This document shows, piece by piece, positions 1-29,628 of a DNA stretch of 29,628 nucleotides. A program made the translations under genes and the position numbers. The notes under the pieces are model-generated. The model worked only from the letters and a program-made list of their open reading frames with translations. It did no database searches and was not told the DNA's origin. How positions within the stretch are numbered: position 1 is the first letter of the stretch; each line of letters begins with the position of its first letter. The stretch comes from a virus: positions 1-29,628 of the IMG/VR virus record IMGVR_UViG_3300028490_000021; one strand, given 5' to 3'.

Positions 1-24
1 TAGGGTATAATAAGGGAAAGGAAG

Positions 25-519
25 TTAGTTAGCCCACTTAAGTGAGCCACCAACTACTGTTAAACTCACGGAATACATCGGGATAGACCCATCTGAATCT
101 CCATGAAATTGAATGTTGCCAGTTGGGTAAGCCCAAACTGACCATGAATATATAGTTTCTTTCTTAGAATTTAACTTAGAAATTACAATAAGTTTCATAG
201 CTTCATCTTGTGGCAATACTTCGTATCCATCTGCTGATACTATATCTCTTTGCCAATCAGTGAAAAAACGAGTTACTTCCATAATCTCAGTGTCTATATA
301 TGATAGTGTTATATTTGGGATTGTTCTAGTTTTGGGCATAGAGAGTCCCGTACTTCCAATCGACTCTTCTTCGATACCGAAAAATGTCAACTCGAGGTCA
401 TTAGCTGGGAAAATTTTCAAGCTACCATTTCTGAGAAGAAGACCATCGATCCGTACATCCCACTGATTACTTTTATCCCACTGAATCCCTCTCAGCCCCT
501 CTACACTAACTAATGCCAC
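25..519 (-). CDS. Tail-tube-fold protein, second tube or baseplate-tube paralogue
   Basis: A 164-residue protein directly downstream of the tail tube gene. It shows the tube-family pattern: an N-terminal W-x-V strand (QWDVRIDG), a PKTRTIPNITLSY strand region, an FxxW helix (FFTDWQRDI), and a C-terminal strand ending in YSVSLTVVGG. In T4, gp19 (tube) and the baseplate proteins gp48 and gp54 share this fold; at this length it looks like a gp19 paralogue or a short tube initiator or adaptor rather than full-length gp48/gp54. The start is GTG, with TAGGA six bases upstream and no in-frame ATG nearby. It begins nine bases after the tube gene's stop, so it is probably in the same late operon. The fold call rests on pattern and context only; the exact role is inferred. 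Confidence 0.55.
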   Translation of the reverse strand: MALVSVEGLRGIQWDKSNQWDVRIDGLLLRNGSLKIFPANDLELTFFGIEEESIGSTGLSMPKTRTIPNITLSYIDTEIMEVTRFFTDWQRDIVSADGYEVLPQDEAMKLIVISKLNSKKETIYSWSVWAYPTGNIQFHGDSDGSIPMYSVSLTVVGGSLKWAN

Positions 520-527
520 ATATAATC

Positions 528-1121
528 CTAGTTAGAAATTATATGTGAATTGTTATCTTGAACTTTTTGGATATCATTTCCAGGAAGTACTCCCGCACCA
601 AGTTCATAGAAATAATCATAAGATATTGTCAATGTAGGTTGAATTACATCACCAGCATCTGCAAGATCACCAAGTTCGTAATCTTCAAGGAAACAACCTC
701 TTAGTTTCCATCTTGTACCAAGTTTTCTACTTACTGTATTGTCTCTGTTCAGTCTATAGATAATGATATCGATTTCAACATCTTCTTTTCTTTCTTGTGA
801 GTTTGTATTAGTTTGGATAATAGCTTCTCTCCATAATCTAATTTGCTCATGAGCAAACGCATCGTCTTCAGTTTCCGCAAGGGTTAATGTAACCTGACCA
901 CTGTAATCGTAATCTCCAGGTTGTTTAACCTTTGCCCCTCTGATGTTGATCTCTAGTGAGTTACCAGATCTCTTTGGAATTTCGAAAGAGACTGCTCTCA
1001 TATTCACACCATCAAAGTTTGCCCCACCTAATTTTGGGTTAGTAAATTGAATAACCCAAAGGTTGGAGACCATGAAGTCCCCTAAATTTCTAACATCTTC
1101 TATTGAAGGTCTTTTTGCCAT
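528..1121 (-). CDS. Tail tube protein (T4 gp19-like)
   Basis: A 197-residue protein with the hallmarks of myovirus tail tube subunits: an N-terminal helix then LWVIQFTNP, the segment AVSFEIPKRSGNSLEI followed by GQVTLTLAETED, an alpha segment EQIRLWREAI, and the C-terminal WKLRGCFLEDYELGDL...PTLTISYDYF strands. Tube subunits stack as hexamers to form the inner channel for DNA ejection. It lies immediately downstream of the sheath gene, the usual sheath-tube order. AAGGAG sits eight bases before the ATG. T4 gp19 is of similar size (about 163 residues). Confidence is high from motif pattern and synteny. Confidence 0.9.
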   Translation of the reverse strand: MAKRPSIEDVRNLGDFMVSNLWVIQFTNPKLGGANFDGVNMRAVSFEIPKRSGNSLEINIRGAKVKQPGDYDYSGQVTLTLAETEDDAFAHEQIRLWREAIIQTNTNSQERKEDVEIDIIIYRLNRDNTVSRKLGTRWKLRGCFLEDYELGDLADAGDVIQPTLTISYDYFYELGAGVLPGNDIQKVQDNNSHIISN

Positions 1122-1137
1122 AGTATTGTCTCCTTAT

Positions 1138-3483
1138 TTATATGTTTAAAAACTCTATTCCACTTGTAGTAAGAATAGTAGTAAAATTAATGTATTCGAT
1201 AGATTGTACTGGTTTAATGTAAACATCTACGTTTAATACATGATTTTCTTTATCGTGGTCAGAGTTATTAGAATCATTACAAACAACGTCGAATGCTTCA
1301 ATACCATTTCTTGATCTAATACCAAATAGGTAAGATTCAATTTTTGACTGAATAAGAATTCTGATATCATTAGTGTTAAGCTCAAACAAGAAATCATCTA
1401 GGAATTCTGTAATTGCTGGTTTAATTTCGTTCAATAGAAGTCTAATGTTCAATCTATCTAGTGCAGTTGCTTGGTGTGTCATTGTATATTGACCCCAAAT
1501 TGCAATTCCTTTTCCTGGAGCAAATCTAATTGTATTTATTCCATTTTCAGCAAGGAAATCTAGGTCACCGTCTGTAAATTTCTTAAGTACGTCATTAACA
1601 AATAATCTACCTCTTTTAAATCCTGCCGCAGGATACCAGATTTCGTAATTACTTGCAGAATAGTTAATTGCTGCCGCAGCATAACCATCTGGAGAAACAA
1701 ATATTTCTCTATCGTTGAATTTGTCAGTGATTTTAACGTGACAAGAATACATTGCAGCATATGATGAATTGATATTTACTTCTAAGTTTCTGTAGTTTAC
1801 AATATCTGTAGCATATGTAGTTGTAATTTCTTTTTCGAATGGAACTGAAAGGATTGCAACACAATCATCTCTTTTTTCACATACCTGAGCCATCTTAATT
1901 TGATACGCTGGACTTGCCCAACCACCATCTAACATAACTGAAATTGGGTAACTATTTTTGTTGTCTAGAAGATCTAGCCCAGTAATCATGTTTGAATCTG
2001 TAACTGCGTCACCATCGTCACCAGCAACTAATTTAATGAAATTTCTTTTAACAATTTTTCCGTCTACGTCTCTTTCAACAGTTTCAGTAGGAAGAGTTGC
2101 CTGATCGACTAATGTGTTATCTACTGCAGAGATCAATGTTGATCTTTCTAGTGCATTTTCGATATACATATTTCTACCTTTACCATTCTTTGAACCTGGA
2201 ATTCTGTTACAAATGAAAGACTCTAGAGGAGTATTTAAATCATTTTTTCCAAAAACTCTAATTTCAAACGCGTTTGGTTCTCTAACTTGAACTCCCTTAA
2301 GGATTTCAATTCTGATGTCTTTTGACCATTCACCACCGTCTGCTGCTGATAGAGCGAAACAAGCGTCAGTCATATTAACTGAAGTATCATCTTCGTAACC
2401 AACTGCAACTGCTTCTGCATAAGGTGCTTTAGCTGTAGCTGTATCTACAAGCGATGGGTTATTGAATGCGACTACAGTCATAGTAGAACCAACTGGAGCA
2501 GAAACCACTGAAGAAAGTGCTAAAGTAGAATTATCTGACATTTCTGCAAGAATATCTAAAGTCATACCGTCTATATCAGTAGTTGTTAAGTGAGTTGGAT
2601 TAATTCCAGCCAATTGAACAGTTTCTCCACCGTCTACAATTCCACTTACACTTACTGTAATGTCTGGAGTACCTTTGTAACCAGTTCCATTTTGAACAGT
2701 GATAGCTGGTGAAACAGCATCTAAAGTCAATGTTGAACTTGATACAGCAATTACAGTTCTAGTGAACGGAGTACCGTCTGCTAAAAAAGTGATAGATGCA
2801 TTAAGCATGTCTGATGGTAATCCAGTTGTAAGGTTAGATACGATTACATCTGTAGAGTTACCTCCAGCACCAAAGTCAGCGTCGAAACCAATATAATCTA
2901 CAGATTTACCTATAGTACCAGCTCCAGCCCCTGAGAACGAAACAGACGATGTAATAGCAGAGCCAAGAGTTAATACTGAACCATTCACTGCAGTTACTTC
3001 GTAACTTCCAGAAATCCCTTCAATATTAATTTGTCTACCATTTAAATCAGCTTCAATTGCATTAGTAATTGAAGTTACTGTAACAGAAGTTCCACCATCA
3101 GTGATACCTTCTACTGAAAAAGTTATCAATTTCATTTCTGGAGATGTTTCATTAACTTGTTTCCAAGCTGTTGCTTTACTGTCGTCGAATATTTCTACCC
3201 CACCTCTTAACGCACCATTGGCAATTCTTGTTACCCATAATTTGTCGGCTGAATCAAGTACTGCTAGAGCACTGTAATAAGCCATGTTGTAACCAACTTC
3301 CACTTTTCTATTTGGTGTGAATAATCTAAGTAATTGATCTTCACTACTAATAAGAACTGGTGTACTAATTGGACCTTTCTTTGCTGGAATTAAAATTGAA
3401 TTATAAACTCCACCAGTTGAACTAACTCTCATTGCATACGATTTCTCAAACGTGCTGACTTTTGCTGCTCCACCTATTCCCAT
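1138..3483 (-). CDS. Contractile tail sheath protein (T4 gp18-like)
   Basis: A 781-residue protein. The C-terminal third is typical of sheath proteins: VSPDGYAAAAINYSASN then WYPAAGFKRGRL, and ALDRLNIRLLLNEIKPAITEFLDDFLFELN with IESYLFGIRSRNGIEAFDV, the conserved core that forms the extended and contracted lattice. The N-terminus (TFEKSYAMRV...NSILIPAKKGPISTPVLI) matches the strand-exchange arm region. It is longer than T4 gp18 (659 residues). Roughly residues 120-341 form a Thr/Ser/Val-rich, beta-predicted insert made of three similar units; two carry I-x-DGG-x-x-V near their start (GITDGG, GIVDGG). The insert probably decorates the tail surface. GGAGG precedes the ATG, overlapping the end of the 53-residue gene upstream. 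Confidence 0.93.
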   Translation of the reverse strand: MGIGGAAKVSTFEKSYAMRVSSTGGVYNSILIPAKKGPISTPVLISSEDQLLRLFTPNRKVEVGYNMAYYSALAVLDSADKLWVTRIANGALRGGVEIFDDSKATAWKQVNETSPEMKLITFSVEGITDGGTSVTVTSITNAIEADLNGRQINIEGISGSYEVTAVNGSVLTLGSAITSSVSFSGAGAGTIGKSVDYIGFDADFGAGGNSTDVIVSNLTTGLPSDMLNASITFLADGTPFTRTVIAVSSSTLTLDAVSPAITVQNGTGYKGTPDITVSVSGIVDGGETVQLAGINPTHLTTTDIDGMTLDILAEMSDNSTLALSSVVSAPVGSTMTVVAFNNPSLVDTATAKAPYAEAVAVGYEDDTSVNMTDACFALSAADGGEWSKDIRIEILKGVQVREPNAFEIRVFGKNDLNTPLESFICNRIPGSKNGKGRNMYIENALERSTLISAVDNTLVDQATLPTETVERDVDGKIVKRNFIKLVAGDDGDAVTDSNMITGLDLLDNKNSYPISVMLDGGWASPAYQIKMAQVCEKRDDCVAILSVPFEKEITTTYATDIVNYRNLEVNINSSYAAMYSCHVKITDKFNDREIFVSPDGYAAAAINYSASNYEIWYPAAGFKRGRLFVNDVLKKFTDGDLDFLAENGINTIRFAPGKGIAIWGQYTMTHQATALDRLNIRLLLNEIKPAITEFLDDFLFELNTNDIRILIQSKIESYLFGIRSRNGIEAFDVVCNDSNNSDHDKENHVLNVDVYIKPVQSIEYINFTTILTTSGIEFLNI
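2461..3126 (-). repeat. Three diverged beta-units inside the sheath gene
   Basis: Protein-level repeats, covering sheath residues about 120-341. Unit 1 (about 120-192) and unit 3 (about 275-341) share the order V-x-G-I-x-DGG-x-x-V, an ING/IDG-type turn, then S-x-LxL and a Gly-rich strand. Unit 2 (about 200-270) shares the second half (ADGTPF...SSSTLTLDAVS). The DNA copies have diverged, so this is an old duplication. Confidence 0.5.
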
Positions 3484-3484
3484 C

Positions 3485-3646
3485 TTATTGACCTCCCTCT
3501 TTTAATAGAACTAATCCTGCTGGTAATTCAGCTGGAAGTAATTCTGGTTTTTTAATATTTACTTTCTCTCCTGGAGAAACTACCATATTATTCCCATCAT
3601 ACTTTACATTGATTGGGAATTTTGCTCTAGATATTAATTTTGCCAT
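3485..3646 (-). CDS. Small conserved-context protein before the tail sheath (53 aa)
   Basis: An unrecognised 53-residue protein beginning MAKLISRAKFPINVKYDG and ending LPAGLVLLKEGGQ. It is rich in Lys, Pro and beta-forming residues and has no membrane segment. The call is supported by a strong AAGGAG seven bases before the ATG, a late-type promoter 27 bases upstream, and an end only one base before the sheath ATG. Its N-terminus (basic strand, then V-x-PGEKVNI) faintly resembles the N-terminal strand region of the 121-residue protein at 7123-7488. It is probably a minor virion or tail protein of the late sheath operon. Function unknown. Confidence 0.75.
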   Translation of the reverse strand: MAKLISRAKFPINVKYDGNNMVVSPGEKVNIKKPELLPAELPAGLVLLKEGGQ

Positions 3647-3672
3647 CCTAAAATCTCCTTATTGATTTTATT

Positions 3673-3680
3673 TATTTAAT
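3673..3680 (-). promoter_or_regulatory. Late promoter octamer ATTAAATA, upstream of the sheath operon
   Basis: On the minus strand this reads TTCATTAAATAAATAAAA, 27 bases from the ATG of the 53-residue gene. It shares ATTAAATA with six other gene-boundary sites in the window and differs from the T4 late element TATAAATA at two positions. No -35 box is evident, as in T4 late promoters. Confidence 0.65.
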
Positions 3681-3730
3681 GAATAAACATTATGGTCTAA
3701 TCGACCCCTTTGTTATTTTATGATTTTAGT

Positions 3731-3738
3731 TATTTAAT
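3731..3738 (-). promoter_or_regulatory. Late promoter octamer ATTAAATA, second copy before the sheath operon
   Basis: Minus-strand GGTTATTAAATAACTAAAA, 58 bp upstream of the copy at 3673-3680 and 85 bp upstream of the nearest ATG. Tandem late promoters ahead of sheath and tube would suit high-copy proteins. Confidence 0.55.
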
Positions 3739-3744
3739 AACCTT

Positions 3745-3766
3745 ATTGAGTAAATATTTACTCAAT
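3745..3766 (-). terminator. Perfect 22-bp palindrome at a stop codon; hairpin or binding site
   Basis: A perfect inverted repeat with arm ATTGAGTAAAT. It contains the stop codon of the 217-residue gene and lies seven bases before a late promoter octamer. It is AT-rich, with no following T-run, so it is a weak intrinsic terminator at best. It could be an RNA hairpin that stabilises the 3' end or a site for a dimeric protein. Confidence 0.4.
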
Positions 3767-4411
3767 GATGGTTTGTGATAACTTTTCTGAATCTAAATGA
3801 ACATCACCCCAAATATTATTATGAATGTGTTCTATGATATCAGCCTTTTTTAGTCCAATAATTACTGGAAAACTGATAGTTGCTTGCAATCCAATACTAA
3901 TTGTAGAACCAACTTCTGCTAAATCTTCCTTTTCGAATGAAGTAGATGCTTCAGAATCAATTGAACACTTCATCACACCGAGTTCTGTACCGTAATCTGC
4001 TTCATATACTACTGATTCTCCTGCTAATACGTGCAACCATTCTTCTATTCTCTCAGCTATTTCTATGTTGTTTGTAACTATCTTCATCTCAACATCAATT
4101 TTACCCATTCTCACTTTACATTCAGAGTCTATCTTTTTTGGGTCGATTGTACCAACAGTTACCCTCAAAGGTCTATTGTGTGAAGTATCATTCGTGATTA
4201 ATGAACCTCTGTTCCAAATTATAAAAATCCAATCCTTCGGAGCCTTTCCTTCCAATTTCTGAAATACATCTTCTCTCGCAATGAACTGAGATGCTCTTCC
4301 CCTAAAATCTAGACTTTCGTCATATATGTAATTGTCTAAAATTGTGAATTCACTTAGAGTTTCCAAACGGATATGATTTAGATATCCTATAATTGCTGAC
4401 GATACATTCAT
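3758..4411 (-). CDS. Probable tail-completion/tail-terminator region protein
   Basis: A 217-residue protein of mixed alpha/beta character with no motif I can name. It starts with a helix (SSAIIGYLNHIRLETLSEF), has KDWIFIIWNRGSL and RPLRVTVGT strands, and a later segment (EVGSTISIGLQATISFPVIIGLKK) that looks like stacked beta strands. AAGGAG lies six bases before the ATG. It sits between probable neck genes and the sheath gene, where myoviruses commonly encode tail terminator or sheath-stabiliser proteins (T4 gp3/gp15 role). That role is inferred from position only. The gene ends within a 22-bp palindrome. Confidence 0.6.
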   Translation of the reverse strand: MNVSSAIIGYLNHIRLETLSEFTILDNYIYDESLDFRGRASQFIAREDVFQKLEGKAPKDWIFIIWNRGSLITNDTSHNRPLRVTVGTIDPKKIDSECKVRMGKIDVEMKIVTNNIEIAERIEEWLHVLAGESVVYEADYGTELGVMKCSIDSEASTSFEKEDLAEVGSTISIGLQATISFPVIIGLKKADIIEHIHNNIWGDVHLDSEKLSQTIIE

Positions 4412-4421
4412 ACATTTCTCC

Positions 4422-4853
4422 TTATATAATTGGTACTATTGAATGAATACCATATAATGGGTCACCACTCAACGCGTTTACAATTTTTGTGTCTTGTGTT
4501 CTAAATACTTTCATTCCTTCAGAAAAGAAAATTTCAATTTTAGAATTCCTAGGGATCGACAAATCTTCACCAATAGTGTAAATTAACCCTTCATCGTCAT
4601 TAAAAGATGAATATCCTTCCAATTCAATACCCGTGAGTTCTTGTAATCCGTAAATTCCAGTAACTAAGTATCTACCATCAGCATCAGGGATTTCTTTATA
4701 TTGGTATTGTTGTGATGAGTCATTGTATAGAGGTTTGTCCACATCAGCCCTCGGAAAATATACGTTACAAGGAAGTCCTTGTAAATGTTTCAGGTGTTTA
4801 ATTGCCATATAATTTCTTTTCGTATGCATAGCAAATGAGATTTCAGTGATCAT
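4422..4853 (-). CDS. Hypothetical neck/tail-joining protein (143 aa)
   Basis: An unrecognised 143-residue, mostly beta protein (QGLPCNVYFPRADVDKPLYND near the N-terminus, then DGRYLVTGIYGLQELTGIEL and IPRNSKIEIFFSEGMKVFR). There are no membrane segments. The start overlaps the stop of the preceding gene as ATGA, with GAGGA six bases upstream, which supports this first ATG over internal ones. Its place in the string between capsid and sheath suggests a head-closure or joining protein, but no sequence motif confirms this. Confidence 0.6.
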   Translation of the reverse strand: MITEISFAMHTKRNYMAIKHLKHLQGLPCNVYFPRADVDKPLYNDSSQQYQYKEIPDADGRYLVTGIYGLQELTGIELEGYSSFNDDEGLIYTIGEDLSIPRNSKIEIFFSEGMKVFRTQDTKIVNALSGDPLYGIHSIVPII

Positions 4854-5140
4854 GTCTTATCCTCATCTATATCAAATGCATCAGCTTCGATTCTTCTCAT
4901 CCAATCCATAAAACTCTTGAATGTGTTTTTCTTTATTCTGAGAGTAAAGAAAGTTTTCGTATTCATCCATTCCCATCTAAAGTATATCAGTGGACCAGAT
5001 ACATTTGTTTTTAAATTTGTTCTGAGAGTTGAAAATAATACATCAACCAAACCTTCATCAATAACCTTTGTGTCTCTCGATTCTTCGGGTGTTTCTTCAG
5101 GCGATTCTTCACCCGAAGAATAATATTCTGTAAAGTCCAT
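4850..5140 (-). CDS. Hypothetical small acidic/aromatic protein (96 aa)
   Basis: An unrecognised 96-residue protein. The N-terminal part is a low-complexity acidic linker (SSGEESPEETPEESRD); the C-terminal part is basic and aromatic (PLIYFRWEWMNTKTFFTLRIKKNTFKSFMDWMRR). I place the start at MDFTEYYS because GGAG lies five bases before that ATG. Upstream in-frame ATGs at 5158 and 5179 overlap the previous gene and lack a comparable site. The stop overlaps the next start. It is part of the probable neck/tail-completion string; function unknown. Confidence 0.6.
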   Translation of the reverse strand: MDFTEYYSSGEESPEETPEESRDTKVIDEGLVDVLFSTLRTNLKTNVSGPLIYFRWEWMNTKTFFTLRIKKNTFKSFMDWMRRIEADAFDIDEDKT

Positions 5141-5157
5141 TATTTCTCCATTTTTCA

Positions 5158-5739
5158 TTATAGTATCGATAGATACCAATTGTCTTGCTCTGATTTAAGA
5201 GCTTCAACTGTGTTTTCGTATAATTCCTTACCGTCACTATGTATATCAGTACCATCATTTTCAAAAGGTTGATCCCCAAATGAGAACGCCTTTCTACTGG
5301 ACCCGACATACATCATATATAACCCTAAAACCATTTCTAAGAATTCATGATCACTTTCTGTCATGTCCTCAAATTTAGGTTGTATTAACATTTCCGCTAC
5401 AAATTTTCCCGTAATGATTGTTCTTAACATACCAGATGATCTGTCCCAATCCCAATTCCAATCTATAGCTTGTTGTTCTCCCATCATTATAGGTAAATAA
5501 TAATAGAGATTTGTTATGTTGAGGATATTTCTGCCTTTTTCATCTTGTTTCATATAAGTAACATTTTTTCTAATTTCTATGTTATTTTCTACAAACAGTG
5601 GACGCCAGTTTGAGTAAACTGATATGGCACGTTTAATAAGCCCTTCCAATATTTCGTCTGTGACCTCTATATCATCAGCCCCAACGAAATACTGTAGGGA
5701 GTTGATAAGGAGGTAATCTTTTAGATCTACAATAGTCAT
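5158..5739 (-). CDS. Putative head-tail connector/neck protein
   Basis: A 193-residue, mainly helical protein. The N-terminal pattern (LKDYLLINSLQYF...EVTDEILEGLIKRAISVYSNWRP) resembles head-tail adaptor proteins, in which an I/V-T-D-E-x-L helix is followed by a helix ending Y-S-x-x-x-P. It continues with NITNLYYYLPIMMGEQQAIDW and a helical region, then a polar C-terminus. GGAGG precedes the ATG. It is the first gene of the string running to the sheath, which is where a connector or neck protein (T4 gp13/gp14 role) would be expected. The call is an inference from motif style and position. Confidence 0.5.
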   Translation of the reverse strand: MTIVDLKDYLLINSLQYFVGADDIEVTDEILEGLIKRAISVYSNWRPLFVENNIEIRKNVTYMKQDEKGRNILNITNLYYYLPIMMGEQQAIDWNWDWDRSSGMLRTIITGKFVAEMLIQPKFEDMTESDHEFLEMVLGLYMMYVGSSRKAFSFGDQPFENDGTDIHSDGKELYENTVEALKSEQDNWYLSIL

Positions 5740-5766
5740 TTAAGACCTCCATTATCGTTTGGAATT

Positions 5767-6576
5767 TTAGTTAGCTAAATTTTCAAGGAAAGATTTTTTC
5801 ACTGATTTTTCAGCAGCCACTGGTGCAGGACCGTCAATTAAAGATTCAAGGAAAGATTCTTTTCTACTTTCTTTTTTCACTGGAACTTTTTCGTCAGCGT
5901 CTTTGTCGTCTTTGTCGTCTTTGTCGTCAGCGTCTTTTTCGTCAGCGTCTTTGTCGTCTTCACCTTCGTCTTTCTTCTTGTCGTCAGCGTCTTTGTCACC
6001 GTCTTTTGCTTTTTTCTTAGCGATTGCATCTTTAAGTGCTTGTGGTAATTCACCTTCTTCAAGATCTTCAATACCTTCGATAAGTGCATCTACTCCAGCT
6101 TCAACCTTTTCAGCTACCATAACTTCGAGTTCTTCATCAATAGCGTCCATCATTTCTTCAGAAAGAATAGTCATACCATCTTCTTTAAGTTTTTCAACGA
6201 TTTTTTCTTCCATTGCTTCTTCTACAGATTCAACATCTTCGTTAGCAATTAATAGATCTCCATCTTCTTTAAAACCTTCAATGATTTTTTCTTTCATTTC
6301 AGCTTCTACAGAGTCAATTTCGTCTTCTGTAATCACAAGTGTACCGTCTTCTTTAAGACCTTCAATGATCTTTTCTTTGAATTCTGCATCAACAGCTTCT
6401 TTATCAGCTTCAGCAACTACTGTATAACCAGCTTCTTTTACAAGTGCTACTGCAGAAGACTCATCGATCTCTACTTCACCCTTTACAACAGAATACCCGT
6501 CATTTTCTAAAAGCTCTTTCGCTTCACTTAGTTTAATTTTTGCTTCGTTTAAATTTCTTAAATCTTTAATTGCCAT
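5767..6576 (-). CDS. Repeat-containing acidic head-region protein with C-terminal KKSFLENL tag
   Basis: A 269-residue protein, very rich in Glu, Asp and Lys. Residues 62-145 are three 28-residue tandem repeats of the type VxAExKEKIIEGLKEDG followed by a short variable tail; a fourth, degraded unit follows. Residues 191-230 are a low-complexity Asp/Lys stretch. The C-terminus carries ESFLESL (240-246) and ends KKSFLENLAN. The same KKSFLENL sequence ends the protease-scaffold protein at 9182-11170, which suggests both bind the same head partner, perhaps the capsid protein. It could be a scaffold component or internal head protein. AGGAG precedes the ATG. No family is recognised; the functional link is inferred from the shared tag. 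Confidence 0.7.
   Translation of the reverse strand: MAIKDLRNLNEAKIKLSEAKELLENDGYSVVKGEVEIDESSAVALVKEAGYTVVAEADKEAVDAEFKEKIIEGLKEDGTLVITEDEIDSVEAEMKEKIIEGFKEDGDLLIANEDVESVEEAMEEKIVEKLKEDGMTILSEEMMDAIDEELEVMVAEKVEAGVDALIEGIEDLEEGELPQALKDAIAKKKAKDGDKDADDKKKDEGEDDKDADEKDADDKDDKDDKDADEKVPVKKESRKESFLESLIDGPAPVAAEKSVKKSFLENLAN
5887..6006 (-). repeat. Low-complexity Asp/Lys-coding tract
   Basis: A run of GAC-GAC-AAA / GAC-GCT-GAC type units, visible on the plus strand as repeated tttgtcgtc and gtcagcgtc. It encodes residues 191-230 of the acidic head-region protein. Such tracts vary in length by slippage. Confidence 0.8.
6142..6393 (-). repeat. Three 84-bp (28-residue) tandem repeats
   Basis: Encodes residues 62-89, 90-117 and 118-145 of the protein at 5767-6576. 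Each unit has E-K-I-hydrophobic-E-x-hydrophobic-KEDG near its middle. The period is exactly 28 residues with no indels between units. Confidence 0.8.
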
Positions 6577-6577
6577 C

Positions 6578-7111
6578 TTATTCTCCTGATACTAATATTG
6601 CATCGTCTGTAATTTCTATTACAAGCTCTGGGTTCAGTGCATCGATTGCTTCAGCAACTTCCGATTTGTTTGCACACTCTACTTTTAATCCGTCTTCATG
6701 AATTTCAATGTTAATTCCTTCTGAGTCTATTGCTTCAGCAATAGCTACAAAGTCAATTTCTTTAGAAACCATACCTTCTTCGATGTTTTCTCTAACACCC
6801 TCTTTCGCTTTAGGAGAGGCAGTAACTTGAAAGTCACCAGTTACTTTGAAATTATATTCAGCACCAAAAACACTCATAAGAAGCATCATAAATGATTGAC
6901 CACTGAATTCAGTAGTGTTAATCACATATCCTTTTCCTTTAGGAGTAATGTTTGGCTCTCTTTCATATACTTTTACAAAGTTTACTAGATCTGTTGGTAT
7001 CACTTTACCTTCTTCCATTTTATCAGTAACAAGTAATCCTGCTTCAGTAATTTCTACTGTAAGATTCTCATTTGCCGACAAAATTTCAGCGAGTTCTTTT
7101 AATTTAATCAT
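6578..7111 (-). CDS. Hypothetical head-region protein with repeated beta motif (177 aa)
   Basis: An unrecognised 177-residue acidic protein. A short motif appears three times: LTVEITEAGLLVTD near the N-terminus, INIEIHEDGLKVEC near residue 145, and LVIEITDDAILVSG at the C-terminus. This suggests repeated beta hairpins joined by helices. The middle (NTTEFSGQSFMMLLMSVFGAEY) is more hydrophobic but not a clear membrane helix. AAGGAG lies seven bases before the ATG and the next gene starts one base after its stop. It sits in the late operon just after the capsid gene, so a virion accessory or assembly role is plausible. Function unknown. Confidence 0.65.
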   Translation of the reverse strand: MIKLKELAEILSANENLTVEITEAGLLVTDKMEEGKVIPTDLVNFVKVYEREPNITPKGKGYVINTTEFSGQSFMMLLMSVFGAEYNFKVTGDFQVTASPKAKEGVRENIEEGMVSKEIDFVAIAEAIDSEGINIEIHEDGLKVECANKSEVAEAIDALNPELVIEITDDAILVSGE

Positions 7112-7122
7112 CTATGAACTCC

Positions 7123-7488
7123 TTATTTTTCTTCAGTTTCAATTTTAACTGACTTTTTTCTACCTCTTGATGAAGCTTTCTTAACTTCAACTTTCGGTTC
7201 TACTTTAGTTGTTTCTTCAGTAACTTCAACTTTCGTTTCTTCTACCTTAACTTCAACTTTCGGTTCTACCTTAATCTCTTTCTTCGCAACTGTTGGCTTA
7301 GATTCAGATTTTTGGTTAGCTCCTTTCAAAGTAAGAGTCATGTAAGATGCAGGATAAGTAACCTTTGATCTTTCCTTAATTTCTACTTCTACTGCAGTAC
7401 CTTTTCTTAAAGTGTATGGAAAACCATCTACTCTAAACATAACTGAACCTTCAGTTGTACTTTCAGCTATATAAGTTCCTTTCTTCAT
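7123..7488 (-). CDS. Small head-region protein with Lys/Glu/Val-rich tail (121 aa)
   Basis: A 121-residue protein. The N-terminal half (about residues 1-55) looks like a small beta domain (GTYIAESTTEGSVMFRVDGFPYTLRK, VEVEIKERSKV). The C-terminal half is a low-complexity tail of VEPKVEVK-like units ending in the basic segment SSRGRKKSVK. AAGGAG precedes the ATG and a late promoter lies 38 bases upstream. It is the first gene after the capsid terminator, so a capsid decoration or DNA-binding virion protein is possible. IAE followed by S near residue 10 fits the T4-type prohead-protease site pattern (I/L-x-E), but this is speculative. Confidence 0.65.
   Translation of the reverse strand: MKKGTYIAESTTEGSVMFRVDGFPYTLRKGTAVEVEIKERSKVTYPASYMTLTLKGANQKSESKPTVAKKEIKVEPKVEVKVEETKVEVTEETTKVEPKVEVKKASSRGRKKSVKIETEEK
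7180..7269 (-). repeat. 24-bp direct repeats 66 bp apart
   Basis: An identical 24-base sequence occurs at 7180-7203 and 7246-7269, offset by 22 codons. It encodes the VEPKVEVK motif twice within the charged tail of the 121-residue protein. Confidence 0.85.
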
Positions 7489-7514
7489 ATAAAATCTCCT
7501 TAATTGATTTTTGT

Positions 7515-7589
7515 TTAACTACGATTATTTAATGACCAAATAAAAAGTAATATAATCAAACAAAACACAATTGTTTTTATCATATCCAT
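7515..7589 (-). CDS. Possible 24-residue membrane micropeptide
   Basis: A short ORF between the capsid terminator and the next gene. It reads MDMIKTIVFCLIILLFIWSL and ends NNRS, a single hydrophobic helix with a charged start. No good ribosome binding site is visible: the only GAGG lies in the terminator stem 12 bases upstream. The downstream late promoter octamer lies inside its 3' end. It may be fortuitous, since AT-rich sequence easily encodes hydrophobic residues. Confidence 0.25.
   Translation of the reverse strand: MDMIKTIVFCLIILLFIWSLNNRS
7526..7533 (-). promoter_or_regulatory. Late promoter octamer ATTAAATA, upstream of the 121-residue gene
   Basis: Minus-strand GGTCATTAAATAATCGTAG, 38 bases from the ATG. 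It comes right after the capsid gene's terminator, so it would restart late transcription for the genes at 7488-3758. Confidence 0.65.
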
Positions 7590-7595
7590 TATTGC

Positions 7596-7629
7596 AAAAA
7601 ACCTCGGACTTATTTCTAAGTACGAGGTT
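7596..7629 (-). terminator. Intrinsic terminator after the major capsid gene
   Basis: On the minus strand AACCTCG-T-ACTTA pairs with TAAGT-C-CGAGGTT across a GAAA tetraloop, followed by six T residues. The stem has 12 pairs with one mismatch. It lies 35 bases past the capsid stop codon. It is the best terminator in the window. Confidence 0.88.
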
Positions 7630-7663
7630 GTAATTGACTACAAGTCACTTCCCAAGGTTGCTA

Positions 7664-9055
7664 TTAAGCAACAATTGAGATTTTAGTGATAAGAGTTGGT
7701 ACTGGAGCGATCATACCAGCTTGTAGTGCAACACCTTTTTGAGACTTCAATGGGTTGTGATCAATACCGTCTGTCATATTCGTTACAAATAGTGGAAGGT
7801 ATGGAGCATATACAACTGATGTATCAAACATAGATGTTCCTTTAGAAATCATAAGGATTTCTGAATCAGGTACTACTGAAGATCTAAGAACTGGTCTTCC
7901 GTCAAGTGTACCAAAGAAGTGAGTACCAAGTACTGCATTCAAGTCACCAGCTGGTTTGAAACCTGGAAGTGTTCTCATAAGAGCTGAAGCTTGGTGTCCT
8001 GCAACTAGAGCTGATGCTCCACCTGATCTACCAGCGTTAGAAAGAATCATTGACTCAGCGTAAGCTAGTGCGTCAAAGAAAGTTAATTTGTGCTCTGTGA
8101 ATGAAATTCCTGCTGGTGCACCTTTAGACCAATCAGTGTTTCCAGTAGCAGCAGTATATGCTTCCATTACAACGTTAGATGCAACTTCTGTAGTAAGTTC
8201 TTGAGTCAAGTCCTTAGCCATTGTTTCTTCTACGTTAATTCCGAATCTTTTACCTAATGAGTAAGATTTGAAAAGACCAACATCACTTCTAAGTGCATAA
8301 GTTCTAGCTCTTACACCGATAGAGTCGAACTCTGATCTGATTGTAGGAATTTCTGTTAATGCTTCAAAGTTAGTTGCATAGTTAATAGTTACTTTTGTAG
8401 TATCATCTGGAGCAGTAAGGAAAGTTACAGAGAAAACTCCGTCTTCGTATCCAACAGTTCCTGAACCACCAACACCAATCAAGTTACCTTGACCATCATC
8501 AATAAGTTTACCAGCAACTCCACCAACAGTGAATATAACTTCTACTTCTCTTTTTCTCATTGGAGCGTAAGCAACTGTTCCAGAGAAAGTTACGATAGTT
8601 CCATCAGCAGAACCGATTTCTTCACCTTTAACATCTTCACCAGCAAAACCAACTGGTCTTTTTACTCTACCATGAATTGGGTCTACCAATTTTTGTTCTG
8701 TAGTTACACCACCTCTAGTAGTTTCAGCTACAACGTTCTTGAAGTAGATTGTACCTTGTTGCTCTTGCAACGGTTGAATAGATGCAATTAAAGGAATTGG
8801 AGATTGTGCAGTTGATGCAGTAATTACGTCAAGTGCGATGTTTGGAAGAATTCCAAGGTCACCATAACCACCATTAGATTCTGAAAATGCTTGAAATGAA
8901 TCATATTGCTCAAGTTGTGTACCAAGTGCAAAAAGATCTTCGTTTGTAACACCTCTAGTTTTTGCTACAGTTGATTTACTTTCGTAAAACTCCATATAGT
9001 CTTTGTATTTATCAAAGTATTGTTCTACTTTTTCTGTTAAATTAATTTGTTCCAC
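7664..9055 (-). CDS. Major capsid protein (T4 gp23-like, HK97 fold)
   Basis: A 463-residue protein with gp23-type signatures. After an N-terminal arm comes GGYGDLGILPNIALDVI, then SPIPLIASIQPLQEQQGTIYFKNVVAETTRGG. A middle beta-rich insert (about 135-215) follows, then RARTYALRSDVGLFKSYSLGKRFGINVEETMAKDLTQEL and a C-terminal AYAESMILSNAG...VAGHQASALMRTLPGF. T4 gp23 is 521 residues before cleavage. The position after the protease-scaffold gene matches T4. The N-terminal arm (about 1-58) is the probable scaffold-facing segment, perhaps removed at FSE58. The start is GTG, with an ideal AGGAGG six bases upstream. The gene has its own late promoter and terminator, consistent with very high expression. 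Confidence 0.93.
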   Translation of the reverse strand: MEQINLTEKVEQYFDKYKDYMEFYESKSTVAKTRGVTNEDLFALGTQLEQYDSFQAFSESNGGYGDLGILPNIALDVITASTAQSPIPLIASIQPLQEQQGTIYFKNVVAETTRGGVTTEQKLVDPIHGRVKRPVGFAGEDVKGEEIGSADGTIVTFSGTVAYAPMRKREVEVIFTVGGVAGKLIDDGQGNLIGVGGSGTVGYEDGVFSVTFLTAPDDTTKVTINYATNFEALTEIPTIRSEFDSIGVRARTYALRSDVGLFKSYSLGKRFGINVEETMAKDLTQELTTEVASNVVMEAYTAATGNTDWSKGAPAGISFTEHKLTFFDALAYAESMILSNAGRSGGASALVAGHQASALMRTLPGFKPAGDLNAVLGTHFFGTLDGRPVLRSSVVPDSEILMISKGTSMFDTSVVYAPYLPLFVTNMTDGIDHNPLKSQKGVALQAGMIAPVPTLITKISIVA

Positions 9056-9154
9056 GTTTATCCTCCTAAGGATTAGTAATTTTTAGTTTGTTTCAAATGT
9101 CAAGAGGCATTTTTTGCTACCTGAATAGACGCATTGATATTAACTTGTTACAGT

Positions 9155-9162
9155 TATTTAAT
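9155..9162 (-). promoter_or_regulatory. Late promoter octamer ATTAAATA for the major capsid gene
   Basis: Minus-strand GCTTATTAAATAACTGTAAC. It gives an untranslated leader of about 90 bases before the GTG, longer than at most other late genes here, ending in AGGAGG. Confidence 0.65.
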
Positions 9163-9175
9163 AAGCAAACTTAAT

Positions 9176-9198
9176 AAAACCTTAACGAGTAAGGTTTT
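9176..9198 (-). terminator. Hairpin at the end of the protease-scaffold gene
   Basis: Minus-strand AAAACCTTA-CTCGT-TAAGGTTTT, a perfect 9-bp stem that includes the stop codon and is followed by ATTAAG. The T-tract is only four bases, so termination is probably partial. It separates the protease gene from the capsid promoter. Confidence 0.5.
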
Positions 9199-11170
9199 CT
9201 AAGAAACTTTTTTTAGATGCAGACCTTTTATTTTCTGGTCTATGGTTCTCATTATATGTTGGTACTGTGATTTCCTTTGTTTTCATCGGAGTTCTTTGGT
9301 TCATTTTTTCTTCTTTCAATAATGCTTCTTTAAGATCCTTTTCATTGGTATATCTTTCCATTAACTTATTAACAGTAGGAATTTCCAATTTATAGAAGCT
9401 TGCATAAAACTTAGCAGAAGTTTCTACCAACACACCTTTATATTTTTCGAGAGTTTCATTTTTCTTTTCTAGTTGTTCAGTGAGATCTTCCAACTCTTCA
9501 TTCAATTCGCTAGCAAATTCTTCACTTACTTTCAATTCTCTCTTATTATCTTCGAGTATCTCTTTGAAAATTTTCTTATCTGACGATTCCTTTTCTTCAA
9601 TGGATTCTTTTAATGATTCGAAATCAGATGTAACTTTGTCAAGTTCTTCTCCAAGTTCTTCATATTGTGTATTAAGTTCATTTAATTCTTTATCAACACC
9701 CAATCTTTTTGCTGTTTCACCTTCAAGTTGTTCAGTTAATGAAGTATTTTGTTCCATACCTTTGAGAATCTTTTCATGTATCTCACTCGGAACTTTATAT
9801 TCAATTTTAGTTTCTGTGATAGTTTCCTTCTTGGGAGCCTTATTCATTTCCTCATCTAATTTTTGAGTGAGGAACTTTGTAGCTTCCTTCATTTGTAGAA
9901 GTTGACCATTGAGTTCACGTACAAGACTTTCATCTTGAACTTTAGTTATCTTTTCCATAACCACAACTTCTGGCTTCATGAGAGTCATAACGTAATCTAC
10001 AAATGATTCTTCTTTAGCCTTAACTTCAGTTGAATTATCTTCCCCACTATCTTTCTTCTTTGGCTCTTTATCTTCTTTATCTTCTTTGTCGTTCTTTTCA
10101 CCATCGTCATTTATCTTTGCCGCAAGTTCTGTAATTCTTGTACACACAGTAACAATAGATTCTTCGATATCCTTTTCTTTCAATATCAACGCACAAATTT
10201 CATCCAATTTACCCATGTCATCCGTACTTAATTTAGAATCTTTGTCTAAAAACTCTATTAATTGGTCATAGTATTTTTCAAACTCTACGTTATATCTAAC
10301 CAATTTAGTTAATAATTCAACATAAGAAACATAATTTATCATTAGTTTTGCTGATACCATCATGTCATCTTGGTTACTTGATGAATCATCTTCATGGACT
10401 TTATCATTACTTAAAATTTTATTTTCGGATATAACGTTTTCTAACATAGTTATAACTTCATCTTTGGATAAATTTTCGAATACACTTTTATCTAACACTT
10501 CAATTTCCTCTTTTTCATTTATTGCCTCACCTAATTCTAAACCACATAAACCATCTTCACATATTATTTCATGTTTATCTTCTCTAAGTAGTTCTAAGTC
10601 TTCTCTCAAAGATTCTACTAATTTTGGCTTTGTTTCCAAAAATCCAGGTTGAATGACAAAATCTATACTTTCAATGACAAAGTTTTTGTCATCTAGAATT
10701 TTGTATTTCTTTCCACCCTTTGTTTTTGTTTCAGTAGTGAAACCTCCGAATGCTCGAGTACTCACATACATCTCACTTCCAGATTTCAATACTGTATTTA
10801 GGATTCTACCACTCGGAGTATCTAGGATGTCATATTCTGCAATCCCTTCACCTGATGCTTTATCTATGTAGATATTAGTAACTTTGTGTGATACCTTACC
10901 AGACTCCAACAGTTCATCAAGGCTGTAGTCTTTTGGGTGTCCTATACATCCAAACATAAGCCCCTTTTCTATTGCCATCTTTGTTTCTGGATTCTTTAGA
11001 GAGTTTTCCCAAAGAGATTTAGGATAGAATCTACCATTTCTAGAATAACCATCTAGAAAAAATGAAGCACCCTTAACCTTTGATAACACACCCTCAGATA
11101 ACTGTTTTGTAGATGCTTCAGTTATTACTAACCCACTCACATCATGATTTTCATATATATATTGTTTCAT
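9182..11170 (-). CDS. Prohead protease fused to a long scaffold-like domain
   Basis: A 662-residue protein. Residues 1-190 are a T4 gp21-type prohead serine protease: GYSRNGRFYP, His78 in GHP, Ser137 in VSTRAFGG, and Asp170 in ESIDFVIQPGF form the expected triad. From about residue 200 the protein is highly charged, with long predicted coiled coils (strongest about 440-620: runs of Glu/Lys/Leu heptads such as TEQLEKKNETLEKYK), then a basic linker and the terminal KKSFLENLTR. T4 encodes protease (gp21, about 212 residues) and scaffold (gp22) separately; here they are one chain, so the enzyme would be delivered in fixed ratio to scaffold. The C-terminal tag is shared with the protein at 5767-6576. 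The protease should mature the capsid and degrade the core. AGGA precedes the ATG. Confidence 0.88.
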   Translation of the reverse strand: MKQYIYENHDVSGLVITEASTKQLSEGVLSKVKGASFFLDGYSRNGRFYPKSLWENSLKNPETKMAIEKGLMFGCIGHPKDYSLDELLESGKVSHKVTNIYIDKASGEGIAEYDILDTPSGRILNTVLKSGSEMYVSTRAFGGFTTETKTKGGKKYKILDDKNFVIESIDFVIQPGFLETKPKLVESLREDLELLREDKHEIICEDGLCGLELGEAINEKEEIEVLDKSVFENLSKDEVITMLENVISENKILSNDKVHEDDSSSNQDDMMVSAKLMINYVSYVELLTKLVRYNVEFEKYYDQLIEFLDKDSKLSTDDMGKLDEICALILKEKDIEESIVTVCTRITELAAKINDDGEKNDKEDKEDKEPKKKDSGEDNSTEVKAKEESFVDYVMTLMKPEVVVMEKITKVQDESLVRELNGQLLQMKEATKFLTQKLDEEMNKAPKKETITETKIEYKVPSEIHEKILKGMEQNTSLTEQLEGETAKRLGVDKELNELNTQYEELGEELDKVTSDFESLKESIEEKESSDKKIFKEILEDNKRELKVSEEFASELNEELEDLTEQLEKKNETLEKYKGVLVETSAKFYASFYKLEIPTVNKLMERYTNEKDLKEALLKEEKMNQRTPMKTKEITVPTYNENHRPENKRSASKKSFLENLTR

Positions 11171-11193
11171 AACTTATCCTAATTGAATTTTTA

Positions 11194-11910
11194 TTATTTA
11201 ATCCCGAGAATATCATTAAATTTTTCATCGAGCTTATCATACGTTTCATTACTCGGTGCCAAAGGGTCAATGGTTTGAATTGCTTGAAGCATAGCTCTGA
11301 ACGTATCATCATCTGAATCATTCTTTAAACCAACTAAATCTCTCTTTGCATACATATACATTTTAGGGTCTTGGAAGAATTGAACCATATCAGTCAATAC
11401 ATTATAACTTTCTGATTCTATTTCACCAGAAACATACGCTGATAACAGTTGTGATTTAATCTCACTTGAATCTTCGACGAAGGCTTCTAATAACTCTAGG
11501 AATTGGACCATAGCTTGAGCGTCAGCTTCGTAATATTGTAGTTCTAGGTAAAGGTGTGTTTCGATGGAACTAAGGCTTAAAAGAGCGTCATTTACTTGAG
11601 ACATAGATATTGATATGTGATTCTGTCCAGGAGCTAAATCATTTGTGTAGTATGCATTAGCTGATTCTCTTAAAGCGTTGAAACGCCCAAGAGCTCTGTG
11701 GAATCGTTTACCAGCAGTAGATTTGTGCCATTTATTAACACCTTTCTTAATCTTAGCCTTATTTCTTCTCCATGAATTTTTCATATTTCTGGATTTCTCT
11801 AAGTCCTTTGCCTTATGTTGAGTTGCTAGAGTTAATCTTTTTCTAACTTCTACTTCATTCAACCCAAGTATTTTATATTGCACTTCATCTAAAGCAGTTT
11901 TAAATTTCAT
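11194..11910 (-). CDS. Putative prohead core/internal head protein
   Basis: A 238-residue, mainly helical protein of no recognised family. The N-terminal third is strongly basic (KDLEKSRNMKNSWRRNKAKI, KWHKSTAGKRFHRALGRFN). The rest has helical, acidic segments (SSIETHLYLELQYYEADAQAMVQFLELLEAF). I choose MKFKTALDE as the start because GGGAG lies nine bases upstream; the ATG six bases earlier would leave only three. The start overlaps the portal stop as TAATG. It sits between portal and protease, the place of the T4 core genes 67 and 68, so a core or internal DNA-binding role is inferred. A late promoter for the protease gene overlaps its stop codon. Confidence 0.6.
   Translation of the reverse strand: MKFKTALDEVQYKILGLNEVEVRKRLTLATQHKAKDLEKSRNMKNSWRRNKAKIKKGVNKWHKSTAGKRFHRALGRFNALRESANAYYTNDLAPGQNHISISMSQVNDALLSLSSIETHLYLELQYYEADAQAMVQFLELLEAFVEDSSEIKSQLLSAYVSGEIESESYNVLTDMVQFFQDPKMYMYAKRDLVGLKNDSDDDTFRAMLQAIQTIDPLAPSNETYDKLDEKFNDILGIK
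11195..11202 (-). promoter_or_regulatory. Late promoter octamer ATTAAATA for the protease-scaffold gene
   Basis: Minus-strand CGGGATTAAATAATAAAAA, 25 bases from the protease ATG. The octamer covers the last codons and stop of the upstream core-like gene, showing how tightly coding and control are packed. Confidence 0.6.
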
Positions 11911-13412
11911 TACCATCTACTCCCTTTTTCATCATCACCTGAATCTTCATTAGATTCATCTTCTTTCATCTTTAATATATCGAAACCAGCCATTGTACTA
12001 AATTGTTTATTGAGGAATTTAACATATTCTTCCATATTAATTTCTATTTCATCATGATCTTCGAAATCTTGTACAAATGATTTAAAGTTATCTACCATAG
12101 ATACTGTTAAATCTATAAATTCAAGTCTTTCTAAGTCATCTGTATTTAAGATATTCAAGAATACTATGTCAATATCTTCCTTTAGGTATGTTCTGAAACC
12201 AATATTTGATAGATGAACTATAATCATTCGTTGTAAACCCTCTTTAAGTGCAAACTGGATTGATTTTAATTTCTTAGTGTATCTGATGTGGTCTTTAATA
12301 ACGTCAGATTTTATTCCTTCTTCGTCTATAATACTTGCTGGTACACCAATGGTAGTTAGTGCCATCTTTCGAATGTCATTAATTTTGTCATTCATATCAG
12401 CAAAATTATTTTCAGAGTTGAAATCTTCGGCTTGAAGTTCACCTTTGTCACCAAAGTTAGGAATAACTTTTACATCACCAACTCTTGCACCAATAGTTTT
12501 CAGGATTTCATCATCAGTTTTATCTGCTGTACCAACCTTTAGAGTTTTATTAATCATTTTCTCATATGTTTGAGCAATTTTCTGAGCATCTGCTGGTTTT
12601 GTATTAATTGGTACAGACACGGACACCAATTTAGTAGCGAGTGCATCATTGATAAATCCAAGTGGTACTAAATTTTCTAGGAATTTAAGTTCTTTTATTA
12701 ACCCGTAAATTGGGTACAACACAGATTTACCCATTCTAAGATACAATACTTTATCATTTAAACCATCTACTTTCACTCTAATTCTAGATGAAGGTAGTGA
12801 GAAGTATATAAGTTCTGTTGGTTGAACAGTTTCTATTTTCTTTTCACCAAGTGATAAAAAATAACTTACATCAGAATCCCTAAATACAGGAATTGCTGTA
12901 GTCATATCAACATCATCGTGTATAGTGATAATCCCTTTCTTAGACGCATCTTCTTCACCTAATCCATTCACATCTAATCGTATAAAATACTCACCATAAT
13001 ATAGTAAGTCAGACGCGATATCAACTATCATTTTCTGAATGTTAAATTCATCTATAAAATCATTTGCTAATTTAGAAGCTGATTCATCAACTTCTCCGAT
13101 ACTATTCTTTATCCTAACATCGAACAATTTATGTTCATTCCCAGTAGGGTTAAGAGCATCATCCAAAATTCTATCTACAATCATCTGACTGAAATAGAAG
13201 TTTTTTATAGAGTCAATATCTTCTATAATTCCACGCTTAGTTTCACTAATTTCTAAAAATTTAGTTAATAATATATTATTTACAGACGGTTCTATTTTAC
13301 CTTGGTTCATTGCTTGTTGAGCAGCAACTGCAGGGTCTAGAGCCATTTGCCAACCAAAAAGTTTATTGGTTAAGTTAGCAAAATTGTCTGATAAGTTTTT
13401 AAACATTGCCAT
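11910..13412 (-). CDS. Portal protein (T4 gp20-like)
   Basis: A 500-residue protein placed between terminase and protease as in T4. Portal features include an N-terminal head with IDSIKNFYFSQMIVDRILDDAL and IGEVDESASKLANDFIDEFNI, the YYGEYFIRLDV strand, VQPTELIYFSLPSSRIRVKV, a central YPIYGLIKELKFLENLVPLGFIN helix, and a stretch around ADMNDKINDIRKMALTTIGVPASII typical of the gp20 stem and crown boundary. T4 gp20 is 524 residues. Portal dodecamers initiate head assembly, dock the terminase and form the DNA channel. AGGAG lies five bases before the ATG, and its own late promoter lies just upstream. Confidence 0.88.
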   Translation of the reverse strand: MAMFKNLSDNFANLTNKLFGWQMALDPAVAAQQAMNQGKIEPSVNNILLTKFLEISETKRGIIEDIDSIKNFYFSQMIVDRILDDALNPTGNEHKLFDVRIKNSIGEVDESASKLANDFIDEFNIQKMIVDIASDLLYYGEYFIRLDVNGLGEEDASKKGIITIHDDVDMTTAIPVFRDSDVSYFLSLGEKKIETVQPTELIYFSLPSSRIRVKVDGLNDKVLYLRMGKSVLYPIYGLIKELKFLENLVPLGFINDALATKLVSVSVPINTKPADAQKIAQTYEKMINKTLKVGTADKTDDEILKTIGARVGDVKVIPNFGDKGELQAEDFNSENNFADMNDKINDIRKMALTTIGVPASIIDEEGIKSDVIKDHIRYTKKLKSIQFALKEGLQRMIIVHLSNIGFRTYLKEDIDIVFLNILNTDDLERLEFIDLTVSMVDNFKSFVQDFEDHDEIEINMEEYVKFLNKQFSTMAGFDILKMKEDESNEDSGDDEKGSRW

Positions 13413-13433
13413 TTTGTCTCCTTTGATTTGAAC

Positions 13434-13441
13434 TATTTAAT
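13434..13441 (-). promoter_or_regulatory. Late promoter octamer ATTAAATA for the portal gene
   Basis: Minus-strand ATATCATTAAATAGTTCAAA, 22 bases from the portal ATG and directly after the hairpin at the terminase stop codon. Confidence 0.65.
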
Positions 13442-13445
13442 GATA

Positions 13446-13477
13446 TAAAAAACTGATTAATTTACAAAATTACCAGT
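13446..13477 (-). terminator. Probable intrinsic terminator at the terminase stop codon
   Basis: On the minus strand ACTG-G-TAATTT pairs with AAATTA-AT-CAGT around a TGT loop, followed by a run of T and then ATATC. The stem holds the last terminase codons and the stop. It is AT-rich with a small internal loop, so efficiency is uncertain. Confidence 0.5.
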
Positions 13478-15406
13478 TGTACCTTCACCGAATATATGTG
13501 AGAACGGATCATCGTCTTCCCAATCAGTCCCAACTGCTTCACTAAGTTCATCAATGAATTTCTTGTTCATGTATGGTTTGTACTCCACCTTTGTACCCAT
13601 TATCCATAAAGCATTACACACAGCATCGGCGATATCCTTAGATCCTGGAGTTCCGTCTTGATTATGATCAGGGTGATCAATTTTCTTATCATTTTCCTTC
13701 AAGAATACTATTTCTTTATATAGAATACTGTTAGAAGGCATTTTAATCCTTCTTTCTAAAATTGCGTCTCTGAAGGCTATATATGCATCCTTCTTTCTAT
13801 CGACTGAATTCATAATTGTTTTAATTCCACCCTTTTCCAAGAGTTGTAGAGTATCAGTAGATTGAAAACTATCAGATACAACATATTCAATACCAATTCC
13901 CATACGTTGGAGTTCGAAAATGAAATCCCTAATTTGATATAGTTGAAGTTTTTCACCTTTCGGTGGTCTTATTCCTATTGAAAAATCTACCCAATACTCA
14001 TATTCCTTTAATTCACTATCACCAACAGTATCATGTATGTGAATCATAGAAAGTCCATATCTATCGCCAGCATACGCAATATCCAGCCCAATAACTTTCT
14101 GACTTCCTGGAAGGAAACCATCAATTCGTTCTTTATCGAAATAGTCTATTAATTTACTGTCTTTATCCAATATAACTTCATCCAATCCAATACTACTTTG
14201 TAATATCATTGCTTCATTTATTTTCTCTTTAAATGGTATGAAGGTTCTGACATCAGAAACTGCTAGACCAAGTACATCCCTAATACCAGCATAAATATCA
14301 TCGAATTCTTTCCTATGTTCTATTGGAACTTCGTGAATTTTTGTTCTGTCGTATGAAGTTGCTCGTATCAGATCATTATCACTTTCTATAAAGAATGGAT
14401 CCGATTGATAATCACCAATGAACACCTTAAATGTAACCCCTGAATAATTTATCTTATGTTTCAGAATTTCGAATCTTGGTGCTGAAACAACCAATATATC
14501 TTTTTTGGAGAAATCAGTATTTTCATCAGTATCTTGGGCGTTGTCTATCATATTCTGAATTAAAGACCCCTCAGTCGTCGCTGATGATATCATCGTGTAC
14601 ATTCCTGGCCATTTGTTACCATCCAATAAGAAACGTGAATTTATTCTATTATACATCTCTGTAATGATATTTTTGGAACCACCACGTTGTATTTCTTGGT
14701 TTACTTCATCCGAAGAAGCTGAGTACACGTTTTTACCGACTAATTGGTGTTTTCTTGATACCATATTAATATCTATGTTATTCACGAATAACGATGATCT
14801 GGATTTTGTGTTATTAAACTTTGATCTAAAGAAAGGTGATTCTCGCACCAATGAAATTACTGGATCATAATTTACTTGCTCAACATTTTCAATAGTTGAG
14901 TTTGTTAGTGTGAAAAATATCTTAGCTGATTTTGGTAGTTTAAATTTTATTTGGGGTTCATCTAAACACAATAACCTACAAAGGTCATATAGAAATATAA
15001 TAGATGCAATTGTGGTATTGTGGTGAATACTCCCATCTGGAGTACAATAAAGGTGTGGTGCTGGTAATGAAAAATCATACACGGTCTGGTTTTCGATATA
15101 AGTACTGTTGATTACTCTATTACTTTTGTTGGATATGTTATCGATACTCACTGCATCTTTTATCAAAACCTCTTCACCGTTTTGTATAACTATATGAGAG
15201 TCAGCTACTTCTAGTGTATACCCACTTTCTAATTCATATTCAAATACATCAGCCTTCTTGGTTACAAGTTTTTCTATCTGAGTGTACCCATCTGGGGATT
15301 TTATGTATAAATCACAAGGAGTATCGTGTACTTGTTCATCGTCACCAGTGTGAACAATTCCAAGTTTGTCATATAATACACCTATTGGTATTTTAATATT
15401 TTTCAT
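13457..15406 (-). CDS. C-intein plus C-terminal part of terminase large subunit (TerL)
   Basis: A 649-residue precursor. Residues 1-130 are a C-intein ending VYDFSLPAPHLYCTPDGSIHHN (the ADSH block-B-like site is near residue 70; the HHN terminus is the splice junction), followed by Thr131 as the +1 residue. Residues 131-649 are the C-terminal terminase: the rest of the P-loop (TT), a Walker-B-like SSDE (232-234), the coupling motif SSAT (274-277), and an RNase-H-type nuclease with likely metal ligands Asp442 (GLDIAYAGDRYG), Asp512 (VVSDSFQSTD) and Asp591 (GSKDIADAVCNAL). After trans-splicing with the product of 15682-16047 the mature enzyme would be about 613 residues, close to T4 gp17 (610). 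AAGGA lies before the ATG, which directly follows the stop of the wedge ORF. Confidence 0.92.
   Translation of the reverse strand: MKNIKIPIGVLYDKLGIVHTGDDEQVHDTPCDLYIKSPDGYTQIEKLVTKKADVFEYELESGYTLEVADSHIVIQNGEEVLIKDAVSIDNISNKSNRVINSTYIENQTVYDFSLPAPHLYCTPDGSIHHNTTIASIIFLYDLCRLLCLDEPQIKFKLPKSAKIFFTLTNSTIENVEQVNYDPVISLVRESPFFRSKFNNTKSRSSLFVNNIDINMVSRKHQLVGKNVYSASSDEVNQEIQRGGSKNIITEMYNRINSRFLLDGNKWPGMYTMISSATTEGSLIQNMIDNAQDTDENTDFSKKDILVVSAPRFEILKHKINYSGVTFKVFIGDYQSDPFFIESDNDLIRATSYDRTKIHEVPIEHRKEFDDIYAGIRDVLGLAVSDVRTFIPFKEKINEAMILQSSIGLDEVILDKDSKLIDYFDKERIDGFLPGSQKVIGLDIAYAGDRYGLSMIHIHDTVGDSELKEYEYWVDFSIGIRPPKGEKLQLYQIRDFIFELQRMGIGIEYVVSDSFQSTDTLQLLEKGGIKTIMNSVDRKKDAYIAFRDAILERRIKMPSNSILYKEIVFLKENDKKIDHPDHNQDGTPGSKDIADAVCNALWIMGTKVEYKPYMNKKFIDELSEAVGTDWEDDDPFSHIFGEGTTGNFVN
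15017..15406 (-). other. C-terminal half of a split intein (130 residues)
   Basis: It encodes MKNIKIPIGVLYDKLG... through SIHHN. Intein features are DLYIKSPDGYTQIEKLV (resembling the region after block A), GYTLEVADSHIV as a block-B-like His site (A where Thr is usual), VYDFSLPAPHLYCTPDG as block F, and HHN at the splice junction. There is no homing endonuclease domain. Confidence 0.9.
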
Positions 15407-15682
15407 TTAGTCCTTCAAATCCAATTTAGTTCCACCAAAAATCTTTGAGTGGGTTCGACCAATTTCTTTAGTCGAATTCATTTTTTCCTTTTTGAACATC
15501 GTATTAGATATTCCAGGTTCAGTGTTTGTGTAAGCATTCTTTTGGTAAAAATCACTTAACACCTGAGTTGTATCTTTATTTGCGTTATAAGTTTCAGACT
15601 CATATAAAGTCTCTGTAAAGAGAGAATTTTTATTCACTGAAACCAATGAAGATTTCAGAGTAAGTACTGGAAGGCTCCGCAT
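15407..15682 (-). CDS. Unknown 91-residue ORF wedged between the split-intein genes
   Basis: A 91-residue protein rich in Ser, Thr, Asn and Lys (begins MRSLPVLTLKSSLVSVNKNS, ends SKIFGGTKLDLKD). It shows no intein, endonuclease, membrane or zinc-binding motif that I can see. Its ATG overlaps the stop of the N-terminal terminase gene (TAATG), with AGAGGA about 12 bases upstream, and its stop directly precedes the C-terminal gene's ATG. Fractured split-intein loci often carry a homing endonuclease between the halves; this one is too short and lacks such motifs. It could be an independent packaging or virion gene, or a remnant of the event that broke the terminase gene. Function unknown. Confidence 0.65.
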   Translation of the reverse strand: MRSLPVLTLKSSLVSVNKNSLFTETLYESETYNANKDTTQVLSDFYQKNAYTNTEPGISNTMFKKEKMNSTKEIGRTHSKIFGGTKLDLKD

Positions 15683-16047
15683 TAAGTCACATATTCCTCT
15701 AAACCATATTTCTCTATATCCTCATCAGACATCTTAAATTCAAGTTGTTGATTGAATCCATTACATTTACCAATACCCGTTGCCCCTGATAATAGTACAA
15801 CTTTGTATTTGTTGGTTTCATAAAACGGTGTTGGGTAAATATCTACTAATTGTTTCTTCCAAAATGGGAAAACTGAATTTCCCGTATCTAGAGAACCACC
15901 AAGATAATATTCATTTGTTAAAAATTCCTGAATTGTTGGTGGGGTTTGTGTGTACCCACCAGACTGAGCCATAAGGTCATATAAATGCTTTAGATCATTG
16001 TTTTTTAAATTCGAAACAACTTCATCATTTAAAGCATAAGCAGACAT
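15682..16047 (-). CDS. N-terminal part of terminase large subunit plus N-intein
   Basis: A 121-residue precursor. Residues 1-94 are the N-terminal part of the terminase: a helical adaptor region, then LGGSLDTGNSVFPFWKKQLVDIYP (adenine-side segment) and YKVVLLSGATGIGK, which is the Walker A loop up to its lysine. Residues 95-121 begin with Cys95 (CNGFNQQLEF) and form a very short N-intein, then stop. The reading frame then shifts to an unrelated ORF, and the rest of intein and terminase is encoded from 15406. Without splicing this protein has an incomplete P-loop. AGAGGA lies six bases before the ATG. Confidence 0.9.
   Translation of the reverse strand: MSAYALNDEVVSNLKNNDLKHLYDLMAQSGGYTQTPPTIQEFLTNEYYLGGSLDTGNSVFPFWKKQLVDIYPTPFYETNKYKVVLLSGATGIGKCNGFNQQLEFKMSDEDIEKYGLEEYVT
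15685..15765 (-). other. N-terminal half of a split intein (27 residues)
   Basis: It encodes Cys95-Thr121 of the N-terminal terminase precursor. The catalytic Cys1 directly follows GATGIGK. Canonical split inteins have N-halves near 100 residues; 27 matches the atypically split class known from AceL-TerL (25 residues). Together with the 130-residue C-half it makes a 157-residue mini-intein. Confidence 0.88.
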
Positions 16048-16403
16048 TATTTTTCCTCTTCTCTTACTTCACCGTCTACTATAAATAGACTTTTCTTTTT
16101 TCTAGGATCTTCTTTGTTACCTAAATTACTTGGAGCAGTTGGTACAACACCCAAATCTCCATAACTCCCATCAGCTTCTCCTAACATATCAAAATAATAT
16201 GTCTTATATTTACCAGTGGAATCCTTAACATTAAGGCTTTTCGTCAATAGTTTATCATCAGCAATTATTTTATCTACAGCATCTGCATCTTCAAAATTTA
16301 CATATATCAACAGCTTATCATTCTTATTTTCTTTTTTAACAATATACTTCTGTAAATTTTTAAATCCGTTGTCTACAATTTTTTCTAATATTTCTCGTAT
16401 CAT
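16047..16403 (-). CDS. Small packaging-region protein with a capsid-like YGDLG motif (118 aa)
   Basis: An unrecognised 118-residue protein. The N-terminus is helical (IREILEKIVDNGFKNLQKYIV), followed by LLIYVNFEDADAVDKIIADD. Residues 74-88 read LGEADGSYGDLGVVP, close to the capsid protein's SESNGGYGDLGILP; LGE-A fits the T4-type prohead protease consensus (L/I-x-E, then A/G/S). The tail is highly charged. I take ATG at 16403 as the start because AAGGA lies six to seven bases upstream and it overlaps the previous stop (TGATG); TTG at 16406 is possible but too close. It lies directly before the terminase. It may be a processed virion protein; function unknown. Confidence 0.7.
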   Translation of the reverse strand: MIREILEKIVDNGFKNLQKYIVKKENKNDKLLIYVNFEDADAVDKIIADDKLLTKSLNVKDSTGKYKTYYFDMLGEADGSYGDLGVVPTAPSNLGNKEDPRKKKSLFIVDGEVREEEK

Positions 16404-16999
16404 CAATCTTCCTTGGTTTCATTCATAGCATCAGTTTGTGACTGTTCAGCAGTTTGTAAAAAGTTTTCATCTGCCAATAATGATTGTAATATACTATTCA
16501 TACCATCATTGGAGTCGTCTGTAGCGTGTTTTATTGATTCTTTTGCGTGTAGTGAAAGTAGGTTAGCTTCAAGAGTACTGAAATCGACATCTTTTCTAAT
16601 TTCCCTAATCATTCTAAATGCATCAGAACGCATCATTCTTGTATTTGTATATAATAGGAGAAGATCTCCCTTATTCATATTTTCGAGGATATCTTCATTG
16701 AAAAGTTTATCTTCTATCTTACCAAGAAACCCTTCTAATTTCTGAAGTTTAACAGCAGTTTGTTTAGCAAGGTTTGCCATTGCTAAATCTATAGCAAGTT
16801 CAGCCGTACTAATTTCACTGATAATTGTTCTTTCAGGGATTTTCCTATCCCTAACTAAATTTTCAGTTTCTTCTTGGATATTTTCTGTCATAGCTGATAC
16901 GTCAGAATAACCAGTATCTTCTTCTTCGAAGTAACCTAATTTTTCTTCACCATCAAATAATTCCATTTCTATAATTTCTGTAGTAATATCTTTACCCAT
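16403..16999 (-). CDS. Helical protein upstream of terminase; candidate small terminase subunit
   Basis: A 198-residue, acidic, mostly helical protein. The N-terminus is acidic (ELFDGEEKLGYFEEEDTGYS). A central helical region (about 65-130, AELAIDLAMANLAKQTAVKLQKLEGFLGKIED and KGDLLLLYTNTRMMRSDAFRMIREIRKD) could form the coiled-coil ring of a small terminase subunit. T4 places gp16 (164 residues) just before gp17. No helix-turn-helix is evident, so this is a position-based candidate. GGAGG lies four bases before the ATG. A late promoter lies 31 bases upstream and marks the start of the late region. Confidence 0.5.
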   Translation of the reverse strand: MGKDITTEIIEMELFDGEEKLGYFEEEDTGYSDVSAMTENIQEETENLVRDRKIPERTIISEISTAELAIDLAMANLAKQTAVKLQKLEGFLGKIEDKLFNEDILENMNKGDLLLLYTNTRMMRSDAFRMIREIRKDVDFSTLEANLLSLHAKESIKHATDDSNDGMNSILQSLLADENFLQTAEQSQTDAMNETKED

Positions 17000-17008
17000 T
17001 TTTCCTCC

Positions 17009-17045
17009 ATTAATTCATTCCATTTTTATTATTTAATGAATTAAT
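17009..17045 (-). repeat. 11-bp inverted repeat around the first late promoter
   Basis: ATTAATTCATT at 17009-17019 and its exact complement at 17035-17045, with a 15-bp gap. The distal arm overlaps the late octamer at 17030-17037. It could be an operator for a dimeric protein or a chance AT-rich match. Confidence 0.45.
17030..17037 (-). promoter_or_regulatory. Late promoter octamer ATTAAATA; start of the late region
   Basis: Minus-strand AATTCATTAAATAATAAAAA, 31 bases from the ATG at 16999 and after the topoisomerase cleavage-subunit gene. It is the rightmost late-type site upstream of a gene in the window; genes to its right have the other promoter type. Confidence 0.65.
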
Positions 17046-17051
17046 AAAACA

Positions 17052-18401
17052 TTATTTTAGATGGTGTTTTAGAAGTTCTATGTCTTGAGACCAGAATTGT
17101 GTTGGTTCAGTCTTTTTATATTCGTCCAATAGGAACTTTTTATCTTTAATTTCATCCAACAATTCATTCATTTTTTCTGAAGTTAGTGAATATAGTGGCA
17201 TTCTGAGTAGGAATTCATATTTACCATCTTCATCTGGTAAAATCTTGTCGAATGTTGTAATTTGTTCTACAATATTATCTTTAGATTTCTTGTTAATTAT
17301 AATTTGGTCTTCAGTGACCATTTTTATAAAGAAGTATTTGGAAGCTAACTTTTTCAATTCATATATGGAATTGGATATTAACCATGCCTTTCTTAATATA
17401 TAGTATTCTAACCGCACTTCTATATATTTTTCGAATATTTCTTCTGGAGTTTTACAAACATCAACCCTGTTATCTGCACCCATGAGAGTGTAGTTTTCTA
17501 CTAATTGTTTACCAGCATCCCTAATCTTAAGGGCAACCATAATTTCATCATCAGTCATTTCTGAGAATTTCCGAGTAACTCTTATTCTAAAATGAAACTC
17601 ACCATTGTCAGACAAATCTTCATACGACGTTATGACCTTGTTGTCTTGAAGAACATCTAGAATTTCAGTGTATTGTTTAAGCTCGTAACCAACTGGGAGT
17701 TCAGTAATTTCTAATGTCGTAGAGTTAATTCTTTTAAATACACCGTAAACAATCCATTTTCTTTTATTAATATTGTCCTGAAAGACTTTACCTTTAAACC
17801 CTTCCCATCCTGGATTTGGAACTTTTATCTTACCATCCTTTAGATAATCCTCAACCATTTTAATAATTGGTTTAATTTTTCTTGGTAATATGATTTGTGC
17901 AAATCCAGTACTAATTGCGGAAGGAGAACCATTTACTAATAACATCGGGATAATTGGTACATAGAATCTTGGTTCTATATTAACTCCCTCGAATTCTTGT
18001 TTGATGAGAATTTCATTATCTGCCTTTGGGTAAATGTATTCCAAATACTTTTCTCCAGCAGTTGAAATATATCTATCTGCTGAAGCATCGTTAATGAATC
18101 TCTTACCAAAATTCCCTTGGTCTTTGAGTAATGGTAAATTATTTACACCAACATATCTTCTAGCCATCTTAACAATCACACCAGCTAGATTATCTTCTCC
18201 GTGTAAATATTCAGTGTGTTCTGATACAGTACTTTTTAGCCTTGATACCTTCACTTCTTTTTTAACTCCCTTGTCTAGAACGGTTGCTAGAACCTTTCTA
18301 CCAGAGTTTTTTAACCCATCTGTTACAGATGCGATCTTTCTTAAATTATCGTATGAACTTGCGTCTACATACATAGTTGAATAAAAATGTGTTATTGTCA
18401 A
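17052..18401 (-). CDS. Type II topoisomerase cleavage subunit (T4 gp52-like)
   Basis: A 449-residue protein matching the GyrA/ParC-type breakage-reunion domain without a C-terminal wrapping domain, like T4 gp52 (about 441 residues). Visible features are ASVTDGLKNSGRKVLATVLDKG (the DGLKxxxRR-like segment), HGEDNLAGVIVKMARRYVG, LLKDQGNFGKRF, and Arg110-Tyr111 in ASADRYIST, the catalytic tyrosine for the 5'-phosphotyrosyl link. YVPIIPMLLVNGSPSAISTGFAQIILP follows, as in the family. The start is TTG, with AGGAG five bases upstream; no in-frame ATG fits the conserved N-terminus. It has its own TTAAG/TATAAT promoter. It works with the ATPase subunit at 18764-20578 to relax DNA and support replication. 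Confidence 0.92.
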   Translation of the reverse strand: MTITHFYSTMYVDASSYDNLRKIASVTDGLKNSGRKVLATVLDKGVKKEVKVSRLKSTVSEHTEYLHGEDNLAGVIVKMARRYVGVNNLPLLKDQGNFGKRFINDASADRYISTAGEKYLEYIYPKADNEILIKQEFEGVNIEPRFYVPIIPMLLVNGSPSAISTGFAQIILPRKIKPIIKMVEDYLKDGKIKVPNPGWEGFKGKVFQDNINKRKWIVYGVFKRINSTTLEITELPVGYELKQYTEILDVLQDNKVITSYEDLSDNGEFHFRIRVTRKFSEMTDDEIMVALKIRDAGKQLVENYTLMGADNRVDVCKTPEEIFEKYIEVRLEYYILRKAWLISNSIYELKKLASKYFFIKMVTEDQIIINKKSKDNIVEQITTFDKILPDEDGKYEFLLRMPLYSLTSEKMNELLDEIKDKKFLLDEYKKTEPTQFWSQDIELLKHHLK

Positions 18402-18422
18402 ATCTTCTCCTCATTAATATTT

Positions 18423-18454
18423 ATTATACTAAATTACGCTTAAGACTTACTTAA
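18423..18454 (-). promoter_or_regulatory. Middle/early-type promoter: TTAAG, TTAAG, TATAAT
   Basis: Minus strand: TTAAG at 18454-18450, TTAAG 11 bp further on, then TATAAT at 18428-18423. No TTGACA lies at the usual place. The first box contains the start of the stop codon region of the preceding 106-residue gene. It drives the topoisomerase cleavage subunit, with a leader of roughly 15-20 bases. Confidence 0.75.
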
Positions 18455-18767
18455 GCTCTTTCAATGTACCTTCTCTGTAATACACATAACAATCGGAATC
18501 TGTGTTGAAATAATCAGTTTCAATTTCAACCCTGAATTCTAATGAATATCTTTTGTTTGGCTCTAAGTCGGGCATGTCTATAATTACATCCATTGGGTCT
18601 AAATTACTATACATTTCCCTGAACAATTCATAGTTGCTCATATTCGGGTTGGAATTTTCATATATCTTTGTTACAAGAAATTCCCCCCTAAAATCAGTGA
18701 ATATTTCTACCCTATCCATAGATCTGTCTATCTGAGGTTGAGGTTCTAATAATATATCGAACATCAT
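18447..18767 (-). CDS. Hypothetical protein between topoisomerase subunit genes (106 aa)
   Basis: An unrecognised 106-residue acidic protein with alternating strands (RVEIFTDFRGEFLVTKIYE, KRYSLEFRVEIETDYF, DCYVYYREGTLKELK). It lacks membrane segments. Its first ATG overlaps the stop of the ATPase subunit gene (CTATGATG), so translation is probably coupled. Its stop codon lies within the first TTAAG box of the promoter for the cleavage subunit. The operon position suggests a link with topoisomerase or replication, but no motif shows it. Confidence 0.65.
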   Translation of the reverse strand: MMFDILLEPQPQIDRSMDRVEIFTDFRGEFLVTKIYENSNPNMSNYELFREMYSNLDPMDVIIDMPDLEPNKRYSLEFRVEIETDYFNTDSDCYVYYREGTLKELK

Positions 18768-20578
18768 AGCTTTATCAAATCAAAGTCATTCGCTCTAATC
18801 ATATCCTTTCTATCATCAGAACGTTTGCTGTTTAACCAACTATCAATTGATTCTTGTGCGTTATCATCCCATTCCAAATAGTCTATCATTTTACCAAGAC
18901 CATCTTTCTTAACAACGTGTTTTAAACCTTTTTCTGTCCAAGAACCCAAACCCTTAAAGTATTTTATGTGACCCTTCAATGTGTCAGCTTTGTCTATCTC
19001 ATATACCCATTTTACTGGATTATCGTTTTTCAATTCAGCCATAATTGGTGTTTGTAACATACCGACCTTACCGTGTTTGATATAAGCTGGTAAATACTTA
19101 GAAAAGAAACCAATGAGTGAACCCCTGATTTTAAATCCATCCAAATCTTGATCAGTAGCGAATATTGCGTATTCATAGTCTTCAGTTTGAAGAATTTGGT
19201 ATAATTCAGACAATTCTACGTTTGCCCTGAAAGCCTTTTGTGGCTTGTCATATGCGTTTAATGGTAAACCTTTCAATTCATAATAACCAACTTCTTTTCT
19301 ACCAAGTGCTGGCATGAGTCCACCTGATGCTGAGGCACCTTCACAAATCATTAGGTACTTTCTTTTATGAGTTGGTGGGTAATATTTTTTAGATTTTACT
19401 TTTTTCTTTCCACCCTTCAACTTATCAAGTTCTTTCTTTTCTTTGTATGCTTCCCTGATCTTATAGATTTCTATTACTTCATCAATGATGGCTTTATTTT
19501 TATAAAGGTGTTCTCCCCATTTCTCAAAATCTATTTTACCTATATGGTCTGTAATCTTTCCTGGAGGTGATGTAAACATCTCTTTAGATTGTGAATCGTA
19601 CTTCGGTTCTTTAAAGCCCTTGAAGATTACAATCATCGTCATTTTATTTTTGATATCACCATTCTTAATATCTTTATATTTTTTAGATATCTTACCTCTA
19701 ATTACTGGTAAAGTCTTATCTAGGAAATAATCTATTTGTGTACCACCTTTCGATGCATACAACCCATTCACATAACTGAAATATCTAAAATCATCTGATG
19801 CGTTTGGTAGGAATGCTACTGAAAAATTACTACCTTGGAATAATGTCACATTCTCACCAAATTTACTGAAATAACTTTTTGGGTCAGATTTAATGACTTC
19901 ACCATTGAACTTGAAAGTGATACCTTGATAACTATACGCTATGTGAATCAACCGTTGTTTGATTGCTTCTTTGTAGATGCTTGTAATTTTAGTTAATCCA
20001 AATCTCACAAGGTCTGGTTTAAAAACAACTTCCGTACCTCTTCTGGTACATTTAACTGGTTTTGATACATCTATATCAGTTAAATTATTTTTAAATGTTA
20101 CAACTAATTTATTTTTACCATCACAAGTTGTACCAATAAATTCCTTAGAAAACACAGCAGTCGCATAACTACCAACCCCGTTCATTCCTAATTGCCCTTC
20201 ATTTTGGTCATCATCAAAATTCGAACCAGCCCTTGGTCTTCCCCAAGCTAGTTCTGGGATGTAGTGTTTACCTTTTTTAATGACTGGAATTCCTGAACCA
20301 TTGTCTTTAACTTTAACTGAAATATCGGTCATTGTCACGTCTATTTTTGTAGCGTACTTTCCAGCAGTCTTAATAAATTCATCAACTGAGTTATCTACAA
20401 TTTCATTACATAGCTTCAATAGACCTGGAACAATATAGAATTCTTCAAATACAAACTTATCATTTTTTAAATTGAACCCAGATTGTTTTATTTCTTGCAC
20501 AGACCCTATTATGTTTTGTGGTCTATGAAGTAACCATTCTCTGTCCGTTAATTCTTTAAATTCAAATTTCTTCGACAT
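18764..20578 (-). CDS. Type II topoisomerase ATPase/Toprim subunit (T4 gp39+gp60-like)
   Basis: A 604-residue protein. The GHKL ATPase motifs are present: CNEIVDNSVDEF (Asn63 region), VKDNGSGIP (92-98), GQLGMNGVGSYA (129-139), and RRGTEVVF. The Toprim part has ICEGASASGGL (Glu413) and ATDQDLDGFKIRG (DQDLDG 476-481), followed by GLGSWTEKGLKH near the C-terminus. T4 splits this subunit into gp39 (516 residues) and gp60 (about 160); here one chain holds both, as in GyrB/ParE. AAGGGAT precedes the ATG. The stop overlaps the start of the 106-residue gene. It provides ATP hydrolysis and DNA gate control for the cleavage subunit. Confidence 0.93.
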   Translation of the reverse strand: MSKKFEFKELTDREWLLHRPQNIIGSVQEIKQSGFNLKNDKFVFEEFYIVPGLLKLCNEIVDNSVDEFIKTAGKYATKIDVTMTDISVKVKDNGSGIPVIKKGKHYIPELAWGRPRAGSNFDDDQNEGQLGMNGVGSYATAVFSKEFIGTTCDGKNKLVVTFKNNLTDIDVSKPVKCTRRGTEVVFKPDLVRFGLTKITSIYKEAIKQRLIHIAYSYQGITFKFNGEVIKSDPKSYFSKFGENVTLFQGSNFSVAFLPNASDDFRYFSYVNGLYASKGGTQIDYFLDKTLPVIRGKISKKYKDIKNGDIKNKMTMIVIFKGFKEPKYDSQSKEMFTSPPGKITDHIGKIDFEKWGEHLYKNKAIIDEVIEIYKIREAYKEKKELDKLKGGKKKVKSKKYYPPTHKRKYLMICEGASASGGLMPALGRKEVGYYELKGLPLNAYDKPQKAFRANVELSELYQILQTEDYEYAIFATDQDLDGFKIRGSLIGFFSKYLPAYIKHGKVGMLQTPIMAELKNDNPVKWVYEIDKADTLKGHIKYFKGLGSWTEKGLKHVVKKDGLGKMIDYLEWDDNAQESIDSWLNSKRSDDRKDMIRANDFDLIKL

Positions 20579-20586
20579 ATCCCTTC

Positions 20587-20835
20587 CTATACTGTGTATC
20601 TAGCCATTGATATGACTATTGGTTGTTCCTTTCCAGCGTTATCTATTTCATCGTGTCCAGTGACATCTATGAAATTACCAGCAATCATGTACCAACCTTC
20701 TGCACCAGCACTTGTTGTAGTTAGAAAAGCTTTGAACTTCTTACCAATTAGGTCTGATTTTGCATATGCGTAACCATCACCACTGTGTATATCTTTAATT
20801 GTAATTTCTACACCATCATTTGTATCTATTTCCAT
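20587..20835 (-). CDS. Hypothetical small beta protein before the topoisomerase (82 aa)
   Basis: An unrecognised 82-residue protein that looks all-beta (VEITIKDIHSGDGYAYAKSD, KFKAFLTTTSAGAEGWYMI, QPIVISMARYTV), perhaps a small barrel. AAGGA lies seven bases before the ATG. It is the first gene after the TTAAG/TATAAT promoter at 20863-20895 and ends eight bases before the topoisomerase ATG, so both are probably co-transcribed. A small nucleic-acid-binding barrel is possible, but nothing diagnostic is present. Confidence 0.65.
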   Translation of the reverse strand: MEIDTNDGVEITIKDIHSGDGYAYAKSDLIGKKFKAFLTTTSAGAEGWYMIAGNFIDVTGHDEIDNAGKEQPIVISMARYTV

Positions 20836-20862
20836 TATAATTCCTTATCAATTTTATACTAT

Positions 20863-20895
20863 ATTATACCCTAATTATCCTTAAACTTTACTTAA
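20863..20895 (-). promoter_or_regulatory. Middle/early-type promoter: TTAAG, TTAAG, TATAAT
   Basis: Minus strand: TTAAG at 20895-20891, TTTAAG one helical turn later, then TATAAT at 20868-20863 and a second TATAAA 10 bp downstream. It begins in the last codon and stop of the primase-helicase gene. It drives the 82-residue gene and the topoisomerase ATPase subunit. Confidence 0.78.
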
Positions 20896-23539
20896 GGAAT
20901 TTAGTAAATTCAAGGAATTCACTATTTAAAATATGAATTCCACCTCTCTTAACATAACCTATCTTCACTAAGAACGCCCTGAAATCACCAAACCCTATTT
21001 TTGAGTTCACCTTTTCAATTTCATTTAACGTGATCTTATTTTTCAATTTTATCCCAGACTTCTTAAGTTGTATCACATATTTAAAATATGTTTGACCAGA
21101 CTTGTCAAGTGTGTTTTCAGAAACGATGTAACTCATTAATGATTTTACATCTGCCTCATTTTTACTTAGATAGAATTTTAACCTTTTTAATTTCGTGAGA
21201 TACTTAAACCCCTTCGTAATTTCCATTTCGGTAATTTCCTTCAATATCTTTTTAGAAGTCCCGTCCTTAAGTGATTTATTAATTTCACTCATAAGCTTTT
21301 GCATCTTTTGTTTGTTACCAACTATGTGGTTTCTTTGTGAGAATTCCTCCATTGTGTCTGAGTCGTATTCAACATCACTTAGATTTCTGAGAGTTTCTTT
21401 CATTGAAATAATTTCTAATCTTTTATTTTCTTTCTTCACATCATTTATATTCACCGTGTGTTTTTCCTCAGCTACAAAATTAATCAGTTGATTCGATTGA
21501 TGTTTCATCAATAATTGGAAACTGTGTTTATGATCGTTTTCCAATTTATTGTATATCACCTCTACTTCATTCATGAATCTACCAACCTCGCTCAGGACGA
21601 AATCACCATATTTATCAATTTCTATCAGAAGGCTGTTACTTTTCTTATAGTATAGCTCTATGTTGTCCCTAACCTCGTTGTTCAGAGTTTCTACATCGGT
21701 CTCTAAGTACCGTTTCCTTTCTTTTACAAAATAATGAATTTCTTCTGCTTTTCTTGACCTTTTAGTCATTTGTAGGGAACTTATTACATCAGCTGTCATA
21801 CTCTCATCTATATGGAAGTGAAATTTCACATTATTCAATATGGACAAGCCTACAGTCAATGTCGGAGTATATATGAACACATCCCAAGCATCATGAGTTT
21901 CTAACTCAAATATTTCATATATGTCACTTTTTTCTATTTCTAATGTATCTGCTGAAAGAACTAAGGTTTTGAAACCATCGTTTTCGCACATGGTTTCAAT
22001 TGCCTTAGCGAGACTTTTTGTTGTACAAGATATAGTAACCTTTCTACCAAGTTTCCTTTCAGATTCAATTGTAGTGCGAATATTATTAATTATCGTACCA
22101 ATATCAGGGTATTCATATAATTTCAATTTTTCTCTATATTCGTTCACTAAAGAATATTTAGGCTTCGTTGGTATTAAGTTATCTTCAACACCATATAGGA
22201 ATGCATCAGCGACCATACAGAGCTTAGTTCTCATAGCATACATTAATTTCACTTTATTTAGATTGCCGTACTCACCCATCGAATTTCTTGAATGTAACAT
22301 TATAGAAACAAATTCATCTAAAATTATTACGTCAAAGTGTTTTAGACTATAACGCCAAAGACTATCGAACTGAACAATTAAATCGTCACCCATTTCATAT
22401 TTCCCATCAGAGTATAATTTGATATCATACTTAGACTGAAAATCTTTTGCCACTGATATTCTGTTGGTAACAAGAAGTACCTTTAAACCTCTCCTATCAC
22501 TTTCTTCAATTACTTTATCAATGACATTCGACTTACCAGTACCCATCGCTGATTTTAATTTGAATAGCCCATCACTGTCCAACCATTCATTTATGAAATC
22601 AGTTTCGGAATTACCAACTTTTATATACCGTGAGTTTATAATTTTAGTTTTTTGAGAACTACCTACACCAGAAAGTTCCGTTTCACGCTCTTTTCTACGA
22701 ACTGCTTCAAAGTAATCCTTAACATCTTTATCATTTTTTACTGAGTCAAATACATTGAAGCTTCTGTCTTTATTGAAATGGTTCATATAAAACGGATTTG
22801 ATATGAACATGAAATAACCATTTGGAGTTACCTCACTCGGGTGAAAGAATGTAATCAACCCTCTCTCTTCATTAATGTTTGATATTGAAAATCCTCTAAG
22901 TGAATATTCAGCAATACAAGCGTCAATTACTTTATTGTGAGTTTCACCTAAATTTAACTCTATATGAATTCTCTCAATGTCCTTAAGGCGATATGTTGGT
23001 ATGTATTTACCTTCTTGTAATAGGGTAATCCCCTTGGAAAAGCTTGGAGCTTGGTACGCACCTTCATTCGTACTCGTTAAGTCTATTTTACAATATGGAA
23101 ATAAAGTTTCATTCATTTCCCTTAACACACCCAATATACTTGCTCTGTTGTTAGTTCCTCTAGCCTTTAATATTGCCTTAAGGTTGAAATTATCAACACC
23201 ATTATGACTCCTAGATGGTATCACCCCAACATAGTAATCATTTTCTTTAAAATAATTAATAATCATATTTTGAGCATATTTAGTCTTCACTCTATCAAAG
23301 TCTACTATTACAAATTCCAATTTATCGTTAAGGTATTCTCTCAGGTGGAATTTACTTCTTCTCATTGTAGAAGTTTCATTAATGATATAATTCCGATTTA
23401 GATAGAATTCATTTCTCATTATCTCCAAAGTTTGTTCTAAGTTTAAATCTTTTGTAGTGAATTCAAACTCCTTATTACCGAATGGTGATTTAGGAACTTT
23501 AGATGATGTAAAATCTGAAATGAATGTTGTAATTTTCAA
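20888..23539 (-). CDS. Primase-helicase: AEP-like N-terminus plus origin-binding-type SF2 helicase
   Basis: An 883-residue protein. The N-terminal region has motifs resembling the archaeo-eukaryotic primase superfamily: Asp80-x-Asp82 in FVIVDFDRV, an S-x-H-like SRSH (109-112), and Asp153 in CKIDLTST. From about residue 325 it is a superfamily 2 helicase: Walker A AMGTGKSN (331-338), DVIILDEF (403-410), IYTPTLTVGLSI (motif V type) and LQMTKRSRKAEEIHYF (Q-x-x-x-R-x-R, motif VI). The motif set resembles the herpes UL9-type origin-binding family. The C-terminal 250 residues are helical and basic. The start is TTG, with AGGA eight bases upstream. The leader carries a 16-bp hairpin. It probably primes and unwinds DNA at replication start; the primase part is an inference. 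Confidence 0.75.
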   Translation of the reverse strand: MKITTFISDFTSSKVPKSPFGNKEFEFTTKDLNLEQTLEIMRNEFYLNRNYIINETSTMRRSKFHLREYLNDKLEFVIVDFDRVKTKYAQNMIINYFKENDYYVGVIPSRSHNGVDNFNLKAILKARGTNNRASILGVLREMNETLFPYCKIDLTSTNEGAYQAPSFSKGITLLQEGKYIPTYRLKDIERIHIELNLGETHNKVIDACIAEYSLRGFSISNINEERGLITFFHPSEVTPNGYFMFISNPFYMNHFNKDRSFNVFDSVKNDKDVKDYFEAVRRKERETELSGVGSSQKTKIINSRYIKVGNSETDFINEWLDSDGLFKLKSAMGTGKSNVIDKVIEESDRRGLKVLLVTNRISVAKDFQSKYDIKLYSDGKYEMGDDLIVQFDSLWRYSLKHFDVIILDEFVSIMLHSRNSMGEYGNLNKVKLMYAMRTKLCMVADAFLYGVEDNLIPTKPKYSLVNEYREKLKLYEYPDIGTIINNIRTTIESERKLGRKVTISCTTKSLAKAIETMCENDGFKTLVLSADTLEIEKSDIYEIFELETHDAWDVFIYTPTLTVGLSILNNVKFHFHIDESMTADVISSLQMTKRSRKAEEIHYFVKERKRYLETDVETLNNEVRDNIELYYKKSNSLLIEIDKYGDFVLSEVGRFMNEVEVIYNKLENDHKHSFQLLMKHQSNQLINFVAEEKHTVNINDVKKENKRLEIISMKETLRNLSDVEYDSDTMEEFSQRNHIVGNKQKMQKLMSEINKSLKDGTSKKILKEITEMEITKGFKYLTKLKRLKFYLSKNEADVKSLMSYIVSENTLDKSGQTYFKYVIQLKKSGIKLKNKITLNEIEKVNSKIGFGDFRAFLVKIGYVKRGGIHILNSEFLEFTKFLK

Positions 23540-23551
23540 TTTATTAGTCCT

Positions 23552-23594
23552 TTCTTCATAGATAATAGTAAAAAACCATATTATCTATGAAGAA
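23552..23594 (-). promoter_or_regulatory. 16-bp perfect hairpin in the leader of the primase-helicase gene
   Basis: The arms TTCTTCATAGATAATA (minus strand 23594-23579) and its exact complement (23567-23552) enclose an 11-base loop containing six T. The 3' arm ends next to the AGGA ribosome binding site, 13 bases before the TTG start. No T-run follows, so it is not a standard terminator. Translational control is likely. Confidence 0.75.
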
Positions 23595-23610
23595 TTAGTG
23601 TGTTTTTATA

Positions 23611-23642
23611 ATTTTATCTCGTTTAAATTAATACTAACTTAA
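23611..23642 (-). promoter_or_regulatory. Weaker middle/early-type promoter: TTAAG, TTAAT, TAAAAT
   Basis: Minus strand: TTAAG at 23642-23638, TTAAT 11 bp later, TAAAAT at 23616-23611, in the same spacing as the site at 18.4 kb. It begins in the last codons of the RNA 2'-phosphotransferase gene and would start the hairpin leader of the primase-helicase gene. Confidence 0.5.
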
Positions 23643-24170
23643 AATGTATTTAGTGTCCACATAATCAGTTAGCCATACGCCATTTTCTGATTTATAGAAT
23701 TTAATCCCATCGGAAATCATTGCTTCAGTATCGATTGTTAATAGGATGTTTTTGGTATCTCTTCTTGAAGCTACTTGAATAGCAGTTTCTTTATCTTCTG
23801 AAAGGTGTACGTGATGTCTTGACATTTTCTTAATGCCATCAATCTTAATCCATTGCCAAAACTTTTCTACAGTACCGTGATATAATCTTGTTGGTGGTAA
23901 TACCTCATCAAGTTGTAGATCAATTTTAACTGAGTGACCTTGATTAGCTCTGATCTTAGTACCAAGGACGCCAGTGTTATTGAATGAAAACCTACCTTTG
24001 GAATCTGACTTAACAATAAGCCCCAATTCTTCACGTGTTAGACCAATACCCTTGAGGACGTCCTCGATGTCAGCCCAAGCTCCTTCACCCAATGTTATAC
24101 CAAATTCTTGAGGAGCATGTCTGAGTGCGTATGTGAGTGCTCTACCCTTTGTCTTAAGTGATTGTGTCAT
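23634..24170 (-). CDS. kptA: RNA 2'-phosphotransferase (KptA/Tpt1 family)
   Basis: A 178-residue protein of normal family length with all key motifs. Arg17-His18 lie in ALRHAP, Arg74 in KIRANQGHS (the family's RANQGHS signature), LYHGT (96-100), RHHVHLSED (118-126), ASRRD (134-138, probable second phosphate-binding Arg) and GVWLTDYV near the C-terminus. Tpt1/KptA enzymes transfer an internal RNA 2'-phosphate to NAD+, giving ADP-ribose 1'',2''-cyclic phosphate and nicotinamide. In eukaryotes this finishes tRNA splicing; the bacterial and phage role is unclear, perhaps RNA repair after nuclease attack. No RNA ligase or kinase is in this window. AAGGA precedes the ATG, which overlaps the stop of the 55-residue gene. 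Confidence 0.93.
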   Translation of the reverse strand: MTQSLKTKGRALTYALRHAPQEFGITLGEGAWADIEDVLKGIGLTREELGLIVKSDSKGRFSFNNTGVLGTKIRANQGHSVKIDLQLDEVLPPTRLYHGTVEKFWQWIKIDGIKKMSRHHVHLSEDKETAIQVASRRDTKNILLTIDTEAMISDGIKFYKSENGVWLTDYVDTKYILS

Positions 24171-24337
24171 TACTTTTCCTTAATTCTGGTTGCTTTACTA
24201 AATTTCTTTAATATTTTCTTTACTATCTTTAAATCAGGTACATCTTCGGAAGTCCAGTGTTTATTATCATGTTGGAAATTATGTATAAGATCGGTTAATA
24301 CCCGTTCCTCTTGCCATTTCAATTTTACTTTAATCAT
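24170..24337 (-). CDS. Small basic protein (55 aa)
   Basis: An unrecognised 55-residue, Lys-rich protein (MIKVKLKWQEERVLTDLIHN ... LKIVKKILKKFSKATRIKEK). It has no membrane segment. Both ends overlap neighbours: ATGA with the 58-residue gene upstream and TAATG with the phosphotransferase downstream. It could bind nucleic acid, but only its charge suggests this. Confidence 0.6.
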   Translation of the reverse strand: MIKVKLKWQEERVLTDLIHNFQHDNKHWTSEDVPDLKIVKKILKKFSKATRIKEK

Positions 24338-24510
24338 ACTTTATCCATCCTTACGATTTCAGATATACCAAATATAACCAAACCACCCAACAAAGACATC
24401 ATTAATGCGAACCCAGCTTCAGACCCTCTATTAAATATATCAAAACCACCAACCCAGAAAACTGCTCTGACTGATGAAACTGCGATTAAGTATCGAATGT
24501 ACCATTTCAT
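24334..24510 (-). CDS. Small membrane protein (58 aa)
   Basis: A 58-residue protein with two predicted membrane segments: roughly residues 5-23 (RYLIAVSSVRAVFWVGGF) and 33-51 (AGFALMMSLLGGLVIFGISE). Start and stop overlap its neighbours as ATGA, a sign of coupled translation. No family recognised. It belongs to the membrane-protein cluster between 24.3 and 28.9 kb. Confidence 0.6.
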   Translation of the reverse strand: MKWYIRYLIAVSSVRAVFWVGGFDIFNRGSEAGFALMMSLLGGLVIFGISEIVRMDKV

Positions 24511-24764
24511 ATTAACCCCTTTGGGAATATATTTTCCTTTTGTTTTTCCATATGTACTCTATCAAGTGGTAAGAATTCTCCCATAGAAAATTCAATCACT
24601 CTAGGTTCATTGGGACTTTCTGTGTGTAAAAAACTACCGAACGCTTGTCTACGCTCTTGTTGAGTACCTCTGTTCCCGTTACCGTACAACATCTTTTCTT
24701 GTCTTTCGAAACCATGTCTAAGTTCAAGGACTTTTGCCTTAAACTCGACCAACGTGTTGATCAT
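24507..24764 (-). CDS. Hypothetical soluble protein (85 aa)
   Basis: An unrecognised 85-residue protein with a helical N-terminus (LVEFKAKVLELRHGFERQEK) and a polar, Gly/Arg-rich middle. No membrane segments. The start overlaps the stop of the membrane protein gene upstream (ATGA), and the stop overlaps the next gene in the same way. The ribosome binding site is weak, so translation probably depends on coupling. Confidence 0.6.
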   Translation of the reverse strand: MINTLVEFKAKVLELRHGFERQEKMLYGNGNRGTQQERRQAFGSFLHTESPNEPRVIEFSMGEFLPLDRVHMEKQKENIFPKGLI

Positions 24765-25348
24765 TTCTTTGCACCGTTACTTTCTTTATCTTCAATGAAT
24801 ATTTTTCTTACTGCGTCATAAATCGTACCCATTTCTGTTAAGAACCCGTCTTTTGTCTTGAATTTCATAATGTATGATTTGACTTTCATTCTATATAGAC
24901 GAACCATTGCCATAACTTCTTTGTATATGCTTCTGTTTTTAGCCCAATTGAACGCTTTCATTACTAACTCATACAAGCCTTTGAACCAACCGATTGCCAA
25001 TAGTTTTGGTTTCAATATTGCGAACAACCAGAATGCTATCGCAGCAACTGGAACCTTCAATATATAGACTAACACACCAATGAACACTGAACCAGTCAAC
25101 ATAAGACTAAGTGAATAAATTCCCAAGTATTCAGCAACCGCAAATGGGATTAGAAATATACCCAATGAGCCGTATCCTGAACTTGTTTGAACCATCTTCT
25201 TGAATTTATCTAAGAACTCAAGTTTATTGAAGAAGTTCTTAATTGGTACACCGAGTGTTTTCCAAATTAATTCTTCAAAGATTATGAATACGAGTACAAT
25301 GAAGACCTCAATTACTTTTACAATTGTGTTTAATATTTTCTTTATCAT
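24761..25348 (-). CDS. Multi-pass membrane protein (195 aa)
   Basis: A 195-residue protein with about four predicted membrane helices: about 9-28 (IVKVIEVFIVLVFIIFEELI), 62-82 (SLGIFLIPFAVAEYLGIYSL), 82-98 (MLTGSVFIGVLVYILK) and 99-120 (VPVAAIAFWLFAILKPKLLAIG). A basic, probably cytoplasmic tail follows. AAGGG lies before the ATG. It resembles the 331-residue neighbour in composition (several helices then a Lys/Arg-rich tail), which suggests they act together. No family recognised. Confidence 0.65.
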   Translation of the reverse strand: MIKKILNTIVKVIEVFIVLVFIIFEELIWKTLGVPIKNFFNKLEFLDKFKKMVQTSSGYGSLGIFLIPFAVAEYLGIYSLSLMLTGSVFIGVLVYILKVPVAAIAFWLFAILKPKLLAIGWFKGLYELVMKAFNWAKNRSIYKEVMAMVRLYRMKVKSYIMKFKTKDGFLTEMGTIYDAVRKIFIEDKESNGAKK

Positions 25349-25369
25349 GTTTACCCTTTTATTTTAATT

Positions 25370-25387
25370 TAGCTGTTGTGCCAGCTA
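25370..25387 (-). repeat. Small perfect hairpin in an 84-base gap
   Basis: TAGCTG-GCACAA-CAGCTA on the minus strand, a 6-bp stem 22 bases before the ATG of the 195-residue membrane protein gene. No T-run follows. The rest of the gap shows no clear promoter; a CATAAT just upstream lacks the TTAAG boxes. Confidence 0.45.
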
Positions 25388-25432
25388 TTATGTATTTCTT
25401 ACTTCGATAAAACCCTATTCTATATTGGTGCA

Positions 25433-25882
25433 TTATTCAATCCACCCAGAGCCACCACCGTCATCATATCTTTCTTGCCATTGGTCTTCAATTGAATCAG
25501 CAAGCTCTTGAAGATCTTCGATATCTTCATCATATTCAATTTCATTGTCATCTAAGAAAACCCTTAAGTCATCTATGTCATCGAAGGTATCAGTTTGTGT
25601 ACCATCTCTTAGTAATTCATAACCACCTATGTGACATAATGAAACTTTATCAGGTGAATCTTCATCACAATCATCACATTCTTCGTAAAGGTTAGCTTCA
25701 AGGGTATCTTCATAATCTAAATCCTTTTCAATGTTTACAACACCAGCTTTTTCTAACTTTACCCAAATTCCTGTAGCGATTTCATTTGCTTCGCTTGAAC
25801 CTAAATAATCCTTATGTATGGAATTGAATACATTCATTACGCTCTTAATTGCTTCTAACTCTTCTTTATTAAACTCTACCAT
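25433..25882 (-). CDS. Acidic protein with a possible CxxC...CH metal site (149 aa)
   Basis: A 149-residue, very acidic protein. It starts with a helix (VEFNKEELEAIKSVMNVFNS), has a CDDCDEDSPDKVSLCH segment (C-x2-C-x9-C-H, possibly zinc-binding), and a long Asp/Glu-rich tail ending GGGSGWIE. I place the start at MVEFNKEEL because AAAGGA lies seven bases upstream and the overlap with the preceding gene is then only 14 bases; the longer frame to 26011 would overlap it by 143. Function unknown. Acidic phage proteins are sometimes DNA mimics, but nothing specific supports that here. Confidence 0.65.
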   Translation of the reverse strand: MVEFNKEELEAIKSVMNVFNSIHKDYLGSSEANEIATGIWVKLEKAGVVNIEKDLDYEDTLEANLYEECDDCDEDSPDKVSLCHIGGYELLRDGTQTDTFDDIDDLRVFLDDNEIEYDEDIEDLQELADSIEDQWQERYDDGGGSGWIE

Positions 25883-26864
25883 TTCTGTTCCTTTGTGATT
25901 TTCTTTTTTCTCTAGCTTTACGCCAATCTCTTTTCTTAAGTACCTTTTCATCAAAGAAGGTTTTCGCCTTCTTGTGAAGTGATTCTTTTTCTTTTTCTTT
26001 ACGAGCTTCACGCTTCACCAATAACATCTCCCTAGAAGTACGATGAATTTCTCTTCGCTGAATTAATTTATCCCTTGCATTCAAGTCTTTATTTATAATT
26101 CTTTCTAACCATCTATTGAAATTAATTGACCATATTACAAGTCTATGTTTTGGGTCTACTCCTACCACTTTGAAAACTGAATTCACTAAATTTAATATGT
26201 CTCCTAAGAAACCTATTGTTGTCATTACCCAATTAATCATAGCTCTACCAATAGGACGCTTCTCCATCCAAGTTATCAAATAATTCAATAGTGTTAGTTG
26301 AAATATAAACGCTATGAAAGATGATATGAAACTGAACCCAGTTGCTATGAAATTAAACAACCCTGCAAATAGAGGGTATATTAATGCATACAAAAACTTC
26401 TGAATCGCAGTCCCTAGCACCTTTGTCCAGAAGAAGTAGAACAACGGAACAGACAATAACGTACTTCCGACTGCCTTTGCCTTTTGAACTGGTGTACTAT
26501 CCTTGATATCCTGCATCTTCATTTTAAATACAGTGACGATATTTGCTTTATAACGCCCAACTGAATGTTCAGCAAAGAACTTTGACATAACATCAATTAA
26601 GTGCCTTTTAAGCAAGACCCCAGCCGTTGTCATAGCAAGAGCTTTCTTACCACCAGATTTAGCTACTCCCATAGCAAATGTCTTAGCACCCCCGAGTTTT
26701 ACCCCAAGACCTAAGTTCAATACAAGTAAGCCAATAGCATCCCAATAATGAAGGTACTTAAAAAGTCCTATGACAAAAACCAATCCCAAAATAACCAATA
26801 CGGCTACTATATGATTTTCTAGCCAAATAATGATATTTTCAAATGTAGTTGTTTTTTCTTGCAT
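25869..26864 (-). CDS. Large multi-pass membrane protein with basic tail (331 aa)
   Basis: A 331-residue protein with about six membrane segments: about 15-32 (HIVAVLVILGLVFVIGLF), 40-56, 130-150 (LLSVPLFYFFWTKVLG), then a dense hydrophobic stretch about 155-198 (LYALIYPLFAGLFNFIATGF, FISSFIAFIFQLTLLNYLI), and one near 212-232 (NWVMTTIGFLGDILNLV). From about residue 260 the tail is strongly basic (RDKLIQRREIHRTSREML ... KREKRKSQRNRNGRV, with many Lys/Arg). AAAGGA lies before the ATG. It could anchor nucleic acid or phage proteins to the membrane; that is inferred from the tail charge. No family recognised. Confidence 0.7.
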   Translation of the reverse strand: MQEKTTTFENIIIWLENHIVAVLVILGLVFVIGLFKYLHYWDAIGLLVLNLGLGVKLGGAKTFAMGVAKSGGKKALAMTTAGVLLKRHLIDVMSKFFAEHSVGRYKANIVTVFKMKMQDIKDSTPVQKAKAVGSTLLSVPLFYFFWTKVLGTAIQKFLYALIYPLFAGLFNFIATGFSFISSFIAFIFQLTLLNYLITWMEKRPIGRAMINWVMTTIGFLGDILNLVNSVFKVVGVDPKHRLVIWSINFNRWLERIINKDLNARDKLIQRREIHRTSREMLLVKREARKEKEKESLHKKAKTFFDEKVLKKRDWRKAREKRKSQRNRNGRV

Positions 26865-26866
26865 CT

Positions 26867-27310
26867 TTATCCTTTATTGGCTATTTCATTTTTCGTTACA
26901 CAAATTTCATTTAGTGCGTCTGATATAAGTTTGTCTCTGTTTAATTTATTCAATTCCCCGTTTGGGTTCCAAGCATCATAATGACTCAACCAATTAACAA
27001 TTTCAGTTATATCCGATGTATGTGATTTCTTTAGGTTATGGATTAGTTCTGGAATTTTAACATAAAATGAATCTATGTTTGGTAGTTCATTTACGACATT
27101 TTCCAATAGGTCATATTCTTCTTCAAGGAAATTATGACCAATTTGTGATGGACCTTTAGATACACCACCATTACTATCAATGTGGTCAAAGTGAACATAT
27201 TGTGGTCTTAGTTGATTCACAACTATTACACACCTAATACCTTTTTTCAAAGATTTAGTGTTTACTAAAATGTTACCAACTTTTAAATTTGTGATATCTT
27301 TTTGAGTCAT
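26867..27310 (-). CDS. Hypothetical soluble protein (147 aa)
   Basis: An unrecognised 147-residue protein. The N-terminal 55 residues look like a small beta domain (LKVGNILVNTKSLKKGIRCVIV, RPQYVHFDHIDSNGG), the rest helical (IPELIHNLKKS, EIVNWLSHYDAW). It is the first gene after the promoter at 27337-27369, with AAAGG eight bases before the ATG, and it leads the operon that includes the membrane proteins to its left. Confidence 0.65.
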   Translation of the reverse strand: MTQKDITNLKVGNILVNTKSLKKGIRCVIVVNQLRPQYVHFDHIDSNGGVSKGPSQIGHNFLEEEYDLLENVVNELPNIDSFYVKIPELIHNLKKSHTSDITEIVNWLSHYDAWNPNGELNKLNRDKLISDALNEICVTKNEIANKG

Positions 27311-27336
27311 ATTAAGCCTTTCAAACTTTATACTCT

Positions 27337-27369
27337 ATTATACCGTAATGTAGCTTAAACTTTGCTTAA
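27337..27369 (-). promoter_or_regulatory. Middle/early-type promoter: TTAAG, TTAAG, TATAAT
   Basis: Minus strand: TTAAG at 27369-27365, TTTAAG 11 bp later, TATAAT at 27342-27337, and a TATAAA 10 bp downstream. The downstream TATAATAnAGTATAAA is almost the same as at 20863-20895. It starts right after the stop of the 122-residue gene. Confidence 0.78.
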
Positions 27370-27738
27370 TTATCTACTTGCATCTCTGTACACATACATA
27401 GTATATGGACCAATTTCGAAATACTTTTTCCCAAGTGACTTTTCATTTGCGTCTAATTGTCTATTGTGATTTTCATCATAATACCCAAACCCGTATCTAT
27501 AACCCCTTGAACTGTCTGAATCAGAAGCAGTAGCAGTTGTTAATTTTTCAACACCAAACCAAGTAATCACTGGTTTCGTTTGTCCAGCCAATACTTCTAC
27601 TCTACCCTCTTTAAACCCATATGAAGTAAGGTACGCTCTTTGAAATTTGTTTTGATTTTCTTCTGAAAACAATTTAATCCCTATGAAACCACCGACTATT
27701 AACACAACTGCCACAATTCCAATTATCCAATTTTTCAT
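27370..27738 (-). CDS. Membrane-anchored or secreted small protein (122 aa)
   Basis: A 122-residue protein with one N-terminal hydrophobic helix (IIGIVAVVLIVGGFIGIKLF) after MKNW, acting as an uncleaved anchor or signal peptide. The remainder is polar and beta-rich (RAYLTSYGFKEGRVEVLAGQ, YFEIGPYTMYVYRD), and so probably periplasmic. It includes DENHNRQLDANEKSLG, which looks like an EF-hand-type loop (D-E-N-H-N-R-Q-L-D), though not a certain calcium site. AAGGA precedes the ATG. Function unknown; an envelope role such as exclusion of other phages is possible. Confidence 0.65.
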   Translation of the reverse strand: MKNWIIGIVAVVLIVGGFIGIKLFSEENQNKFQRAYLTSYGFKEGRVEVLAGQTKPVITWFGVEKLTTATASDSDSSRGYRYGFGYYDENHNRQLDANEKSLGKKYFEIGPYTMYVYRDASR

Positions 27739-27750
27739 TTTAAATCCTTA

Positions 27751-27954
27751 TTATTTTGTAGGCTCAATGAGCATTACTTCTTTTATAGCTTTCCAAATTT
27801 CCCGATCACTCGATCCTGGAGATATCCAATTAGTTGGTGAAATCCATCTATCACCGTTTGCCAAACTACCTACTGCTGCGAGAGAAGAACCACCTTCTTT
27901 CCAAAAGACACGATATAATCCGTGGGTTAGTTCTTGAACTTTTGCTTTTTTCAT
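27751..27954 (-). CDS. Hypothetical small protein (67 aa)
   Basis: An unrecognised 67-residue protein, beta-rich with many Trp (LYRVFWKEGGSSLAAVGSLA, DRWISPTNWISPG) and a C-terminal helix (DREIWKAIKEVMLI). AAGGA lies seven bases before the ATG, which overlaps the stop of the 44-residue membrane peptide gene (ATGA). Nothing more can be inferred. Confidence 0.6.
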   Translation of the reverse strand: MKKAKVQELTHGLYRVFWKEGGSSLAAVGSLANGDRWISPTNWISPGSSDREIWKAIKEVMLIEPTK

Positions 27955-28085
27955 TTTAAATCCTTAAGTTCTTTTTCAAGTTCTAAAATCTTTTCTTTCA
28001 AATGACCTTTACTTGTCAAACAATACCCCATACCAAACATTGACGCAAACGTCAAAAATCCTAAAACTCCAAATGCTAATCCCAT
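27951..28085 (-). CDS. Small single-pass membrane peptide (44 aa)
   Basis: A 44-residue protein: a hydrophobic helix (LAFGVLGFLTFASMFGMGY) followed by a charged amphipathic helix (KGHLKEKILELEKELKDLK) with coiled-coil spacing. AAGGA lies seven bases before the ATG, and both ends are tightly linked to neighbours (stop overlaps the next ATG). The layout, membrane anchor plus short coiled coil, resembles small phage membrane regulators in form only. Function unknown. Confidence 0.6.
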   Translation of the reverse strand: MGLAFGVLGFLTFASMFGMGYCLTSKGHLKEKILELEKELKDLK

Positions 28086-28086
28086 T

Positions 28087-28230
28087 TTAATCCTTCTTAT
28101 TAAATTCTTTTTCTATAATATCTCTAATCACTTCCCACTCATCTTTACTCATGAGATGGGGAAGCTTTGCCTCTACGATTTTTTCAGTTGGTTTATCCGT
28201 TAGGAAATATACATTTTTTATAAATTTCAT
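28087..28230 (-). CDS. Hypothetical small protein (47 aa)
   Basis: An unrecognised 47-residue charged protein (MKFIKNVYFLTDKPTEKIVE ... WEVIRDIIEKEFNKKD). It has no ribosome binding site at normal spacing; the nearest GAGGAT sits in a hairpin 18 bases upstream at the end of the preceding gene. Coupled translation is likely. The next gene's ATG lies two bases past its stop. Confidence 0.5.
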   Translation of the reverse strand: MKFIKNVYFLTDKPTEKIVEAKLPHLMSKDEWEVIRDIIEKEFNKKD

Positions 28231-28236
28231 TTGTGA

Positions 28237-28256
28237 ATGAGGATATTAATCCTCAT
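28237..28256 (-). repeat. 8-bp hairpin at the stop codon of the 219-residue gene
   Basis: ATGAGGAT and ATCCTCAT flank a four-base loop that contains the stop codon. No T-run follows. The arm holds the only GAGGAT near the next start, so it might limit translation of the 47-residue gene. Confidence 0.45.
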
Positions 28257-28905
28257 CCCCCGTATCACCGTCACCGTCACCCTCATCACCCCCTTCAGAG
28301 TCATCAGAGCCAAAGCCACCACCATCTTTGTTTACACCAGTCACACCGTGCATCCAACGTCTAAAATGTGGCCAAACTCCACCTATGAATAGGATTAAGA
28401 ACATTGCAAATTCAGCAAGCAATCCTGTCGTACCCCAATCAATCACATCTTTCATTTTCATGAACGCGATTCCAGTACCCAATATCATAGCCGTTGAAAT
28501 AATTCCTACTAAGTTCATTGTAGAAGCACTAAGACTTAACATATAGAACGCTATGAACACCAATATGGCACCACTCAACGGGTACATGATATTTAGAGCC
28601 AATGCGGTATAGAGCATCAATGCAACAGTAGCTATTGCGAGGAATGCCGTGTATATAATTTTCTTCAAGTTGTTAATAGTACCTTTTCCATAAAAGGTCT
28701 TACCAACGAACAATGTCGTTGCCCCGAGGAATACCACCCCGAAGTTTTCAGCCATTTGTAGCCATGATAACTCCGTCACCTTACCGAACCAATAATCAAA
28801 TACGAATACCGATATGAAAGCCAACGCCAAGTTGACGAATGCTATACCTAATTCTTTCTTATAACCATTTTTCTGTTTTACATCTACCACTTTTGCTTTT
28901 GTCAT
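28246..28905 (-). CDS. Multi-pass membrane protein with acidic Gly/Asp tail (219 aa)
   Basis: A 219-residue protein with about five to six membrane helices (among them GIAFVNLALAFISVFVFDYW, NFGVVFLGATTLFVG, IIYTAFLAIATVALMLYTAL, SGAILVFIAFYMLSLSAS, LVGIISTAMILGTGIAF and LLAEFAMFLILFIGGVW). The last 30 residues are a low-complexity acidic tail (GGFGSDDSEGGDEGDGDG...). AAAGG lies before the ATG. Neighbouring membrane proteins at 25869-26864 and 24761-25348 have basic tails, so charge pairing between tails is possible. No family recognised. Confidence 0.7.
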   Translation of the reverse strand: MTKAKVVDVKQKNGYKKELGIAFVNLALAFISVFVFDYWFGKVTELSWLQMAENFGVVFLGATTLFVGKTFYGKGTINNLKKIIYTAFLAIATVALMLYTALALNIMYPLSGAILVFIAFYMLSLSASTMNLVGIISTAMILGTGIAFMKMKDVIDWGTTGLLAEFAMFLILFIGGVWPHFRRWMHGVTGVNKDGGGFGSDDSEGGDEGDGDGDTGDED

Positions 28906-28906
28906 T

Positions 28907-29155
28907 TTAAACCTTTCTTAAAATATATGTGTTTGAATTTTTATAATTCTCTAAAATTAAACCTTCAGCCCTAACTGTCATGAACTTTGGTAAATCATTT
29001 GACGAAGGATAGAAATTAGTGTGCACCACGAAATCATCTACTTGCCAAGTTGTCTTACCATCAGAATCTGTGGTTTCAGTTAAATGATTCACATTCACCT
29101 CTGTGACTTCCGAAGTAGTCGCCTTGTTGTCTATAATCTGAGTTTTAATTTTCAT
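28907..29155 (-). CDS. Hypothetical small beta protein (82 aa)
   Basis: An unrecognised 82-residue protein of alternating strands (KIKTQIIDNKATTSEVTEVN, KTTWQVDDFVVHTNFYP, KFMTVRAEGLILENYKN). AAGGA lies upstream and the ATG overlaps the previous stop (ATGA), with the next gene's ATG two bases past its own stop. No motif identified. Confidence 0.6.
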   Translation of the reverse strand: MKIKTQIIDNKATTSEVTEVNVNHLTETTDSDGKTTWQVDDFVVHTNFYPSSNDLPKFMTVRAEGLILENYKNSNTYILRKV

Positions 29156-29619
29156 TTCTCTAATCCTTTTTCTAATTCTTCTCTAAATTTATTAACCATG
29201 TCGTCAACTGAAATTTCACCGTCTCTAACTGCCTTATCAATTACACCTACTGGAAGCTCATAATCTTCTTTTCTATCGTAATACAACATTCTTGAAACTG
29301 AGTCAGAAATTTCGTTTTCGATAGTTGTGTGAATTCTCGAAACTTCATTAAATTTAGCGTCATTTAGAGTTTTGAAACAGTCACTCATTAATTTTGACAT
29401 TTCTTCACATGGTATGAATTCAAAGAAGCCTTCACTTTCTAAATTTACACCAAAGTGGTGAGTGTGTTGTGTATCATCAATGATTGTGAATTTACCGTCT
29501 TCTTTAGAAGTCACTTGGTATAATTTTCCTACAGTAAGCGATTTATCATTTTCATCACCATCCATAATACATTCACTTATAGCTCTAATAACAGTTCCAT
29601 CTTTTAATTCTTTTTCCAT
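29152..29619 (-). CDS. Hypothetical acidic protein (155 aa)
   Basis: An unrecognised 155-residue protein. The N-terminal 65 residues look like a small beta barrel (GTVIRAISECIMDGD, LTVGKLYQVTSKEDGKFTII, HHFGVNLESEGFFEFIP), reminiscent of SH3-like folds. The rest is helical and acidic. The start ATG lies nine bases from the window edge, so its ribosome binding site cannot be judged and a longer frame is not excluded. Function unknown. Confidence 0.55.
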   Translation of the reverse strand: MEKELKDGTVIRAISECIMDGDENDKSLTVGKLYQVTSKEDGKFTIIDDTQHTHHFGVNLESEGFFEFIPCEEMSKLMSDCFKTLNDAKFNEVSRIHTTIENEISDSVSRMLYYDRKEDYELPVGVIDKAVRDGEISVDDMVNKFREELEKGLEK

Positions 29620-29628
29620 TTTGAACCA

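What the first reader, a model, noticed from the sequence alone, without database searches (positions are those of the whole stretch)
15017..16047. Terminase split inside its P-loop by a split mini-intein with a 27-residue N-half
Seen: one gene ends GATGIGK|CNGFNQQ... and stops after 27 intein residues; a later gene opens with a 130-residue C-intein ending SIHHN|TT and continues as the terminase. Joining the exteins restores GATGIGKTT. Established: split inteins trans-splice, and the AceL-TerL class has a similarly short N-half. Inference: this is an active, naturally split intein, and DNA packaging depends on trans-splicing. Mini-inteins with such short N-halves are rare, and a terminase interrupted at the catalytic lysine-threonine junction ties splicing to motor activity.
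Basis: partly seen in the sequence, partly recalled or inferred. Interest (0 to 1): 0.92.

Follow-up and report, generated by a model that had tools for sequence, protein, structure and literature searches.

The report
Phage packaging motor with split intein
A bacterial-virus gene for the DNA-packaging motor is cut in two, with a small self-splicing protein element (intein) divided between the two gene products so that they can be stitched together after translation; at least a dozen related viruses carry versions of it while others have the uncut gene, so it is a mobile, naturally split intein with an unusually short first piece.

Summary
On the minus strand, a 121-aa ORF (16047-15682) ends GATGIGK|C...(27 aa)-stop, and a 649-aa ORF (15406-13457) starts with a 130-aa IntC ending SIHHN|T and continues as TerL. 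Eight environmental relatives have the uninterrupted P-loop, which fixes both splice junctions. IntC matches solved inteins by sequence and fold. It is no assembly error: 13 contigs carry a homologous IntC at the same K|T site, eight of them with both halves, 0.1-3.4 kb apart. Four contigs have a clear homing endonuclease gene in the gap. IntN is always 26-32 aa and ends in a conserved acidic tail. Unlike AceL-TerL (split after helix 1, S2), the break lies before helix 1 (S1, as in VidaL and PolB16). Mobility shows in patchy presence, intein/extein tree conflict, and a near-identical phage pair with and without the intein whose divergence is confined to 200 bp beside the site (co-conversion). 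The K|T P-loop is a classic intein site. Splicing itself is inferred, not shown. New variant of a known kind.

The parts
15766..16047 (-). TerL N-extein (94 aa), ends at P-loop ...LLSGATGIGK
   Evidence: 59-67% identical to contiguous TerL N-termini of L002/L003
15685..15765 (-). IntN, 27 aa, Cys1, conserved acidic tail SDEDIEKYGLEEYVT, then TAA (15682-15684)
15407..15682 (-). 91-aa ORF of unknown function in the gap; homologues found only directly upstream of IntC in L008, L009, L010
15017..15406 (-). IntC, 130 aa: block B His71, block F D111/H118, block G H129-N130
13457..15016 (-). TerL C-extein (519 aa), starts at P-loop Thr+1 (TTIASIIF), remainder of the terminase

Best explanation
This is a naturally split class-1 mini-intein (27 + 130 aa) inserted between the Walker-A Lys and Thr of a phage large terminase. 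The halves are two separate genes of one operon. After translation the short IntN docks into the nearly complete IntC and restores the Hint fold. Cys1 takes up the N-extein as a thioester, Thr+1 attacks to form the branched ester, Asn130 cyclises with help from His129, and the exteins join as GATGIGK-TT, giving a working ATP-binding loop. The break lies in the loop between the N-terminal beta hairpin and the first helix (S1). The element belongs to a homing-type mobile family (fractured genes); in this window the endonuclease gene is absent and only a small companion ORF is in the gap. Shown: sequence anatomy, homology, predicted fold, empty sites, mobility signatures of the family. Inferred: the splicing reaction in infected cells and dependence of packaging on it.
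For: Both junctions coincide with uninterrupted alleles in eight relatives. Profile hits to solved inteins at E=5e-9, including CatC 6dsl at 0.0095. The IntC model (pLDDT 78) matches intein structures including VidaL and Cat. Block B His and terminal HN are invariant across the aligned IntC. IntN length and tail are conserved in 8 N-halves. Purifying selection on both halves in the L057/L059 pair: dN/dS 0.09 and 0.11. Ribosome-binding-like sequences precede the N-half and C-half starts. The contiguous homologue in LR756508 aligns end to end across the break. No Rfam intron in the window. Mobility.
Against: No proteomic or biochemical evidence. Window IntN begins C-N-G rather than the C-L-x of the other IntN, and the Thr of the block B TxxH motif is Ala; both are mild departures. 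The record is a 29.6-kb fragment, so a second intact TerL elsewhere in the genome is not excluded. One relative (L051) has a frameshifted N-half, so some copies may be decayed or misassembled. No relative is close enough for an unsaturated dN/dS test of the window copy itself.
Confidence: 0.87

Rival explanations
1. An interrupted, decayed copy: the halves no longer splice and TerL is non-functional here or supplied by another gene.
For: The record is a fragment; L051 shows that frameshifted N-halves exist.
Against: Open frames, start signals and catalytic residues are all intact; TerL lies in a conserved topo II-TerL-portal-like-protease-capsid order; the only TerL in the record is this one; the family evolves under purifying selection where it can be measured.
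Confidence: 0.08
2. An RNA-level intron (such as the terL intron of phage ICP1) joins the two exons, and the reading as intein halves is coincidental.
For: terL of ICP1 is split by an intron with a nearby homing endonuclease gene (PMC10448857).
Against: No Rfam family matches the window up to E=0.1; the flanks code for intein halves conserved as protein, with invariant Cys1 and terminal His-Asn; IntN ends at a stop at nearly the same residue in every relative.
Confidence: 0.02
3. An assembly or sequencing error splits a normal contiguous intein or gene.
For: Metagenome contig; one relative has a local frameshift.
Against: The halves lie in different frames with a 275-nt gap and a conserved ORF between them; the same split recurs in many contigs with different gap contents.
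Confidence: 0.01

Closest known systems
AceL-TerL / GOS-TerL / Cat atypically split inteins (phage terminase)
   Same: Split with a short IntN (25, 37, 30 aa); natural members named for terL; metagenomic source
   Different: Those are split at S2, after helix 1, with IntC 104-115 aa (PMC13014065; PMC11766414); here the break is before helix 1 and IntC keeps that helix (130 aa). +1 residue Cys there, Thr here. Sequence match to CatC only marginal (E=0.0095).
VidaL and PolB16 OarG atypically split inteins
   Same: S1 split after beta2, very short IntN (16 and 15 aa) (PMC13014065)
   Different: IntN here is longer (26-32 aa) because of a conserved acidic tail after beta2; no significant sequence match to VidaL (E=1); PolB16 uses Ser1/Ser+1 and another host gene (PMC10189870).
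TerL1-a contiguous inteins of mycobacteriophages; TerL inteins of Vibrio phage Kuja and Salmonella phage CRW-SP2
   Same: Insertion between P-loop Lys and Thr of TerL
   Different: Those are one continuous protein (PMC5050341).
Fractured-gene split inteins (for example AceL NrdHF)
   Same: Two host-gene halves separated by free-standing ORFs, often a homing endonuclease (PMC7891396)
   Different: AceL NrdHF has the typical split site with a 98-aa IntN; here S1. The window copy has no endonuclease, only a 91-aa ORF.
Vibrio phage vB_VmeM-32 gp41-type helicase
   Same: 27-aa IntN, homing-type ORF in the gap, IntC 34% identical to the window's
   Different: Different host gene and P-loop position; not annotated as a split intein in the record.

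Membership tests
Class 1 intein (Hint fold) | Cys/Ser at position 1 | tested here: met
   Cys1 in window and in all 8 IntN
Class 1 intein (Hint fold) | Block B His; C-terminal His-Asn; Cys/Ser/Thr at +1 | tested here: met
   H71, H129, N130 and T131 in window; H71, H129 and N130 invariant in the aligned IntC
Class 1 intein (Hint fold) | Sequence and fold match to solved inteins | tested here: met
   Profile E=5e-9; Foldseek matches of the predicted IntC to RadA, gp41-1, VidaL and Cat inteins
Class 1 intein (Hint fold) | Catalyses splicing | not testable with these tools
   Needs co-expression or mass spectrometry
Naturally split intein | Intein halves on separate genes, not joinable by read-through | tested here: met
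   749-nt insert, different frames, 91-aa ORF between; same kind of arrangement in relatives
AceL-TerL type (S2 atypical split) | Split after helix 1 | tested here: not met
   IntC model keeps helix 8-14; CatC aligns from profile position 53, while IntC here starts about position 28
S1 atypical split (VidaL/PolB16 position) | Split after beta2, before helix 1 | tested here: met
   Alignment with contiguous LR756508 intein and DSSP of the IntC model; works like that type, sequence kinship to VidaL not shown
Mobile fractured-gene intein | Homing endonuclease gene in the gap | tested here: not met
   Absent in window; present in L009, L056, L059 (PHROG 3339, E<=2e-89) and L058 (85% identical to L056's); weak nuclease-like ORF in L011
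Mobile fractured-gene intein | Signs of homing | tested here: met
   Empty sites, tree conflict, and a 200-bp diverged tract at the site in L013 vs L053; met for the family, not for the window copy by itself

The most novel reading that the evidence does not exclude
The 91-aa ORF in the gap is a dedicated partner of the split intein, helping the two precursors assemble, controlling splicing, or aiding homing, so that a terminase split intein travels with its own helper gene.
Probability: 0.1. Interest if true: 0.8.

Novelty: new variant of a known kind. Interest (0 to 1): 0.52.

Why it matters
It adds a natural, conserved family of terminase inteins split at the S1 position with a 26-32 aa N-piece. 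Split inteins with such short N-pieces are few and are sought as protein-labelling tools. The family also carries a clean record of how split inteins spread: occupied and empty alleles in near-identical phages, endonuclease gain or loss between close relatives, and a co-conversion footprint. It suggests that a packaging motor is made as two inactive pieces in several phage lineages, and points to a cultured phage (Vibrio phage vB_VmeM-32) with a 27-aa IntN in its helicase where splicing could be tested directly.

Tried and rejected
Pfam and PHROGs did not recognise the N-half, the intein or the 91-aa ORF. The 91-aa ORF has no match in phages, no PHROG match below E=0.1, and its AlphaFold model is of low confidence (pLDDT 54), so no fold was searched. 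Tblastn matches of RHph_TM39, phiLo and EP_H11 starting upstream of the C-extein looked like intein matches, but those TerLs are uninterrupted. A scan with the IntN alignment brought two extra contigs (L065, L066) that are unrelated proteins matching the tail by chance. Genome contigs gave no relative and plasmids no match. Charge pairing between IntN and IntC as an assembly rule was tested and dropped: IntN is always acidic, but IntC ranges from -11 to +7. dN/dS for the window against its nearest relatives is at or near saturation and was not used.

Full report
WHAT IS THERE. All features are on the minus strand. An ORF of 121 aa (16047-15682) begins as the N-terminus of a phage large terminase and reaches the Walker A motif...LLSGATGIGK. 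It continues with 27 residues, CNGFNQQLEFKMSDEDIEKYGLEEYVT, and stops. Its stop codon overlaps the start of a 91-aa ORF (15682-15407; TTAATG), which abuts a 649-aa ORF (15406-13457). That ORF starts with 130 residues ending SIHHN and continues TTIASIIFLYDL... as the rest of TerL. The insert between exteins is 749 nt, not a multiple of three, and the N-half frame is full of stops beyond its end, so a single sequencing slip cannot rejoin the gene. AAGGA precedes the C-half start and GAGG the N-half start at ordinary distances.

WHY IT IS AN INTEIN AND WHERE ITS ENDS ARE. Relatives in IMG/VR carry the same gene without interruption: L002 and L003 (72% and 68% identical) read LLSGATGIGKTTVASII and FSGATGIGKSTIASVM, and six more contigs are empty at the same place (L047-L050, L053, L054). 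This fixes the junctions at K|C and N|T. The C-half matches a DnaE intein by sequence (7qil, E=2.7e-4), the joined intein E=4e-5, and the family profile E=5e-9 to solved inteins, with the terminase-derived consensus intein CatC at 0.0095. A model of IntC built from 12 relatives (mean pLDDT 78) matches RadA, gp41-1, VidaL and Cat inteins in the PDB and terminase inteins among viral models. Cys1, the block B His, the block F Asp, and the C-terminal His-Asn are kept.

THE SPLIT POSITION. The contiguous homologue in the clamp-loader-like gene of jumbo phage LR756508 aligns end to end with the joined halves, and the break falls in the loop after CLGYSEMVDVKI and before RELRLPVGRLFELLGI. In the IntC model the first element is the helix at residues 8-14, so IntN contributes only the N-terminal beta hairpin. 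CatC, split after that helix, aligns only from profile position 53, whereas IntC here starts near 28. The literature places AceL-TerL and GOS-TerL at S2 and VidaL and PolB16 at S1, with natural short IntN of 15-37 aa (PMC13014065; lengths also in PMC11766414). This intein is therefore S1-type. Its IntN is longer than those of VidaL and PolB16 because of a tail, roughly [SN][ED]EDI[KE]xxxLE[ED][YF], present in all eight N-halves and absent from the contiguous relative. A second contiguous P-loop mini-intein in another ATPase of the L049 phage (L060) also lacks the tail. That the tail helps the halves meet is inference.

THE FAMILY. Thirteen contigs carry a homologous IntC at this site. Both halves are on the contig in the window, L009, L011, L012, L056, L057, L059 and, with a frameshift in the N-half, L051. 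Only IntC is visible in L008, L010, L013, L014 and L058, where the contig ends before a N-half is reached. The gap measures 106 nt in L012, 275 in the window, 756 in L057, 923 in L011, and 2.4-3.4 kb in L056, L059 and L009. Homing endonucleases of PHROG 3339 lie in the gap of L009, L056 and L059 (E from 2e-89 to 3e-102) and, by 85% identity to that of L056, in L058; a weak nuclease-like ORF lies in L011. L057 and L059 are about 89% identical in DNA but only L059 has the endonuclease.

MOBILITY. On a TerL tree the split and empty states need at least five changes, and four are forced by well supported branches. The IntC tree groups the window with L008 (98/96), while the extein tree groups it with L009 (95/93). 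L011 and L009 share 63% of IntC but 36% of the extein. L013 (occupied) and L053 (empty) are 98.65% identical over 4.9 kb starting exactly at the insertion site; 25 of the 38 differences in the extein lie in the first 200 nt (12.5% against 0.9% beyond, Fisher p=9e-15). That is the expected trace of homing with co-conversion. For L013 the upstream part is off the contig, so the nuclease involved is not seen.

THE COMPANION ORF. The 91-aa ORF has homologues only directly upstream of IntC in L008 (46-48% identical), L010 and L009. It was not found in the empty-site contigs, including one of 155 kb, nor in the second split clade, nor in named phages. Its closest homologue is in L008, as is the closest intein, so the two may travel together. 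It has no known family and no reliable fold. The other clade has different gap ORFs (211 aa in L057/L059, about 255 aa in L056/L058), so some of these may simply be cargo.

MECHANISM. Inferred from established class-1 intein chemistry: IntN docks into IntC, Cys1 thioester, transfer to Thr+1, Asn130 cyclisation, ester-to-amide shift, product GATGIGKTT. Neither precursor has a whole P-loop, so ATP-driven packaging should wait for splicing. Selection on the intein is purifying in the pair where it can be measured best (L057/L059: IntN 0.09, IntC 0.11). No RNA intron model matches the window.

SETTING. The window is a whole 29.6-kb IMG/VR virus record. Around TerL lie type II topoisomerase subunits, a 500-aa ORF in the place of the portal, a head maturation protease, a gp23-like capsid protein and a tail sheath, the order seen in Rhizobium phage RHph_TM39 for TerL to capsid. 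It is a T4-superfamily-like myovirus; its host is not known.

NOVELTY. Known already: short natural IntN, S1 splits, fractured genes with homing endonucleases, and inteins at the TerL Lys|Thr site, which PMC5050341 calls a classic P-loop insertion. New here, as far as the tools reach: an S1-split family in TerL with a conserved IntN tail, its co-conversion record, and the companion ORF. The original fractured-gene and GOS-TerL papers were not in the library, so prior mention of such sequences cannot be fully excluded.

Noticed in passing
L016 (Vibrio phage vB_VmeM-32), 2083-5158: gp41-type helicase split by an apparently unannotated S1-type intein: 27-aa IntN (CFVAGEEIEVEMNEQTHQEYLRFKNEN), homing-type ORF, then IntC ending IHHN|TGKS. 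A cultured phage for testing.
   Followed up: partly
L031 (contig 62975-62805 of IMGVR_UViG_3300005095_000179): A 56-aa ORF behind the homing endonuclease ends ...SVNGILKIVYSMSDEDIEKYELSEYMED, a second IntN-like piece without Cys1 or TerL N-extein; possibly a leftover of a second intein copy.
   Followed up: no
L060 (contig of L049), 643-2565: Contiguous mini-intein in the P-loop (GMAGIGK|C...HHN|TF) of another ATPase in a phage whose TerL site is empty.
   Followed up: no
L061 (contig of L048), 64-2109: UvsX/RecA-like gene with an intein interrupted by an endonuclease-like stretch and in-frame stops; split or decayed copy.
   Followed up: no
window 23634-24170 (-): RNA 2'-phosphotransferase (Tpt1/KptA family, Pfam E=1e-45) encoded among the phage genes.
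   Followed up: no
L057 3820-3920 and L059 2127-2215, 3815-3920: The homing endonuclease in L059 sits between two copies of a similar AT-rich leader (about 60 nt); L057 has one copy, as expected for loss or gain by recombination between repeats.
   Followed up: partly
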